From: Candidatus Accumulibacter appositus | GTDB taxonomy: Bacteria; Pseudomonadota; Gammaproteobacteria; Burkholderiales; Rhodocyclaceae | NCBI GenBank assembly: GCA_000585055.1 | Contig: JEMX01000028.1 | Span: 126,015-190,014, forward strand | Direction: 5' to 3' | DNA: 64,000 bases | In this document: positions 1-64,000 of the stretch, piece after piece | Layout of the letters: each line of letters begins with the position of its first letter | How positions within the stretch are numbered: the stretch's first letter is position 1 | Made by a program: the position numbers and the translations under genes | The notes under the pieces: generated by a model | What the model was told of the DNA's origin: nothing | Database searches by the model: none | Seen by the model: only the letters and a program-made list of their open reading frames with translations

Positions 1-659
1 GCCAGGGCTTGCTGGTGTTCAGCGAGCTCTTGGTTGCTGGCGCGCTTGACTACTTGGGCTTTACGCCGACCCGAGGAGGGCAGCGGGCGGGCAGCAGCGA
101 GGCGGCTGGCGCCGTCATCGCCGAGATCCATGATCAGGCTTTCCTGGCCGCGGGTCATTCCCAGATAGACCTCGGCGAGAATTTCAGCATCCAGCAGAGC
201 GCCGTGTAGAGTCCGGTGCGAGTTGTCGACGCCGTAGCGGTCGCACAGGGCGTTGAGGTTGTTCTTCTTGCCGGGGTGCAAATCCTTGGCCATGCGCAGG
301 GTGTCGCAGACGGCGTGACAGACGGTATCCAGCGGAGCCATGTCGAGCAGCGCCAGTTCGGCGTTCAGGAAGCCAAGGTCGAACGCCGCGTTATGGATGA
401 CCAGTTCGGCACCGCGCACGAAATCAAGAAACTCGGCGGCGACGTCGGCAAAATGTGGCTTGTCGAGCAGGAACTCACGGCTGATGCCGTGTACCGCCAG
501 GGCGCCGGCGTCAATGTCCCGCTCGGGATTCAGGTAGCGGTGGAAGTGATGATTGGTCAGCCGTCTGTTGCACATCTCGACGCCAGCGATTTCGATGATG
601 CGGTGGCCAAGTTTGTGCTCCAGGCCGGTGGTTTCGGTATCGAGAAAGATCTGGCGCAT
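1..659 (-). CDS. dnaQ: DNA polymerase III epsilon subunit, 3'-5' proofreading exonuclease (3' end beyond window)
   Basis: I translated the minus strand from the ATG at 657-659. It begins MRQIFLDTETTGLE, the ExoI motif (DxE) of DEDDh exonucleases, and continues through HNAAFDLGFLN (ExoII) and the HRTLHGALLDAEILAEVY region (ExoIII, catalytic His and Asp). This is the proofreading subunit of the replicative polymerase, which pairs with DnaE and HolE. The frame is open to base 1, so about 219 residues are present and the C-terminal DnaE-binding tail is outside the window. It follows rnhA on the same strand after about 110 bp. Methyltransferase-rnhA-dnaQ is a familiar betaproteobacterial order. 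The identification is firm; only the end is missing. Confidence 0.93.
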   Translation of the reverse strand, partial: MRQIFLDTETTGLEHKLGHRIIEIAGVEMCNRRLTNHHFHRYLNPERDIDAGALAVHGISREFLLDKPHFADVAAEFLDFVRGAELVIHNAAFDLGFLNAELALLDMAPLDTVCHAVCDTLRMAKDLHPGKKNNLNALCDRYGVDNSHRTLHGALLDAEILAEVYLGMTRGQESLIMDLGDDGASRLAAARPLPSSGRRKAQVVKRASNQELAEHQQAL

Positions 660-768
660 GGGCTTGGTCCATAGCTGGTGAAGCGGTGGCGAGGTCGCCG
701 ATTCTGTGCTCGGCGCGGGCGGCGGCTGCCGGAGGGTGGGCCGCTGCTGCTTGGCGGCGAGTCCGTGC

Positions 769-1227
769 TCAGGAGGTCTTCTTGGTGCGCAACTCATCCA
801 TGCCGCGATTGGCGAGCACGTCGGCACGTTCGTTGCCGACATGCCCGGCATGTCCCTTGACCCAGAACCACTTGATCTGGTGCCGGCTGGCGAGTTCGTC
901 GAGACGTTGCCAGAGGTCGGCGTTTTTTACCGGCTTCTTGTCCGAGGTGCGCCAGCCATTGCGCTTCCAGTTGTGAATCCAGGCACTGATGCCTTTTTGT
1001 ACGTACTGTGAGTCCGTATGCAGGTGCACCGTTGAGGGCCTGCTGAGCGCCTCGAGGGCGCAAATGGCGGCGGTCAGCTCCATGCGGTTATTGGTTGTAT
1101 CCTGCTCCCCGCCCCAGAGTTCCTTGGTTTGCTCGCCGGCCTGCAGGAGCGCGCCCCAGCCACCCGGTCCAGGATTGCCGCGGCAGCCGCCGTCGGCGTG
1201 GATAATAACGACTTGCTGATCATTCAT
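769..1227 (-). CDS. rnhA: Ribonuclease HI
   Basis: A 152-residue protein of normal family length. The four metal-binding carboxylates are visible: D12 ([11 protein letters not shown]), E50 (NNRMEL), D72 (TDSQYV) and D136 (GNERAD), with the KGHAGH catalytic loop near residue 126. It removes the RNA strand of RNA-DNA hybrids, such as R-loops and primers, in the cytoplasm. Its start overlaps the end of the upstream methyltransferase gene by 8 bases, which suggests translational coupling, and dnaQ follows. Confidence 0.96.
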
Positions 1228-1942
1228 GTCTTGCTGTTTCCTTTTTGCTGAGCACCGAGAGCGCTTTGCGCGGTGCCGCGTTTTTCTTCCAGTTGGGCAT
1301 GATCAAACGCATGCTATGCACGCGCTTGACCGCGCGCAGGACGTAGACGCCACCGGCAAAACTCCACCAGCGCTGGCCACTGGCTTCCAGGAAATGCCAA
1401 CGTTTCAGCCAGCGTTCATTGCGGAAGGGCGGCGCGTAGCAGCCGAAACTACTATGTTCGGCCTCGAAACCAAGCAGCTGCAGCCAGTCCTTGAGGCGCG
1501 CCAGCGAAAGGTAGCGACCATTCCAGGGGAACTGCTGTGGGCAGTTGGGTAGCCGGCGACGCAGGCCCCAGATGGAGATCGGATTGAAACCGGCAATGAC
1601 GACTTCACCGTCGGGAATTAGAACACGTTCAACCTCGCGTAGAATCTGGTGCGGGTCATCGTGGAACTCGAGGCTATGCGCCATGACCACCAGATCGATG
1701 CTGTTGGCGGCGAAGGGGAGTTGCCGCAGGTCGCAGAGGACATCGACCTTGCCCGCGTCGTGTGCCAGCTGGCGGAGAGGGATGCGATTCTGTGCGAGGA
1801 AATCGAATTGAGGCAGCCCCAACTGAATCGCATTGTAGCCGAAGACATCGGCCACCATCCTGTCGAGGGTGGCCTGTTCCCAGGCCATGACGTACCGTCC
1901 CTGCGGCGTTTGAAGCCAGGCGTCGAGGCCAGCAATTGACAT
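1220..1942 (-). CDS. Class I SAM-dependent methyltransferase
   Basis: 240 residues from the ATG at 1940-1942 ([22 protein letters not shown]). The open frame extends further upstream, but that would cross into the divergent gloB gene, and the MSIAG start fits the family. A methyltransferase-11-type Rossmann core is visible: [26 protein letters not shown] is the motif II/post-I region, followed by [21 protein letters not shown]. The classic glycine-rich motif I is poorly formed. The substrate is unknown. The gene heads a tight cluster with rnhA (8-base overlap) and dnaQ and is divergent from gloB, an arrangement common in betaproteobacteria. Confidence 0.8.
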
Positions 1943-1969
1943 TTTCCGCAGTTCTTCCAAAATTGAGCG

Positions 1970-2731
1970 ATGTTCGACGTAATCCGCATTCCAGCCTTCA
2001 AGGATAACTACATCTGGTTGTTGCGCAAAGGTGCGTCCGCTGCCGTGGTTGATCCAGGTGATGCGCGCCCGGTACTCGAGGTTCTTGAGCGCGAGGGACT
2101 GTCGCTGACCACCATTTTCGTCACCCACCACCATGCCGATCATCAGGGTGGGGTGAGGACTCTTCTGGCACACTTTCCGGCCGAGGTTTTTGCGCCCGCG
2201 GCGGAATCAATTGCTGGCGTGACCAAGCCCGTGCGCGGCGGCGAAACGATTCGCGCGGCTTTCTGTGACGACGAGTTCCAGGTCATCGCGGTTCCCGGAC
2301 ACACCCTTGGACACGTCGCTTATTATGGCGCAGGCTGCCTGTTCTGTGGCGACACCCTGTTTGCCGGCGGTTGCGGGCGCCTGTTCGAGGGCAGCGCTGC
2401 GCAGCTGTTCGACTCGCTGTCCCGGCTGGCCAGCTTGCCCGACCAGACAGCGGTTTACTGTGCTCATGAATATACCGAGGCGAATCTACGTTTTGCGCTG
2501 GCGGTAGAGCCTGCCAATCGCTGTCTGCAAAGCCGGGTCAATGAAGTCGCGGTGGCGCGCGCCAAGGGCTGGCCGACGGTGCCATCGACGATTGCCATCG
2601 AGAAGGCCACCAATCCCTTCCTGCGCTGCGCTGAGTCGGAAGTAGTGGCGTCGGCGCGGCGCCGGGTGTCCGACGTGGCCGACGAGATCGCCGTGTTTGC
2701 CGCACTGCGCGAATGGAAGAACAGCTTCTGA
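1970..2731 (+). CDS. gloB: Hydroxyacylglutathione hydrolase (glyoxalase II)
   Basis: 253 residues, the usual size. The metallo-beta-lactamase zinc motif THHHADH (residues 52-58) supplies the metal ligands. GHTLGHVAYY and the FCGDTLFAGGCGRLFEG segment provide further metal ligands, and the C-terminal substrate-binding domain ends in NPFLR and FAALREWKN. It hydrolyses S-lactoylglutathione to lactate and glutathione, completing methylglyoxal detoxification. It starts 27 bp from the divergent methyltransferase start and converges on the response-regulator gene 8 bp downstream. Confidence 0.95.
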   Translation: MFDVIRIPAFKDNYIWLLRKGASAAVVDPGDARPVLEVLEREGLSLTTIFVTHHHADHQGGVRTLLAHFPAEVFAPAAESIAGVTKPVRGGETIRAAFCDDEFQVIAVPGHTLGHVAYYGAGCLFCGDTLFAGGCGRLFEGSAAQLFDSLSRLASLPDQTAVYCAHEYTEANLRFALAVEPANRCLQSRVNEVAVARAKGWPTVPSTIAIEKATNPFLRCAESEVVASARRRVSDVADEIAVFAALREWKNSF

Positions 2732-2739
2732 ATCGGCCT

Positions 2740-3225
2740 TCAGGTGGGGTCGGTGCCGGCCCTGGATTCATCGCCACTAGCGTTGCCGGCGCTGGCGACC
2801 GTCCGTCCCGCTGCGGGCCAGGCTAGGCGCAGTGTGTCAAGTACCTTGCCGACCTTGAACGGCTTGATAATGAAGCCACTGGCGCCGCTTTGAATTGCTT
2901 CACGAACATTGTCTACGCTGGCGGTGCCGGTGACCATGACGACGACGATCTGCGGGTACATGGTCTTGATCGCTTGCAGTGCTTCGAGGCCGTCCATCTC
3001 GGGCATGGACAAGTCCATGCAGATGATGTCGGGTCGCAATCGCTCCGCGAGTTCGAGTGCGCCGACGCCATTCCGGGCTTCACCAACGATTTGATAGCTA
3101 TTGCCGCGCAGGATGCTGCGCAGCAGTGTGCGCGTGAGTTCGTGGTCATCAACGATCAATACCTTCGGGTCCGCCGGTGCCGCCGGAGTGCTGGCTACCA
3201 ACACCCTGTCGCAAGCATCGCGCAT
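2740..3225 (-). CDS. CheY-like single-domain response regulator
   Basis: 161 residues with a receiver domain at about 20-135 and no output domain. The acidic pair D26/D27 (LIVDDHE), the phospho-acceptor D71 (ICMDLSMPEMDG), T99 and K121 (IIKPF) are all present. The last 25 residues are low-complexity Ala/Gly/Ser. No cognate kinase is adjacent; the gene is convergent with gloB and divergent from the DUF748 gene. The partner cannot be deduced here. Signalling through protein-protein contact, as for CheY, is the expected mode. Confidence 0.88.
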   Translation of the reverse strand: MRDACDRVLVASTPAAPADPKVLIVDDHELTRTLLRSILRGNSYQIVGEARNGVGALELAERLRPDIICMDLSMPEMDGLEALQAIKTMYPQIVVVMVTGTASVDNVREAIQSGASGFIIKPFKVGKVLDTLRLAWPAAGRTVASAGNASGDESRAGTDPT

Positions 3226-3339
3226 GCGCCCTCCCGAAAAGAGGCTGTTGGCGCCTCGCTACTTGCCGTGTAGCGAGTGCGGGAACGCCGCCTTCGTGCT
3301 AAATTCGCCGTTCTCTCAGCCAGCCCGCGGCCTGCTGCA

Positions 3340-6300
3340 ATGTCTGAAAAACCTGTTTCTACCAAGGCCCATGCCTCCATCAAGGCAAGAAAATTCGGTC
3401 TAGCCTTTGCTCTTGCCTTGTTGGTCTTCAGCATGCTCGGCTTTCTGGTTCTGCCGCTGGTCGTCAAGTCGGTGCTCGTCGAACAGCTCTCCAAGGTCTT
3501 GCAGCGATCTGTGACGGTCGAAGGGGTGAGAATAAACCCCTATACCTTGTCGCTGCAAATTTCTGGATTGGCGATTCATGAAAAGGGCGGTGGCGTGCTG
3601 GTGGCGGGCTTTGACAGCTTGAATGTGAATGGCGAGTGGAGTTCGCTATGGCGTGGCGGCCCGGTGGTCAGCGAGCTGAGTTTGGTCGCACCGACGTTCA
3701 AGGTCGTGCGCTTGAGCGACGGGCGATTCAATTTCTCCGATCTGATCGACGAGATTTCGGCCCAGCCGGAATCGGACGCTCCCACGCCACGCTTCTCGTT
3801 GAACAACATTCAGATCTCGGGCGGAAAAATCGAATTCGACGACCAGATGCTTGGTGAACAGCACCTGCTCAGGGAGCTCAACATCGGCTTGCCATTTATC
3901 TCCAGCTTGCCACAGGCGCTCGAGATCTTTGTCGAGCCTACGTTCTCCGCCTCACTTGATGGTTCGCCGCTGCTCGTCCAGGGCAGGAGCAAACCTTTTG
4001 ACGCTTCTCTGGAAAGCCAGCTGAGGTTCGATCTTCGCGAAGTACCGCTGGCGAAATATGTTGATTACTTGCCGCTGCATTTGCCGATCGAGGTTGTTTC
4101 CGGCGTTCTTGGCAGCGAGTTGACGGTGGCCTTTCGGCGCCAGGAAGCGGACCGGGCGACCCTGGAGATCTCGGGCACGGTGGCTTTCAAGGATGTCGTC
4201 GTCAAGGACAAGGGCGGTTCGCCATTACTCTCGCTGCGCAGCTTGGAAGTGGTGCTCGAAGCGCTTGATCCGCTCAACGGGAAGTTCGCCATCGAACGGG
4301 TGTCGCTCGAGCAGCCGGAAATCCATGCCCGGGTCAGTCCGCAGGGCGGAATCAACTGGGTCGACTTCCTGAGCCAGGAACTGGCAGCCGGCGCTGTGGT
4401 AACGCGGGAAGAGAAAAGCGCGGCGAAGTCAGCGCCTGTCGAGTGGTCGCTCGCCGAGGCGAGCATCAATGGTGGTGCGCTGCGCTGGCTCGACGAGTCG
4501 CACGGAGCGCCATTCAACGCCCGGGTCGATGGTTTGACGGTCGAGTTGAAAGAACTCGGCAGCAAGAGCGGTGTGCCGGCAAAGTTCGATTTGGCCTTCC
4601 GGCTCGACGCTGAGCAATGGGTGAAGATCGCCGCTTTCTCGGTGAGGGGCGGCCGGCTAGATTTGGCCAGGCGCGCAGTGCTGATCGGTGAGGTGGCGGT
4701 ACGCGATAGCCAAGTGCTGGTTCGGCGCGCCGAAGGGGGCAGCATCGAGTTCGTCCAGCCGCCCTCCCTGCGCGCCGTCGAGGCGGCGCAGGAGGATTCG
4801 GCGGCGCCGTGGACATTGACGGTGGCCAAATACCGTGGTGAGAACCTTGGCCTGCGTTTCGAAGATCGCGGCGTGTCGCCGGCGGTAACGCACAGCATTG
4901 AAGAGATGACTGTCGAGGCGGAAAATCTGTCTACTGAGCCGGGTACGACGCTCAAGCTGGCCACGCGCTTCAAGCTCAACCGTAAGGCTACGGTCGAAGC
5001 CAGTGGCGGCGGCACACTGCTACCGCTGGACACGGAGTTGAAGCTGGCGATCAAGAGTCTCGAGCTCTTGCCCCTGCAACCCTATTTTACCGAGCAGCTG
5101 AACGTCCGACTAAAGCGTGGTCAGGTCGCTGTTGAGGGCGGTTTTCGTCTGCGCCAGGTGGACAGCGGTGCCGCGAAGGGTGGCAAGCTGCTGGGCGGGG
5201 GATTCTCCGGGAAACTGGCGGTTACCGACTTCTCGGCAGTGGACAAGGCGAATTCGGCTGACCTCCTGAAATGGGCGTCACTGTCCCTTGCGCGTGTCGA
5301 TTTGAGCGTGAATCCAGACGCACTGTCAATTGGCGAGCTTGCGCTGGCTGACTTCTTTGCGCGCGTAAGCATTGATCCGGATGGCCAGTTGAACCTGCTG
5401 CAGATCGTCCGCCAGCCTGACGCGCCGCCAGCAGCCGTGCCGCCCAAGACCGGTGCGCCGACGCGCACCGAGCACTCGGCCAAAGGCCATGCCGTGGCAC
5501 CGCTGGCTGGCGGTGAGCAGGCACCGTTTCCGGTAAAGCTTGGTACGATCACCTTGCAGGGCGGTGATATCAAGTTCAGCGACCACTTCATCAAACCGAA
5601 CTACTCGGCCGATCTGAAGAAGATTGGCGGTGCGATAAGCGGGCTGTCCTCGGCTTCCGAAAGCCTGGCGACGCTCGACCTGCGCGGCAGCTACGATGAC
5701 ATCGCACCGCTCAAGATCGTTGGTCAGCTCAACCCCTTGATCGCCTCTCCCTATCTGGACATACAGGCCGACATCAAGGGCATCGAGATGACGGCCTTGT
5801 CACCGTACTCCGGCAAGTACGCTGGCTATGCCATTGACAAAGGCAAGATGTCGTTGTTCGTCAAGTACAAGATAGAGAAAAATCAGTTGACCGCTGAGAA
5901 TCGGATATTTCTCGATCAGCTGACTTTCGGCGAAGCGGTCGATAGTGCCGAGGCGACCAAGTTGCCGGTTACGCTCGCCGTGGCCCTCCTCAAAAACAGC
6001 AAGGGCGAGATCGACATCAATCTACCGGTAGCTGGTTCGCTCGACGACCCGGAGTTCAGCATTGGCGGCCTGCTTGGCGAGTTGGTCGGCAATCTCCTGG
6101 TCAAGGCGGTTACCTCGCCCTTTGCCTTGCTGGGATCGGTTTTTGGCGGCGGCGAGGAGTTGTCGAACGTCGAGTTCGCTTCCGGCTTGGCGGCAATCGC
6201 CCCGGCGGCGCAGCTGCGTATCGATGCGCTGGCGAAGGCGCTGCTTGACCGGCCGGCACTGAAGCTCGACATTGAAGGGCAGGCGGATTCGGAAAGCGAT

Positions 6301-6723
6301 CCCGAGGGATTGAAACGCGAACGCCTGCAACAGAAGCTGCAGGCACTCAGAATCGGGGGCAGTCGCGATGGCGACAAGACGGCGTTGGCGCCGGTGGCAA
6401 TCGACAGCCAGGAGTATCCCGATTTGCTCGAACGCGTCTATCGTGCCGAGGCGTTCGAAAAGCCGCGCAACATGGTGGGGATGGTGAAGAGCTTGCCGGT
6501 CGAGGAAATGGAGAAGTTGATTCTGGCCAATACGGTCATCACTGAGCAGGATCTGCGCGATCTGGCCGAGCGACGGGCAAGCGCCGTGCGTGACGGGCTG
6601 CTCGCGCAGAAGGTTCCGGCCGAGCGGCTCTTCCTGCGACCCGTGGAAGTCGCCAAGGCGGATGGTAAGGCTGACTCGCCTGGACAGAGCAAGGGAAACC
6701 GGGTTGTCTTTTCCCTGCAGTAG
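3340..6723 (+). CDS. DUF748 / AsmA-like large envelope protein
   Basis: 1127 residues from ATG 3340 (MSEKPVSTKAHAS). A longer in-frame start at 3277 is possible but adds an Arg-rich, non-conserved stretch. One transmembrane segment at about residues 20-40 (GLAFALALLVFSMLGFLVLPLVV) anchors a long periplasmic part. That part shows repeated AsmA/DUF748 features: LSLQISGLAI, VNGEWSSLWRGGPVV, DGRFNFSDLI and LDDPEFSIGGLLGELVGNLLVKAVTSPFALLG. The end carries an OmpA-like segment (VEFASGLAAIAPAAQLRIDALAKAL) typical of DUF748 proteins. AsmA-like proteins are linked to lipid traffic across the periplasm, but for DUF748 this is by analogy. rmuC follows after 54 bp. Confidence 0.85.
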   Translation: MSEKPVSTKAHASIKARKFGLAFALALLVFSMLGFLVLPLVVKSVLVEQLSKVLQRSVTVEGVRINPYTLSLQISGLAIHEKGGGVLVAGFDSLNVNGEWSSLWRGGPVVSELSLVAPTFKVVRLSDGRFNFSDLIDEISAQPESDAPTPRFSLNNIQISGGKIEFDDQMLGEQHLLRELNIGLPFISSLPQALEIFVEPTFSASLDGSPLLVQGRSKPFDASLESQLRFDLREVPLAKYVDYLPLHLPIEVVSGVLGSELTVAFRRQEADRATLEISGTVAFKDVVVKDKGGSPLLSLRSLEVVLEALDPLNGKFAIERVSLEQPEIHARVSPQGGINWVDFLSQELAAGAVVTREEKSAAKSAPVEWSLAEASINGGALRWLDESHGAPFNARVDGLTVELKELGSKSGVPAKFDLAFRLDAEQWVKIAAFSVRGGRLDLARRAVLIGEVAVRDSQVLVRRAEGGSIEFVQPPSLRAVEAAQEDSAAPWTLTVAKYRGENLGLRFEDRGVSPAVTHSIEEMTVEAENLSTEPGTTLKLATRFKLNRKATVEASGGGTLLPLDTELKLAIKSLELLPLQPYFTEQLNVRLKRGQVAVEGGFRLRQVDSGAAKGGKLLGGGFSGKLAVTDFSAVDKANSADLLKWASLSLARVDLSVNPDALSIGELALADFFARVSIDPDGQLNLLQIVRQPDAPPAAVPPKTGAPTRTEHSAKGHAVAPLAGGEQAPFPVKLGTITLQGGDIKFSDHFIKPNYSADLKKIGGAISGLSSASESLATLDLRGSYDDIAPLKIVGQLNPLIASPYLDIQADIKGIEMTALSPYSGKYAGYAIDKGKMSLFVKYKIEKNQLTAENRIFLDQLTFGEAVDSAEATKLPVTLAVALLKNSKGEIDINLPVAGSLDDPEFSIGGLLGELVGNLLVKAVTSPFALLGSVFGGGEELSNVEFASGLAAIAPAAQLRIDALAKALLDRPALKLDIEGQADSESDPEGLKRERLQQKLQALRIGGSRDGDKTALAPVAIDSQEYPDLLERVYRAEAFEKPRNMVGMVKSLPVEEMEKLILANTVITEQDLRDLAERRASAVRDGLLAQKVPAERLFLRPVEVAKADGKADSPGQSKGNRVVFSLQ

Positions 6724-6777
6724 CGGCGGTGGCGCCGTGCTCGCCAATCTCGCCACTGCGCGTGCGCTTGCGGCCGA

Positions 6778-8127
6778 ATGAGCGAAGCATGGTGGTTCTA
6801 TGCCGCGGTGTCGCTGGCTGTGCTGGTGATCCTCCTGCAGCTCGTGCTGCTGTTGCGTGCGGCCACCACGCGCGGGCTGATGGGCGTGCGTTTCCGCGAT
6901 CTTCAAGGCGGCTTGGAGCGACTTGAGCGCGAGTTGCGCCAGGAGATGTCGCTCGGCCGGCAGGAAGCAGCCAGTACCGCGCGTGGTGATCGCGAGGAGC
7001 AGTCGCAGTCGCTGAACCGCGTCGCTCAGACGCTTGCTTCGCAGCTGGCCCAGCTGGGTCGCTTGCAGGCGCAGCAGCTCGAATCCTTTGCGCAGCAACT
7101 GGCACGCCTGACGAACAGTAACGAGCAGCGCTTCGAGCAGCTGCGTCGGGCAGTGGAGGCCCGCCTTGGCGCGATGCAGGCTGACAATGCCAATAAGCTC
7201 GAAGAGATGCGCCGCACGGTCGACGAAAAGCTGCATGCGACGCTGGAGCAGCGCCTCGGCGAATCCTTCAAATTGGTTGGTGATCGTCTAGAGCAGGTCC
7301 ATAAAGGGCTCGGAGAAATGCAGACGCTGGCCGCTGGCGTCGGCGATCTGAAGAAGGTGCTGACCAACATCAAGACCCGCGGCAGCTGGGGGGAAGTGCA
7401 GCTGGAGACTCTCCTGGATCAGCTGCTGAGTAGTGAGCAATACGGCAAGAACGTGGCCACGCGGCCGGAGTCATCGGAACGTGTTGAGTTTGCCATTCGT
7501 TTGCCGGGTCGGGCAATCGGCGATGAGGAGCAGCGGCCGGTGTGGTTGCCGATCGATGCGAAATTTCCACTCGAGGATTATCAGCGCTTGCTCGAGGCGC
7601 AGGAACGGGCTGATCCGGTGGCCTCGGACACGGCGACCAGGGCGCTGGAAGTTCGCTTGCGTGACGAGGCACGAAAGATTCACGACAGGTACGTCGAACC
7701 CCCGTACACCACCGACTTCGCGATCCTCTATCTGCCGACCGAAGGCCTCTATGCCGAAGTCTTGCGGCGACCGGGACTGGTGGACAGCCTGCAACGTGAC
7801 CTGCGCATCTGCATCGCCGGGCCGACGACGCTGGCGGCGCTGCTCAACAGCCTGCAAATGGGGTTCCGAACGCTGGCCATCGAGCGCCGATCATCAGAAG
7901 TCTGGGCTGTTCTCGGCGCCATCAAAACCGAGTTCGGGAAATTCGGCGAGGTGCTCGAGGCCACGCACCGGAAGCTCGAACACGCTAGCCGCAGTATCGA
8001 AGCGGCCGGCGTGCGGACCCGGCAGATCGAACGTAAACTGCGTGGCGTTGAAGCGCTGCCGGCGAGCGAGGTGCGTTCGCGGCTGGGCGATCTTGAAGAT
8101 CTTGGCGCGTTGGGCGATGAGCCATGA
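6778..8127 (+). CDS. rmuC: DNA recombination protein RmuC
   Basis: 449 residues: an N-terminal transmembrane helix (about 5-27), a long Gln/Glu/Arg-rich coiled coil (about 40-150), then the RmuC nuclease-like domain with TRGSWGEVQLETLLDQLLSSEQYGKN and LPIDAKFPLEDYQRLLEA followed by FAILYLPTEGLYAEVLRRPGL. RmuC limits inversions at short inverted repeats; it is a predicted endonuclease-fold protein at the membrane. Its stop overlaps the next start (ATGA), so the DUF3293 gene is probably translationally coupled. Confidence 0.93.
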   Translation: MSEAWWFYAAVSLAVLVILLQLVLLLRAATTRGLMGVRFRDLQGGLERLERELRQEMSLGRQEAASTARGDREEQSQSLNRVAQTLASQLAQLGRLQAQQLESFAQQLARLTNSNEQRFEQLRRAVEARLGAMQADNANKLEEMRRTVDEKLHATLEQRLGESFKLVGDRLEQVHKGLGEMQTLAAGVGDLKKVLTNIKTRGSWGEVQLETLLDQLLSSEQYGKNVATRPESSERVEFAIRLPGRAIGDEEQRPVWLPIDAKFPLEDYQRLLEAQERADPVASDTATRALEVRLRDEARKIHDRYVEPPYTTDFAILYLPTEGLYAEVLRRPGLVDSLQRDLRICIAGPTTLAALLNSLQMGFRTLAIERRSSEVWAVLGAIKTEFGKFGEVLEATHRKLEHASRSIEAAGVRTRQIERKLRGVEALPASEVRSRLGDLEDLGALGDEP

Positions 8128-8600
8128 GACGGGCCAGGGCGGAAATGGAGGCTGCGTTTCTGGCGACGACCTATCGGGTGGAGACTCCCGAGCGTTTTTT
8201 CGACTTGCGTATTGGCTGTGTCAGCACCGAGTTTGATGAATTCTTGCGCCGTCAGCCGGTTTCAGTCGAGCCGCCGGTCGCCCCTGCAGCGTCCACGAGG
8301 CGAGCGATCGGCTGGGGAATCGTGACCGCATACAATCCCGGCGAGCGGCTCGCTGATCACCAGAACGAGCGTCGCCAGGGCCGCTTGCGCGAGCGCATCG
8401 CCGCTTCGGCTTGTTTTTTCTTCGCCGCCAGCAACATCGCAGCTGGCGACGTCGATGCTGATCTCGGCTGGCCGCTGGAACCCAGCTATCTCGTCCTTCC
8501 TGTCGATGAATGGCAAGTCGCTGCCCTGGGCCGTGAATTCTGCCAGCTGGCGGTCGTCTATGGAGAAACGGGTTTGGCGCCGCGCTTGCTGTGGTTGTGA
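8124..8600 (+). CDS. DUF3293 domain protein
   Basis: 158 residues, coupled to rmuC by a 4-base ATGA overlap. The core GWGIVTAYNPGERLADHQNERRQGRLRERI matches the DUF3293 pattern (TAYNP, then N-E-x-R and a basic helix). The C-terminal YLVLPVDEWQVAALGREFCQLAVVYGE segment is also typical. Small cytosolic protein of unknown function. The family call rests on recall of the motif. Confidence 0.75.
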   Translation: MRRARAEMEAAFLATTYRVETPERFFDLRIGCVSTEFDEFLRRQPVSVEPPVAPAASTRRAIGWGIVTAYNPGERLADHQNERRQGRLRERIAASACFFFAASNIAAGDVDADLGWPLEPSYLVLPVDEWQVAALGREFCQLAVVYGETGLAPRLLWL

Positions 8601-8691
8601 GGCGGAAGTTGCGTGTCGGCTGTGACTTTTGCGGCACGGGCCGTCAGAGCAAGACGCCTAGAATGATTTTTTTCGCAAGCGAGCACAGCCC

Positions 8692-11130
8692 GTGAGTAGG
8701 CAACTTGGACGTTTCGAGCTGATTCGTGAACTGGGTCGAGGCGCGCAGAGCGTCGTCTATCTGGCGCGCGATCCGCATCTGCAACGGCAGGTGGCGATTA
8801 AGAAGTTGCACTTCGCCTGTTCGGATCCACAGCAGAAGCAACAACTGCTTGAAGAAGCGCGGACGGTCAGCCAGCTGCGTCACCCGAGCATCGTGCCGAT
8901 CTTTGAGGCTGCCGAGGACGAGGGCGATCTTTATCTGGTGTTCCAGCATGTGCCGGGCAGGAACCTCGCCGAACACCTGCGGCTTGGTGGTGGACTGCCG
9001 GCGGACAAGGCGATCGCCATCATGCAAGCGGTTCTCGATGCCCTGGCGCACGCGCATGCGGCGGGAATCATTCATCGTGATCTGAAGCCAAGCAACATCC
9101 TGATCGACGACGACGGGCTGCCGCGGGTCATGGATTTCGGCATCGCCAGTCGCGCCGAGGGTATGGCACGCGACGGTGGACAGCTGTCTGGCACGCCAGC
9201 GTACATGGCGCCGGAGTACATCGCGCATCGGACAAGCAACGAAAGGAGTGATCTCTTCGCGGCCGGGTTGGTGTTTTACGAACTGCTCAGCGGGCAGAGA
9301 GCGGTCCCAGGCAGCAACATTGACGAGGTGATGCAGCGGATTGTCAGTAGCGATGTCTCGCTGCCGACTGAACTCAGTGGCGCGCTCGACGAGCGCCTGG
9401 TGGCGCTGCTCTATCGGGCGCTGGCTCGCGATCCCGAGAGTCGCTATGCGACGGCGGTGCAGATGCGTGCCGCGTTGGACGACTATCTGGCAGCCGAGAA
9501 TCCTGCACCCGCAGCGGATGCGCGGCCGAGCACGATCGAATTCCTACTCCGGCGTATGCGCCACAAAAGCGATTTTCCGGCACTCTCCGAGTCGGTCGGG
9601 GCGATAAACCGGATCACCGCTTCGGAAAATCAGAACCTCTCCGAGCTCTCGAACACCATCCTCAAGGATTTTTCCCTGACCAACAAGATTCTGCGGATGG
9701 TGAACTCGGTGCACTATCGGCAGGCCGGTGGTGGCAGCATCAGCACCGTGTCACGTGCAGTTGTCGTTCTCGGTCTCGATGCGGTACGCAGCATTGCCAT
9801 AACAGTGATGCTTTTCGAGCACTTGCAGAACAAGGACAACGCCGATCAACTTAAGGAAGAGTTCCTACGCGCCAATCTGGCCGGTGTTCTGGCCAAGGAC
9901 ATCGGCGGCAAGAGCACTGCGCGCGGGGATGTCGAGCAGGCCTTCATCTGCTCGATGTTCCATAACCTCGGTCGTTTGCTGAGCCAGTATTATTTTCCTG
10001 AGGAAAGCGCCGAGATTCGGCGTCTGGCGCAGCAGAAGAACTGCGCCGATGACGTGGCGGCGTTGCAGGTTCTCGGGCTGTCGTTCGAAGACCTCGGGGT
10101 CGGCATCGCGCAGAGCTGGGGTTTTCCGAGGCTGATCGTCAATAGCATGCGAAAGCTGCCAGTCGGCAGCATTCGCCGACCGACAAATGCGGAAGATCGC
10201 CTGCGCGTGCTGGCGGCATTGTCCAACGAGTTGTGTAGTCTGGTCGCCGCTGCCGGAGGCGAACAGCCGCAGAAGGAGCTGCGTCGGATCGTGGCGCGTT
10301 TCGGCGAGGTCATCGAGCTCGACGAGCAGGGCCTGCAGCGAACGCTGGTCAAGTCCTTCGAGCAGATGTCTCGGTTTGCCGGCATCATGCACCTCGATCT
10401 GCAGAAGACAGTCCTGGGCAAGCAGCTCCGGGCCTGGGGTGGTGCTGCGAGTGCAGCAGGCGGGCTGGCAGTTGCCGCAGCGCCTCCGAGCCCGGACGAC
10501 GGTCTCGTCGGGACGGTTCTTTCCGAGGTCAGCGCGCAGGCGCCGCTCGGCAATGAGCCGGCCAGCGATGCGCTGGCGGTCGATGAGGCGAGATGCGCTT
10601 CGGCAGGCGCATCAGCGAACAGTGAAGCTATTTTGATGGCCGGGATTCAGGACGTCAGCAACGCCCTGATCAGTGACTTCAAGCTCAATGACGTGCTGCG
10701 CATCATCCTCGAAACGATCTATCGGGCGAAGGGCTTCAAGAACGTCATCCTGTGTGTTCGCGACGGGCGCAGCAATGCCATGCTCGGTCGTTTCGGTTTT
10801 GGTCCGGACGCTCCGGAGATTGCCCGGCGCTTCCGGTTCTCTCTGGTGTTTAGCGCCGACATCTTTCATGCGGCCCTGGCCAACGGGGTGGATATTCTGA
10901 TCAGCGATACCCGTGACGCGAAGATCGCGCCACGTATCCCGGCCTGGTTTCGGCGGGCGGTGACGGCGGAAACCTTCGTCGTCTTCCCGCTCTGCGTCAG
11001 GGGCAATCCGCTGGCGATGATCTATGCTGACCGTCAGCGGGCCGGCGAGATCGTCATCGCCGAGCAGGAACTGTCCTTGCTGCGAACCCTGCGCAATCAG
11101 GCGGTGCTGGCCATCAAGCAGTCGATCTGA
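8692..11130 (+). CDS. Ser/Thr protein kinase-HDOD-GAF fusion protein
   Basis: 812 residues from a GTG start at 8692 (MSRQLGRFELIRELGRG). Three modules are readable. (1) A Hanks-type kinase, residues about 8-265, has the P-loop GRGAQSVVYLARD, the lysine in VAIKK (37), HRDLKPSNI near 127 and DFG near 148, so it should be catalytically competent. (2) An HDOD domain, about 295-490, has FPALSESVGAINRI, then ILKDFSLTNKILRMVNS and VSRAVVVLGLDAVRSIA; HDOD is related to HD phosphohydrolases but usually lacks their activity. (3) A C-terminal GAF domain lies at about 645-805. No transmembrane helix is evident. It stands alone, convergent with bamD 37 bp away. A role in signal integration is inferred; targets are unknown. 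Confidence 0.88.
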   Translation: MSRQLGRFELIRELGRGAQSVVYLARDPHLQRQVAIKKLHFACSDPQQKQQLLEEARTVSQLRHPSIVPIFEAAEDEGDLYLVFQHVPGRNLAEHLRLGGGLPADKAIAIMQAVLDALAHAHAAGIIHRDLKPSNILIDDDGLPRVMDFGIASRAEGMARDGGQLSGTPAYMAPEYIAHRTSNERSDLFAAGLVFYELLSGQRAVPGSNIDEVMQRIVSSDVSLPTELSGALDERLVALLYRALARDPESRYATAVQMRAALDDYLAAENPAPAADARPSTIEFLLRRMRHKSDFPALSESVGAINRITASENQNLSELSNTILKDFSLTNKILRMVNSVHYRQAGGGSISTVSRAVVVLGLDAVRSIAITVMLFEHLQNKDNADQLKEEFLRANLAGVLAKDIGGKSTARGDVEQAFICSMFHNLGRLLSQYYFPEESAEIRRLAQQKNCADDVAALQVLGLSFEDLGVGIAQSWGFPRLIVNSMRKLPVGSIRRPTNAEDRLRVLAALSNELCSLVAAAGGEQPQKELRRIVARFGEVIELDEQGLQRTLVKSFEQMSRFAGIMHLDLQKTVLGKQLRAWGGAASAAGGLAVAAAPPSPDDGLVGTVLSEVSAQAPLGNEPASDALAVDEARCASAGASANSEAILMAGIQDVSNALISDFKLNDVLRIILETIYRAKGFKNVILCVRDGRSNAMLGRFGFGPDAPEIARRFRFSLVFSADIFHAALANGVDILISDTRDAKIAPRIPAWFRRAVTAETFVVFPLCVRGNPLAMIYADRQRAGEIVIAEQELSLLRTLRNQAVLAIKQSI

Positions 11131-11166
11131 TGATGGGTCGGCAGCACTAGTGCGAGTGACGCTGGC

Positions 11167-11961
11167 TTACCAGAGCTTCCACCACGGCACCTCGCGATTG
11201 AGGCCGCGCACGTAGTATTCGCTGTTCGGGTAGTTCTTGCGCATGACGCGCTCGGCGTCGTCGCGCAGATCGTTCAGGCCGAGGGAGTCGTAGGCCTTGA
11301 CCATGATGAACAGCGCTTCTTCGCTGGACGGGGTGTCGGGATAGTTGATCATCGCGAACTGGGCGCGATTGGCGGCGGCCAGATAGGCGCCACGTTTCAT
11401 GTAATAGCGGGCCACGTGCAGTTCGAGGCGCGCCAAGGCGTTGACCAGGTACTTCATGCGCAACAGCGCATCGGGGGTGTATTTGCTGTTCGGAAAGCGG
11501 GTGACCAGTTCCTTGAAGGAATCGAAGGATTCACGGGCCCCCTTGGGGTCGCGCTCCGTCATGTCCTGATTGCTGATCGAACCGAGCAAGCCGAGGTCTT
11601 CGTTGAAGTTGATCAGCCCGCGCAGGTAATACATATAGTCCACGTTCGGGTGGTTTGGATGCAGCTTGATGAAGCGGTCACAGGCGGCGATCGCCGAGGT
11701 CGGCTCCTGATCCTTCCAGTACGCATAGGCGATCTCGACCTGCGCTTGCTGCGCATAGCGACCATAGGGGTAGCGCGACTCGAGCTTCTCGAAGTAGCCG
11801 ATGGCCTTGGTGTAGGAGCCGTCGTTGAGCGCATCCTTGGCTTCGGCGTAGAGCTTGTTGGCCGACCAGCCGATGGTTTCATCCTTGCTGTCGGGAAGTA
11901 GCCCGCAGCCAGCGACCAGAGAGGCGAGGAAAAGCGCTGCGATAACCGCTAAACTACGCAT
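11167..11961 (-). CDS. bamD: Outer membrane protein assembly factor BamD (ComL lipoprotein)
   Basis: 264 residues with a lipoprotein signal (ALFLASLVAGC, lipobox Cys at 19) and TPR-type repeats (LYAEAKDALNDGSYTKAIGYFEKLESRYPYG and later copies) characteristic of BamD. It is an essential lipoprotein of the BAM complex that inserts beta-barrel proteins into the outer membrane. Its ATG lies back to back with the rluD start, so the promoter must lie inside the rluD 5' end, the usual bamD/rluD divergence. Confidence 0.95.
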   Translation of the reverse strand: MRSLAVIAALFLASLVAGCGLLPDSKDETIGWSANKLYAEAKDALNDGSYTKAIGYFEKLESRYPYGRYAQQAQVEIAYAYWKDQEPTSAIAACDRFIKLHPNHPNVDYMYYLRGLINFNEDLGLLGSISNQDMTERDPKGARESFDSFKELVTRFPNSKYTPDALLRMKYLVNALARLELHVARYYMKRGAYLAAANRAQFAMINYPDTPSSEEALFIMVKAYDSLGLNDLRDDAERVMRKNYPNSEYYVRGLNREVPWWKLW

Positions 11962-11962
11962 G

Positions 11963-13111
11963 ATGAAAAACCCACAGAAAAAAGAAGCACTGGCGGAGGA
12001 GTCGACGCGGAACAGTGAGCTTGCGGATTATAGCGCAAACCCCCGAATTGGCCTGAGCGTACCCGGCGATTGCAGCGGTCAGCGGCTCGATCAGGTTCTT
12101 GCACGGCTCCTCGCGCAGCACTCCCGCAGCCGTCTGCAGAACTGGATACGTGAGGGCAGGGTGACGGTCGGCGGAGAGCGCGTCGTCGAGCCGCGCCAGA
12201 AGCTGTGGGCTGGCGAAAGTCTCGAAGTGGCCGAAGCGCCGGACGAGCGAGCCGAATCCTCGGCGCCCGAAGATATCCCCCTGCAAGTGGTGTACGAGGA
12301 TGAATCCCTGATTGTCATCGACAAACCAGTTGGTCTGGTGGTTCATCCGGGCAACGGTAACTGGAGCGGGACTTTGCTCAATGCCTTGTTATACCACGCG
12401 CCGCAGCTCGACAAGGTGCCGCGGGCGGGGATCGTGCATCGTCTGGACAAGGATACCAGTGGGCTGATGGTGGTCGCCAAGACTCTCGAGGCTCAGACCG
12501 ACCTGGTCAGGCAGTTGCAGGCGCGCTCCGTAAAGCGCTGTTATCAAGCCCTGGTGCGGGGCGTCGTCGACAGTGCGGGCAGCGTCGACGCCCCCATCGG
12601 CCGGCATCCGACGCTGCGCACCAGCATGGCTGTGGTGCGCACGGGCAAACCCGCACGCACGCACTACCGTGTTCTGGAGCAGTTTCTGGCTTGCACGCTG
12701 ATCGAATGCGCGCTGGAAACCGGGCGCACGCACCAGATTCGCGTGCACATGACCTCGATTGGGCACCCGCTGGTCGGTGACCCGACCTACGGCAGCGGTG
12801 CCAGCCGCGTGCCACGCGTTGCCGAGTTCCCGCGCCAGGCGCTGCACGCCTGCCGTTTGTCTTTGCTTCATCCTGGTACTGGCAAGGCCATGCTTTGGCG
12901 CTCGGCCGTGCCCGAAGATATGGCGACCCTGATCGCCAGCGTGCGACTGGAGGCGGTTGCTGCACAGGCTGGCGAATGCATCAGCGACGACGAACTGGAC
13001 GACTGGGACGATGACTGGGACGATGATGGCGATGGTCCGGAAGTGATCATCGTCCGCGGCGATGGCGACGCTGGCTCTGCGGGCGATGATGAGGATCTGG
13101 GTGAGCAGTAA
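11963..13111 (+). CDS. rluD: 23S rRNA pseudouridine synthase RluD with acidic C-terminal tail
   Basis: 382 residues from ATG 11963 (MKNPQKKEAL). The open frame extends into bamD on the other strand, so a start at or after 11960 is preferred; later starts are possible. It has an S4 RNA-binding domain (about 38-95: GQRLDQVLARLLAQHSRSRLQNWI) and an RluA-family catalytic domain with HRLDKDTSGLMVVAKT (catalytic Asp 162) and ETGRTHQIRVHM. It modifies uridines of helix 69 in 23S rRNA. Unusual: the last 45 residues are an acidic tail (DDELDDWDDDWDDDGDG) after the normal family end. pgeF overlaps its 3' end. Confidence 0.93.
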   Translation: MKNPQKKEALAEESTRNSELADYSANPRIGLSVPGDCSGQRLDQVLARLLAQHSRSRLQNWIREGRVTVGGERVVEPRQKLWAGESLEVAEAPDERAESSAPEDIPLQVVYEDESLIVIDKPVGLVVHPGNGNWSGTLLNALLYHAPQLDKVPRAGIVHRLDKDTSGLMVVAKTLEAQTDLVRQLQARSVKRCYQALVRGVVDSAGSVDAPIGRHPTLRTSMAVVRTGKPARTHYRVLEQFLACTLIECALETGRTHQIRVHMTSIGHPLVGDPTYGSGASRVPRVAEFPRQALHACRLSLLHPGTGKAMLWRSAVPEDMATLIASVRLEAVAAQAGECISDDELDDWDDDWDDDGDGPEVIIVRGDGDAGSAGDDEDLGEQ

Positions 13112-13901
13112 GGGCTGGCTGCTCCCTGACTGGCCGGCGCCGCCCAGGGTGCGTAGTCTGATCACCAGCCGCGACGGTGGTGTGAGCCGGGCGCCGTACG
13201 CCAGCCTCAACCTCGGCGCCCACGTCGGCGATGATCCGCTCGCCGTGGCCGAGAACCGTCGTCGTCTCGCCGGTCATCTGCCGGCATCGCCCTGCTGGCT
13301 GGAGCAGGTGCACGGCACGACCGTGGTGGACGCCGCTGGTCTCACTGCGGCGGAGGTGCCGGTGGCTGACGGGGCATTTGCGCGCGCGCCCGGCGTCGTC
13401 TGTGCCGTGATGACCGCTGACTGCCTGCCGGTCCTGCTCTGCGACCAATCGAGCAGCGTGGTTGCTGCGCTGCATGCGGGTTGGCGTGGCTTGCAGGCCG
13501 GCATTCTGGAGCGAGCGGTGGCAGCGCTAGAGGTGCCCGGCGCGCGGCTGCTTGCGTACCTCGGTCCGGCCATCGGCCCGCAGGCCTTCGAGGTCGGCAA
13601 TGAGGTGCGTCGTGCCTTCGTCGATGCACACCAGGAGGCTGCTGCGGCATTCCTGCCGGCGCCGCCGGATTGGCCGACAAGGGAAGTCGCTGCGGCGAAC
13701 GGGCCAGCGGCGCAGCAGCCCGAGCGCAAATGGCTGGCCGATCTCTATCTGTTGGCCCGGCAAAGCCTGCAGCGCGCGGGGGTCAAGGCCATCTACGGCG
13801 GTAGTGGCTGTACGCTGCGCGACGGCGAGCACTTCTTTTCCTATCGGCGAGACGGGGTGACCGGGCGGATGGCGGCGCTGATCTGGCTGGCGGAGGTTTA
13901 G
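13086..13901 (+). CDS. pgeF: Peptidoglycan editing factor PgeF / YfiH (laccase-fold)
   Basis: About 271 residues using the ATG pair at 13086/13089 (MMRIWVSSKGWLLPDWPAPPRV). A start at 13062 would lengthen the overlap with rluD. Motifs are SRDGGVSRAPYASLNLG, WLEQVHGTTV, MTADCLPVLL, HAGWRGL and LGPAIGPQAFEVG, with metal-binding His and Cys residues of the CNF1/YfiH fold. The protein purges mis-incorporated amino acids from UDP-MurNAc precursors, or is annotated as a polyphenol oxidase. The rluD-pgeF pair is widespread; the reading frames overlap by about 26 bases. Confidence 0.92.
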   Translation: MMRIWVSSKGWLLPDWPAPPRVRSLITSRDGGVSRAPYASLNLGAHVGDDPLAVAENRRRLAGHLPASPCWLEQVHGTTVVDAAGLTAAEVPVADGAFARAPGVVCAVMTADCLPVLLCDQSSSVVAALHAGWRGLQAGILERAVAALEVPGARLLAYLGPAIGPQAFEVGNEVRRAFVDAHQEAAAAFLPAPPDWPTREVAAANGPAAQQPERKWLADLYLLARQSLQRAGVKAIYGGSGCTLRDGEHFFSYRRDGVTGRMAALIWLAEV

Positions 13902-13911
13902 CCAGCAATCG

Positions 13912-14148
13912 TCAGCGATCCTGCGAGTGGTCGTCTACGCCAGCGCTGGTCTGGCTGCTGGTGTCACTGGCCTTGCTGGCCATCCTTGCGGCGCGACGAC
14001 GACGCGTCGGGCCGCCGAAAATCCATAGCAGCAGCGCCGTCGGCAGCAGGCCGTAGAAGCTCAGGCTTAGTATCCCGGCGACGACGCTGCTTTCGGTCAG
14101 CGCCATCAACACGGTGACGTATAGCCAGCCGATCGCGATGATATACAT
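13912..14148 (-). CDS. Small two-helix membrane protein, conserved hypothetical
   Basis: 78 residues: two hydrophobic helices (YIIAIGWLYVTVLMALT and VVAGILSLSFYGLLPTALLLWIFG) followed by an Arg-rich cytosolic patch (GPTRRRRAARM) and a polar tail. I recall similar short proteins in betaproteobacteria near pgeF, but I cannot name a function. It converges on pgeF with a 10-bp gap. Confidence 0.6.
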   Translation of the reverse strand: MYIIAIGWLYVTVLMALTESSVVAGILSLSFYGLLPTALLLWIFGGPTRRRRAARMASKASDTSSQTSAGVDDHSQDR

Positions 14149-14496
14149 GCCGGCATTATAGGGTGCCAGGAGGCTCTGCGGGGCGCCCTGTGCGTTTGCC
14201 TCACGGGACCCTGCGTTTGCTGGGCTTTTTGTTTCCGCCGGGTGCGTGGATTGCTCAACTTCGCTGCCCAGGGGCTCGTCAACAGCTGATCGTCGTGGGA
14301 GAATGGCGGGTGGCGTTTTCGCAGGGGGCTGGGCAGGCTCCGGGGAAATTGCTGCAGTTTGTCTGCCTTTCGTGCAGGATCGAAGGTTTTTTGCCGAACC
14401 GGCGGGGTGTTCCTGCCTGGCTTGGTCAGCAGATGTTGTAATCGTGGTGGTGGATCGCCGCCAATCGTTTCATTCGTCAACAGGAAAGGAAGAGTT
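14149..14496. other. Intergenic region upstream of phaB
   Basis: 348 bp with no supported gene. It should hold the phaB promoter. The best -10-like hexamer is TGTAAT at 14437-14442, without a convincing -35. A strong Shine-Dalgarno (AAAGGAAGAG) lies just before the phaB ATG. No terminator-grade hairpin was seen. Confidence 0.5.
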
Positions 14497-15240
14497 ATGA
14501 CGCAACGTGTTGCTTTGGTTACAGGTGCCATGGGTGGGATCGGTACGGCTATTTGCCAGGAACTGGCCAAGGCCGGCCACAAGGTGGTTGCCGCTTACCA
14601 TCCTGAGTTCGACAAGCCGGCGGAGTGGACAAAGGCCATGGAAGAAGCCGGTTTCAAGGACTTCATCTGTGTTGCCGGCGATGTCTCCGACTACGACTCC
14701 TGCGTTGCCCTCGCTGCCGAAGCGGAAGCACAGGCTGGTCCAATCGACATTCTGGTCAACAACGCGGGCATCACTCGAGACAAGATGTTTGGCCGGATGG
14801 AGTCGTCCCAGTGGAATGCTGTGATCTCGACAAACCTGACCAGCCTCTTCAACATGACCAAACAGGTTTCGGCGAAGATGGCCGAGCGTGGCTGGGGCCG
14901 GATCATAAACATCTCGTCGGTCAACGGCCTTCGTGGCCAAGCAGGCCAAACCAACTATTCGGCCGCCAAGGCGGGCGCGATTGGTTTCACCAAGGCACTT
15001 GCCGCCGAACTGGCGGCCAAGAACGTGACCGTCAACGCCATTTGCCCGGGTTATGTGGCGACCCCGATGGTCATGGCCATCAAGCCGGAGATCCTGCAGG
15101 GCATCGTCGATACGGTGCCGATGAAGCGCTTGGCCAAACCGGAAGAGATCGGTGGCGCATGCGCCTATCTTGCATCGGATATTGCCGGCTTCATGACCGG
15201 TTCCACAATGAACATCTGCGGTGGTCTGTACTACCAGTAA
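14497..15240 (+). CDS. phaB: Acetoacetyl-CoA reductase (NADPH-dependent)
   Basis: 247 residues from ATG 14497, chosen for its Shine-Dalgarno and N-terminus (MTQRVALVTGAMGGIGTAI). It is a classical short-chain dehydrogenase: cofactor loop TGAMGGIG, NNAG, and the catalytic Ser-Tyr-Lys set in INISSVNG and NYSAAKAG. It reduces acetoacetyl-CoA to (R)-3-hydroxybutyryl-CoA, the monomer polymerised by PHA synthase. phaR follows beyond a terminator. No phaA or phaC is adjacent; phaC lies 40 kb away in this window. Confidence 0.94.
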   Translation: MTQRVALVTGAMGGIGTAICQELAKAGHKVVAAYHPEFDKPAEWTKAMEEAGFKDFICVAGDVSDYDSCVALAAEAEAQAGPIDILVNNAGITRDKMFGRMESSQWNAVISTNLTSLFNMTKQVSAKMAERGWGRIINISSVNGLRGQAGQTNYSAAKAGAIGFTKALAAELAAKNVTVNAICPGYVATPMVMAIKPEILQGIVDTVPMKRLAKPEEIGGACAYLASDIAGFMTGSTMNICGGLYYQ

Positions 15241-15269
15241 GCACATTTTCTGGTTTCATGCCATCGCGA

Positions 15270-15298
15270 CAGGCTCCGAGAGGGGCCTGTTTTTTTTT
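15270..15298 (+). terminator. Rho-independent terminator after phaB
   Basis: Stem CAGGC...GCCTG (15270-15289, imperfect inner pairs) followed by nine T residues at 15290-15298. It separates phaB from phaR, so phaR probably has its own promoter. Confidence 0.8.
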
Positions 15299-15305
15299 GC
15301 TGGGG

Positions 15306-15311
15306 TATAAT
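15306..15311 (+). promoter_or_regulatory. Candidate -10 element for phaR
   Basis: A perfect TATAAT lies 72 bp before the phaR ATG and just after the phaB terminator. The -35 position at optimal spacing falls in the terminator stem and is a poor match, so the promoter would need an activator or be weak. Confidence 0.4.
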
Positions 15312-15382
15312 TGTGTTGCACCGCACCACAGAGCGCTGGAAAAGCGCTTGTCGAGTCATCTGCACATGGAGGAAGCGTCGTC

Positions 15383-15958
15383 ATGCCCGAGCAGCTGCGA
15401 CTGATCAAGAAATACCCGAACCGTCGCCTTTACGATACCAAGACCAGCGCCTACATCACCTTGACTGATGTGAAGGATCTTGTCCTGGCTCGCGAAATCT
15501 TCAACGTTGTGGACGCCAAGACGGGCGAAGACATCACCCGCGCGATCCTGCTGCAGATCATTCTTGAAGAGGAGGCATCAGGCGTGCCTCTGTTCACAGC
15601 CGATCTGCTGGCGCAAATGATCCGCTTCTACGGTCACGCGATGCAGGGCATGCTCGGCAAGTACCTGGAGACGAACATCAAGTCCTTCGTCGATTTCCAG
15701 AAGAAGTTGCAGGAGCAGTCGCAATCACTCTATGGGGAAAGCAATAGCCAGATGCAGAGCGACATGTGGTCGCAGTTCATGAATTTTCAGGGGCCGGCGA
15801 TGCAGACGATGATGAGCACCTATATGGAGCAAAGCAGAAAGATGCTCCATCAGATGCAGGATCAGCTGAAAACGCAGACCCGGACGCTGTTCAACGGCAT
15901 CCCTCTGCCCGGTTTTCCTGTCGATTCCTCCAAGCAGCCGCACGACTCCGAGAAGTAA
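15383..15958 (+). CDS. phaR: PHA synthesis repressor PhaR
   Basis: 191 residues from ATG 15383, preceded by GGAGGAAG. The N-terminal DNA/PHB-binding domain (IKKYPNRRLYDTKTSAYITLTDVKDLV) is diagnostic, followed by the PHB accumulation domain (LLQIILEEEASGVPLFTADLLAQMIRFYG) and a Met/Gln-rich helical C-terminus. PhaR binds nascent PHB granules and releases its DNA targets, so phasin genes are derepressed when polymer accumulates. Autoregulation is common in the family but no operator is obvious here. Confidence 0.95.
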   Translation: MPEQLRLIKKYPNRRLYDTKTSAYITLTDVKDLVLAREIFNVVDAKTGEDITRAILLQIILEEEASGVPLFTADLLAQMIRFYGHAMQGMLGKYLETNIKSFVDFQKKLQEQSQSLYGESNSQMQSDMWSQFMNFQGPAMQTMMSTYMEQSRKMLHQMQDQLKTQTRTLFNGIPLPGFPVDSSKQPHDSEK

Positions 15959-16004
15959 AGGGGACGTTTCGCCTCGCGGAAGGGCTCACCGCGCAACCGG
16001 CTGC

Positions 16005-16045
16005 AAAAAAACGCGCCTGGCTACTTTACCCCGTAGCCGGGCGCG
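16005..16045 (-). terminator. Terminator of the methylmalonyl-CoA decarboxylase operon
   Basis: A 13-bp stem (16012-16045, arms CGCGCCTGGCTAC and GTAGCCGGGCGCG with one G-T pair, 8-base loop) is followed on the minus strand by a run of seven U. It lies about 30 bp after the last operon gene. Confidence 0.85.
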
Positions 16046-16073
16046 ATTTCGTGAGCAGGGTGCCGCTTTTCTG

Positions 16074-17279
16074 CTAGCGCAAGATCGAGATAAAGACCGC
16101 GGCGATGATCGCCGAGGTGATCACGCCGCTGATACTGGCTCCCAGTGCCTGCGGCATGACGATTGCTCCCGGGTTCGCTGCGGTAGCAACCTTCTGGACG
16201 ATCTTGGCGGTGGTTGGCACGCAACTCACGCCGGCAATTCCGACGATCGGGTTGAACTTGCCGCCGGTCCAGAAGTACAGGATGTAACCGCCCAGCAGGC
16301 CACCCAACGCAGAGACCCCGAGAGCCAGCATGCCCAGAAGCAGGAGCTTCAAGACCGTTGGGTCGAGCAGCGTGTTGGCCTCGCAAAGAACGCCGAGGGT
16401 CAGGCCGAGGAAGAAGGTGGCTCCGTAGAGGAAGGTTTCGCCGAGCAGTTTGGCGAAGTTCTCGAGGCCGCTTTCGCGAATGGCAACGCCAACAAAGAGA
16501 GAGAAAAACAAAGGCGCAGCCACCGGGAAGAGCAGACACAGAAGGGTGCACGCGACGACCGCAAAGATCAGCTTCTGCGACCGGGTGATCCTCGGTCCCT
16601 GGTCGCTGATCATGCTGATGCCGCGGATGTGCTTCGGCACCAGCCACTTGATCATGTACGGATAGACACCGTAGGTCAGGCCGAGGTAGAGATAGCCAAC
16701 GACGGTGATCGACACGAACAGATGCTTGGCAAGAACCAGCGAGGTGAACAGCACCATCGGTCCGTCGGCGCCGCCGATGGTGGCGACGGAGGCCGCTTCG
16801 GGTTCGGTGAGGCCGAGGGCAATGGCGAACGGGAAGACAACGAAGGTTCCGAGTTCAGCGAACAGGGCTATGAACATGCTCTGGAACGGGCGTGCCATGA
16901 CGTAACCGACGTCGAGAAGAACGCCGATACCCATGAACACCAGACAGGCGATCAAACCGTTGCTGAAGGTGAGCGTGTAGATCGGCTGCAGCCAGTCGAT
17001 TTGCAGAATGTTGATCAGCTGCAGTGGGTCGGTGATCAAGGGATCGACGAAGAGCGTTCCCGGTTTGCCCCCTTCGAGGAACATGACCGCCGCGTTGACC
17101 GACGACATGCCCATGCCCATCGGGATCATCAGCAGTGGTTCCAGGACGTTCCTTGAGCCCAGATAGATGAGCAGGAAGCCCAGCAACATCAGGAAGATGC
17201 GTCCCATCATGATCTGCGGCTCGGCGGCCACCAGGGTGGCGACACCCTGGAACAGATCGAGAAAATTTATGCTTTCCAT
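16074..17279 (-). CDS. mmdB: Na+-translocating decarboxylase beta subunit (OadB/MmdB type)
   Basis: 401 residues from ATG 17277-17279 (MESINFLDLFQGV); the frame's earlier start adds 13 non-conserved residues. Polytopic membrane protein of the OadB/MmdB/GcdB family with GSRNVLEPLLMIPMGMGM, then DVGYVMARPFQSM and the signature PEAASVATIGGADGPMVLF containing the carboxylate thought to handle Na+. GVSCVPTTAKIVQKVA near the C-terminus is also conserved. It decarboxylates carboxybiotin and couples this to Na+ export. Last gene of the operon, followed by a terminator. Confidence 0.92.
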   Translation of the reverse strand: MESINFLDLFQGVATLVAAEPQIMMGRIFLMLLGFLLIYLGSRNVLEPLLMIPMGMGMSSVNAAVMFLEGGKPGTLFVDPLITDPLQLINILQIDWLQPIYTLTFSNGLIACLVFMGIGVLLDVGYVMARPFQSMFIALFAELGTFVVFPFAIALGLTEPEAASVATIGGADGPMVLFTSLVLAKHLFVSITVVGYLYLGLTYGVYPYMIKWLVPKHIRGISMISDQGPRITRSQKLIFAVVACTLLCLLFPVAAPLFFSLFVGVAIRESGLENFAKLLGETFLYGATFFLGLTLGVLCEANTLLDPTVLKLLLLGMLALGVSALGGLLGGYILYFWTGGKFNPIVGIAGVSCVPTTAKIVQKVATAANPGAIVMPQALGASISGVITSAIIAAVFISILR

Positions 17280-17385
17280 GCGCTTCAGTCCTCGCACCTG
17301 GCCGCAGCACCCATCCATCGGCGCATCGGCTTGAAAACCGACTCGCGGACTGGTTGATGGGTGCCGGGTTTCGGCTGATATCCGC

Positions 17386-17784
17386 TCACGCGATTGTCAA
17401 CAGGGGCTGTCCGCCCTCGACGGGATCGCCGGCGGCGACCAGAACTCGGGTAACCTGGCCGGCGCGGGTAGCGATCACCGGCGTTTTCATCTTCATCGCC
17501 TCCATGACGATCAGGCGGTCGCCAACGGCCACGGCCTGACCGACCTTGACGTTAACTTCGACGACGGTGCCACCCATTCCGGCAACGACATCACCGTCGC
17601 CGGCAGGAGCGCCTGCGGCTGCGGCGGGCGCGGCGGCAGCCGCAGAAGGTGCGCTACCCCCGGCCTGCGGCGCGGCGGCCGCTACCGCAGGGGCTGCCGA
17701 TGGTGCCGGTTGGCCGGCAGTGAGTTCCAGTACGCTGACGTCGTATTCGCGTCCGTTGACCGTGACCTTGAATTGTCTGGGCAT
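17386..17784 (-). CDS. mmdC: Biotin carboxyl carrier subunit of the decarboxylase
   Basis: 132 residues: a short N-terminal beta segment (MPRQFKVTVNGREYDVSVLE), an Ala/Pro/Gly-rich flexible linker at about 24-66, and a biotinyl domain with VMEAMKMKT in which K98 is the expected biotinylation site. The arm shuttles the carboxyl group from the carboxyltransferase to the membrane beta subunit. It is preceded by the gamma/delta-type subunit after 12 bp. Confidence 0.93.
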   Translation of the reverse strand: MPRQFKVTVNGREYDVSVLELTAGQPAPSAAPAVAAAAPQAGGSAPSAAAAAPAAAAGAPAGDGDVVAGMGGTVVEVNVKVGQAVAVGDRLIVMEAMKMKTPVIATRAGQVTRVLVAAGDPVEGGQPLLTIA

Positions 17785-17796
17785 TTTGTGCTCCTG

Positions 17797-18132
17797 TTAG
17801 CGGTTGCTTCGGCCGGGAGCATGCCCCGGCGTATGAGATGAATGTTGGGCGGCGCGACCGCCGACTGCCCAGCCGTGACTGGGTTGCGAAATGCGCAGTA
17901 TGCGGTGCGGGCCGATGGCCGCGAAGATCGCCGCCGACAAGGCGGCGACATCCTCTTCCGGAACGCCGAGGAGCACTGGGCAAACGCTTCCGGTCGGAAC
18001 TTCGACCGCTGGGCGTTTTTCCATCCTGGCGGTCACGAGTACCAGCACCTTGATCAACACGGCCACGACCAACGACACCACAATGGCGATGCCGTAGACC
18101 TGTAGCGATTTGATGATGGCGGCTGTGATCAT
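17797..18132 (-). CDS. mmdD: OadG/MmdD-type small membrane subunit
   Basis: 111 residues with one N-terminal transmembrane helix (VYGIAIVVSLVVAVLIKVLVLV), the layout of OadG/MmdD subunits that hold the decarboxylase complex together. The remainder includes PVLLGVPEEDVAALSAAIFAAIGPHRILRI and a His/Arg/Gly-rich end. Identification depends on position between the carboxyltransferase and biotin carrier genes as much as on sequence. Confidence 0.75.
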   Translation of the reverse strand: MITAAIIKSLQVYGIAIVVSLVVAVLIKVLVLVTARMEKRPAVEVPTGSVCPVLLGVPEEDVAALSAAIFAAIGPHRILRISQPSHGWAVGGRAAQHSSHTPGHAPGRSNR

Positions 18133-18156
18133 GGGGTCTTTTCCTTCCGTCGCCGG

Positions 18157-19710
18157 TTACATGGGGATGTTGCCGTGTTTCTTGGTCGGCCTGAGTTCAC
18201 GCTTGTCGAGTACCTTGCGCAGGGCCAGGGCAACCATCCAGCGCGTATCCTGGGGCTCGATGACGTCGGTGATATAGAAGTTGCTGGCCGACACGTACGG
18301 TGAGGCAAACTTCTCACGGTACTCCTGCGCCATTTCGGCGGCTTTCGCCGATTGATCCTCGGCCGCCGAGATTTCCTTGCGATAGAGAATCTTGACCGCC
18401 GCTTCCGCGCCCATGACCGCGATCTCGGCCGTTGGCCAGGCGAAGACCATGTCCGCGCCCATTTCCTGGCTGCACATGGCGAGATACGAGCCACCGTAGG
18501 CCTTGCGCAGGATGACCGTAATTTTCGGCGTGGTGCACGAGCCGTAGGCAAAAAGCATTTTCGCGCCGTGGCGAATGATGCCGCCGCGCTCCTGTTCGAC
18601 GCCGGGCAGGAAGCCGGGAACGTCGACCAGCGTGACGACCGGCACGTTGAACACGTTGCAGGTGCGAACGAAGCGCGCCACCTTGTCGGCGGCATTGAGG
18701 TCGAGGGCGCCGGCCATGACCATTGGCTGGTTGGCGATCAGCCCGACGACCACGCCGCTGATGCGCGCAAAGCCGACGATGATGTTGCGGGCGAAGCCGG
18801 CGTGGACTTCGAGCAGCTCGCCGTTGTCGACCAGTCGACGAATGACGGCGTACATGTCGAGTGGCTCCGACGGGCTGTCCGGGATGCAGTCGTTGATGCC
18901 CGGGTCTTCCATCTCCTCGATCGGCACCGTCAGGTCGTGCGGTGGGTCCTCGGTGTTGTTCGACGGCAGGTACGAGAGCAACTGCTTGACCACGCCGATG
19001 GCGTGCTGGTCGTCTTCGGCAATGAAGTGAGCGTTGCCACTGATCGTGGCGTGCATTTCGGCGCCGCCGACCTCGGCCATCGTCGTCGCGCGTCCGGTCA
19101 CCGCTTTGATCACCTGCGGACCGGTCAGGAACATGTGCGCGTTCTCGCGCGTCATGATCACGAAGTCCATCAGCGCCGGCGAGTACGCCGCACCGCCGGC
19201 GCAGGGGCCACAGATCACCGCGATCTGCGGCACGACGCCGGAAAGCAGGACGTTGGAGTAGAAGACGTCACCGTAGCCGGAAAGCGCGTCGACGCCTTCC
19301 TGAATACGTGCGCCGCCCGAATCCTTGAAGGCCACGACCGGCACGCCATTTCTCAGCGCGTGGCGCATGGTGCGGTTGATTTTTCTCGCCTGCATCTTGC
19401 CAAGCGTCCCGGCGACGACGCTGAAATCCTGGCTGAAAGCGGCGACCTGCATCGCGCCGACGTAGCCGGTACCGCAGACGACGCCGTCGGCGGGCAGCGT
19501 CTTCGTCGCCATGCCGAAGTTGGTTGCACTGTGCGAGGCATGCAGACCGAGTTCCTGGAACGTCCCCTCGACAAAGAGGGTGCCGAGGCGTTCGCGAGCC
19601 GACAGCAAACCCTTGGCGTGCAGCTCTTCCAACTTCTCGGGGCTGACATTCTCAGTCAGCTGTGTGCGCTTGGTGCGCAGCTTATCGATTAATTCCGGTC
19701 GTATCGTCAT
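18157..19710 (-). CDS. mmdA: Methylmalonyl-CoA decarboxylase carboxyltransferase subunit (MmdA/PccB family)
   Basis: 517 residues, full family length. Acyl-CoA carboxyltransferase motifs: KDSGGARIQEGVDALSGYGDVFY (N-terminal oxyanion loop), CAGGAAYSPALMDFVIM, and the C-terminal VDVPGFLPGVEQERGGIIRHGAKMLFAY and KAYGGSYLAMCSQEMGAD. The same family includes propionyl-CoA carboxylase beta, but the companions here (OadG-like, biotin carrier, OadB-like; no biotin carboxylase) point to a Na+-pumping decarboxylase. In a PHA/glycogen-cycling cell this would turn succinate-derived methylmalonyl-CoA into propionyl-CoA. A related substrate such as malonyl- or glutaconyl-CoA cannot be excluded. Confidence 0.88.
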   Translation of the reverse strand: MTIRPELIDKLRTKRTQLTENVSPEKLEELHAKGLLSARERLGTLFVEGTFQELGLHASHSATNFGMATKTLPADGVVCGTGYVGAMQVAAFSQDFSVVAGTLGKMQARKINRTMRHALRNGVPVVAFKDSGGARIQEGVDALSGYGDVFYSNVLLSGVVPQIAVICGPCAGGAAYSPALMDFVIMTRENAHMFLTGPQVIKAVTGRATTMAEVGGAEMHATISGNAHFIAEDDQHAIGVVKQLLSYLPSNNTEDPPHDLTVPIEEMEDPGINDCIPDSPSEPLDMYAVIRRLVDNGELLEVHAGFARNIIVGFARISGVVVGLIANQPMVMAGALDLNAADKVARFVRTCNVFNVPVVTLVDVPGFLPGVEQERGGIIRHGAKMLFAYGSCTTPKITVILRKAYGGSYLAMCSQEMGADMVFAWPTAEIAVMGAEAAVKILYRKEISAAEDQSAKAAEMAQEYREKFASPYVSASNFYITDVIEPQDTRWMVALALRKVLDKRELRPTKKHGNIPM

Positions 19711-20118
19711 CTGGAATCCTAACGGGTGGCTAAGTTTGAACTAACTCGCAGCAGCGGGGCTGGCGACTTTCCGGCAGCGTAGTATCCACACTTTCGTGAG
19801 CGCTGGCTAGTGTTTTGAAAATCATTCGCAAGCAGATCGGCCGCGGAAAATTTGCCTGCGCGGAGGCGGAGGATCGTCGGTTTGGGAGCGTGTGAGGTGA
19901 CTGGCAGGGAGCGTCGATCGGCGTCATCTTCCGGCGCCATGGCGGATCGTCGGCGGAGAACGACGCCGCGATGATCGCTCGCGGTGCGGCGCAAGCGGGG
20001 GCGCAGTGGGCGTACAATGCGCCGTGGCTGGCTTCGCGTTACAGAGCGGGTGCGCAACCGGGCCGACGAGCAAGGGAATGGCGCGGCGCAGAAACAGGGA
20101 ATGGCGCGGCGCAGAAAC
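19711..20118. other. Intergenic region between mmdA and the tRNA-Leu terminator
   Basis: About 400 bp with no supported gene; several short frames on both strands lack any recognisable domain. It must contain the mmd operon promoter, but I see no strong -35/-10 pair. A 23-bp tandem duplication is at its right end. Confidence 0.5.
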
Positions 20119-20119
20119 A
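20074..20119. repeat. 23-bp perfect tandem duplication
   Basis: The unit beginning GGGAATGGCGCGGCGCAG occurs at 20074-20096 and again at 20097-20119 without change. The second copy ends at the A-run of the tRNA-Leu terminator. Confidence 0.9.
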
Positions 20120-20144
20120 AAAAAAGCCCTGACTAATCAGAGCT
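20119..20144 (-). terminator. Terminator downstream of tRNA-Leu
   Basis: On the minus strand an 8-bp stem (20125-20132 with 20137-20144; one G-T pair, 4-base loop) is followed by seven U residues, 15 bases past the tRNA 3' end. Confidence 0.8.
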
Positions 20145-20159
20145 TTCGTTGTTTTCGTC

Positions 20160-20246
20160 TGGTGCCCAAGAGAGGAATCGAACCTCCACGGTGTTGCCAC
20201 CACTAGGACCTGAACCTAGCGCGTCTACCAATTTCGCCACCTGGGC
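20160..20246 (-). tRNA. tRNA-Leu(CAG)
   Basis: The minus strand reads GCCCAGGTGGCGAAATTGG... to ...TTGGGCACCA, 87 nt including an encoded CCA. The acceptor arms GCCCAGG/CTTGGGC pair with one G-T. The anticodon stem CTAGG/CCTAG encloses the loop TTCAGGT, giving anticodon CAG. The long variable arm and the GGTTCGATTCC T-arm are those of a class II leucine tRNA. Confidence 0.95.
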
Positions 20247-20263
20247 ATTTCCAGAGAGGCCGA

Positions 20264-20291
20264 ATTCTATAGGAACAAGAGCAAATGTCAA
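20264..20291 (-). promoter_or_regulatory. Sigma-70 promoter of tRNA-Leu, overlapping the rnr start
   Basis: On the minus strand: -35 TTGACA (20286-20291, perfect), 16-bp spacer, -10 TAGAAT (20264-20269, five of six). It predicts transcription starting about 10 bases upstream of the mature tRNA. The -35 covers the ATG of rnr on the opposite strand. Confidence 0.75.
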
Positions 20292-22453
20292 TAAGCAAAT
20301 TGTCGGCGATTCGACGCGCCGATCCCTATCTTGAGCGCGAGCTGAAGACCTACGAACAGCCCTTGCCGTCGCGCGAGTACATCCTGCAGATTCTCGAGGA
20401 GCAGGGCAAGCCGGTGAGCTTCGACGGGCTGTGCGTCTTGCTCGACATTCGCAAGCACGAGCTGGAGCTCCTGCAGCGCCGCTTGCGGGCGATGGAGCGT
20501 GAAGCGCAGCTGCTGCGTAACCGTAAGGGCGCGTTCATTCTGCCCGAACGCGCCAGCCTGATTGCCGGGCGTATCGAGGGACACCCGGATGGCTACGGCT
20601 TTCTCGTTCCCGACGATGCCGGCGAGGACCTGTATCTCGAAGCCAGGCAGATGTCCAAGGTGCTGCATGGCGACCGTGCTCTGGTGCGTGTCGTTGGTGT
20701 CGACCGCAGGGGGCGTCGCGAAGGCGTGATTGTCGAAGTTCTCGAACGGGCGAACAGCAGAGTCGTTGGCCGGGTGTTGGTCGAGCACGGGATTACGCTG
20801 GTCGTTCCCGAGAATCGGCGCATCAACCAGGATATTCTGGTGACGCCGGACAGCCGCAGCGGCGTGCGCACGGGCGAGGTGGTTAGCGTCGAGATTATCG
20901 AGCAACCGGATCGTCATTCGAAGCCGATCGGACGCATCGTCGAAGTGCTCGGCAACTACGCCGATCCGGGCATGGAGATAGAAATTGCCTTGCGCAAGCA
21001 CGAGTTGCCCTTCGAGTTCTCCAGCGGCGCCCTCGCCGAGGCGGCGGCCCTGCCGGACATGCTGCGACCCGCCGATGCTCAAGGGAGAAAGGACCTGCGC
21101 GCGCTGCCTCTGGTGACCATCGATGGCGAGACGGCAAGAGACTTCGACGATGCGGTTTTCGCCGAACACAAGGGCGCGGGCTGGCGCCTGGTGGTGGCTA
21201 TTGCCGACGTCAGCCACTATGTCCGGCCCGGAACCGCGCTCGATCGTGAGGCCAGCGAGCGCGGCAATTCGGTCTATTTCCCACGCCGGGTGATTCCGAT
21301 GCTCCCGGAAAAACTCTCGAATGGCCTGTGTTCGCTGAACCCCGATGTCGATCGTCTGGCGATGGTCTGCGATATGGAGATCGACGACAGCGGCGTGATC
21401 AGCCATTACGAATTCTATGAAGCGGTCTTTCGCTCGCACGCACGTTTGACCTATGACCAGGTCTGGAGCTGGTTGGCCGGGACGACGCAGCCCGAGGGGG
21501 ATGTTCATCGCCGCCTGCAGCCGCAGCTACAGGCGCTCTACGCCTTGTTCAAAGTCTTGAACGAAGCGCGCGGCAAGCGCGGTGCCATCGATTTCGAAAC
21601 CATCGAGACGATGATGATGTTCAACGAGCAGGGCAAGATCGACCGCATCGTGCCGGTGCACCGCAACGATGCGCACCGTGTGATCGAGGAGTGCATGCTG
21701 GCAGCCAACGTCTGCGCCTCGGGATTTCTGCAGGCCAAGCAGCAGTCGTGTCTGTACCGCATCCACGAAGGGCCGACGCCGGAGAAGCTCGCGGCCCTGC
21801 GCAATTTCCTCAAGGAGTTCGCCATCGGTCTGGGGGGCGGCGACGATCCGACGGCCAGCGACTATGCCGAGTTGCTGGCCAGCATCCAGGGGCGTCCGGA
21901 CGCGCAGTTGCTGCAGACGGTGATGCTGCGTTCTCTACGTCAAGCCCAGTACAGCCCTGATAATGTCGGCCATTTCGGTCTTTCCTACGAGCATTACACG
22001 CATTTCACTTCACCCATCCGGCGCTATCCGGACCTCCTGGTGCATCGCTCGATCAAGGCAGTGCTTGCCGGCAGCAGCTATGCGCCGGGCAAGTGGGCCG
22101 AGATCGGCATGCACTGCTCGCAGACCGAGCGCCGCGCAGACGAGGCGACGCGCGACGTCAGCAACTGGCTGAAGTGTTACTACATGCGTGACCGAATCGG
22201 TGAAACCTTTGCCGGAACGATTGCGGCGGTGGTGCCTTTCGGCGTTTTTGTCGCTCTCGACGAAGTCTATGTCGAGGGCCTGGTGCACGTTTCCGAGCTC
22301 GGCGAAGATTACTTTCAGTACGACAGCACCCGGCATCTGATGCTTGGCGAGCGCACTGCGAAACGCTATCGCCTCGGTGACCGCCTGCAGGTGAAGCTGG
22401 TCAAGGCTGATCTCGAGACCGGGCGGATCGACTTCGTGCTGGCTGATGGCTAG
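20285..22453 (+). CDS. rnr: Ribonuclease R
   Basis: 722 residues. RNase II/R architecture: N-terminal helix-turn-helix (about 25-90), cold-shock domains (GRIEGHPDGYGFLVPDD), the RNB catalytic domain with IDGETARDFDDAVFAE (metal-binding aspartates), ADVSHYVRPGTALDREA and FTSPIRRYPDLLVHR, and a C-terminal S1 domain (GETFAGTIAAVVPFGVFVALDEVYVEGLVHVSELG). It stops right after S1, so it lacks the Lys-rich tail of E. coli RNase R. It degrades structured RNA 3' to 5'. The start at 20285 has only a weak Shine-Dalgarno. Confidence 0.95.
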   Translation: MSISKLSAIRRADPYLERELKTYEQPLPSREYILQILEEQGKPVSFDGLCVLLDIRKHELELLQRRLRAMEREAQLLRNRKGAFILPERASLIAGRIEGHPDGYGFLVPDDAGEDLYLEARQMSKVLHGDRALVRVVGVDRRGRREGVIVEVLERANSRVVGRVLVEHGITLVVPENRRINQDILVTPDSRSGVRTGEVVSVEIIEQPDRHSKPIGRIVEVLGNYADPGMEIEIALRKHELPFEFSSGALAEAAALPDMLRPADAQGRKDLRALPLVTIDGETARDFDDAVFAEHKGAGWRLVVAIADVSHYVRPGTALDREASERGNSVYFPRRVIPMLPEKLSNGLCSLNPDVDRLAMVCDMEIDDSGVISHYEFYEAVFRSHARLTYDQVWSWLAGTTQPEGDVHRRLQPQLQALYALFKVLNEARGKRGAIDFETIETMMMFNEQGKIDRIVPVHRNDAHRVIEECMLAANVCASGFLQAKQQSCLYRIHEGPTPEKLAALRNFLKEFAIGLGGGDDPTASDYAELLASIQGRPDAQLLQTVMLRSLRQAQYSPDNVGHFGLSYEHYTHFTSPIRRYPDLLVHRSIKAVLAGSSYAPGKWAEIGMHCSQTERRADEATRDVSNWLKCYYMRDRIGETFAGTIAAVVPFGVFVALDEVYVEGLVHVSELGEDYFQYDSTRHLMLGERTAKRYRLGDRLQVKLVKADLETGRIDFVLADG

Positions 22454-22664
22454 GATTTGGCACTGACCGGGGTTGCCGCTGCACGAACGCAGCGTGCCAT
22501 GTTTGTTGTCCCTGGCCGGATGTGGCTGTCCAGCACCCGATGAATCGGGCTCCTACGGGGACGGCCACCGCCATGGCGGTCGGCGGCGTGGAGCTGTCGA
22601 CGCCTATGCTCCGCTTCACGGTATCCATTTTCGCGACGCGTCCCTTCTTCGAAAGGAAGACTGC

Positions 22665-24548
22665 ATGAGTTCCCAGTTCGGTCTGCTTAAGACGCGTCGC
22701 TTCGCGCCTTTTTTCGGCACCCAGTTCCTCGGTGCCTTCAACGACAACCTGTACAAGAACGCGCTGGTCGTGCTGCTCACCTTCCAGGCCACTAGCTGGA
22801 CGACGCTGACTCCCGAGGTGCTGACCAACCTGGCCGCCGGCATCTTCATCCTGCCCTTCTTCCTCTTCTCGGCGACTGCCGGCCAGTTGGCTGACAAGTA
22901 CGACAAGGCGCGCCTGGCGCGGCTGACCAAGCTGCTCGAAATCGTCATCATGGGGGTTGCCCTGCTCGGTTTCATGATGCACAGCCTCGAAGTGCTGCTT
23001 CTGGCGCTGTTCCTGCTGGGGCTGCAGTCGGCCTTGTTCGGGCCGGTCAAGTACGCCATCCTGCCGCAGCACCTGCATGAGAATGAACTGGTCGGTGGCA
23101 ACGCGCTGGTTGAGTCAGGGACTTTCGTTGCCATTCTGGTCGGTACCCTGGCCGGTGGCCTGCTGGCCGGTGCGGCGGGTCAGCCGACCTGGGTTGCATT
23201 CGCCGGGCTACTGGTCGCGGTCGTCGGCTATCTCTGCAGCCGTGGTATCCCGGCGGCGGCGGCGCCAGCCCCGGACCTGGTCGTCGGCCTCAATCCGTTT
23301 TCCGAAACCTGGCGCAACATCGGCTTCGCGCGCGAAAACCGCACCGTCTACCTGGCGATTCTCGGCATCTCCTGGTTCTGGCTGTACGGTGCGCTGTTTC
23401 TGGCGCAGTTCCCGGTCTATTCGAAAAGCGTGCTCGGCGGTGACGAAACGACGGTGACCTTGCTGCTCTCGGTGTTCACCGTCGGTATCGGCCTGGGCTC
23501 GCTGCTCTGCGATCGGCTCTCGGCCGGGCACGTTGAGATCGGCCTGGTGCCCTTCGGTTCCATTGGTCTGACCGTTTTCGGTATTGACCTGGCTTTCGCG
23601 TCGCCCGAGGTGCTGCCGGCGGGTGCGCCGCTGTCATTCACCGCCATCCTTGCGATGCATGAAACCTGGCGGGTGCTTTTCGACCTTTTTGCACTCGGCG
23701 TCTTCGGCGGTTTTTTCATCGTGCCGCTGTATGCGCTGATTCAATTGCGCAGCGTGCCGGAGCAGCGGGCGCGGATCATCGCCGCCAACAATATCCTGAA
23801 CGCGCTGTTCATGGTCTGCGGCGCGCTGGCCGCGGCCGGGCTGCTCGGTAACGGCGTTTCGATTCCCGCGCTGTTTGCCATCGCCGCGCTGTGCAATGCG
23901 GCGGTAGCGATCTACATCTATAGTCTGGTGCCCGAGTTCATGCTGCGCTTCGTCGCCTGGCTGTTGATCCACTCGGTGTACCGCCTGCGGCAGAAAGGCT
24001 TGGAGAACATCCCACAGGAAGGGCCGGCGGTGCTGGTCTGCAACCACGTCAGCTTTGTTGATCCGATTGTGATCGCCGCCGCCAGTCGGCGGCCGATCCG
24101 CTTCGTGATGGATCACCGCATCTACCGTCTGCCGGTGATCAACTTCGTCTTCCGCCACATGAACACCATCCCGATTGCGCCTGCGCGCGAAGATCCGGTG
24201 ATGATGGAAGCTGCTTTTGAGGAGGTCGCACGGGCGCTCGAGGATGGCGAGCTGGTGGCCATCTTCCCGGAAGGCCGGATCACCGACAATGGCGACCTTT
24301 GCCCCTTCCGACCGGGTGTGCAGCGGATCGTCGGAGAGACCCCGGTGGCGGTGATTCCGATGGCGCTGCAGGGCCTGTGGGGAAGCTTCTTCAGTCGTAA
24401 AGGGGGGCCGGCGATGAGCAAGCCGCGGCGTCTGCTGGGGCTGTTCCGCACCATTGCCTTGTCGGTTGGAGCGGCGGTCGCCGCCGAGGAGGCGACTCCC
24501 GAGAATTTGCGCAGGATTGTCGCCGACCTGCGCGGCGACCGGCAGTGA
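22665..24548 (+). CDS. LplT-like MFS transporter fused to a PlsC/Aas-type acyltransferase
   Basis: 627 residues from ATG 22665 with GAAAGGAAGA ahead; the frame's earlier start has no support. Residues about 1-420 form a 12-helix MFS unit with LplT hallmarks (FFGTQFLGAFNDNLYKNALVVLL and LFGPVKYAILPQHL). Residues about 430-627 form a 1-acylglycerol-phosphate acyltransferase-like domain with NHVSFVD (catalytic His-x4-Asp) and FPEGRITDNG. LplT flips lysophospholipid inward and Aas reacylates it, so the fusion should import and repair lysophospholipids. The acyl-ACP synthetase part of full-length Aas is missing. Confidence 0.88.
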   Translation: MSSQFGLLKTRRFAPFFGTQFLGAFNDNLYKNALVVLLTFQATSWTTLTPEVLTNLAAGIFILPFFLFSATAGQLADKYDKARLARLTKLLEIVIMGVALLGFMMHSLEVLLLALFLLGLQSALFGPVKYAILPQHLHENELVGGNALVESGTFVAILVGTLAGGLLAGAAGQPTWVAFAGLLVAVVGYLCSRGIPAAAAPAPDLVVGLNPFSETWRNIGFARENRTVYLAILGISWFWLYGALFLAQFPVYSKSVLGGDETTVTLLLSVFTVGIGLGSLLCDRLSAGHVEIGLVPFGSIGLTVFGIDLAFASPEVLPAGAPLSFTAILAMHETWRVLFDLFALGVFGGFFIVPLYALIQLRSVPEQRARIIAANNILNALFMVCGALAAAGLLGNGVSIPALFAIAALCNAAVAIYIYSLVPEFMLRFVAWLLIHSVYRLRQKGLENIPQEGPAVLVCNHVSFVDPIVIAAASRRPIRFVMDHRIYRLPVINFVFRHMNTIPIAPAREDPVMMEAAFEEVARALEDGELVAIFPEGRITDNGDLCPFRPGVQRIVGETPVAVIPMALQGLWGSFFSRKGGPAMSKPRRLLGLFRTIALSVGAAVAAEEATPENLRRIVADLRGDRQ

Positions 24549-24663
24549 GACCGAGCGTTTCCCGCTGTGCAAGCCGGAATGCGTACGGCCGGTGGAGGGG
24601 GACGGTCATGGCTTCCACAAATCAGGGGTGTCTGCACGTGTCATGACCGTTAGAATGGGCGCC

Positions 24664-25560
24664 ATGCGATTTTCCGGCCAACTATTGCGCGAGCGACTCG
24701 ATCTTTACGAACGTCTGATGCGCCTCGACAAGCCGATCGGGATTCTGCTGCTGCTCTGGCCGACGCTGTGGGGATTGTGGCTGTCCGCCGAGGGCAGGCC
24801 GGACTGGCGGGTGGTCTGGATTTTCGTCCTCGGTACGGTATTGATGCGTTCGGCCGGTTGCGTGATCAATGATCTGGCCGACCGCCAGTTCGACCCGCAC
24901 GTTGCGCGCACCAGCCAGCGGCCGCTGGCCGCCGGCCAGGTGTCGGTCAGGGAAGCATTGCTGCTTTTTTTCGCCCTCGTCGGCTGTGCCATCCTTGTCG
25001 TCCTGCCGCTGCGTAGCTGGCTGCTTGCCTCGCTCTGCGTCGCGGCGCTGTTTCTCGCCGCCAGCTATCCGTTCACCAAACGCTTCCTGGCCATTCCACA
25101 GGCCTACCTTGGCCTTGCTTTCGGCTTTGGCATTCCGATGGCCTATGCGGCAGAGCTCGGAACGGTGCCCGCAGAAGCCTGGTGGCTGCTGCTGGCCAAC
25201 GTCTTCTGGGCGATCGCCTACGATACCGAGTACGCGATGGTTGATCGTGCCGACGATCTCAAGATCGGCATCCGTACCTCGGCGATCACCTTCGGCCGCT
25301 TCGACGTCGCGGCGGTGATGCTGTGCTACGCGCTGGCCCTGGCCTTGATCGCTGCGGTCGGTTACGGGCTCGGCCTGGGCGCCTTTTTCTACGCCGGCCT
25401 GGTGGTGGCCGCGGCCATTGCCGGCTACCATTACACCCTGATCCGGGCGCGCGAGCCGGCGCCTTGCTTCAAGGCTTTTCTGCATAACAACTGGCTTGGG
25501 GCCAGTATTTTTGCCGGTATGGCCCTCGATTTTTTGGTCGCGAAAGGGATTTCCGGATGA
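24664..25560 (+). CDS. ubiA: 4-hydroxybenzoate polyprenyltransferase
   Basis: 298 residues from ATG 24664 (MRFSGQLLRERLDLYERLMRLDKPIG); in-frame ATGs at 24643 and 24655 are alternatives. Polytopic prenyltransferase with the first Asp-rich motif NDLADRQFD and the second around YDTEYAMVDRADD. It attaches the polyprenyl chain to 4-hydroxybenzoate at the inner membrane in ubiquinone synthesis. The next gene overlaps by ATGA, and ubiD, which acts on the product, is 2.2 kb downstream on the same strand. Confidence 0.93.
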   Translation: MRFSGQLLRERLDLYERLMRLDKPIGILLLLWPTLWGLWLSAEGRPDWRVVWIFVLGTVLMRSAGCVINDLADRQFDPHVARTSQRPLAAGQVSVREALLLFFALVGCAILVVLPLRSWLLASLCVAALFLAASYPFTKRFLAIPQAYLGLAFGFGIPMAYAAELGTVPAEAWWLLLANVFWAIAYDTEYAMVDRADDLKIGIRTSAITFGRFDVAAVMLCYALALALIAAVGYGLGLGAFFYAGLVVAAAIAGYHYTLIRAREPAPCFKAFLHNNWLGASIFAGMALDFLVAKGISG

Positions 25561-25988
25561 AAGCTCCCCTGGTTTGCTCACTGCTGCTGGTGACGACCGT
25601 GCACGCTGCCGATGGTGACGATACGCGGCAGTTGGCGTCCTTGCCACCGGCTGCAGAAGCGACGCTGCGTACGGAGATGCGCGCCAACCTGCTGGCCTTG
25701 AACGAAATCCTTGGCCTGGTCGCGAGTGGAAAAATCAAGGACGCGGCAAAGATCGCCGAGCAGGAGCTTGGCGTCTCGGCGATGGGTAGGCATCGCGGCC
25801 TGCCGTTCGAAGCCCGCCCTGGACCGCACATGCCGCCGGCGATGCACAGCATTGGCATGGACGGGCACCGCGCAGCGAGCGACTTCGCCCGCATCGCCGC
25901 CAGCGGCGATCGCGACAAGACCATCGCCGCGCTGCCCTCGCTGACCAGCGGTTGTGTTGCCTGTCACTACGTTTATCGCCTTCGCTAG
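25557..25988 (+). CDS. Small periplasmic c-type cytochrome-like protein with C-terminal CxxCH
   Basis: 143 residues. It has an N-terminal signal peptide (MKAPLVCSLLLVTTVHAAD) and a helical body, with the only heme motif near the C-terminus (SGCVACHYVYRLR). That layout recalls class II cytochromes c (cytochrome c' fold). A His/Met/Pro-rich stretch (RPGPHMPPAMHSIGMDGH) lies mid-protein. Translationally coupled to ubiA by a 4-base overlap. Function unknown; heme binding is inferred from the motif. Confidence 0.7.
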   Translation: MKAPLVCSLLLVTTVHAADGDDTRQLASLPPAAEATLRTEMRANLLALNEILGLVASGKIKDAAKIAEQELGVSAMGRHRGLPFEARPGPHMPPAMHSIGMDGHRAASDFARIAASGDRDKTIAALPSLTSGCVACHYVYRLR

Positions 25989-26084
25989 TCCGGCAGTTGC
26001 CGCTGTGTTGCCAGCGCCCTTGCCGGACTGCTACCTGCCCTTGTCGACCACCGCCAGCACTAGCGGGCAAGCAGCGAGGGCGCC

Positions 26085-27590
26085 GTGATTCTGCGCTTGA
26101 CCCGATTTGCTCGGCGGCTACTTGTCGGCGGGCTCTACAGTGCCTGCGGCGCAGTGGTGACGCTGCTCATCGTTGCCGTGCTCTACCTGGAGACGCGGCC
26201 GGATCTCGCCGTCTGGCATACCGCGGATCTCGACGAGGAGTTCACGGAGATTTCCCACGTGCGCCGCTTTGCCGACTACCTGGCACTGGAGGAGCGGCTG
26301 TTCGCCCAACTGCACGCGCAGGTCTACGCCAAGGTGCCGGCCAGCGAGCGGCGCCTGCTCAACCGCTATGACCGCAACAGCCTGTCGGATCCGGAGCGCT
26401 GGTCGCCGAACTGGAACCGCAGTTTCGAACTGACAGCGGCGAGGCCAAAGGTCGCCGTCTTGCTGTTGCACGGCATGTCCGATTCTCCTTACAGCCTGCG
26501 CACGCTTGGCCAGACGCTCAACGCGGCCGGCGCTACGGTCCTCGGGATGCGCCTGCCGGGACATGGCACCGCGCCGTCGGGACTCGTCGAAATCACCTGG
26601 CAGGATATGGCCGCAGCCGTGCGCCTGGCGATGCGCCATCTGGCCACGCAGAGCGGCGGGCGGCCGCTGTATATCGTCGGCTACTCGACCGGTGCTGCTC
26701 TGGCGGTAAACTACGCGCTGGCGACGCTCGACGACGGCGCGCTGCCGAAAGTCGATGGAATGGTCCTCCTGTCGCCCGCGATCGGCGTCAGCCCGGCGGC
26801 GGCATTCGCCGTCTGGCAGGCGCGGCTAGGTCGGCTCCTGGGACTCGACAAGCTTGCCTGGACCTCCATCCTGCCCGAGTACGATCCCTACAAATACGGC
26901 TCTTTTGCGGTGAACGCGGGCGATGTGGTCTACCGCCTGACGCAGCAGATCCAGCGCCGCCTGGACAGCCTCGGCGGCAGCGGCAAGCTCGCCGGTTTTC
27001 CGCCCTTGCTGGCCTTTTCTTCGGTCGTCGACGCCACTGTCTCGGCTCCGGCTCTGGTCCGCAATCTCTTCGACCGCTTGCCGCAAGGGGGCCACGAACT
27101 GGTGTTGTTCGACATCAATCGCATGGCCGAAATGGAACCGCTCATGACCTCGGACCCGGCCGGCGCGGTCAAGGCTTTGCTGGACAATCCCGTGCGCCCC
27201 TTCGCGCTGAGCGTGTTGACCAATGAAACCGCCGCGAGCCGTACGCTGTTGGTGCGCAGCGAGGGTCCCGGCGATTCGGCACTCACTGAATTTCCGCTTC
27301 GCCTCGCCTGGCCGCCGGACATCTACTCGCTGGCACATGTCGCCCTGCCGTTTGCCGCCGACGATCCGATCTACGGTGGCCAAGCCTTGCGCGAGGGCGC
27401 GCTCATCCACCTCGGCAAGCTCGCCTTGCGCGGCGAGCGCGGGGTGCTGCAGATCCCGGCGGCGGATATGTTGCGCCTGCGCTGGAACCCCTTTTTCCCC
27501 TACGTCGAAGGGCGCGTTTTGGCGTTCACCGGACTGGCTGGGGCAGAGCGCGTCAGTGCGGAGGCTTGTCGCGCACGTGGCGCTTGTTGA
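26085..27590 (+). CDS. Membrane-anchored alpha/beta hydrolase
   Basis: 501 residues from a GTG at 26085 with an AGGG sequence ahead. One transmembrane helix (VGGLYSACGAVVTLLIVAVLYL) is followed by an alpha/beta-hydrolase domain starting at VAVLLLHGMSDSPYSLRTLGQTL. The nucleophile elbow is GYSTG (IVGYSTGAALAVNYAL). LPGHGTAPSGL resembles carboxylesterases and monoacylglycerol lipases. The His of the triad is not certain; it may lie in the Ser/His-rich C-terminal third. Substrate unknown. Confidence 0.75.
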   Translation: MILRLTRFARRLLVGGLYSACGAVVTLLIVAVLYLETRPDLAVWHTADLDEEFTEISHVRRFADYLALEERLFAQLHAQVYAKVPASERRLLNRYDRNSLSDPERWSPNWNRSFELTAARPKVAVLLLHGMSDSPYSLRTLGQTLNAAGATVLGMRLPGHGTAPSGLVEITWQDMAAAVRLAMRHLATQSGGRPLYIVGYSTGAALAVNYALATLDDGALPKVDGMVLLSPAIGVSPAAAFAVWQARLGRLLGLDKLAWTSILPEYDPYKYGSFAVNAGDVVYRLTQQIQRRLDSLGGSGKLAGFPPLLAFSSVVDATVSAPALVRNLFDRLPQGGHELVLFDINRMAEMEPLMTSDPAGAVKALLDNPVRPFALSVLTNETAASRTLLVRSEGPGDSALTEFPLRLAWPPDIYSLAHVALPFAADDPIYGGQALREGALIHLGKLALRGERGVLQIPAADMLRLRWNPFFPYVEGRVLAFTGLAGAERVSAEACRARGAC

Positions 27591-27650
27591 CCGCTCGAAG
27601 GCTTGACGCGTCGATCCGTCGATCGCGCGGCCACGGATTCCCGACGCGGC

Positions 27651-27656
27651 TATAAT
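27651..27656 (+). promoter_or_regulatory. Candidate -10 element upstream of ubiD
   Basis: A perfect TATAAT sits 130 bp before the ubiD ATG in the gap after the hydrolase gene. There is no good -35 hexamer at 16-18 bp, so this is tentative. Confidence 0.3.
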
Positions 27657-27785
27657 CGGCCGCTGGACGTCCCATCCATCCTCGGCAATCCTTATCCGCC
27701 GGGCCTGCGCGTGCGGCGAGACTCGATACTCTATGGTCGCTGTTGCGACCCAGTCGCCGGGAGGCTACCGGCCGGACACCTGCAG

Positions 27786-29249
27786 ATGAAATACCATGAT
27801 CTGCGCGACTTCATCGCGCAACTGGAAGGCATTGGCGAACTCAGGCGCATCCGCGTCGAGGTCGATCCGCGCCTCGAAATGACCGAGATCTGCGACCGCG
27901 TCCTGCGTGCTGGTGGACCAGCGCTGCTCTTCGAGAATCCCAAGCGGCACAGCGTGCCGGTGCTGGCCAATCTCTTCGGCAGCCCGCGGCGGGTAGCGCT
28001 GGGCATGGGCCAGGAGTCGGTGCTGGCCTTGCGCGAGGTTGGCAAATTGCTCGCCTACCTCAAGGAGCCCGAGCCGCCGAAAGGGCTCAAGGATGCCTGG
28101 GACAAGCTACCGGTCCTCAAGCAGGTGCTCAACATGGCGCCGCGCCTGCGTTCGTCGGCACCCTGCCAGGAGGTGGTCTGGGAAGGCAAGGACGTCGATC
28201 TCTCGCGGCTGCCGATCCAGCTCTGCTGGCCGGGCGACGCCGCGCCGCTGATCACCTGGGGGTTGACGGTGACCCGCGGGCCGCACAAGGCGCGCCAGAA
28301 CCTCGGCATCTATCGGCAGCAGGTGCTTGGTGCGAACAAGGTGATCATGCGCTGGCTGGCGCATCGTGGTGGCGCACTCGATTTTCGTGAGCACTGCCTG
28401 CAGCACCCCGGCCAGCCTTTTCCGGTAGCGGTGGCGCTGGGTGCCGATCCGGCAACGATTTTGGCGGCGGTGACACCGGTGCCGGACAGCCTCTCCGAAT
28501 ATCAGTTTGCCGGTCTGCTGCGTGGCGCCAAGACCGAGCTGGTGAAATGCCTGGGTTCCGATCTGCAGGTTCCGGCTTCCGCCGAGATCGTTCTCGAAGG
28601 TTACATCGATCCCGGCGAGACCGCACTGGAAGGTCCGTATGGGGACCACACCGGCTACTACAATGAAAAGTCGCTGTTCCCGGTGTTCACCATTGAGCGT
28701 ATCAGTATGCGCCGCGAGCCAATCTACCACAGCACTTACACCGGCAAGCCACCCGACGAACCGGCAATGCTCGGCGTGGCGCTAAATGAAGTCTTCGTGC
28801 CGCTGTTGCAGAAACAGTTTCCCGAGATCGTCGATTTCTACCTGCCGCCGGAAGGCTGCTCCTATCGTCTGGCGACGGTGAGCATCAGGAAGCAGTATCC
28901 GGGGCACGCCAAGCGCGTGATGTTCGGCATCTGGAGCTTCCTGCGCCAGTTCATGTATACCAAGTTCATCATCGTCGTCGACGACGACGTCGATATCCGC
29001 GAGTGGAAGGAAGTGATCTGGGCGATGACCACGCGTGTCGACGCGGCGCGCGACACCCTGATCGCCGAGAATACGCCGATCGACTATCTCGACTTTGCCA
29101 GCCCGGTCGCCGGGCTGGGCAGCAAGATGGGTCTCGATGCGACTAACAAATGGCCGGGTGAAACCAGCCGCGAGTGGGGCACGCCGATCGTCATGGACAC
29201 CGCCGTCAAGGAGCGGGTCGATGCGCTATGGAGCGATCTCGGGCTGTGA
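27786..29249 (+). CDS. ubiD: 4-hydroxy-3-polyprenylbenzoate decarboxylase (prFMN-dependent)
   Basis: 487 residues from ATG 27786 ([22 protein letters not shown]), the typical UbiD N-terminus; the upstream extension of the frame is not conserved. UbiD motifs: [70 protein letters not shown] (with catalytic Glu residues) and the C-terminal [11 protein letters not shown]. It decarboxylates the UbiA product using prenylated FMN made by UbiX, which is not in this window. Confidence 0.94.
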
Positions 29250-29345
29250 CTGCCGATGGTTTGAGCGCAGCCCCTGCGTGACCTCGCGCTCGGCCCGTTG
29301 ATGTCCCGCGTAGCGCGGCAAGAGCGCTGCGCCACTGGAGAGCAA

Positions 29346-29747
29346 ATGAGCAATGACTTGATCCCCGATTCCTACCTCGAAGGCGAGCGCGCCTGGTGCC
29401 ACGTCATCTACGCCCTGCACGCGCTGGCGGTGGTGATCGGAGTCGCCGGCGCGGCGAGCGTCGCTGGCGCCTTCGTCTTCGGCGTGCCCTCCTTGATTGC
29501 CGTCGTCCTCAACTACGTCAAGCGCAGCGATGTCCGCGGCACCTGGCTCGACAGCCACTATCGCTGGCAGATCCGGACCTTCTGGTTCACGGCGCTGTGG
29601 CTGTTGATCTACGGCTTGCTGATCATCACCATCATCTTTATTCCAATCGCCTGGCTGTTGATCGTCATCCTTGGCCTGTGGGTCGGCTATCGTGTCATCC
29701 GCGGCTGGTTGGCGCTGTCCGGACGACGAGCGATCGACGACGTCTGA
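29346..29747 (+). CDS. DUF4870-like small membrane protein
   Basis: 133 residues from ATG 29346 with GGAG seven bases ahead. Three to four hydrophobic helices with the connecting segment NYVKRSDVRGTWLDSHYRWQIRTFW, which resembles DUF4870/YgaP-type inner membrane proteins. Convergent with dacB, 13 bp away. Function unknown. Confidence 0.7.
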   Translation: MSNDLIPDSYLEGERAWCHVIYALHALAVVIGVAGAASVAGAFVFGVPSLIAVVLNYVKRSDVRGTWLDSHYRWQIRTFWFTALWLLIYGLLIITIIFIPIAWLLIVILGLWVGYRVIRGWLALSGRRAIDDV

Positions 29748-29760
29748 GGGAACTCCCGGA

Positions 29761-31200
29761 TTAGCGGTCAGCGACCCACAGCAGCAGGGCATCCAGGGCG
29801 GCTTTGCCGAGGCGGGCATTCGGGTCGTTGATCAGGCCGACGACGATCCAGCGCTTGCCGCTGTTGTCCAGCACGAATCCGGCAATTGCGCGCACGCCTT
29901 CCAGATAGCCGGTCTTCAGGTGCGCTCGGCCGGTCGCCGAGCCATTCTTCAAGCGCTTGCGCAAGGTGCCGTCGACACCGGCGACCGGTAGTGAGGCGAT
30001 CAGTTCGGCCATCACCGGGCTCCGCCAGGCAGCCTCGAGAAGCTGCGCCAGGCCTGCTGCCGAGACGCGTGCCTGGCGCGACAGGCCGGAGCCATTGTCG
30101 ATGAACAGTTCGGGCAGCGGCAGATCGTTGGCCAGTAGCCAGCCGGCCAGCTGTCGACGCGCGCCCTCGATCGTCGCCGGCCGTTCGCTGTCCAGTGTCA
30201 GGAACAGCTGGCGTGCCATGACATTGTTGCTGTACTTGTTGATGTCGCGCACGATCTCGCCGAGAGTCGGCGACTCGTGGACGACCAGTGTGGTGGCGCC
30301 AGGAGGTGTGCGGCCTTCGCGCACGCGGCCGCTGAAGCGGCCACCAAGTTCGTGCCATAGCGCACGAAAGAGGCTTTCGACCTGCCGGTCAGCCGTCCAT
30401 GGCGCCAGGCTCAGGCCGCGTTCGCCACAGGCCGCCGGAAAACTGCCGCTGAGTTCGATGCTCAGCCCCTTGACCACCAGGCTAAGCTGTTCCCGCCAGT
30501 CGCCACAGGCACCACGACCGAGGCTCAGGCGATTGTCGATGTGCAGGCCCTCGCTCGGTGTTTCGGCGATCACGCGCACGGCGTTTCCCGTTGCGTCGGC
30601 CTGCAGGAGAAGGCTCAGGCTCTTGAAGTTCACCAGCAGGGCGTCGGGTCCGGCATTGTAGGGCCGCAGCGGCTGTTGGTCGAAGTCGCCCGGATCGTGT
30701 GTCGGTAGCGCAAAGGCGCTGCGATCGAGAATCAGGTCGCCGCTGATTTCACTCACTCCGCGTTGGCGCAACTGGCGCAGTAAGCGCCAGAACTGTTCCA
30801 GCGCCAGCTTCGGGTCGCCGCTGCCGCGCAGGTACAGATTGCCCTTGAGCCGGCCGTCGCGTGGGCTGTTGTCGGCGAGCACTTCAGTGCGCCAGGTATA
30901 GGCCGGGCCGAGCATTTCGAGGGCGGCATAGGTGCTTACCAGCTTCATCGCCGAAGCCGGGTTCATTGCTTGCTGAGCGTTATGACTAAGCAGCGGCGGT
31001 CCCCCGTCGACCGCCTGTACGACGATGCCCACCGCACTCGCCGGGATTCCGGCCTGTTGCAGGGCTTGGCTGACGGCGCCTGGCAAGTCGGCAGCGCGGG
31101 CCAGCGGCAGAGCGCCGAGCAACAGGGCGGCCAGCACGGCCAGGAAGCTCAGGAAAGGCGCCCTTGCGGCGCCCCGAACTTGGCCAGAGGTGGGCATCAT
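29761..31200 (-). CDS. dacB: D-alanyl-D-alanine carboxypeptidase/endopeptidase (PBP4 family)
   Basis: 479 residues with a signal peptide (FLSFLAVLAALLLGALPLARA). Penicillin-binding motifs in order: SAMK (S83, K86), SNN in NKYSNNVMA, and KTG in LKTGYLEG. The spacing between SxxK and SNN is that of the low-molecular-mass class C enzymes. It trims or cleaves peptidoglycan cross-links in the periplasm. The N-terminus may start at either of two adjacent ATGs. The CYTH-CHAD gene is 47 bp upstream on the same strand. Confidence 0.93.
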   Translation of the reverse strand: MMPTSGQVRGAARAPFLSFLAVLAALLLGALPLARAADLPGAVSQALQQAGIPASAVGIVVQAVDGGPPLLSHNAQQAMNPASAMKLVSTYAALEMLGPAYTWRTEVLADNSPRDGRLKGNLYLRGSGDPKLALEQFWRLLRQLRQRGVSEISGDLILDRSAFALPTHDPGDFDQQPLRPYNAGPDALLVNFKSLSLLLQADATGNAVRVIAETPSEGLHIDNRLSLGRGACGDWREQLSLVVKGLSIELSGSFPAACGERGLSLAPWTADRQVESLFRALWHELGGRFSGRVREGRTPPGATTLVVHESPTLGEIVRDINKYSNNVMARQLFLTLDSERPATIEGARRQLAGWLLANDLPLPELFIDNGSGLSRQARVSAAGLAQLLEAAWRSPVMAELIASLPVAGVDGTLRKRLKNGSATGRAHLKTGYLEGVRAIAGFVLDNSGKRWIVVGLINDPNARLGKAALDALLLWVADR

Positions 31201-31247
31201 GGGCCGCGGAAGTTGCCGGGCGAGGCGTGCGGGAAAAGTGGCTCCGC

Positions 31248-32726
31248 TCAGCCCTGGTCCCAGGGTGCCGGATGACTGAGGAATTCGCTCAGCATGGCGT
31301 CCAGCTGACCGAGGAGGAGGTCGCTACGTCCGGCCAGCCAGGCCCGAACGAGATCGCTGTGGTGCCCCGGCAGGGCTTCCGCGACTAGATGTTCGGCAAC
31401 GGCGAAGTCGTTCATCCGGCCGAGCAGGTCGAGCAGCCCGGCCGCACTCTCCTGATAACGCTGCAGGCGGCGGGCGGGGAACAGCGGGGCAAAGAACTCG
31501 AGCGCATAACGCAGTCGTTTCAGCGCCTTGCGCAAGTCGTGCCGGGCTTCCGGATTCGAGTCCTTGGTCAGGACGGCCAGTTCGGCGACCTTCTTGGCAC
31601 GCTTGGTCAGCGAACGCGGGGCAAACAGGGTCAGCGCCGGCTTTTTCTTTTCCGGCAGGGCGACCGTCGCCGCAGTGAACTCGAGCAACAACTGCGAGTA
31701 GCTGGGGGATGCGATTGCCGCCTGCGCTGCCTTGCGGCAGGCGGTCAGCTGGATCGCCGCTTGCTTGGCAACTGCCTGGACGTCGCTGTGATCGGGAAAA
31801 GCCTTGCTGATCGGTGGCAGGACCTCGGTGATAAAGACGTCCCAATTGCGTGTGTCGCCGAGTTGCCCGGCGAGCGTACTCCAGCGTGGGTCGAATTCAC
31901 TGACGTATTCTGCCGGCAGCAGCGGTCGCCAGAGTCGAATTGCCGAACGCAGGCGACGGATCGAAACTCGCGCCTGATGGACGAAGCCCGGATCGTCGCT
32001 TTCACGTGCGCCGCGTTCGTTGCCCTGCAACTGCATCAGGCAGGCGAAGACCGTGCTACGAAAGACCCCGATGCTCGACATGCCCAATTGCAGCTGCGCG
32101 TCGGCGGCCTTGGCCGGCTTGCGCTCCGTGTTGGCGGCGAGGCGATAGCCGCGCTCGGCCTTGCTGGGGTTTTCGGGGTGCAGCGGTAGATCTTTTTGCA
32201 GGGCCATGGCCACCTCAAAGAGATCGGCGACGCTGCCTTCGAGCAGTTCGAGCTCGACTTCGCAGATTGTCTCCTGGCGTCCGTCGGAGTCAATTTTCCC
32301 ACGGTCCAGAGAAAGCTCGATGCGTGTCCCTTCCTGGGGAGCGAGCAGCCAGCTGAGGCGCGTGAAGTCGGTACTGAACAGTGGGGCCAGTTCCGGCCTT
32401 GCCGCTTCGAGGAAGCGGCGCAGCTTCGGATTATCGACATGTGAAAAATCGAAGTCGCCCGGTTGACCGGGAACCTCCCATTCATTGCGTTGTGCCAGGC
32501 CGCCGGGTGACGGTGCATCGCTCTTGACGGTCAGCAACCACTCCGCGCCCTTCTGGCGGTAGCGCACGGCAATGCGTTTTGCCTGAAGTCGTCGGTCGGG
32601 AGTGTCGTAGTAGGTGCTGATCAGCTTCTGGCGGTGCGACTGGGTATTCGCCAGTATCGGGTGTGCCGGAAGCCTTCGCGCTGCGCTGGCGGGAATGCTC
32701 AGCTTGATCTCGGTTTCCAGTGCCAT
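31248..32726 (-). CDS. CYTH-CHAD protein, predicted triphosphatase / polyphosphate-binding
   Basis: 492 residues. The N-terminal CYTH domain (about 1-200) starts with the ETEIKL signature and has YYDTPDRRLQ, RYRQKGAEWLLTVKS and RIELSLDRGKI, the charged tunnel strands of triphosphate-tunnel enzymes. The C-terminal CHAD domain (about 215-490) has conserved His/Arg helices: VHQARVSIRRLRSAIRLW and ARHDLRKALKRLRYALEFF. CYTH proteins hydrolyse triphosphate or polyphosphate, and CHAD domains bind polyphosphate granules. In a polyP-accumulating host, granule association is a reasonable inference. dacB is next in the same direction. Confidence 0.9.
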   Translation of the reverse strand: MALETEIKLSIPASAARRLPAHPILANTQSHRQKLISTYYDTPDRRLQAKRIAVRYRQKGAEWLLTVKSDAPSPGGLAQRNEWEVPGQPGDFDFSHVDNPKLRRFLEAARPELAPLFSTDFTRLSWLLAPQEGTRIELSLDRGKIDSDGRQETICEVELELLEGSVADLFEVAMALQKDLPLHPENPSKAERGYRLAANTERKPAKAADAQLQLGMSSIGVFRSTVFACLMQLQGNERGARESDDPGFVHQARVSIRRLRSAIRLWRPLLPAEYVSEFDPRWSTLAGQLGDTRNWDVFITEVLPPISKAFPDHSDVQAVAKQAAIQLTACRKAAQAAIASPSYSQLLLEFTAATVALPEKKKPALTLFAPRSLTKRAKKVAELAVLTKDSNPEARHDLRKALKRLRYALEFFAPLFPARRLQRYQESAAGLLDLLGRMNDFAVAEHLVAEALPGHHSDLVRAWLAGRSDLLLGQLDAMLSEFLSHPAPWDQG

Positions 32727-32768
32727 TGATGGGGTCTCCTCATTGAGTTGTTATAGGTGCGGCAGATT

Positions 32769-33461
32769 TCAGAGATCATAGTTGCGTAGTGCATCGACAT
32801 CGGCGATGTGGATTCGTCGCCCGTCGACGACGATCAGGTCTTTTTCCGAGAGTTCGTGCAGGATGCGCGAGAAATGCTCCTGCGTCAGATTTAGGCGCGA
32901 GGCGATGACGCCCTTGTTGGTCGGCAGCGTGATGGTGATCTCCTTCTCACCGTCCTTGCTTTCCTCGCGCAGCAGGTAGCCGATGATTCGCCGGCGGCCC
33001 GAATGCAGCGAGTAGGACTCGACGTCGTTCATCAGCTGGTGCAGGCGCATGGACAGTCCGGCGATCATCTTGCGGCCGAGTTTGGGATCGGCATCCAGTT
33101 CTTCGTTGATCGCCGCCTTCGAGATGTGCAGCACCAGCGAGTCTGCCAGCGCCTGTGCATAAACCATGAAGGGCTTGTCGGTGAACATCACCGCTTCGCC
33201 GAAGGTTTGCCCCTGCGGCAGGATGTCGACGACTTTTTCGCCGCCTTGCGGCGAGGTGAACGCCAGCTTCACCTGGCCATAGACGATCAGGTAGAAGCCG
33301 GTCGGGGTGTCGCCCTTGTGGAACAGAATGTCGCCACGGCTGGCATTGATTTCGCGTGTGCCGCGAGCAAGGCGTGCGATTTCCTCGTTTTCCAATTCAT
33401 TGAACAGCGGTACGTGCGCCAGCAGCGCTTCAATATTGATGCCCGGTTGGGACGAGTGCAT
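32769..33461 (-). CDS. Crp/Fnr family transcriptional regulator
   Basis: 230 residues: cyclic-nucleotide-binding-like beta roll (about 15-130, LFHKGDTPTGFYLIVYGQVKLA), dimer helix, and a winged HTH with NKGVIASRLNLTQEHFSRILHELSEKDLI as the recognition region. No N-terminal Cys cluster is present, so it is not an iron-sulfur FNR; it is closer to Dnr/NnrR- or CRP-type sensors. The divergent partner is the heme-copper oxidase gene (230 bp between the two start codons), which makes an NO- or redox-responsive role plausible. No clear TTGAT-N4-ATCAA box was found between them. Confidence 0.88.
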   Translation of the reverse strand: MHSSQPGINIEALLAHVPLFNELENEEIARLARGTREINASRGDILFHKGDTPTGFYLIVYGQVKLAFTSPQGGEKVVDILPQGQTFGEAVMFTDKPFMVYAQALADSLVLHISKAAINEELDADPKLGRKMIAGLSMRLHQLMNDVESYSLHSGRRRIIGYLLREESKDGEKEITITLPTNKGVIASRLNLTQEHFSRILHELSEKDLIVVDGRRIHIADVDALRNYDL

Positions 33462-33689
33462 AAGCGGTTTCCGAAACGGTCAGGCAGAAGCAGGAGAATC
33501 TTTGGGCAACAATATTCGCATTTGTGCTCGCCGGGGGCAAGTGATCTTCAGCAGCGCTTCGCTCATCGGCCTGGCCGCCGCCAAAAAATGACATGTTGAT
33601 TACTCGCGGAAGGTGGCGGGTGGCGCATGGCGTTTGGCATATCGTGCGGCCTGGCCGTATACTCAGGCGATTTTTTGAGCGAGGCAGTT

Positions 33690-35087
33690 GTGGATTCGAA
33701 CGTCGTGACGCTTAGTTCGGAAGCACCTTTGGTGCCGGAAATATCTGCAGGCACGCCCGCTAGGCTGGCGCGTGCCTGGTTGTGGTTGGGGGTGATGGCG
33801 CTGATCGGCTCCGGCTTGTTGGCGGTGCTGCTGGTCCTGTCGCGAACGCCCGGCATTCAGGACGTCTTCCCGCTAAAGGATCTGTTCCGCGCGGCGCTGG
33901 TGGTGCACGTCGACCTGTCCGTGGCGGTGTGGTTCATGGCTTTTGCCGCGGTCATCTGGTGCGCACTTGGCAGGAGCGGGCTGGCCTGGCTGGGTTGGAG
34001 CGGTTTCGCCCTGGCCGCCCTGGGCACTGCGCTGATGACCATTTCACCGTTCTTTCCGGGCGCCGAGCCGGTGCTCAACAATTACATCCCGGTGTTGAAG
34101 CAGCCGCTGTTCTTTACTTCGCTGTGGATCTTCGCCGCCGGCATGAGTCTGGCGGTGCTGCGCGCCTTGATCACCACCTGGCCGCACCGCTTTCTCGGTG
34201 AACCGCTGCGCCTTGGCGCTTTTTTGGGTGCGGTCGCCGCTTTCCTGGCGCTGGCCGCGTTCTACTGGTCGTGGCTACTGGTGCCCGAAGTCGAGGGAAC
34301 GATTTATTACGAAGTGATGTTCTGGGGAGGCGGTCACACCCTGCAGTTTCAGCACGCCTTGCTGATGGTCGTTGCCTGGCTGTGGATCGCCGCGGCGCTG
34401 GCGCGCCCGTCGGCGGCATCGCCACGGGCGGTGTCGGTGCTTTTCCTGGTTGCCGCCTTGCCGCTACTGGCGGTGCCGGCGATCTATGTGTTGTTGCCGG
34501 TCGGCGAGCTGCCGCATGTCGAGCTGTTCGCCAAGTTGATGGAGTGGGGCCATCCCTACATGGCACCGCTGATCCTGCTCGGCGCCCTGTCCTTGTGGGG
34601 AGTGCGCACGCTGCCGGCAGAGCCGGCGAAGTCGGCGTTTGTCGCTTCTTTCACCTTGTTTGCGCTCGGTGGTGTCCTCGGCTACATGATCCACGGTGTC
34701 AACGTCGTTATCCCGGCGCACTATCACGGCTCGACGGTTGGCGTCACGCTGGCCTTCATGGGGCTGGCCTATGTGCTCCTGCCTGGCCTCGGCTTCGGCC
34801 CGGTCGAGGGTCGCATGGCGCTTTGGCAACCCTACGTCTATGGTGGCGGTCAGTTGATCCACGTTCTCGGCTTGGCCTGGTCGGGAGGCTACGGCGTGCA
34901 GCGTAAGGTCGCCGGTGCCGAGCAGATGCTGACCACCCTGCCGCAGAAGATTGGCATGGGAATGATGGGCCTCGGTGGCTTGATTGCGGTCATCGGCGGC
35001 CTGATGTTTGTTCTGGTGTGTCTGAAGACCATGTCACAGTGGCGCGCGCAGCTCGTGGAGAAGGTCGAAAAGGAGCGGCGGGCATGA
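33690..35087 (+). CDS. Atypical heme-copper oxidase-superfamily subunit I
   Basis: 465 residues from GTG 33690, which has a GAGG ahead; an ATG at 33627 adds 21 residues. Twelve transmembrane helices can be drawn. Likely heme/metal ligands (numbered from GTG): H73 in VVHVDLSVAVWF (helix II), H216 in WGGGHTLQFQH (helix VI), and H344/H346 in IPAHYHGSTVG (helix X HxH). Departures from oxidases: helix VI has HTLQF where HPEVY carries the cross-linked Tyr, and no HH pair follows; only isolated H276 and H288 (EWGHPYM) are there. No CuA or diheme subunit is adjacent. A TlpA-like gene overlaps its end. Assignment to the superfamily is solid; O2 versus NO chemistry is open. Confidence 0.8.
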   Translation: MDSNVVTLSSEAPLVPEISAGTPARLARAWLWLGVMALIGSGLLAVLLVLSRTPGIQDVFPLKDLFRAALVVHVDLSVAVWFMAFAAVIWCALGRSGLAWLGWSGFALAALGTALMTISPFFPGAEPVLNNYIPVLKQPLFFTSLWIFAAGMSLAVLRALITTWPHRFLGEPLRLGAFLGAVAAFLALAAFYWSWLLVPEVEGTIYYEVMFWGGGHTLQFQHALLMVVAWLWIAAALARPSAASPRAVSVLFLVAALPLLAVPAIYVLLPVGELPHVELFAKLMEWGHPYMAPLILLGALSLWGVRTLPAEPAKSAFVASFTLFALGGVLGYMIHGVNVVIPAHYHGSTVGVTLAFMGLAYVLLPGLGFGPVEGRMALWQPYVYGGGQLIHVLGLAWSGGYGVQRKVAGAEQMLTTLPQKIGMGMMGLGGLIAVIGGLMFVLVCLKTMSQWRAQLVEKVEKERRA

Positions 35088-35671
35088 ACCAGCAGCGCGC
35101 GCTGTGGGTGGCGGTGGTCGCCGGCGTGCTGACCGTGGCCACCGTCGCGCTGCTCGCCTATCGCGTCCTGGTCCTCGGCGGCTTGCCTCCCGGCGACACG
35201 ATTCCCGACAGCTTGCGCTCGCCGCCACAAGTCTCGCCAGCAGAAGCGCAGGCCGAAGTCGACGCGCTCATGTCCCTGACCCTCGACGATCTTGACGGTG
35301 CTCCGCAGGCCATGGCGCAGTGGCGGGGCAAGATCCTGGTGGTCAATTACTGGGCCAGTTGGTGTAAACCCTGCGTCGAAGAAATGCCTGCATTTTCGCG
35401 CCTGCACGGCCGCTACGCCGCGCAGGGCGTGCAGTTTGTCGGCATCGGCATAGACGAAGTCGACAACATGCGCGCCTTCGTCAAAACGACAGCGGTGTCC
35501 TATCCGCTACTCGTTGGCGGCAGGAATGCCAGCGAGACGCCGGGCCTGCAGGTCAAGGCGCTGCCCTATACGGTGGTCATCAGGCGTGATGGGCGCTTTG
35601 AAAGCAGTCGCCTTGGGCGCCTTGATGAGGTGACGCTGGAAGCGCTACTGAACCGGCTGATCGGGCACTGA
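35084..35671 (+). CDS. TlpA-family thiol-disulfide oxidoreductase
   Basis: 195 residues from ATG 35084, overlapping the oxidase-like gene by ATGA. One N-terminal membrane anchor (ALWVAVVAGVLTVATVALLAYRVLVLG) and a periplasmic thioredoxin fold with active site WASWCKPC (YWASWCKPCVEEMPAF) and the cis-Pro loop KALPYTV. TlpA/ResA proteins reduce apocytochromes or copper-site cysteines. Coupling to the oxidase-like gene suggests a role in maturing its partner. Confidence 0.88.
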   Translation: MNQQRALWVAVVAGVLTVATVALLAYRVLVLGGLPPGDTIPDSLRSPPQVSPAEAQAEVDALMSLTLDDLDGAPQAMAQWRGKILVVNYWASWCKPCVEEMPAFSRLHGRYAAQGVQFVGIGIDEVDNMRAFVKTTAVSYPLLVGGRNASETPGLQVKALPYTVVIRRDGRFESSRLGRLDEVTLEALLNRLIGH

Positions 35672-35742
35672 ATTCGCCGAGCTGGCCGGGAGCCGGCTGT
35701 CGGCGCTGACTGATTGCGGCTGCAGGTATGAGGGAATGCTGT

Positions 35743-36474
35743 CTAGCCGGGGCCGGGGGGCCGACGATCTACACCGGCGCGGCCGCGTCGTAGTTGCAGT
35801 TGGCCATCCGAACGCACAGCGCGCAGCGCGAAGTCAAAGCGATCGACCTGTGCGCAGAGACTGAGATCGCTGGCTGGCAGGTTGGCGTTGCTGTCGGCCT
35901 GAAAACGCCGTCCGAAATCGGAGTTGCGCACGCGGGCCGCGTACGGTTCCGGGTCGGGCTCTTCGCCGTGCAGCAGCGCTTCCAGATAGTCCGCGCAGGC
36001 GATGTCCTCGTCACCGTCGCGATCGACCCATTCGCCGGTGATCACGAAACAGACCTCGGCTGGCTGCAAGGCGAGTAGTGCCCGTGCGGTCGCCCGCCCA
36101 AGGACCAGGCTGCCGGCGAACAAGGCGCGACACGAGCCGAATCGGACCAGCCCACGAACGCCCGCGGCAGTGGTCTGGATGAGCGCTCGACCGGCCAGGT
36201 CCGCGCCCTGCAAGGCAGTGGGCGAATTGCCAAAATCGAAGCCGTCTATCGGGTCGCCACCGCCGACCGCGCCGGTGGTCAGTGCGTCCGGCAGCGCGCG
36301 TTGCAGGTGGAAGGCCGCGGCGATCGTTTCCACCGGGTAGATGGTGCTGGCGCCGGCCGCAAAAGCGTAGGCGGCGGTCGAGAAAGAACGCAGCACATCA
36401 ATCACCACCACCGCATCCTCGGGGTCGTGTTCTCCCGGATCGAGGCGATTCAGGAAGATGCGGCGGGTGTGCAT
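35743..36474 (-). CDS. ComB-like 2-phosphosulfolactate phosphatase family protein
   Basis: 243 residues from ATG 36472-36474 (MHTRRIFLNRLDPGEH); the frame's earlier start overlaps the neighbour and has no support. ComB motifs VVVIDVLRSFSTAAYAFAAGA, GNSPTAL and QTTAAGVRGLV, then DYLEALLHGEEPDPEPYAARVRNSDFGRRF. The archetype dephosphorylates 2-phosphosulfolactate in coenzyme M synthesis, which is unlikely here, so the true substrate is unknown. The last 20 residues are Arg/Gly/Pro-rich. It lies 7 bp after the alpha/beta hydrolase gene in the same direction. Confidence 0.8.
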   Translation of the reverse strand: MHTRRIFLNRLDPGEHDPEDAVVVIDVLRSFSTAAYAFAAGASTIYPVETIAAAFHLQRALPDALTTGAVGGGDPIDGFDFGNSPTALQGADLAGRALIQTTAAGVRGLVRFGSCRALFAGSLVLGRATARALLALQPAEVCFVITGEWVDRDGDEDIACADYLEALLHGEEPDPEPYAARVRNSDFGRRFQADSNANLPASDLSLCAQVDRFDFALRAVRSDGQLQLRRGRAGVDRRPPGPG

Positions 36475-36481
36475 GCAGGTC

Positions 36482-37315
36482 TCAAGGCGCATCAATGAAT
36501 TCTCGCAGGTCGCGGACGAAGCGGTCGCGTTCCCACTGGTGCGGTGAGTGGTCAGTGCCTTCGTAGACATGCAGGATGGCGCCGGCGATGCGGTTCTTGA
36601 CGTAGTGCGCGGTCTCGCTACGGTAATAATTGCTTTCGCCGCCGTAGACCAGTAGCGCCGGGATGTCGATGCGTTCGAGCGCCGACCGGTAGTCCGCTTC
36701 GGTGAGGCTTTCCCAGCAGGCAATCAGCGGCGCCGGATCCTGCGCACTCAACCACTGCCGCGCCTTCTCCAGGCCTGGGGAGTTTTCGTGATATTTCTGT
36801 CTGGCGCGGACGTTGAGTCCCATGCCGCCCAAACGGAGAACCGATTCGGCGAAGTCGTCCTCCAGATGCTTCAGGAAGGCGAGCGATTGTTCGCGGTCAA
36901 AGTCGCCGTAGATGCCGTTGGACCAGCTGTCATCGGTGAGCAGTTTTGGCGACTGGTCGATGAAAACGAGCTTGCGCAGATTGCGGCAGCCATGTTCGCC
37001 GATGTACTGCCAGAGGGTTAGGGCGCCCATCGAGTGGCCAACGACTACCAGTTGGTCGAGTGCGTAGTGCGCGATCAGGTTGGAGAGGTCTTGCGCCATG
37101 CGTTGCACGGTGGGCACCGTGTCCTGCGCCAAGCGGTGGCCGCCATGGCCTCTGGCATCCCAACGGAATACGCGGTGGTGGGCGGTCAGTTGTTCGAGAA
37201 AGGGCTGCCATTCGCGGTGGCTGGCGGTCCAGCCATGCAGCATGAGGATTGGCGAGCCATCGCCAGAGACCTGGACGTGAATCTTTTCGCCATCGTCGGC
37301 AAAGAAGTGCGTCAT
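36482..37315 (-). CDS. Alpha/beta hydrolase
   Basis: 277 residues. LMLHGWTASHREW (oxyanion loop), RWDARGHGGH, and the nucleophile elbow VGHSMGALTLWQYIG. The acid is probably in LLVYGGESNYYRSE and the base is the His in EGTDHSPHQWERDRFV. Resembles haloperoxidase/esterase-type hydrolases. It is followed directly by the ComB-like gene, suggesting a two-gene unit; substrate unknown. Confidence 0.82.
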   Translation of the reverse strand: MTHFFADDGEKIHVQVSGDGSPILMLHGWTASHREWQPFLEQLTAHHRVFRWDARGHGGHRLAQDTVPTVQRMAQDLSNLIAHYALDQLVVVGHSMGALTLWQYIGEHGCRNLRKLVFIDQSPKLLTDDSWSNGIYGDFDREQSLAFLKHLEDDFAESVLRLGGMGLNVRARQKYHENSPGLEKARQWLSAQDPAPLIACWESLTEADYRSALERIDIPALLVYGGESNYYRSETAHYVKNRIAGAILHVYEGTDHSPHQWERDRFVRDLREFIDAP

Positions 37316-37497
37316 GAAAACGGATCAGCAGGGAAAAAGGCAGGGTGTCACAAGCGCGTCATTACGGCAACCCTAATTGCCGTCCCACGAGAAAGGGATA
37401 AGCAGGGATGAGGCCCTTGAGTCGCTTTGAGTCGGAGATTTACGCTACCGACCCGGACTTTAACGCATAGGGACTCGCCGCCCTGCTGCGCGCTCGC

Positions 37498-38133
37498 TCA
37501 GGGCCTGGCGACGCGTCGCAGGAAGCTGCGTCGTGCGGGAAGCAATAGGTTGGGGGCCACTGCGGCTGGCGTTGAGGGTTCCTCCGCCGGCATGCCGAAC
37601 ATTGCATTCAGCGCGGCCATCGCCCCTGCACGAGCTGCCGCCTGCGAGGCGAACTGGCCCGGTGGTGCAAACAGCGGGCAGTATTGGAGGGCCGGAATCT
37701 CGGCGCTCGCGTCATCGTCGGCGATGAATTCCAGAGGGCCGATGGGAAAAACCAGTTGACAACGTTCGCCGGACGGACGGTCAGACCACAAATCGCCGCC
37801 ACCGGGCAAGATCAAGAGATTGATGAACCAGGGGGTGATCATCGCGCCCACCCAATCGCCAAGCAGGTCGTCGCTGACGCCTTCCCGGTTGTCCGTTGCC
37901 TGCGCATGTGCATCGCCATTCGGCCTGCTGGCACTCGCCGTCGCCAGCCGCCAGCGACGGAACCCGAGGGCTTCGACGGACAGGGCGAGGTTGACAAAGG
38001 GCAGGTCGCGCATGTTGGCACGCCAGATACGGCGGTACATGGCTTCGAGGCGCGACGCCGGATTGCTGGTGATCGGCTTCGCCGGGGGGGGCTGTGTGGC
38101 CTGGAAAGCTGCCTTGCGAATGCCAGGTGTCAT
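37498..38133 (-). CDS. hybE: [NiFe]-hydrogenase assembly chaperone HybE
   Basis: 211 residues. The HybE core is visible: RLEAMYRRIWRANMRDLPFVNLALSVEALGF, then VGAMITPWFINLLILPGG and CQLVFPIGPLEFIAD, ending in SFLRR. The rubredoxin domain found in some HupJ/HybE proteins is absent. The chaperone holds back Tat export of the large or small subunit until maturation is complete. Start overlaps the hypC stop by ATGA. Last gene of the hyb operon. Confidence 0.87.
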   Translation of the reverse strand: MTPGIRKAAFQATQPPPAKPITSNPASRLEAMYRRIWRANMRDLPFVNLALSVEALGFRRWRLATASASRPNGDAHAQATDNREGVSDDLLGDWVGAMITPWFINLLILPGGGDLWSDRPSGERCQLVFPIGPLEFIADDDASAEIPALQYCPLFAPPGQFASQAAARAGAMAALNAMFGMPAEEPSTPAAVAPNLLLPARRSFLRRVARP

Positions 38134-38441
38134 GGAAGCGTGCTCCGTGCTTGTCTCGGGGTGTGTAGATCGGAAAAATGCTTTGTGGCGTCGTAGTCGC
38201 CGGCGACCGAGGCGTCGAGCGCGGCAAGTGCGTCTTCAATCAATGCCAGCTCGCGATCGTCGAGGATTTCCTGGGCCAGGCCGAGCGAGGCCAAAATCCA
38301 GGTGCCAACGGCTTGTGGGCCGATCAGCATCATGTTGATCCGCTCGCGCCGCAGTGCGCCTCCCTGTCGCCGCTCGGCAATGGCGAAGTCACCGTTCTCA
38401 TCCTCCAGTGAGACCAACTGCAGCGGGATCGACAGGCACAT
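38130..38441 (-). CDS. hypC: Hydrogenase maturation chaperone HypC/HybG
   Basis: 103 residues from ATG 38439-38441; the first residues are MCLSIP, whose Cys2 binds the Fe(CN)2CO precursor. The frame's upstream extension would bury this Cys, so it is rejected. The ending is longer than in typical HypC (about 80-90 residues). Position within the hyb operon suggests the HybG paralogue dedicated to this hydrogenase. No hypABDEF genes are in the window. Confidence 0.9.
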   Translation of the reverse strand: MCLSIPLQLVSLEDENGDFAIAERRQGGALRRERINMMLIGPQAVGTWILASLGLAQEILDDRELALIEDALAALDASVAGDYDATKHFSDLHTPRQARSTLP

Positions 38442-38492
38442 CAGGCGGCCTCGGCAGTTAATGTGAAAGTCGCGCAAGCGACTCACGAAGCT

Positions 38493-38517
38493 CCCTTCTC
38501 CCCTCGCGGGAGAAGGG
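38493..38517. repeat. REP-like palindrome between hypC and hybD
   Basis: A perfect 10-bp inverted repeat (CCCTTCTCCC ... GGGAGAAGGG, 5-base loop) flanked by further G-rich sequence (GGTTGGGGAAGAGGG). It looks like the dispersed REP-type elements common in proteobacteria. It sits in the 105-bp gap inside the operon and has no U-run. Confidence 0.6.
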
Positions 38518-38546
38518 TTGGGGAAGAGGGGGAACGGTCATGACAT

Positions 38547-39053
38547 TCACCATCTAGGTATCTCGCTGGTCTTGACCGTCAGTTGCCGCGCCCGCATTCC
38601 CAGCATCGCCAGTTCGTCGACCAGCATGCGCAGCACGGTCGGGATGGCCTTTTCTACTTCCGGGCTGAGTTCCATTCCCAGCGCCAGCGAGCGTGGCTGG
38701 ACGCCGAGAATGGCGGTGTATTTCGGTGCCTTGCCGAGAAGCTCCAGGGTCGCCAGCACATCGCAAAGGCCGATCTGGTGTGGCGACAACTTGGTCTTGA
38801 AGAACACTGGCACGGCATCGCCAACGAGCCGGATCGGCGTGCCGGGCGGCTGACCGCCACGAATGGCATCAATCATGAACAAGGCGTCGAGATCTTCAAG
38901 CGCATCGAGCATTTCCATGCCACAGGTGCCGCCGTCGATGATTTCGACTGCGCCGGGCAGCAAGTAAGCCAGTGGCAGACGCTCGATGGCGTGCACGCCG
39001 AGCCCTTCATCGCTCAGCAGAATGTTGCCGGCACCCAGTACGACGACGCGCAT
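38547..39053 (-). CDS. hybD: Hydrogenase maturation protease HybD
   Basis: 168 residues. VVLGAGNILLSDEGLGVHAIERL carries the first nickel-ligating Glu, IDGGTCGMEMLDAL the Asp, and LSPHQIG the His, matching HybD/HyaD proteases. It removes the C-terminal extension of HybC after nickel insertion. A good Shine-Dalgarno (GGGAG) precedes the ATG; the gap to hybC is 82 bp. Confidence 0.92.
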   Translation of the reverse strand: MRVVVLGAGNILLSDEGLGVHAIERLPLAYLLPGAVEIIDGGTCGMEMLDALEDLDALFMIDAIRGGQPPGTPIRLVGDAVPVFFKTKLSPHQIGLCDVLATLELLGKAPKYTAILGVQPRSLALGMELSPEVEKAIPTVLRMLVDELAMLGMRARQLTVKTSEIPRW

Positions 39054-39135
39054 GTTCAGTTCTCCCGGCAGGATCGATGAGCGCTTCGCGTGCTGTACTC
39101 GCTACCGTCGCGCCGCACGCTGAGGACGATGGCCA

Positions 39136-40839
39136 TCACGCCGCCTTGACCTTGACCACCTGCCGCTTCTCGGTATCGACTACATGGACCGCGCAGGCCA
39201 GGCAGGGATCGAAGGAGTGCACGGTGCGCAGCACTTCCAGCGGCTGATCGGGAATGGCCACCGGCGTTCCCGCCAGGCAGGCCTCGTAGGCGCCGGGCGC
39301 ATCCGCCTCGTTGCGCGGCGCAGCGTTCCAGGTGGTCGGTACGACGCACTGGTAGTTCCTGATCTTGCCGTCGTCTATGACCACCCAATGCGAAAGGACG
39401 CCGCGCGGCGCTTCGTGGATACCGACGCCAGCAACTTCGTCCTTCGGAAAGACCGGCTTGTTGAAAGTGTTCAGGTCGCCCTTGGCCATGTTGGCCAGCA
39501 GCAGATCCCATTGCCGCGCCAGTTCGTCGACCTGCACCGCGCAGCCGACGGCACGCGCCGCATGACGGCCGATCGTCGAGTGCAGCGCGTCGAGACCGAC
39601 CTTGGTCTTGGCGACCGTGGATACCAACTCAAGTGTTTGCGTTGCGTAGACGATTGTCGGCTGGTGTTGCGCGGCGACCATTGCTAGCACGCGTGGCAGC
39701 GGACCGACCTGCATCGGCTGGCCGTAGAAAGTCGGAGATTTCAGCCACGAGTACTTGCCCTCATCCTCGAAGTCGGTGTATTGGGGTCTGGTTTCGCCCT
39801 TGTAAGGATGCAGCGGGCCTTTGCCACCTTCGTACCAGGAGTGCTTCACCGATTCGGCGACGCCGTCCCTGAAATAGGCGTCGTTGTGGGTCTTGATCTC
39901 CTTGAAGCTGCTCAGGTCGCCCGCGGAGATATGCCCGCCGGGTAGGGCAAACTGGGTGTTCTTGCCGTCAAGCGGGATATCCGGTACCGAGACGTAGTCG
40001 ACGATGCCGCGTCCGATGGTCGTCCACTCGGGGTAGAAGCCACCGATCACGGCGACATCAATCAGGTAGACGTTCTTCACGAAATCGCTGAGTTGGTCGA
40101 TCCAGCCCTTGACCGCCAGCAGACGTTCGACGGTCAGCACCGACTGCGAATCAATGGACAGCGCATTGGCGACGCCGCCAACGGCGACGTTCTGGATATG
40201 CGGCGTCTTGGCGCCGAGGATGCTGACGATCTTGTTGGCGTGTCGCTGCACTTCCAGCGCCTGCAGGTAGTGGGCGACGGCGATCAGGTTTACTTCCGGG
40301 GGCAACTTCATCGCCGGGTGTCCCCAGTAGCCATTGGTGAAAATCCCCAGTTGTCCGGTGCCGACGAAGCCCGCCAAGCGTTCTTTGACGCGGGTAAATT
40401 CGGCCTTGCTGTTGCCCGGCCAGCTGGACAAGCTTTCGGCCAGGGCTGCTGCCTTGCCCGGGTCGGCCTGCAAGGCGCTGGTGACATCAACCCAGTCGAG
40501 CGCCGAGAGATGGTAGAAATGGACGATATGATCGTGAACCGCATGCGCCAAGATGATCATGTTGCGGATGTACTGGGCATTGAGTGGTATTTCCATCTGC
40601 AGCGCGTTCTCGACGGCACGCACCGAGGCGATGGCGTGAACCGTGGTGCACACGCCGCAGATGCGCTGGGTGATGGCCCAGGCATCGCGCGGGTCGCGAC
40701 CGACGAGGATGGTTTCGACACCGCGCCACATCTGGCCGGAAGCCCAGGCTTTCTTGACCTCGCCGCCGTCGACCTCGACATCAACACGCAGGTGACCTTC
40801 GATTCGCGTGACCGGATCAATCGTGACTCGTTGCGACAT
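39136..40839 (-). CDS. hybC: [NiFe]-hydrogenase large subunit
   Basis: 567 residues from ATG 40837-40839 (MSQRVTIDPVTRIEGHL), preceded by GAGGAGACAGG; the much longer open frame upstream is a shadow of hybB. L1 signature RICGVCTTVH and L2 signature DPCLACAVHV provide the four Ni-Fe cysteines. The 15 residues after the His are the peptide removed by HybD. Periplasmic H2 activation; exported with HybO as a folded dimer. Order and companions match the E. coli Hyd-2 class. Confidence 0.95.
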   Translation of the reverse strand: MSQRVTIDPVTRIEGHLRVDVEVDGGEVKKAWASGQMWRGVETILVGRDPRDAWAITQRICGVCTTVHAIASVRAVENALQMEIPLNAQYIRNMIILAHAVHDHIVHFYHLSALDWVDVTSALQADPGKAAALAESLSSWPGNSKAEFTRVKERLAGFVGTGQLGIFTNGYWGHPAMKLPPEVNLIAVAHYLQALEVQRHANKIVSILGAKTPHIQNVAVGGVANALSIDSQSVLTVERLLAVKGWIDQLSDFVKNVYLIDVAVIGGFYPEWTTIGRGIVDYVSVPDIPLDGKNTQFALPGGHISAGDLSSFKEIKTHNDAYFRDGVAESVKHSWYEGGKGPLHPYKGETRPQYTDFEDEGKYSWLKSPTFYGQPMQVGPLPRVLAMVAAQHQPTIVYATQTLELVSTVAKTKVGLDALHSTIGRHAARAVGCAVQVDELARQWDLLLANMAKGDLNTFNKPVFPKDEVAGVGIHEAPRGVLSHWVVIDDGKIRNYQCVVPTTWNAAPRNEADAPGAYEACLAGTPVAIPDQPLEVLRTVHSFDPCLACAVHVVDTEKRQVVKVKAA

Positions 40840-40862
40840 TTTCCTGTCTCCTCGAAAAAGCC

Positions 40863-42032
40863 TTAGCTGTGCGCAGGCTGGACGTAGCTTTCTTCGCGCG
40901 GCAGAACCGGGAAGCGGCGGGTGATGACGATGTAACCGAGGACTTCGGCGGCAAAAATGCCGATGGTGACCAGCAGTTCGGGGACCGATGGAAAATAGGT
41001 CCAGCCAGGGCCGGTATCGAAGGCGATCAGGAAGCCGTTCAGGCGCAGCAGGATGCCGCCGAGCATGACCGCGATACCGGCCAGAAAGAGGCGTGCCGGA
41101 TTGCGCCGCGCCTCGACGCTGCGGATCAGCAGGAAGGGGGCGATGAAGCAGGCGTTCTCGATCCAGAAGGTCAGGGCGATGAAGTCGGGTTGGAAGGCGA
41201 GCCGCAGTACACCGCGTGCGATGAGGTCGGCAAAACGAACCAGGAGGTAGAAGGCCATGATACCGAGCATCACTCTGGCCATCGGATTGAGCATCGAAAC
41301 CTCGACCTGACGCCGGTAAGCCGAGGCCGCGACGCAGGACTCGAAGAGCACGACGCCGTAGCCGAGGATGATCGCCGAGAGCAGGTAGATCAGCGGTTGC
41401 ATCGGCGTCTGCCAGAGCGGGTTGACCTGGCCACCCATGACCACCAGCATGGTCCCCAGTGACGCCTGATGCATCATCGGCAGGACGATGCCGAGGGCAA
41501 TGAAGAAGAACAGCAGCTTGCTCAGTTTGCGGCGCGCATCGTGCAGGCCCAGCTTCTCGAGAAACACCGGCGAGAACTCGATCCACATGACGATGATGTA
41601 CAGCGTGATGCAGGCGGCGACTTCGAACATCACCGAATTGACATTGAAGTAGCCCGGCCAGAAGATGTGCCAGAAGTTCCACCAGCGACCGAGGTCGAAA
41701 GTGATCGCCGCACCGGCCAGGGTGTAGCCGAAGAGGCTGCCGAGCAGTGCCGGGCGCACCAGCGGATGGTACTGGCCCTTGTTGAAGATGTAGACCAGCA
41801 AGGCCACCGAGAAGCCGCCGCAGGCCAGCGCCGAGCCAATGAAGACGTCAACGACGACCCAGGCGCCCCAGGAGTAGCCGTCGTTGAGGTTGGTGGTGGT
41901 GCCGAGGCCGAAGATCAGGCGGACCAGAATGATCGTCGCCATGACCGCGATCAGAACGCCGCAGACCAGGGTCGTGGCGTTGACCAGGCTGCCACCGACC
42001 GGTGCCGGTCGGGCGTGTTCTTGAGTGCTCAT
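40863..42032 (-). CDS. hybB: Hydrogenase integral membrane subunit HybB (NrfD/PsrC family)
   Basis: 389 residues from ATG 42030-42032, which has AAGGAG six bases ahead within the end of hybA; the GTG two codons earlier is less likely. About ten transmembrane helices with NrfD-family features (YSWGAWVVVDVFIGSALACGGF, FDLGRWWNFWHIFWPGYFNVNSVMFE, and LPMMHQASLGTMLVVMGGQVNPLWQTP). It carries electrons to quinone together with HybA and may be energy-converting. A 2-bp overlap region suggests translational coupling with hybA. Confidence 0.93.
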   Translation of the reverse strand: MSTQEHARPAPVGGSLVNATTLVCGVLIAVMATIILVRLIFGLGTTTNLNDGYSWGAWVVVDVFIGSALACGGFSVALLVYIFNKGQYHPLVRPALLGSLFGYTLAGAAITFDLGRWWNFWHIFWPGYFNVNSVMFEVAACITLYIIVMWIEFSPVFLEKLGLHDARRKLSKLLFFFIALGIVLPMMHQASLGTMLVVMGGQVNPLWQTPMQPLIYLLSAIILGYGVVLFESCVAASAYRRQVEVSMLNPMARVMLGIMAFYLLVRFADLIARGVLRLAFQPDFIALTFWIENACFIAPFLLIRSVEARRNPARLFLAGIAVMLGGILLRLNGFLIAFDTGPGWTYFPSVPELLVTIGIFAAEVLGYIVITRRFPVLPREESYVQPAHS

Positions 42033-42034
42033 GA

Positions 42035-43096
42035 TCACTCCTTCCCTGGCTTGCTCGCTGCTGCCTGAGCGCTGGAATCATGCCCATCCTCGTCTTCGTG
42101 ATGGACGTTGCGTTTGGCGACGTAGGTCATCGCGCCGAGGACGGCAAAGGGCATCAGCAGGCCACCGTAGAGCGTGTGCTGGATGGTCTCGGAAGTTGCC
42201 GCCGACGACTTGGGCGGCAAATTCGGCATGCCGACCTTTGCGAAGGGCACTGCCGAGAGCTTGAGCACCTGCGTGCCGCCGTACTCGTGCTCGCCATACA
42301 CGTGCTGCTGGTAGTTGCCGACGTAGCCTTCGTAGCTCTGATCCGGGCCGCCGTCGATGCTGCCGCGCGGGTAGCGGGTGATGCTGCCGGCAGGGAGCGC
42401 CAGGCGGCGCTTGGCTTCGCTCAGCAGATCGCGGGTGCGCCCGTGCAGGGTCGCGCCGGTCGGGCAGACCTCGGCGCAGGCCGAGTAGTGGCCGTCGGCG
42501 ACGCGATGTCGACACAGTTCGCACTTGCCGATTTCGCCGGTCGGCGAGTCGTACTGGTACTTGGGAATACCGAAGGGACAGGCGACGACACAATAGCGGC
42601 AACCGACGCAGGCATCGGCGTCGTAGGCGACGACGCCGGTGACCGGATCCTTGGTCATCGCCGTCACCGGGCAGGCCGAAACGCACGAGGGGTCGGCGCA
42701 GTGCATGCAGGAAGTCTTCATGAACGCATAACCGTTGATCTCGGCGTCCTTGGTGGTCATCGTGCCGTGGCGGTACATCTTGATGATGTTGAAGGTGTTG
42801 CCGCTGGTATCGAGCGGCGTATCCCACAACTTGTCCGCGGTCGAGAACTCGGGCGGATTGTCGTTGGCCTGCTTGCAGGCAGCCACGCAGGCCTTGCAGC
42901 CAATGCACAGGGTGGCGTCGTAGAGCAGGCCAAGCGCCTCCGGCGGGCGCTGATAGGTCTCCCGCGCAGCAGCCGGCGCGCTGAGCGTGCTCAGGGTGCC
43001 GCTAGCGACCGCGGTGCCGGCGGCGCCGAGGCATCCTTTCAGAAAATTGCGGCGCGATTTTTCGTTGCGGCTCGCTGCAGAAATCTCGGCATGCAT
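42035..43096 (-). CDS. hybA: Hydrogenase iron-sulfur subunit HybA
   Basis: 353 residues. Tat signal (SRRNFLKGCLGAAGTAVA), then ferredoxin-like clusters: CIGCKACVAACKQAN, CMHCADPSCVSACPVTA, CVGCRYCVVACPFG and CELCRHRVADGHYSACAEVCPTGA, enough for four [4Fe-4S]. A C-terminal helix (LYGGLLMPFAVLGAMTYVA) anchors it in the membrane. It relays electrons from HybO to HybB. Its ATG overlaps the hybO stop region by one base spacing, with GGAGG ahead. Confidence 0.94.
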   Translation of the reverse strand: MHAEISAASRNEKSRRNFLKGCLGAAGTAVASGTLSTLSAPAAARETYQRPPEALGLLYDATLCIGCKACVAACKQANDNPPEFSTADKLWDTPLDTSGNTFNIIKMYRHGTMTTKDAEINGYAFMKTSCMHCADPSCVSACPVTAMTKDPVTGVVAYDADACVGCRYCVVACPFGIPKYQYDSPTGEIGKCELCRHRVADGHYSACAEVCPTGATLHGRTRDLLSEAKRRLALPAGSITRYPRGSIDGGPDQSYEGYVGNYQQHVYGEHEYGGTQVLKLSAVPFAKVGMPNLPPKSSAATSETIQHTLYGGLLMPFAVLGAMTYVAKRNVHHEDEDGHDSSAQAAASKPGKE

Positions 43097-43097
43097 C

Positions 43098-44270
43098 TCA
43101 GACCTCCGTTTTCTCGCTCGCGGCCCTGGCTCGTTCCGCTTCCTGGGCCTGGTGTGAAAGGCCTAGATTGCGCGCGACCATTGCCCCGGCGCCGGCCGCG
43201 GCGCCGGCGACGGCGGCCAGCAGCGACGCCGCGCCAAGTGTCGCGCCGACGCCTTGCTCTTCGACGATGCGCGGATACTGCTGCGGCGGCTCGACATTCT
43301 TCACCTTCGAGAGCATGTGAATCGGCTTGCTGAAGCCGACGCCCTGTTCGCTGCAGCCGATACAGGGATGGCCGCAGCCGACCGGCCAGGTGCCTGCGCC
43401 GGCGTCACCAAACAGCGCGGTCGGGCAGTTGGCGTAGGTTTCCGGGCCCTTGCAGCCGAGTTTGTAGAGGCAGTAGCCCTTGCGGTGCCCTTCGTCGCCA
43501 AACTGCATGGCGAAACGGCCGGCATCGAAATGCGCGCGCCGCTCGCAGTTTTCATGAATCAGGCGCGAGTAGGCGAATTTCGGGCGGCCCAGTTCATCGA
43601 GCGGTGGCAACGCGCCAAAGGTAAGGAAGTGCACCACCGTGGCCAGGAAATTGTAGGGGTTCGGCGGGCAACCGGGGATCGTCGCCACCGGCTTGCCAAG
43701 TACGTCGGCGACGCCGGAAGAGCCGGTCGGGTTGGGCGCGGTCGACGGCATGCCGCCCCAGCTGGCGCAGGAGCCAATGGCGATCACCGCCGCCGCATCG
43801 GCGGCGCATTCCTTGGTCAATTCGATCGCTGTCTGGCCGCCCACCTTGCAGTAGATGCCGCCGTCACGCGTTGGGATGGCGCCTTCGACGACCAGCAGGT
43901 AAGCGCCCTTGTGTTCGGCCATGGCCGCCTTGCGCGCCTGTTCGACCTGATGGCCAGCAGCGGCAAACAGGGTTTCGTGGTAATCCAGCGAGATGACGTC
44001 GAGGATCAGCCTTTCCAGGGTCGGATGCTCGGCGCGCAGCAGGGATTCGGTACAGCCCGTACATTCCTGGAAGTGCAGCCAGATCACCGAAGGCCGCTTC
44101 TTGGTAGCCACCGCTTCGGCGACCGCCGCTTCGGCGCCGGGCGGCAAGCCAAGACCGGCGGCGACGGTGGCGCAGAACTGCAGGAATTCGCGCCGCGGCA
44201 TGCCGAGTCGCTTGCTCGCATCGACGATCGTCGTCTCGGCTTCCAATTGCAGCAGACGGGTGTTTGCCAT
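43098..44270 (-). CDS. hybO: [NiFe]-hydrogenase small subunit
   Basis: 390 residues. Tat signal with MPRREFLQFCATVAAGLGL. The proximal cluster region reads ECTGCTESL and IGSCASWGG; Gly occupies both positions where O2-tolerant enzymes have extra cysteines, so a standard, O2-sensitive 4-Cys proximal cluster is predicted. The medial and distal cluster region GCKGPETYANCP ... CGHPCIGCSE is intact. A C-terminal hydrophobic helix provides the membrane anchor. First gene of the operon, about 110 bp downstream of a sigma-54-type promoter. Confidence 0.95.
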   Translation of the reverse strand: MANTRLLQLEAETTIVDASKRLGMPRREFLQFCATVAAGLGLPPGAEAAVAEAVATKKRPSVIWLHFQECTGCTESLLRAEHPTLERLILDVISLDYHETLFAAAGHQVEQARKAAMAEHKGAYLLVVEGAIPTRDGGIYCKVGGQTAIELTKECAADAAAVIAIGSCASWGGMPSTAPNPTGSSGVADVLGKPVATIPGCPPNPYNFLATVVHFLTFGALPPLDELGRPKFAYSRLIHENCERRAHFDAGRFAMQFGDEGHRKGYCLYKLGCKGPETYANCPTALFGDAGAGTWPVGCGHPCIGCSEQGVGFSKPIHMLSKVKNVEPPQQYPRIVEEQGVGATLGAASLLAAVAGAAAGAGAMVARNLGLSHQAQEAERARAASEKTEV

Positions 44271-44387
44271 TTTCCTGCTCCCTTATCTCGCAACCTGGTT
44301 CTCGTCGCCCGACCGGTGGTCGGAGAATGTCATCGCGGCACACCAGAGCTCATGCAAGGCTCTGCAAGCACTTTCAGCAAAGGGGCT

Positions 44388-44404
44388 TACAAAAAGCGTG
44401 CCAG
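44388..44404 (-). promoter_or_regulatory. Sigma-54 (RpoN) promoter of the hyb operon
   Basis: The minus strand reads CTGGCACGCTTTTTGTA. The -24 element TGGCACG is a full match and the -12 element TTGT differs from TTGC by one base, at correct spacing. Transcription would start near 44378, giving a leader of about 110 nt before hybO. Confidence 0.75.
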
Positions 44405-44482
44405 TTCGAAATCAGCCAATAAAGCAGCGACATGTACTGCGTTGGCCAGCGCGCGAGGGGAACGCAGGTTTGCGCATGTGCC

Positions 44483-44511
44483 GGCAAGTGGAAACCTTGT
44501 TTCCACTTGCC
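44483..44511. promoter_or_regulatory. Perfect 13-bp-arm palindrome, candidate enhancer-binding site
   Basis: Arms GGCAAGTGGAAAC (44483-44495) and GTTTCCACTTGCC (44499-44511) around a 3-base centre. It lies 80-107 bp upstream of the sigma-54 promoter, where NtrC-type activators bind, and 80 bp before the divergent kinase gene. No U-run follows, so it is unlikely to be a terminator. A partial IHF-like match (AATCAG-N4-TAA, 44410-44422) lies between. Confidence 0.55.
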
Positions 44512-44590
44512 GCCCTGGCCTTGGACGAGCCGCGCTCCTGTGCCGCGTGCGAGAGTTGCACCGCGTTTCGATTCGCCCTAGGATCGGCGC

Positions 44591-45994
44591 ATGAAACGAT
44601 CACTCGTCGCCGGCAGCGGGAGTGTCCCGGACAAGCGACCGCCGCTGGACGCTCTGAGCGCCTCTGGCAGTCCGGCAGAGGCCGGGTCGGCGTTCGGCGG
44701 CGTCGACGAGGCGGTGTGGATCGAGGTGATCCACAAGATGGACGAGGTGTACAACGACCTCCTGCAATACGAGGTGGTGCTCGAGGAAAAGAACGCCGCA
44801 CTCGAGGACTCGCAGCAGTTCATCGAGAGCGTTTTGGCGTCGATGTCGGACATCCTGATCGTCTGCAATCGCCATGGTGCGATCGACGAGGTCAACGACT
44901 CGCTGCGCCGCTTTATCGGCCAGGATGAAGGCGAATTGCGCGGCCGGCCAGTGTGCGAGCTTTTTGCCGACGAGGCGTCGCGGCAGCGCGCCCGCGACTT
45001 CTTTTCGGCTGCTCGCCCGGCAACGGTTCAGGACTGCGAGCTACGCATCATGGGGCGAGACGGTAGTCCGCTGCCGGTCTCGCTGAACTGCACGCCGCGC
45101 CTTTCGGGAACCGGCAAGCTGGTCGGCATGGTGCTCACCGGCCGCCCGGTCGGAGAACTTCGCCGCGCCTACCATGCCCTGCGGCAGGCACACGAGGACC
45201 TCAAACGCACGCAGCAGCAGCTTCTGCAAGCGGAGAAGATGGCATCACTCGGCCGCCTGGTCGCCGGCGTGGCGCACGAACTCAATAACCCGATCAGTTT
45301 CGTTCTCGGCAATGTACTGGCCATCCGCCGCTACACCGCGCGCCTGCAGACCTACCTGGAAGCGGTGCACGATGAGCCGGGCCAGCGAGCGCCCGAACTG
45401 GAGGCGCTGCGTCAGGAATTGCGCATCGATCGCATCATGCAGGACCTCAATCCACTGCTCGACGGAATGACCGAAGGTGCCGAGCGGACCCGCGACATCG
45501 TCGATGGCCTGAAGCGTTTCTCGGCCATCGATCGCAGTGCCGACCAGGTTTTCAATCTGGCCGCCGTGGTCGGGCGGGCGGTGCGCTGGGTGGCGCGCTC
45601 GGGCTTGCGGGATTTTGCCGTCAAGGCCGATCTGCCGAGCGAGTTGCCGGTCATCGGGTCGTCCGGGCAGATGCAGCAGGTGCTGATGAACATTGTCCAG
45701 AATGCCTGCGACGCGACCGCCGGCTGCGAGGCGCCGAGCCTCGAAATCAGCGCCGAGCAGCATGACGGAATGATCGTCCTGTACTTCGCCGACAATGGCT
45801 CGGGAATTACCGAGGCCAACTTGGCGCGCCTTTTCGATCCCTTCTTCACCACCAAGCCGGTCGGGCAGGGGACCGGTCTCGGGCTGTCGATCAGCTACGG
45901 CATCGTCGAACGGCACGGTGGCCGCCTGGAAGCGGCAAACAGGCCGCAGGGTGGCGCCCTGTTTTCTCTCAGCCTGCCCCTGGCGCCGAGCTAG
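44591..45994 (+). CDS. PAS-domain sensor histidine kinase, HoxJ/HupT-like
   Basis: 467 residues, no transmembrane segment. A short coiled coil (about 45-75), one PAS domain (about 75-190, [20 protein letters not shown]), a dimerisation helix with the H-box [11 protein letters not shown] (H229), then the ATPase domain: N-box [16 protein letters not shown], and the G2 box [10 protein letters not shown]. Cytosolic PAS kinases of this shape next to uptake hydrogenases are the H2-signalling kinases HoxJ/HupT, which act with a regulatory hydrogenase (HoxBC) and an NtrC-type regulator (HoxA/HupR). Those partners are not in this window, so the assignment is contextual. Confidence 0.78.
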
Positions 45995-47391
45995 AGTGGC
46001 TCGCCGCTGCCGGTCATCTCGCTCGCTCTTACCCAGCGGTCGAAATTCTCCTCACTGACGTATCCCAGGCTCAGCGCCGCTGCGCGTAGCGTACCGCCGT
46101 CGCGGTGGGCGCGCTTGGCGATCTCGGCGGCGCGGTCGTAACCGATGTGCGGCGCGAGCGCGGTGACCAGCATCAGCGAGCGTTCGAGCAATTCGCCGAT
46201 GTGTTCGCGCCGGGCCTCGATGCCGCAGGCGCAGTGCGCCTCGAAGCTGTTCATGCCGTCGGCCAGCAAGCGCACGCTTTGCAGAAAGTTGTGGGCGATC
46301 AGCGGCTTGAAGACGTTCAGCTCGAAGTTGCCGGACGCACCGCCGATGCCGATGGCGACGTCGTTGCCCATCACCTGGCAGCAGAGCATGGTCAGCGCCT
46401 CGCACTGCGTCGGGTTGACCTTGCCGGGCATGATCGAACTGCCCGGCTCGTTTTCCGGAATGCTGATCTCGCCGAGGCCGCAGCGCGGGCCCGACGCCAG
46501 CCAGCGGATATCGTTGGCAATTTTCATCAAGGCCACGGCAAGCGTCCGCAGCGCGCCATGCGCTGCGACAAGGCCATCGTGTGCTGCCAGCGCAGCGAAC
46601 TTGTTACTTGCCTCGACAAAGGGCAGGCCGCTGTCGCGGGCGAGCTCCGCGCTCACGCGTGCGCCGAAATCCGGCGCGGTGTTAAGACCGGTGCCGACCG
46701 CGGTAGCGCCGATGGCCAGCGGGTACAGCGAGGGCAGGGCGTCTTCAATCACCGCTTCGGCGTGTTCGAGCTGGGCCACGTAGCCGGAGAATTCCTGGCC
46801 CAAGGTCAGCGGCGTAGCGTCCTGCAGGTGGGTGCGACCGATCTTGACGATCGCCGAAAAGGCGGTGGACTTGGCCGCCAGCGTTGCGCGCAGCCGGGCC
46901 AGTGCCGGTAGCAGTGCGCGCGTGATGCCGAGAACCGCGGCCACATGCATGGCCGTCGGGAAGACATCGTTCGAGGACTGCCCGCGGTTGACGTCGTCGT
47001 TGGCGTGCACGCAGCGCTTCTCGCCGCGTTCGCCGCCGAGCAGTTCCGAGGCGCGATTGGCCAGGACCTCGTTGATGTTCATGTTGCTCTGCGTACCCGA
47101 GCCGGTTTGCCAGACCGACAGCGGAAACTCTTGGCTATGACGGCCGAGCAGGACTTCCTCGGCGGCAGCCGTGATCGCTGCGGCCTTGTTTTCCGGCAAA
47201 AGCCCGAGCTCGCTATTTACGCGCGCACAGGCTGACTTGACCGCGGCGAGGGCGAGCACCAGTTCCTCGGGCAGGCGTTCGCTGGAGATGTCGAAGTGCT
47301 CGAGTGAGCGCTGCGTCTGTGCGCCCCAGAGCCGGTCCTTCACTACCTCGATGCTGCCAAAGGAGTCCTGCTCCCAGCGCGTCGTGCTCAT
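45991..47391 (-). CDS. fumC: Fumarate hydratase, class II
   Basis: 466 residues, full length. Fumarase/aspartase signatures: [49 protein letters not shown] and the flexible catalytic loop [15 protein letters not shown]. It interconverts fumarate and malate and is oxygen-stable, unlike class I. Its 3' end overlaps the convergent kinase gene by 4 bases. Confidence 0.95.
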
Positions 47392-47608
47392 CGCCCGGGT
47401 CGCCGTTGGCGGTGAGCGGCTTGCGGGAATCGGGGCATCGCTTTACTCCTGACTGATGGAAGCTCGAATCATAGCTTTCATGCGTAGTCACGGCCAGCAA
47501 CGGGCGTCGAGGAGCGCTTGCGACGGCTTCTTGTACAAAATAAATGTTTAGGTGGCACTTACTCAAAAAAGGCGTGCATGTTGCCTGGGTGCGTGCTATC
47601 GTTGCGCC

Positions 47609-50266
47609 ATGGTTAATCGACTGGCACGTTACGAATTCAGCGAACGACTCGCCGACCTGCTCGGCGAGTCGCGGCGCGACCTGCGCTTTCGGGTCACCCT
47701 GATGGTCACCGGTGGGCTGGTTGCTCCTGGCCCACGCGGTCGCGGCTCGCCACCAGCGACGCCGCAGTACGCCGCGCAGCTGTTGATTGGCGCGATGGCC
47801 GCACCGCAGCAGGCGCAGACCGTCGAAGCCATCCGCTGCTACGAAGATTTGCGACCCGCGGCGGTAGCGCCCGGGGGAAATACGCCGCGCGTCCTCTTTG
47901 GTCCGGCCGTCGCGACCGCCGATGGCAAAGATCAGCCGGCGGCGACGATTTGCCTGGATGGCATGCCTTTCGGCGAAGCACTCGCCCAGCTTCTGGAACT
48001 GGCCTGCGCCGAGGAAACGCGAGCGATCGTCGCCGGCGAACTCTTCGGCGTCTGGGTCAACCGCGGTTGTCCGGTTGCCTCACTGCAATTCAGCGCCTGG
48101 TGGCAGGGCCGCCGCGCCGTTTTCAGTCACACCTATGGCCTGGCACCGGGTGCTGCTCCGCCGGCCTGGCTTGATCCTCAACGTGGTGGATTGGTCGATC
48201 CCGGTCTGTTCCACACCGTTTTCCTGCCGGTCCGCAAATTGATCGAGATCGGTTCGCTTACCACCTTGTCCGATGACAGGAGTAGTCCAATGCTGAATAA
48301 ACTGGGCCACAAGATGGCCGCCATTGCGAATATGGCAAAACTCGCCGCCAAGACGCCGCACGGAAGTCGCTGGGAAAAGCTTCTCGCGACGCTGGCCTCG
48401 GTAAAGGCCTGGTCCGACCAGGTCGATTCGCAGGAAAGCCGCCTGCATGAAGTCAGCGGCTTCGGCAGCAACCCCGGCGAATTGAAGATGTGCACCTATC
48501 TCCCCGAGGGGCTGCCGGCGAATGCACCGCTGGTCGTCGTCCTGCATGGCTGTACGCAGAGCGCCGCCTCCTACAACAAGGGCAGCGGCTGGTCGACGGT
48601 TGCCGATCGACATGGTTTCGCGCTGCTTTTCCCGCAGCAGCAATGGAACAACAACCCGCTGCGCTGCTTCAACTGGTTTCGCCCCGAAGACAACGAACGC
48701 GACCGTGGCGAGCCGCAGTCGATCGTGCAGATGGTCGACCAGATGGTCGCCGAGCACGGCCTCGATCGTCGCCGCGTCTATGTCACCGGTACCTCGTCCG
48801 GGGGCGCGATGACGACGGTGATGCTGGCCAGCTATCCGGAGGTCTTTGCCGGTGGCGCGGTCATTGCCGGGGTCCCCTACCGGACGGCGAAGGGCTTGCA
48901 GGAGGGGCTGGAAAGCATCTTTCAGGGGCGTTCGCGCTCGGCCGAGGAATGGGGCGCGCTGGTGCGCGCGGCGTCGACACATCAAGGACCCTGGCCGACC
49001 CTGTCGGTCTGGCACGGCGACGCCGATACGGCGGTGAAGCCGATCAATGCCGAAGAGCTGATCAAGCAGTGGGCCGACGTGCACGGCCTGGACGCCAAGC
49101 CGAGCATCGAGATGCGCGTCGACGGTTATCCGCGGCGAGTGTGGCTGGGGGCCAACGGCGAGGAATTGATCGAGTCCTACACGATTACCGGCATGTCGCA
49201 CGGCGCAGCTCTAGACCCAGGCCCGGAGCCGCATCAGTGCGGCACCGCGGCGCCATTCTTCAACGCCGTAGGCATCTCGTCTACGCACCGCATTGCCGAT
49301 TTCTGGGGCTTGCTTGGTGAACGTTCGGCAAGTACGGGAGCGCCCGAGCAGGCGCCGGGGGCACGCAGGGCGGGCTCCGGTGCCGCCGCTGAGGCTGCCT
49401 TCGACGCTGCGGCGGCGCCTACAGGCGACGAGCCTGCGGTCGAGCCAATGGCGGCGGGCGCAGCGGCAGCTGAGCCTGCTCGCGAGAGCGCGACCCGTGG
49501 CCGGCCAGTCGATGTCGGTGAGCCACCGACTCGAGAGGAAGCAGCCGCCGACGCCCGCAAGGCGCGCGGCGGGACCTCTGACGAGGCGTCGGGAACTGGG
49601 CATCGCGCCATGGGTCTCGACGTGCATGGCATCATTTCTGCATCGCTGCAGGCCGCCGGGCTGCTCAAGCCCGGTAACCGGCCGCGCAGTTCGGCGCCCC
49701 TGGGCATCGACGTTCCGGGCATCATTTCGACGGCGTTGGAAGCGGCGGGGGTGCTCAAAGGTGGGGCGCAGCGCTCCGGCCCGTTCAGCCCGGAAACCTT
49801 GCGCAGTGCTGGCTGGGAAGGCGCCGGTTGGGATCTGCTGCACGACGATCCGCGTGCCTTTCGCGGCGGCTCGATGCTCTACGGGCACGCGTCGTCGGGC
49901 GATTCAGGGGCCGTCGGTGCGCGTGCGCAAGCCATCTCTCGGCGTCTTAGGCTGGGCCCGCGGCCGGAACTAAGCTATGTGCGGCGACTGGATCTGAACG
50001 CGGCGGTCAATGACTACACCAGCGCCAGCTTCCGGGTCCTGGTCGATGGCATCGTCGTCGATGAAGTCACGGCGATCGGCATGGTGCACCAGGAGAACGA
50101 ATGGCTGCGTCAGTCAGCGGTCGATCTGGCGCGCTTTGCCAACCGCGAAGTGACGCTGACTCTCGAAGTGGCGGCTTACTCCAACATCTACAGCACGGTG
50201 TACGCCAAGGCCTGGGTGGATCAGGTGACGATCAGCAACGCGGTCGATGTGGCGGCGCATTGCTGA
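47609..50266 (+). CDS. Multidomain PHB depolymerase-family esterase
   Basis: 885 residues from ATG 47609 (MVNRLARYEFSERLADLLGE); the earlier start at 47552 adds 19 Cys-rich residues without support. Modules: residues 1-225, a domain I cannot name (GGLVAPGPRGRGSPPATPQYAAQLLIGAM); 230-560, a PHB depolymerase/esterase domain starting MLNKLGHKMAAIANMAKLA, with VVLHGCTQSAASY and elbow GTSSGG (S397); 575-665, an Ala/Glu/Pro-rich linker; two related repeats at about 670-689 and 701-720 (DVHGIISASLQAAGLLK and DVPGIISTALEAAGVLK); and a C-terminal beta-rich domain, 730-885. No signal peptide is seen, so intracellular or non-classical export. PHA or polyester hydrolysis is the best guess. Confidence 0.78.
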   Translation: MVNRLARYEFSERLADLLGESRRDLRFRVTLMVTGGLVAPGPRGRGSPPATPQYAAQLLIGAMAAPQQAQTVEAIRCYEDLRPAAVAPGGNTPRVLFGPAVATADGKDQPAATICLDGMPFGEALAQLLELACAEETRAIVAGELFGVWVNRGCPVASLQFSAWWQGRRAVFSHTYGLAPGAAPPAWLDPQRGGLVDPGLFHTVFLPVRKLIEIGSLTTLSDDRSSPMLNKLGHKMAAIANMAKLAAKTPHGSRWEKLLATLASVKAWSDQVDSQESRLHEVSGFGSNPGELKMCTYLPEGLPANAPLVVVLHGCTQSAASYNKGSGWSTVADRHGFALLFPQQQWNNNPLRCFNWFRPEDNERDRGEPQSIVQMVDQMVAEHGLDRRRVYVTGTSSGGAMTTVMLASYPEVFAGGAVIAGVPYRTAKGLQEGLESIFQGRSRSAEEWGALVRAASTHQGPWPTLSVWHGDADTAVKPINAEELIKQWADVHGLDAKPSIEMRVDGYPRRVWLGANGEELIESYTITGMSHGAALDPGPEPHQCGTAAPFFNAVGISSTHRIADFWGLLGERSASTGAPEQAPGARRAGSGAAAEAAFDAAAAPTGDEPAVEPMAAGAAAAEPARESATRGRPVDVGEPPTREEAAADARKARGGTSDEASGTGHRAMGLDVHGIISASLQAAGLLKPGNRPRSSAPLGIDVPGIISTALEAAGVLKGGAQRSGPFSPETLRSAGWEGAGWDLLHDDPRAFRGGSMLYGHASSGDSGAVGARAQAISRRLRLGPRPELSYVRRLDLNAAVNDYTSASFRVLVDGIVVDEVTAIGMVHQENEWLRQSAVDLARFANREVTLTLEVAAYSNIYSTVYAKAWVDQVTISNAVDVAAHC

Positions 50267-50341
50267 CCCTTTCGCAAGCTGCCGCGACACCCCCCGGACG
50301 GCGCCAGGCGCTGCTCCGGGAAGTGCCGCGAAATGACAGGC

Positions 50342-51118
50342 TCAGCGGTTGGTGAAAGCCGCCTTGCGTTTTTCGACGAAGGCGGTCATACCTTCTTTCT
50401 GGTCGTCGAGGGCGAAAGCCGAGTGAAAGGCGCGCCGTTCGAAGAGCAGTCCCTCGTTGAGCGAGCTTTCGTAGGAGCGATTGATGCATTCCTTGATCAT
50501 CATCACCACCGGCAGCGAGAAACCGGCGATGCGGGTGGCGGTCGACATCGCCTCGTCGAGCAGCTTGTCGGCCGGCACGACGCGCGAAACCAGGCCTGCG
50601 CGCTCGGCTTCCTCGGCATCGATATTGCGCGAAGCGAGGCACATTTCCATCGCCTTGGCCTTGGAAATGGCGCGCGGCAGACGCTGCGTGCCACCGGCAC
50701 CGGGGAGGATGCCCAGGCGCACTTCCGGCTGGCCAAACTGAGCGGTGTCGGCGGCCAGGATGATGTCGCACATCATCGCCAACTCGCAGCCGCCGCCGAG
50801 GGCGTAGCCGGCAACCGCCGCAATCACCGGTTTGCGGCAATTCTTGACGCCTTCCCAGTTGCGGCTGATGAAATCGCCCTTGTAGGCTTCCATGTAGGTC
50901 AGTGACTGCATCACGGTGATGTCGGCGCCGGCCGCGAAGGCCTTGTCCGAGCCGGTGATGACGATCGCACCGATATTCTCGTCGGCCTCGTAGGCGGCCA
51001 GCGCGTCGCCCAGCTCGTCCATCAGATCATCGTTGAGGGCGTTCAACTGCTTCGGGCGATTGAGGGTGATCAGGCCGACTTTTCCACGGACTTCGGCGAT
51101 GATGTTGACGTAACTCAT
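50342..51118 (-). CDS. Enoyl-CoA hydratase (crotonase family)
   Basis: 258 residues from ATG 51116-51118 ([30 protein letters not shown]). Oxyanion-hole loops AAGADITVM and [13 protein letters not shown], and [21 protein letters not shown] with the catalytic Glu pair of true hydratases. It hydrates trans-2-enoyl-CoA to (S)-3-hydroxyacyl-CoA in beta-oxidation or butyrate-type metabolism. It lies downstream of the PHA-synthase-like gene on the same strand, 297 bp apart. Confidence 0.93.
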
Positions 51119-51415
51119 AAAGGAAATCTCCAGATTCAAATTGGGTGATATTCGAGGATCCACGAGCAGGTGGACACTCCTGTTGCTGCGCTCGGCTGGT
51201 GCTTAGCGTTTGTGGCGACCGCTATCATGAACGATTTGCGCCGCCTTTGCCTGCTCTGGCGTCACTCTTTCGCGGGGCGCGCAGCCTGCGCCTGGCCAGA
51301 AGCAATGCGGCCGACCTGGACGATTCTCGTCGGGCCGGCCGCGTGATTTACAGGGGGTCAGAAGGCAACAGTCAGTTGCATTCTGCCGTTATTCCCTCGG
51401 AGACTCGTCCCCTGT
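51119..51415. other. Gap between crotonase and PHA-synthase-like genes
   Basis: 297 bp without a supported gene. A short hairpin (GCAAC/GTTGC, 51365-51379, with flanking AGAA/TTCT pairs) lies 37 bp past the PHA-synthase-like stop but has no U-run. The crotonase promoter should be here; none is obvious. Confidence 0.4.
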
Positions 51416-52885
51416 TCAGGCCGAGATGTCCATCTGGAACTTCACCGGGCCGCGGGCAGCCTTGCCGTTGGCATCGGTGAACTCGCCGGTAACCGGCGCT
51501 TTCTTGCCGTGCGGGCTGGTCAGGATGGCGACGTGACCGCCGTAGAAAGCGACTGATTCGAGACCTTCCCACCCTTCGAGGTGCTTGTTGGCGGCGGTGG
51601 CACAAGCCGGCGTGACCAGATCGTCCTTGATCGCGTAGTTCTGATACCACGGCACTTTCATGTCGATCAGACCCTTGATGTTCAGCGGCTGGTCAAAGAG
51701 CTTGACCGGCAGCGTGCCATCGTCGGAAATAGCGTCCTGGAAAGTGTGCGAACTCATGTTGGCGATGGCCAGTGGCAGGTGCACACGTTCCTTGAGCAGC
51801 CAGCGGAACAGGGCGGCAGGCGTCTTGCCCGGGTTCATGCCGGTGGCGCGCTGCAGCGAGGCCTGATCGAGCACCTTGACCAGCGGCGTTTCGCGGTCGA
51901 TGGCCACAAAGCGCATGCCGAGGCTGAGCAGGTAGCCGTTGGCAACCTTGTTGCCGCTCGGCAGGGTGGTGGTGACGAAGTCGTGGTGCATCTGCGGCAT
52001 GCCGCTGATGGCATCGCTGTAGGTGCCGTCAACCGGCGTCACGTTGGTGATCAGAGCGTCGCAGACATCGGTCAGCTTGCCCGAGAGGATGTTCATCATG
52101 CTGATGTAGCCACCCTGACAGGTGCCGTTCAAGGTCACCTTCTTGCCGTCGTTGAGTTCCATGACCTTGGCACAGAGCTGGCGCGTCTGCTCGCAGTCGT
52201 CCTCCGGGGTCATCGTCTGCACTTTCTCGGTGGTCATGATGTCCTTGACGACGCGGACGTAGGTCGGAATGCCCTCGTTGGCGAAGGAGTGGCTGTAGCT
52301 CTTGTTCTCGAACGGCAGGAAGGCCAGGATGTGCACGCCGAGCATGTACGGCGGGACGAGAACGACCGGCTTCAGATCCTTGCGGACCTTGACGCCTTCC
52401 TTGATTGGCAGCACCTGGTAAAGCTCGAAGCCGTCCGTTTCCGCCACCAGCTTGTAGTCCTTGGTGTTGAAATGAAAACCGAACTCGTCACCGATGGCTT
52501 CGATCTGTTCGTTGAAGTTGGAGACCGCTTCCATGATTTCGGCTTCGCGGCGCATATAGCCGCCGAGCTTCTCGCCATCCGACTTGAGGATGGTGTTCAA
52601 GTAGGCGCGCGTGCCTTCCTCGATCTGGTCGAAGGCGTAGTCGGCCATCTTGTCCTGCATGCCGGCGGCTCCCTTGCGGGCCAGGCCGGCGCTATGTTCC
52701 ATGATCTCGAAGGTTTCCAGCATGCTCATCGGGTTGTCGCGAGCAGCGGTCATGGCAATGTGGGCGGCAATGAACATGTTGTCATTGAACTCGCTGACCT
52801 CACGGTTCGAAGCGCGCATCATGGCCAGCATGTATCTCCACCAACTCGTGGTGAAATCCGGCATTTCCCGTAGCAGTGAATACAT
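51416..52885 (-). CDS. PHA-synthase-like alpha/beta hydrolase (second, divergent PhaC homologue)
   Basis: 489 residues with a strong GGAGGT Shine-Dalgarno. The nucleophile elbow is LNGTCQGGYISMM (C256), the G-x-C-x-G-G box of PHA synthases rather than a serine lipase box. D422 (IKDDLVTP) and H451 (FYGGHVAIL) complete the triad; spacings of 166 and 29 residues match class I PhaC. VLVPPYMLGVHILAFLP and ALITNVTPVDGTYS are also synthase-like. N-terminal 130 residues are helical and Met-rich (MYSLLREMPDFTTSWWRYMLAMM). It is about 230 residues shorter than the window's phaC. A polymerase, a thioesterase or a depolymerase activity are all possible. Confidence 0.75.
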   Translation of the reverse strand: MYSLLREMPDFTTSWWRYMLAMMRASNREVSEFNDNMFIAAHIAMTAARDNPMSMLETFEIMEHSAGLARKGAAGMQDKMADYAFDQIEEGTRAYLNTILKSDGEKLGGYMRREAEIMEAVSNFNEQIEAIGDEFGFHFNTKDYKLVAETDGFELYQVLPIKEGVKVRKDLKPVVLVPPYMLGVHILAFLPFENKSYSHSFANEGIPTYVRVVKDIMTTEKVQTMTPEDDCEQTRQLCAKVMELNDGKKVTLNGTCQGGYISMMNILSGKLTDVCDALITNVTPVDGTYSDAISGMPQMHHDFVTTTLPSGNKVANGYLLSLGMRFVAIDRETPLVKVLDQASLQRATGMNPGKTPAALFRWLLKERVHLPLAIANMSSHTFQDAISDDGTLPVKLFDQPLNIKGLIDMKVPWYQNYAIKDDLVTPACATAANKHLEGWEGLESVAFYGGHVAILTSPHGKKAPVTGEFTDANGKAARGPVKFQMDISA

Positions 52886-53566
52886 TTTTTACCTCCAGCA
52901 AACAAAAGTGAATCAAAACGGGCCAGCCCCTGCGGGGCGACCCACGAGTACCTTGCCTGCGCCGCAAGTCCCGAGAGTGACGGACTGGCCGCGAAAAACG
53001 ATTCTGGTGATCCTTGTTGCCCAGCTGCCAACGCCGTGGCCTGGCTCGCCAGCGTTGCTCCCAGCCGCGGTGGAATGGGGCGAAAAGACCACAAAAAAGA
53101 ACGTCATTCCGCACCGCACAATTCATTCTACTCCTCTGCGCCGGATTTGTTCACCCCTCCGGAACTAATGGCGACTATTATTCGATGGCTGGCAAGAAAG
53201 GCCAAAAAACTGGCATTAACAGCCCTGGTGCCACTACTGATGGGGGTTTGTAGTGGGGCGAATGGCCATCGAAAGCGGCTCGATCAGGCTTCCCCCGTTG
53301 CCAGCGATGGCGTTGTATAGTACTGGTATGTTGCGCTGCGATGCCAAGCTTTGCTGCCTGGCTTGCAGTCAAGCGACTTGCCGGCGCCGCCAGGCCCGCT
53401 GTGCAGCAGCGCTTCAATGCAGCAGTGCTTACTCGGCGACAGCACGCCAGGCTTGGTCGGCGCGTGCTGCGAGTGGCGCCCGCTGCCGACACCGTTGGAA
53501 TCCGGTTCAAGGGGTGGCGCATGCGCGCCTGGCCAGGCGCCCCCGGTCTCGTCAAGAGGAGGAGAA
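52886..53566. other. Intergenic region between divergent PHA-synthase-like and acyl-CoA ligase genes
   Basis: 681 bp. Short frames on both strands show no family features. The region carries both divergent promoters; a TATAGT hexamer at 53316-53321 is the best -10-like sequence, without a matching -35. A strong AGGAGGAG precedes the ligase start. Confidence 0.5.
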
Positions 53567-55105
53567 ATGCTGCAACTAGCAACGCTCATCAAACACCATG
53601 CGCAGTTTCGACCGGATCAGGTAGCGGTCGTTTTCGAGCAGGACCGGCTGACCTGGCGCGAGTTCGAGGCGCGCGTCAGCCAATGTGCTCGGCTTCTGAC
53701 CTGGCTTGGCGTGCGCAAGGGCGATCGCGTGGCGACGGTCTTGTCGAACTGCCGGGAGCTGCTCGAAGTCTACTGGGCCGTGCCGTCGATCGGCGCCGTT
53801 TTGGTGCCGCTCAGTCCCTTGTTGATGCCTTCAGGTCTGAGCAGTCTGCTGCGCGACTCGGGTGCCCGCTGCCTGGTCACGCAGCGCTCGTTGGCGCCGA
53901 TGCTCGACCAGGTGCGGGCAGAGCTACCCGAGCTTGTCGCCGACCACGTGCTGCTGGTCGACGGTGCGGCCGGCGATTACCCGGACTACGGGTCCTTGCT
54001 CAAGACCTGTCCACAAGGCGGCAGCGAGCCGCTGCAGGTCGGTGCCGACGACCTCTTCAACATCATGTACACCAGTGGCACCACCGGCCTGCCGAAAGGC
54101 ATCATCCACAGCCATTTCGTGCGCTCGATGTACAGCACGCTGTTCGCGTCCGCCTGGCGGATGACGTCGGAGTCGGTGGTGCTGCACACCGGTGCAATCG
54201 TCTTCAACGGTGCTTTCGTGACCCTGATGCCTTGCTTCTACCTGGGCGCGCGCTACCTCCTGCAGCGCCAGTTCGACGCCGAGGAGGCGATCGAAATCAT
54301 CGCCCGCGAGCGGGTCACGCACACCATGATGGTACCGGCACAGATCATCGCCGTGCTCAATGCAGCGAATTTCGCGCCCGAGAAACTGGCCTCGCTGGAA
54401 ATGATCCTCTCTCTCGGTGCGCCGCTGTACCAAGAGTACAAGGACTTGCTCAATCGCCTGCTCCCGGATCGCTTCTACGAGCTCTATGGCCTCACGGAAG
54501 GTTTCTGGACCATCCTCGACAAAACGCAGTCGCTACGCAAATCCGGTTCGGTCGGTGCTCCACCCGCGTTCTACGAGATGCGCATCGTCCGTGACGACGG
54601 CAGCGATGCGCCGGCCGGCGAAGTCGGCGAGATCGTCGGCCGCGGCCCCTCGCTGATGGGCGGCTACTACGGTCGCCCCGATTTGACCGAGCAGGCGATT
54701 CGCGACGGCTGGCTATTCACCGGCGACCTCGGCTATACCGACGGCGAAGGCTACCTGTACCTGGTCGATCGCAAGAAGGACATGATCGACAGCGGCGGTG
54801 TCAAGGTGTACCCGAAGGACGTCGAGGAGGTCGCCGCTCGCCACCCGGCGGTCAGGGAGGTCGCTGTCTTTGGCGTGGCGCACGCGAAATGGGGCGAAAC
54901 GCCGGTCGCCGCCGTCGTCCTCAATGCCGGTGCCTCGATCACCGCTGGCGAACTGCGCGACTGGATCAACGAACGCGTCGGCGCCCGCTACCAACGCCTG
55001 CACGCGCTGCAGATCATGGACGACTTCCCGCGCAACGCCGCCGGCAAGACGCTGAAGCGCGAAATGCGCGACGCCTACCAGGCGGCGGCCGGCGAGGGCG
55101 GCTGA
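53567..55105 (+). CDS. AMP-dependent acyl-CoA synthetase/ligase
   Basis: 512 residues from ATG 53567, chosen for its AGGAGGAG; the frame runs upstream without conservation. ANL-superfamily motifs: MYTSGTTGLPKGIIH (P-loop), YELYGLTEGF (A5), DGWLFTGDLGYTDGEGYLYLVDRKKDMI (A7/A8 hinge) and the catalytic Lys in NAAGKTLKRE. It activates a carboxylic acid to its CoA thioester; the acid is not evident. In the PHA block, activation of fatty or hydroxy acids is the natural inference. Confidence 0.88.
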   Translation: MLQLATLIKHHAQFRPDQVAVVFEQDRLTWREFEARVSQCARLLTWLGVRKGDRVATVLSNCRELLEVYWAVPSIGAVLVPLSPLLMPSGLSSLLRDSGARCLVTQRSLAPMLDQVRAELPELVADHVLLVDGAAGDYPDYGSLLKTCPQGGSEPLQVGADDLFNIMYTSGTTGLPKGIIHSHFVRSMYSTLFASAWRMTSESVVLHTGAIVFNGAFVTLMPCFYLGARYLLQRQFDAEEAIEIIARERVTHTMMVPAQIIAVLNAANFAPEKLASLEMILSLGAPLYQEYKDLLNRLLPDRFYELYGLTEGFWTILDKTQSLRKSGSVGAPPAFYEMRIVRDDGSDAPAGEVGEIVGRGPSLMGGYYGRPDLTEQAIRDGWLFTGDLGYTDGEGYLYLVDRKKDMIDSGGVKVYPKDVEEVAARHPAVREVAVFGVAHAKWGETPVAAVVLNAGASITAGELRDWINERVGARYQRLHALQIMDDFPRNAAGKTLKREMRDAYQAAAGEGG

Positions 55106-55176
55106 GCGCACGGCGACGGGCCTTCGGCGGGAGCTGTGCGATGAGCCGTGCCGCCGTCTGCGGAGGTCGCGGTGGT

Positions 55177-55197
55177 GTGGCGCTCGGGTAGCGCCAC
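55177..55197. other. Hairpin in the ligase-phaC gap
   Basis: Perfect 8-bp stem (GTGGCGCT / AGCGCCAC, loop of 5) in the 213-bp gap between the convergent ligase and phaC genes. No U-run follows on either strand, so termination is uncertain. Confidence 0.35.
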
Positions 55198-55318
55198 CAG
55201 TCACCGCCCGCAACGGGTAGTTTGGCCGCGTCACCTGGGCAGTTACCTCCTCAATTCGGCGCCCGAAAGGGTCCGCCTGATTCGGTCAGGATAGACCGCG
55301 GCAGCCGAAAGCGATGGC

Positions 55319-57481
55319 TTACTGCTGCAGGACGTAGGTGCCCGGGCTGTCGCAGAGCGGCTCGTAGCCTTTTTCGGCGGCGCCCATCGCCGGTGGCGCT
55401 GCGCGGCCCGACGAGTGTGCTTCCAGCCACTGCTGCCAGGCGGGCCACCACGAGCCTTCCGATTTCGGCGTGCGTTCCTTCCAGGTTTCCGGGTCGATGC
55501 AGCGGTCGCCTTCGTGGCAGACGCTGAGCTGGTAGGAGCGGCGCGGGTGGCCCGGTTCGTTGACGATGCCGACGTTGTGGCCGCCGCTGGTGAGGACGAA
55601 CGTCAGCTCGGTGGCGTCGCTTTGCAGGTGCAGCTTGTAGACCGAGTGCCAGGGGGCGACGTGGTCGCCGGCCGCGGCGACAGCGAAGATTGGGCAGTGG
55701 ATGTCGCTGATCGAGATGGCGCGCCCTTCGACCATGTACTTGCCTTGGAAAAGTTCATTGTCCACGTATAGCCGGCGCAGCAGTTCGGAGTGCTGGCGAT
55801 AGGGCATGCGCGTGCCGTCGGCGTTCCAGGCCATCAGGTCGAACATCGGCTCGCGGTGTCCGAGGTAGTACTCGCGGACCATTTTCGACCAGATCAGGTC
55901 GGCCGATTTGAGGACCTGGAAGCCGCCGGAAACCTGCTTGTGATCGAGGTAGCCTGTCTGCCACATCATGTCTTCGAGCAGTGTCACTTCGCTGGCGTCC
56001 ATGAAGACGTTGATTTCGCCGACTTCGGTGAAGTCGGTCATGGTGGTGAACAGAGTGACGCTGGCCAGACGCTCGTCGCCGTCGCGCGCCATGGCAGCGG
56101 CGGTGATGGTCAGCAGGATGCCGCCCAGACAGTAACCGGCGGCGTGGATCTTGAGCCCGGGTTGCAGCTCGGAGATGACCTCGATGGCCGCCAGCGTGCC
56201 GTGTCGGCGGTAGTCCTCCATGCCCAGGTTGCGGTGCTCGGGACCGGGGTTGAGCCAGGAAACCATGTACACGGAATGGCCGCGGTCGACGAGGTACTTG
56301 ACCAGCGAGTTGTGCGGCGAGAGGTCGAGGATGTAGTACTTCATCATCCACGCCGATTGCATCAGCACGGGTTCGCGGTGCACCGTATCGGTGGTCGGCG
56401 CATACTGAATCAGCTCGATCAGGTGATTGCGGTAGACCACCTTGCCGGGCGTGACGGCGAGGTTCTCACCGACGCGGAAGGCTTCGACGCCGGCGGGCGC
56501 TTCGTTGCGCAGGGAGCGTTTGAAGTCCTCGCGGTAGTTGCTTGCGCCGCGAAGCAGATTGGCGCCGCGCTCATTGATCGTCGCTTCGGCGATCTCGGGG
56601 TTCAGGAAGGGGAGGTTGCATGGTGCCGTCATGTCCAGGATCTGGCGGGCGGTGAAGGAGACGGCGGCCTGACTGTGTTTCGAGATGCCGCGGACGTCGG
56701 TGGTCGCGTTGTGCCACCACTGCTGATTGAGCAGGAAGCCCTGGTAGATGACGTTGTAGGGAAAACGCTGCCAGCCGGGATGGTCGAAACGATGATCGCC
56801 GGGGAGTGGCTGGATGCACGGCTCGGCGTTGCCGGTGACCGCCGATGTCAGGGCGTAGCTGCCCAGACGCATGGCTTTGCGTGTCGCCTTGGCGGCCAAT
56901 TGGAACTGTTTTCCGGGTGAAGAAGCCAGGTGCACCATCCAGTCGAGGTAGGCCATGGCTAGCGACGCCGGAGAAATGCCTCCGCTAAGTTTGCCGAGCG
57001 CGACATTGGTCATGCGGTCGATTTCTTCGAGTGCGCTGGAGTCGAGGAGGTGGCGATCACCGAGGCGGCGAGACAGGTCTGCGTGCGCTGGGGTGGCGGC
57101 GGTCGCGCCGGGTGTCGTTGCTGCTTTCGCCCCGGCTTTGAGGTCCGTCGCCACGTTCCGGGCCGCTCCGGTCGTCGCCGGCGCCTTGGCCGACTTGCTC
57201 TGCCGGGTCGCTCTGGGTCGGCGCTCGTTGGCTGCCGTGCTTTCTGCTTCGCCGGTCGGTGGGATGCTGCTTGCCGCAGCTTCGCCTGCTCCCGGGGTTG
57301 TTACGGAGCTGGGAGCCGGTTTCTTGCGGCTCGTCGCGCCTGCTCTGGGGCGCCGCTTGGCAAGCGGCTTGTTGCTGGCGCCGGTGCCTGAGGGGCCGCT
57401 CGGCAGGCTGGTCGATGCGCCATCTTCCGTGGCTTCCGCGTCGGTGGAGGGTGGCAGGGTGTTCTCAGGATTTTCGCTCAT
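55319..57481 (-). CDS. phaC: Class I-type PHA synthase with long basic N-terminal extension
   Basis: 720 residues. The catalytic core has AGYCLGG (C451), AAAGDHVAPW (D606) and TSGGHNVGIVN (H635); spacings (155, 29) are those of class I synthases. FLNPEIAEATINERGANLLRGASNYREDFKRSL and YYILDLSPHNSLVKYLVDRGHSVYMVSW are conserved PhaC segments. Residues 1-about 130 are low-complexity, rich in Ala, Thr, Ser, Pro and Lys/Arg (KRRPRAGATSRKKPA), and account for the extra length over the roughly 590-residue C. necator enzyme. It polymerises (R)-3-hydroxyacyl-CoA at the granule surface. Confidence 0.93.
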   Translation of the reverse strand: MSENPENTLPPSTDAEATEDGASTSLPSGPSGTGASNKPLAKRRPRAGATSRKKPAPSSVTTPGAGEAAASSIPPTGEAESTAANERRPRATRQSKSAKAPATTGAARNVATDLKAGAKAATTPGATAATPAHADLSRRLGDRHLLDSSALEEIDRMTNVALGKLSGGISPASLAMAYLDWMVHLASSPGKQFQLAAKATRKAMRLGSYALTSAVTGNAEPCIQPLPGDHRFDHPGWQRFPYNVIYQGFLLNQQWWHNATTDVRGISKHSQAAVSFTARQILDMTAPCNLPFLNPEIAEATINERGANLLRGASNYREDFKRSLRNEAPAGVEAFRVGENLAVTPGKVVYRNHLIELIQYAPTTDTVHREPVLMQSAWMMKYYILDLSPHNSLVKYLVDRGHSVYMVSWLNPGPEHRNLGMEDYRRHGTLAAIEVISELQPGLKIHAAGYCLGGILLTITAAAMARDGDERLASVTLFTTMTDFTEVGEINVFMDASEVTLLEDMMWQTGYLDHKQVSGGFQVLKSADLIWSKMVREYYLGHREPMFDLMAWNADGTRMPYRQHSELLRRLYVDNELFQGKYMVEGRAISISDIHCPIFAVAAAGDHVAPWHSVYKLHLQSDATELTFVLTSGGHNVGIVNEPGHPRRSYQLSVCHEGDRCIDPETWKERTPKSEGSWWPAWQQWLEAHSSGRAAPPAMGAAEKGYEPLCDSPGTYVLQQ

Positions 57482-58456
57482 GGGATTTCTTCCAATGTCT
57501 GGCGGAGCGTCCGAAAGTCGTGGCCGCGAAGCGCTTCGCCGAAAGCAAAAATGCTAAGGCACACGAGGCGGCGGCGGCCTGATCCAGGTCAACTGCAAGG
57601 ACTCTCGCGGCGCCCGCGGAGGGCTCGCGAGTTCGAGCAGCCTGTCGGACTTAACGCCAGCTAGATCCGGGTGCTCGAAACTGCTTGTTATCTGTATGTG
57701 GATCCGGCGTGGGGAAAGTCCGACAGGTCGCCAGCGACGTCGTCGCCCGGCGGATGGCTTGCGGGAAGCTTCGCCCGTTTGTCTTGGGATTGGCTCTACG
57801 CCATGTGTGGCAATTGGTTGTTTTTTTAGCCAATCAATACCCTAGGATCAGCTCTCGAAACCGCAGCTCGGCTCGTTCGCGGGGAGTGGGCCGCGAAGGG
57901 GGGCGAAAGGGGGCGCAGCGCAGGCGGCCCACGGTTGGCGGGGAAGCGCCGAAAACGGCGCGGCCTCTTGGCGGAGCACTCACTGCGTCGCTTGCACCCA
58001 AACGGGGCGGAGGAGCCGGCTGGCAGCGTCGCAATGCAGAAGGATAGTGCCAAGGCGCTGTGCCCAAGGTCCCGCGAAGCCTGGAAATACAGGCTTGATG
58101 ACAAACGGCACGGGCGTGGGCCGCATCCCGTCGAACCGGGCACACTACTTGCTTTGGAACTCCTATTCTACGAGGAGAAGGGCATGGCCAGCATTCCTCC
58201 GTCCGGTCGGCGACTTGCGCCGCGCCGCCGCCAACACCTCTATAAATCCCAGCTCGCTTGGGTAACAATGCAGCAGCCAAATGGGTACCCCTGCGGTAAT
58301 CCCATCAAGACGGTAGTTGATAGTAGTAAATCAGCCTTTAGATGAACTTAATGCTATTTTTCATAGCAGTCTATTCATAAAAGGATGAGTAAGTGCCGAA
58401 AACGGGGGGGTTTATCTCCTGCCGACAACCGATGTAACAACACGGAGAAATATGAT
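57482..58456. other. Long non-coding region between phaC and dctP
   Basis: About 975 bp with no supported gene. Overlapping open frames on both strands (57834-58345) are Arg/Pro-rich and lack a recognisable domain; they may be degenerate or non-coding. A 7-bp hairpin (AAGCCTG/CAGGCTT) is at 58077-58096. From about 58280 the base composition turns AT-rich, leading into the TRAP genes. The phaC promoter must lie at the left end. This looks like a junction between core and acquired sequence. Confidence 0.45.
58352..58368. promoter_or_regulatory. Small palindrome upstream of dctP
   Basis: TGCTAT-TTTTC-ATAGCA, a perfect 6-bp inverted repeat about 90 bp before the dctP ATG in AT-rich sequence. It could be an operator; no U-run follows. 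Confidence 0.35.
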
Positions 58457-59495
58457 ATGCTGAAATTGCGAAAGATAATGACGACTTTGGTGCTAGCCGC
58501 CACGTTGCTTTCAGGTCTTATAGCGGCCCAGGTGTCCGCGGCCGATTATAACTGGCGTTTCGCTAACCTCTACGGGCGTGGCACAGCATTCGGTACGCTC
58601 TATGAAAAGCTGGGCAGTAATATCGAATCGATGTCCGCCGGTCGTATCAAAGTGCAGGTGCTTTATTCGGGTGAAGGCGTCGGCACGACGGGCCTTCTGA
58701 GTGCGGTAAAATCAGGACTGATCACCATGGGGGCACCTTTCCAGTCGATGCATGCGGGTGAACTGCCCGCCGGCATAGTGGAGATCGGGCTGCCGGGCGG
58801 AACCGATGATACGGGGGCTGCCGGGCGGAACCGATGATACGGCCGAACTGTACAAGCTGTTTCATGAGAAGGGCTGGGACAAAGTGCTGGAAAAAGCCTA
58901 CGGCTCTCAGGGGTTGGTGTGGCTGGAGCCCTACATTCAGCCGCCGGTATATGTAATCACCAAGAATCCGATCAATTCCATCGCCGATTTCAAAGGCCTG
59001 AAAATCCGTGCGCCGGGTGCCTATGGAAAATTCCTGCGTAATCTGGGCGCGTCACCGGTGTCGCTGGCGTGGAACGAGATCTACACGAGCATGGCAACCG
59101 GTGTCATCGACGGTTCTATCGGCAGCAACATGATTGACCACCGTGATGGCAACCATGTGGAAGTGGCCAAGTACATGTACCGCTTGCCGCTCGCAGGCGC
59201 ACAGGTGCTGCCGATCATTGTAAATCGCGCTGCCTGGAAAAAGCTGCCGGCAGATTTGCAGGATGTGGTGCGTAAGGCCACGGTGATACATGCCGAGGAG
59301 CAGCTTGCAATGTCCAAGAAGTGGGAATCCGAAGCGGTTGCCGAAATGGAGAAAAAAGGTTTGCTGTGGAGCCCGGAACCGTCCGAGGCAGATCGCAAGG
59401 CCTGGGCGGCTGCCGGCGCCAGCCTGTTGGATGAATATGCTGCCCAGGACAAATACAGCAAGCAGCTAATTGATATCATGAAAAACAAAAAGTAA
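58457..59495 (+). pseudogene. dctP: TRAP transporter substrate-binding protein, frameshifted
   Basis: The gene starts at ATG 58457 with a signal peptide (KIMTTLVLAATLLSGLIAAQVSAAD) and DctP-family sequence (FANLYGRGTAFGTLYEKLGSNIESM). It is broken near residue 120: an exact 28-bp tandem duplication at 58787-58842 shifts the frame, so the first reading ends in GAAGRNR and a stop. The remainder, from about 58843 to 59495, is intact in another frame and contains the rest of the family (IADFKGLKIRAPGAYGKFL, SLAWNEIYTSMATGVIDGSIG). Removing one copy restores a protein of about 336 residues. dctQ and dctM follow intact. A recent mutation or an assembly error are both possible. Confidence 0.85.
58787..58842. 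repeat. 28-bp exact tandem duplication inside dctP
   Basis: Copies at 58787-58814 and 58815-58842 are identical, each starting GGGCTGCCGGGCGGAACC. The unit length is not a multiple of three, hence the frameshift. Confidence 0.95.
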
Positions 59496-59582
59496 TCTCG
59501 ATCTCGCGTTTAAACGCACCCTTCATTGGCAAGTAACGTATGAAGGGTGACTTGCACATCACCTGAAAAGCAGGCAGATGGC

Positions 59583-59635
59583 GCTCTCACTTCCGGTGTC
59601 CGATCATCAGTTGGGCAACCGGAAGTCGAGAGAGC
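59583..59635. repeat. Imperfect inverted repeat in the dctP-dctQ gap
   Basis: Arms GCTCTC-ACTTCCGGT (59583-59597) and ACCGGAAGT-(CGA)-GAGAGC (59618-59635) pair over 15 bp with a 3-base bulge and a 20-base loop. Structure without a known family. Confidence 0.5.
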
Positions 59636-59940
59636 AGCAAGCGTACTAAGAGTACGCGAATGCGTTCGGAAGGCGGCTGAACGGCAAGGACGTCTCCAGA
59701 AGGTTCTGGAACGATGGCGGTCTGAGCAGCGAGTCACCGGCCAAACAGCGTTACTTTCGCCAAACTCCTGAAACTACCACGCAGCAGGGTTTTTCCGAAG
59801 GGCCTTGGTCCGTGATGCTTATTGAGGGTTGTCCCCTCGGTAATCCCTGCTAGCAATTTTCCAGTGGGTCAGTGAAAAGCGTTGGTGTAGGACAGCAGGA
59901 TCGCCGATCTCTCGACGCTGGCTATACGCTCTTTTCGACT

Positions 59941-59946
59941 TATAAT
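59941..59946 (+). promoter_or_regulatory. Candidate -10 element before dctQ
   Basis: Perfect TATAAT 23 bases before the dctQ ATG; the -35 region (CTGGCT) is poor. It could give dctQM their own transcript. Confidence 0.35.
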
Positions 59947-59968
59947 CTTTGGCATTGCAGGTGTCTGA

Positions 59969-60511
59969 ATGACCTTAACTGCTTTGAAAATGTTATGCCG
60001 CGGCATAGATCTTGTTGTCATGCTCATGGGCAGGGCAGCCTCATACCTGATGCCGATGCTGGCGTTCGTGGTCGCGTATGAAGTTTTCTCCCGCTACTTC
60101 CTCAATAGTCCAACTATTTGGGCCTTCGATCTATCGCTGTTCATGTTTGGCTATGTCGCTGCACTCGGCGGTGCCTATGCGCAGCAGAAAAAAGCGCATA
60201 TCAATGTGGACATCCTATATGCGCACGTCCACAAGAATACCCGCCAGGTTTTCGATTTGATATCTTACTCTCTTGGTATTTTCTTTCTTTGGATTGTTTT
60301 GGATATGAGTATCGGAAAGTTACTGGAGGCGATTGAGTTCGATTATCGGCGAGAAAGCGAGTGGGCGCCGCCGATGTACCATTTCTGGATCATGTCGATA
60401 ATCGCTTGCGGATTGTTCATTGCCCAGTTGGGCCGGGACATGCTGGTCGCCATATACTACCTATTCACAGGCAAGGATCTCCTTGCGCAGGGGGATTCTG
60501 ATGGGAATTGA
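59969..60511 (+). CDS. dctQ: TRAP transporter small permease
   Basis: 180 residues with four transmembrane helices and the DctQ features (FVVAYEVFSRYFLNSPTIWAFDLSLFMFGYVAALGGAYAQQKKAHINVDIL). It pairs with DctM in the inner membrane to import solutes bound by the periplasmic DctP, driven by Na+. Its end overlaps the dctM start by 11 bases. Confidence 0.92.
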   Translation: MTLTALKMLCRGIDLVVMLMGRAASYLMPMLAFVVAYEVFSRYFLNSPTIWAFDLSLFMFGYVAALGGAYAQQKKAHINVDILYAHVHKNTRQVFDLISYSLGIFFLWIVLDMSIGKLLEAIEFDYRRESEWAPPMYHFWIMSIIACGLFIAQLGRDMLVAIYYLFTGKDLLAQGDSDGN

Positions 60512-61832
60512 AGCGCTTACCGGCGTATTGCTTCTTTGTGTACTGGTATTTTTCGCGCTCGGTGCGCCGGTTGCACTGGCACTCGGCGGCATTGCCATGT
60601 CAATTGGGTACATGGTCTGGGGTGATGGTATATTTAATGTCATACCTACGACGCTCGAGGCAACCTATTTCAGTTTCGTGCTGCTGGCTATCCCGCTCTA
60701 TATCTATATGGGGCAACTTCTCACCAAGTCCGGAATTGGTGACGCGATGTTCAACGCCACTCAGATGGTCATTGGAAAAGTGCGGGGTTCGCTGGCGATC
60801 AGTGTGATCGGCGTCTGCTCGATGATCGGCGCGATGGTAGGGATCATCGGTGCCGGAATCATGACCTCAGGCAGTATCGCGCTGAAACCGATGCTGGACC
60901 GCGGATACAACCGGCAACTGGCCTTGGGTGTGATAATGGCGGGTGGTGCGCTAGGTATTCTGATTCCACCCAGTATCCCGATGATCATGTTTGCCGCCAC
61001 GACCCAGAACTCCGTTGGCCGTATGTTCCTGGGGGCAATGATGCCTGCCCTTTTGACCATCGCCATGCTGATTGTCTATGTGGTGATTAGTTGCCGACTT
61101 GACCCGAGCAGGGCGCCATTGGACCGTGAGCAGGAGGATGTCCCGGAACTCAGCGCCAAAGAAAAATTCAGGATTGCGCGTGACGGATTCTTCGCGATCC
61201 TGTTGATCGTTGCCGTGCTTGGTAGCATTATTTCTGGGATCGCAACGCCGACCGAGTCGGGAGCCATCGGCGTGGTCGGTGCGATCCTACTGGCTATTCT
61301 GTTCAAGCGTTTTAAGCTCGATATGTTCCGCACGGCCGGGATGCACACGGCGACTTTGGTCAGCGTTGCGATGTGGATCATCTTTGGTGCGTCGGTATTC
61401 AGCAATTTTCATCTGCTGATGGGCGTACAGGCGATGGTGGCGGATTTTACCGGCAGCCTAGATCTGCCTCCGTTAGCGATTGTCATCATGTTTCAGATCA
61501 TTATGCTGTTGCTCGGCTTCATCATTGATGAATTCATTATCGTGCTGATGTGCGCCCCCCTGTTTACACCGATTGTAGTGTCCATGGGATATGACCCTAT
61601 CTGGTTCGGGGTGCTGATGATCATCAATATTCTGGTCGCAGTGCAGACACCCCCTTACGGATTTGCGCTTTTTTATCTGAAGGGAATAGCGCCGGCCGAT
61701 GTCAGTATGGCCGACATTTACCGGTCGGTCGCGCCCTTCATCATGGTCAACCTGGTGGTCCTCGTGCTGTGCATGATTTTTCCGCAGATCATTCTTTGGC
61801 TGCCCAATTTGGTGATGGGCGGACCAGGGTAA
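60501..61832 (+). CDS. dctM: TRAP transporter large permease
   Basis: 443 residues from ATG 60501, preceded by GGGGG and overlapping dctQ. Eleven to twelve helices; family motifs include PVALALGGIAMSIGY, GVCSMIGAMVGIIGAGIMTSG, GALGILIPPSIPMIMFA, GIATPTESGAIGVVGAI and QTPPYGFALFYLKGIAP. It is the ion-coupled transport channel. The substrate is not deducible from sequence; organic acids are usual. The base composition of this cluster is less GC-rich than the rest of the window. Confidence 0.94.
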   Translation: MGIEALTGVLLLCVLVFFALGAPVALALGGIAMSIGYMVWGDGIFNVIPTTLEATYFSFVLLAIPLYIYMGQLLTKSGIGDAMFNATQMVIGKVRGSLAISVIGVCSMIGAMVGIIGAGIMTSGSIALKPMLDRGYNRQLALGVIMAGGALGILIPPSIPMIMFAATTQNSVGRMFLGAMMPALLTIAMLIVYVVISCRLDPSRAPLDREQEDVPELSAKEKFRIARDGFFAILLIVAVLGSIISGIATPTESGAIGVVGAILLAILFKRFKLDMFRTAGMHTATLVSVAMWIIFGASVFSNFHLLMGVQAMVADFTGSLDLPPLAIVIMFQIIMLLLGFIIDEFIIVLMCAPLFTPIVVSMGYDPIWFGVLMIINILVAVQTPPYGFALFYLKGIAPADVSMADIYRSVAPFIMVNLVVLVLCMIFPQIILWLPNLVMGGPG

Positions 61833-61906
61833 GTCGCTGTCCTGATGCGGTTTACGCTCGAATGGTGCTCGGAGGAGGCGCCGCACGCATGTGTGCAGCG
61901 GTGTGG

Positions 61907-63439
61907 CTAGCTGCAATCGCCACTGCTCACCACGGCGCGGTCTTGGTCCGCCGTGAACTGGGGGCTGCGTGCCAGATTGCGCTCGATGATCGCCGCCAAA
62001 GTCGCGGCGGCCGGCGCGATACGTTCGACCGGAACGGCGGCAAAACCCAGATTTAATCCGGGTTGGCGTTGTTCCTGATCGAGGTAGTACATTGACAAAG
62101 GGCGGCAGATGACACCTTCGGTCAGTGCTTCGGCGGCGATCCGCTCGTCGTCGGCCTGCTCGCAGAAGCGGTAGAGCAGTTGCAGGCCGCCATGTCCCCC
62201 TGACGGCGCGACCGCGCCGCCAAGGTGCGAGCTCATGGCGTCCTTCAAGGCATCGCGACGTTCGGCGTAGATGCCGCGCATGCGCTTGATGTGCGAAGTG
62301 AAGTAGCCTTCGTCGATGAATTCGGCGAGGGCCGCCTGCTCGGGCAGTCGCCCGCCACGATGCAGCTCGGAAGTGCCCGTGACGAAGGCGTCGATGAGGC
62401 CCTCGGGAACGACCAGATAGGCCAGACGCATGCCGGGGAACATGACCTTGCTCAGGGTTCCCAGATAGATTACCCGCTGCTTGTCGGAAAGTCCGAAAAG
62501 GGAAGCGAGCGGGCGTTCGTGGTAGCGCAGTTCGTTGTCGTAATCGTCCTCGATGATCCAGGAGTCGGCAATCTCGGCCCTCTCCAGCAGTTGCAGGCGA
62601 CGTTCGAGCGAGAGCACGGTTCCGGTGGGATACTGGCTCGACGGCGAGGTGAAAATCAGGCGCGGCGGCAGAGACCAGTCCTCGAGCGTCGCGGCGATGC
62701 CCTTTTCGTCGACCGGGATCGGCGTGACCAGCAGGCCGGCGGCGGCGAGGACATTGCGCGCCCCCCAGTAGCCGGGATCCTCGATCCACGCGCGTTCGCC
62801 GTGGTCGGCGAGCATGCGTGCGCAGAGGTCGATCGCTTGGTGGGAACCGTTGACGATCACCACTTGCCGGGGATCGACCTGCATCATCCGCGTGACGCGC
62901 AGGTAGTTGGCCAGGGCGACTCTGAGGGGGCCGTAGGCGGTGTGCGAATAGTTGAGCAGGTGCGATTGCTCGACGCGCAGGTACTTGGCGAGCAGTCGGC
63001 GCCAGATGCTGAACGGAAACAGGTCGACATCCGGAATGCCCGGCATGAAAGCGCCGCGCTGGACGATGCTGCTGGTGACACTGGCCGCAACCGCCCGACC
63101 GCGGTGCGAGAGCGTGTGCCGACCGGTGTCCAGCGGACGCTTCTGAACGGGTGTCTTGAGTCCGCTGGATACGGCCTCGGAGACATAGGTGCCATCGCCG
63201 ATGCGGCCTTCCAGATAACCCTCGACGAGCAGCTGCTCGTAGGCGCGCACAACCGTGTTGCGGCCCATGCCCAGTTCCTGCGCCAGGGTTCGGGTCGACG
63301 GCAGTTTGGTGCCGGGCGTCAGGCTGCGGTCCATGATCGCGTGCCGCAGCGCGAGGTATACGCGGACGCGCAGTTTCACGGTCGGCGCCTGACGGTCCAC
63401 GTACTGCAGTAGCAGTTCAGCGATCAAGCCTTGTTGCAT
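61907..63439 (-). CDS. MocR/PdxR-type transcriptional regulator (GntR-aminotransferase fusion)
   Basis: 510 residues. N-terminal GntR winged helix (about 20-95: IMDRSLTPGTKLPSTRTLAQELGMGRNTVVRAYEQLLVEGYL) joined to a fold-type I aminotransferase domain (about 125-490) with SPSSQYPTGTVLSLERR, IIEDDYDNELRY and the PLP-lysine region YLGTLSKVMFPGMRLAYL. MocR proteins sense PLP with an amine and regulate PLP, GABA, taurine or transport genes. It is convergent with dctM (74 bp); its target may be elsewhere or itself. Confidence 0.92.
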   Translation of the reverse strand: MQQGLIAELLLQYVDRQAPTVKLRVRVYLALRHAIMDRSLTPGTKLPSTRTLAQELGMGRNTVVRAYEQLLVEGYLEGRIGDGTYVSEAVSSGLKTPVQKRPLDTGRHTLSHRGRAVAASVTSSIVQRGAFMPGIPDVDLFPFSIWRRLLAKYLRVEQSHLLNYSHTAYGPLRVALANYLRVTRMMQVDPRQVVIVNGSHQAIDLCARMLADHGERAWIEDPGYWGARNVLAAAGLLVTPIPVDEKGIAATLEDWSLPPRLIFTSPSSQYPTGTVLSLERRLQLLERAEIADSWIIEDDYDNELRYHERPLASLFGLSDKQRVIYLGTLSKVMFPGMRLAYLVVPEGLIDAFVTGTSELHRGGRLPEQAALAEFIDEGYFTSHIKRMRGIYAERRDALKDAMSSHLGGAVAPSGGHGGLQLLYRFCEQADDERIAAEALTEGVICRPLSMYYLDQEQRQPGLNLGFAAVPVERIAPAAATLAAIIERNLARSPQFTADQDRAVVSSGDCS

Positions 63440-63454
63440 CGATCTCCTTGCCGG

Positions 63455-63505
63455 TAATTGGTTTTCTCAAAAGCGAGAAAAAGCGGGCGTTATTATGACC
63501 AATTA
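63455..63505. promoter_or_regulatory. Candidate MocR operator with two nested inverted repeats
   Basis: Outer arms TAATTGGT (63455-63462) and ACCAATTA (63498-63505); a second inverted repeat TTTTCTC/GAGAAAA lies at 63462-63481. They overlap and follow the promoter on the minus strand, the expected place for autoregulation. Confidence 0.45.
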
Positions 63506-63520
63506 GCAAGCTGTCATCAA
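63492..63520 (-). promoter_or_regulatory. Sigma-70 promoter of the MocR-type gene
   Basis: Minus strand: -35 TTGATG (63515-63520), 17-bp spacer, -10 CATAAT (63492-63497). It gives a leader of about 45 nt to the ATG at 63439. Confidence 0.6.
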
Positions 63521-63945
63521 CTGGAAGTTTTGCCATCGGTTGGCGCATGCGCCTTGCCCGCTGTCGTTGCGAGCGCTGCGCAATGCCTGTGCGGCCATGG
63601 GAAAGCCAGCGCGTGGCCGCGCGCGCGGCACGGTAGCGGGGATGTGAGCGGCCGTCTTCGCGATCGTAAAATGCGCGGCGAGGCCGGAGCAGAGCTTGAC
63701 TCGGTAGCACTCGGCATTCGACAATGCCAAAGTTGCTCGCTGCAGCTACCGGGCTAGTCCCGAAGTGGAAACTGCGACGCAGCGAGTGGGGAGGCGGGCC
63801 GCCAGGCTGACTGACTTATTGACGCAGGGCAGCATTTGCTGCGCGAGGGTACTGGCGCCATCACGAGGGCCTCGGGTCGGCGACGGGAGGCATTCTTCCG
63901 TGACGATGTCGGGTCGCAACGATCGACGTCGGCATGGACCAGTAG
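63521..63945. other. Non-coding right end of the window
   Basis: About 425 bp upstream of the MocR promoter; short frames on both strands have no domain features. Nothing else is supported until the hairpin at 63946. Confidence 0.45.
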
Positions 63946-63977
63946 CGCGACATCGCGTGATGTCGCGATATTTTTTT
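63946..63977 (+). terminator. Terminator-like hairpin just before a possible start codon
   Basis: Stem CGCGACATC / GATGTCGCG (63946-63954 with 63959-63967, 4-base loop) followed by an eight-T run. Only 10 bases later comes GGGGGT-AAAA-ATG (ATG at 63988), which may open the next gene beyond the window. No upstream plus-strand gene is present, so an attenuator-type leader is possible. Confidence 0.5.
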
Positions 63978-64000
63978 GGGGGTAAAAATGCAAATCAACG

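Follow-up and report, generated by a model that had tools for sequence, protein, structure and literature searches.

A gene at positions 33690..35087 (+) of the window, by which we mean the whole 64,000-nucleotide stretch of DNA analysed here, encodes a heme-copper-oxidase-like subunit I (HCOL) that appears to be CuB-less. What does such a protein do? The original prediction made it a candidate for an uncharacterised NO reductase. The frame is open from GTG to TGA at the predicted coordinates and encodes 465 aa; starting instead from the ATG at 33627, farther upstream, would lengthen the product to 486 aa. The sole Pfam match of HCOL is COX1 (1.9e-6, 27.4 bits, under the curated cut-off of 34.8). 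Nothing besides COX1 appeared in Pfam up to E 1; there was no signalling domain and no NnrS match, so NnrS was rejected as an identity. An NCBIfam scan gave no match, neither the sequence nor the profile of HCOL found anything useful among PDB sequences, and a plasmid search was equally fruitless. Scanning GTDB with a family alignment headed by locus L033 gave 570 relatives, of which the best 80 were kept (the named loci). The AlphaFold2 model, built from an alignment of 51 rows (A2; 50 of the 80 named loci and the window protein), has 12 long helices (pLDDT 85.2, pTM 0.89). Its best PDB match in Foldseek is the Thermus ba3 oxidase (E 1e-8, TM ~0.7, ~20% identity). HCOL thus has the 12-helix COX1 fold of heme-copper subunit I, with a Pfam score below cut-off, and its predicted place in the superfamily holds.

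The heme ligands expected from this fold are present. In the model H73 lies in helix II (33906..33908, +), H216 in helix VI and H344/H346 in helix X (34719..34727, +); these residues and the HTLQF and AHYH motifs stand where they were predicted. Residues were counted in 195 rows, that is, the query and 194 others, with the window protein present twice and partial and identical sequences left out. His occupies position 73 in 194/195 rows and positions 216, 344 and 346 in all 195. From the known HCO families we take H73 and H346 to be ligands of the low-spin heme and H344 that of the high-spin heme. Judged by sequence, then, the low-spin His residues of helices II and X and the high-spin His of helix X are all retained by the family. 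R405-K406 (34902..34907, +) stands where A, B and sNOR rows have an Arg-Arg pair that presumably contacts the heme propionates; position 405 is Arg in 194/195 rows and 406 is Lys in 193/195.

The CuB site is different. In one alignment the columns of the CuB His pair read H-H in sNOR (12/12), B (2/2), A (10/10), C (6/6) and cNOR/qNOR (4/4) rows; in HCOL they hold I265-Y266 (34482..34487, +). All 34 control rows have both His and none of the 195 HCOL rows does, so the six-His signature is absent and the predicted lack of an HH pair is borne out. Every one of the 195 rows misses at least one of the three metal-binding His. Y266 therefore sits at a CuB His place, and this position varies: Tyr in 144 rows, His in 24 and Phe in 11. 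In a per-group tally, where contexts containing identical rows are under-counted, it is Tyr in 77/78 named sNOR-operon rows and 25/25 genus-group rows, His in 22/29 phylum-sample rows and Phe in 8/10 rows of the f225 group (which also held L268 and L269). Two results tell against the loss of the pair. In L069 and L109, both close relatives, an HH follows 3-4 residues further on, in the loop, next to an intact Y266. The hhalign alignment of HCOL with NorY places a gap over the NorY HH and does not pair it with I265-Y266; the multi-family alignment crosses helix VII without that gap. The original prediction had put H276, H288 and E285 in place of the pair. We rejected a CuB site rebuilt in this way: among 141 relatives His is found at position 276 in 129 and at 288 in only 30, Glu at 285 in only 12, and no conserved substitute emerges.

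Helix VI (H216-F220, 34335..34349, +) keeps the CuB His and has lost the Tyr/Glu-type residue. The +4 residue is Phe in 186 rows, Tyr in 4 and others in 5, in agreement with the predicted loss of the cross-linked Tyr (HTLQF for HPEVY). Phe also occupies this column in cbb3 rows (5/6), because the cbb3 Tyr is in helix VII. That Tyr falls at column 259 in 6/6 cbb3 rows; HCOL rows have mostly Val, Leu, Ala or Ile, and Tyr is absent from the commonest residues listed for 34 of them; a cbb3-type Tyr was therefore rejected. Hence the window protein has the cross-linkable Tyr of the oxygen reductases neither in helix VI (A and B) nor in helix VII (C). NO reductases (c, q, e, g, s and b types) are described, in passages of PMC3475470 and PMC8756737, as keeping three metal-binding His (or two and an Asp) and as having Glu, Gln, Asp or Asn for the Tyr. 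The HCOL family, over its 195 rows, does not show this replacement. H216 and Q219 are kept although the HH is missing. Taken together, HCOL seems to have two intact heme sites, with near-invariant ligands, but neither the CuB pair nor a Tyr at either of the known positions.

We placed HCOL in a tree of 68 rows (IQ-TREE, LG+C20+F+G4). Its 34 HCOL rows, taken from the 195, group in a single clade (100/100) whose sister is sNOR (100/95); the stem is long (2.03), which makes long-branch effects possible. The 12 sNOR rows, so labelled, like NorY, from gene order and not from a reference sNOR sequence, form their own clade (100/99) with HCOL outside it. Two ba3 rows come next outside HCOL and sNOR (100/98), and A, C and cNOR/qNOR rows are further off. 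A quick tree of 70 rows, 40 of them HCOL, agrees (sNOR sister at 94); the 68-row tree leaves out six of its long-branch rows. From loci L282-L311, 21 of 30 were used (six wrong-frame reads, two cbb3 and one HCOL were left out), and L312-L315 were added. HCOL thus stands as a clade of its own within the heme-copper superfamily, and of the families tested (A, B, C, cNOR, qNOR and sNOR rows, with eNOR, gNOR, bNOR and nNOR unrepresented) sNOR is its sister. It falls outside the A, B and C oxidase rows.

The known families share some features with HCOL and differ in others. With its sister clade, sNOR (NorSY), the likeness is broad: the HCOL profile aligns with NorY of the own genome's sNOR-type operon over residues 23-457 (hhalign probability 99.7%), and the heme ligands and helix VI H216/Q219 are shared. 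NorY retains the HH, carries Gln and Asn at the +4 and +6 positions of helix VI and is not nested with HCOL. The B-family ba3 oxygen reductases, the best fold match and the next branch out, have both the HH and the helix VI Tyr (2/2 rows). The cbb3 enzymes share the helix VI Phe but have HH and the column 259 Tyr in 6/6 rows and form a separate clade. The cNOR/qNOR enzymes share the superfamily and the NO setting; they differ by the HH (4/4), a helix VI HLWVE motif and a separate clade.

The gene is not decaying. HCOL is present in 27/28 genomes of the genus, the own genome included, and dN/dS has a median of 0.139 (range 0.063-0.251; 300 pairs from 25 sequences of the genus and one neighbouring genus). 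HCOL is under purifying selection. Among 369 genomes drawn evenly from the class it occurs in 46 at E < 1e-60, a threshold that drops, for example, G121 (1e-40). HCOL and NorY occur together in 28 of these genomes, HCOL only in 18, NorY only in 6 and neither in 317 (Fisher p 3e-24, which overstates independence, as do the other Fisher values, because the sampled genomes are related); the NorY total of 34 omits G421 (3e-71, a ba3-type protein with Tyr). Cytochrome cd1-type genes (PF02239: NirS and kin) were found in 37/46 HCOL genomes vs 37/323 others (p 6e-22). In genomes without NorY the counts were 10/18 with HCOL vs 33/317 without (p 9e-6). In a phylum sample, HCOL is present in 27/28 NorY-carrying genomes, with the own genome not counted. 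Some genomes (G547, G610, G635, G525, G207) hold two HCOL-family copies in different settings; in G207 one is beside NorY and one beside aa3 genes (L205).

In most of the named kin HCOL and NorY share an operon. Because these are the best 80 of 570 relatives of L033, the following counts are biased to that subclade and the 369-genome sample is fairer. In 61 of the 80 named loci, at least 7.5 kb of upstream DNA allowed a judgement. HCOL follows norS-norY-senC in an operon-like array in 60/61. NorS (the CuA subunit), NorY and SenC are each found in 60, CtaB in 59, and a ferredoxin-type cytochrome b and an orphan protein that we label 'DUF180' in all 61. The order norS, norY, ctaB, senC is kept in 57/61. 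The nearest upstream gene of HCOL is DUF180 in 52/79 loci and the cytochrome b in 27/79, at an estimated median gap of 47 bp. A CRP-type gene lies within the fetched stretch in 25/80. In print, as far as passages of the papers go, this order is named sNOR in ammonia oxidisers (norSY-senC-orf1 in PMC4940428; also PMC3772326 and PMC6967387), and the NorS-NorY-SenC array of Accumulibacter is named ba3/cbaAB (PMC6446978).

The array has further unusual members. It carries two cytochrome b fusions (L038:4455-6026 (-) and L034:10901-14374 (-), with like genes in L042-L121), one with 4Fe-4S and FlpD domains and the other with 2Fe-2S, FAD and NAD domains. These might feed the sNOR-type enzyme from NAD(P)H or ferredoxin. 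The 'DUF180' protein (L038:3965-4507 (-); L042:7866-8369 (+)) has no Pfam match; AlphaFold2 gives it a membrane helix and a beta sandwich (pLDDT 96), and that of L042 has conserved Cys55 and Cys76 and near-invariant His47 and His123. We considered a degenerate CuA subunit and rejected it on the basis of this predicted fold, the lack of a Pfam match and weak PDB matches, which are of unrelated type.

In the own genome the norS-norY array stands apart from HCOL, on contig C45. Elsewhere in the genus the array is near HCOL, with NorY in the fetched stretch of L165, L167 and L168 and further array genes in L166, L171 and L173; the same nearness is seen in another genus (L175). In the window, HCOL is coupled to a downstream gene for a TlpA/ResA-like thiol-disulfide protein (35084..35671, +; Pfam/NCBIfam), whose ATG at 35084 overlaps the HCOL stop (35085-35087), and the TlpA-like gene adjoins HCOL in 24/25 genus loci. 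The divergent gene (32769..33461, -) encodes a CRP/FNR-type regulator by Pfam and NCBIfam; it contains no Cys, as expected of a protein without an FeS cluster. A CRP-type gene lies within 1.5 kb of HCOL in 11/25 genus loci, most of which have flanks of only 1.5 kb. These neighbours, and the lack of an adjacent CuA or c-type gene in the window, are as the original prediction described them. A nirS-type gene is near HCOL in two genus genomes (L017/L159; L041). The Fig. 3 legend of PMC6446978 names, among other genes, nir, 'cyt', 'resA' and yicL around Accumulibacter denitrification genes, a set that resembles locus L041.

An FNR-like box before HCOL was sought and rejected; there is none between 33462 and 33689 at ≤2 mismatches. 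Over the whole window, the FNR-box-like TTGATNNNNATCAA is matched (≤2 mismatches) 32 times vs 12.1 expected, and 0/100 shuffles reach as high a count; codon usage may lie behind the excess, as the matches may lie in genes. Elsewhere in the window, 38130-42038 (-) is by eye a [NiFe]-hydrogenase cluster (HypC-like protein, maturation protease, large subunit, NrfD-like membrane protein), and 31248-32726 (-) encodes a CYTH and CHAD protein (Pfam), a pairing tied to polyphosphate metabolism. On contig C38 of the own genome (G000; L040:6389-8671), ~2.3 kb ahead of a nirS-type gene, a 760-aa heme-copper protein is encoded whose likeness to qNOR is in length only.

Outside the NorY operon the setting of HCOL changes. 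Among the 18 NorY-less HCOL genomes, aa3 genes or ctaB are found in 8 (L189, L190, L191, L194, L195, L197, L199, L203) and ResB/CcsA genes in 3 (L196, L201, L202). In one genome, 73% complete, DUF180 and a nirS-type gene are near HCOL (L187). The remaining 6 are without such neighbours (L186, L188, L192 with a Sco-like gene only, L193, L198 with 3.7 kb, L200). The aa3-type setting recurs in the window's family (L031, L032). In family f225, which may belong to the Zetaproteobacteria, ctaA follows HCOL in 8/8 loci and a CuA-motif protein is near HCOL in 7/8: a small one directly before it in L267 and L276, and one 1.4-5.4 kb away in L264, L265, L266, L270 and L277. L271 has no small CuA-motif protein, only a Cox2-like one. 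The CuA protein of L272 (family f263) begins at the stop of HCOL and overlaps its end. Of these CuA proteins, the ones from L276 and L272 score above the COX2 cut-off; the one from L267 has a sub-threshold match to Cupredoxin_1 and no other. A further HCOL subclade sits in ResB-CcsA/ccm cytochrome c clusters (L036, L037, L196, L201, L202, L204, L275). By eye, the frame L036:7456-9411 continues into an apparent TPR domain. CcsA/ResB and CtaA bind heme by His pairs. They are repeated neighbours of HCOL but belong to separate Pfam families, HCOL matching only COX1.

What, then, of NO reduction? The sNOR-type operon and the linkage to cytochrome cd1-type genes make NO metabolism a supported setting, and this part of the original prediction stands. 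The other part, that HCOL is itself the reductase, is not supported: the missing His and the helix VI Phe argue against it, and NorY, which keeps the HH in the same operon, is the simpler candidate. HCOL relatives end an operon for an O2/NO-reducing enzyme in many bacteria and have no copper site; hence HCOL is probably a heme-carrying partner. We infer, tentatively and with a little less than even confidence, that HCOL is not a terminal reductase and instead serves CuA-type NO/O2 reductases as a copper-free heme partner in electron transfer. We prefer electron transfer or modulation in the NorSY/aa3-type assembly because HCOL retains every heme ligand along with the propionate pair and CuA genes are repeatedly found close to it.

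By this mechanism HCOL would keep both heme sites, the CuB/FeB site having been lost, and would bind two hemes and no second metal, one heme via H73/H346 and one via H344. H216, freed from copper, may be a distal ligand or partner. HCOL would then pass electrons beside a CuA enzyme: NorSY, aa3 or perhaps, in some lineages, a small CuA protein belonging to HCOL itself. In the window's genus it would have left the sNOR-type operon, to stand now with the TlpA-like gene and, in two genomes, near a nirS-type gene. Against the electron-transfer partner, 18/46 HCOL genomes are without NorY, and neighbours there are oxidase or cytochrome c assembly genes. Against the idea of an own CuA protein, such a protein is directly adjacent in only 2/8 f225 loci. 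It is possible, but rather unlikely, that HCOL is a further functional class of the superfamily, a CuB-free subunit I that forms a CuA-heme-heme chain in some lineages with a CuA protein of their own (f225 genomes, L272). The chain would either carry electrons through the membrane to NorSY/aa3 or reduce NO or a different small molecule at one heme that has a distal His.

A close rival is an assembly or heme-handling role. Here a pseudo-subunit I would hold or hand over heme, or stabilise a partner, while CuA oxidases, sNOR and c-type cytochromes are built. The assembly-gene neighbours in NorY-less genomes (ctaB/aa3 genes in 8/18, ResB-CcsA in 3/18) fit this role equally well. Cofactor-assembly genes accompany HCOL in all settings: CtaB (59/61) and SenC (60/61) among the judgeable loci of the best 80/570, CtaA in 8/8 f225 loci and TlpA in the genus. 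An assembly role explains these cofactor-insertion neighbours about as well as electron transfer does. Against it, the enzymes themselves and two cytochrome b fusions of redox type are encoded in the operons too, and the complete heme-ligand set and propionate pair would suggest a redox role. We regard assembly as a doubtful but serious reading.

It is improbable that HCOL reduces NO (or another small molecule) at a new site, which would consist of one heme with H216 on its distal side and perhaps a metal held by H216 and Y266/H266. The sNOR-type operon, the cytochrome cd1-type genes (37/46 vs 37/323), the sister position to sNOR, H216 and Q219 kept without the HH and a second His at 266 in 24/195 rows are all consistent with it. 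However, the HH pair is in no row, the +4 residue is Phe in 186/195, residue 266 varies among Tyr, His and Phe, and an HH-bearing NorY is encoded in the same operon. That HCOL uses heme to sense NO/O2 or to regulate the respiratory cluster is very unlikely: the distal His is kept in 195/195 rows and a CRP-type gene is in the fetched stretch of 25/80 named loci (best 80/570) and divergent in the window, but the window protein has no signalling domain in Pfam, the regulator link is patchy and 33462-33689 holds no FNR-like box at ≤2 mismatches.

In the parts of the open-licence PubMed Central literature consulted, we found no mention of a heme-copper clade without CuB or of an HCOL-type gene in the sNOR operon. 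The HCO profile set listed in PMC11707229 (A, B1-9, C, NOR families, NOD) names no such class. HCOL is a subunit I without the binuclear metal site that is nonetheless conserved, with 46/369 evenly drawn genomes of the class carrying it, and it is tied to an operon annotated in print as an NO reductase or a ba3 oxidase. HMM-based counts of oxidases and NO reductases could mistake HCOL for either. The role of sNOR is disputed, and studies of sNOR should take in HCOL and the other unlisted operon genes. As the sister of sNOR, HCOL is a natural experiment: the heme-copper fold without copper.
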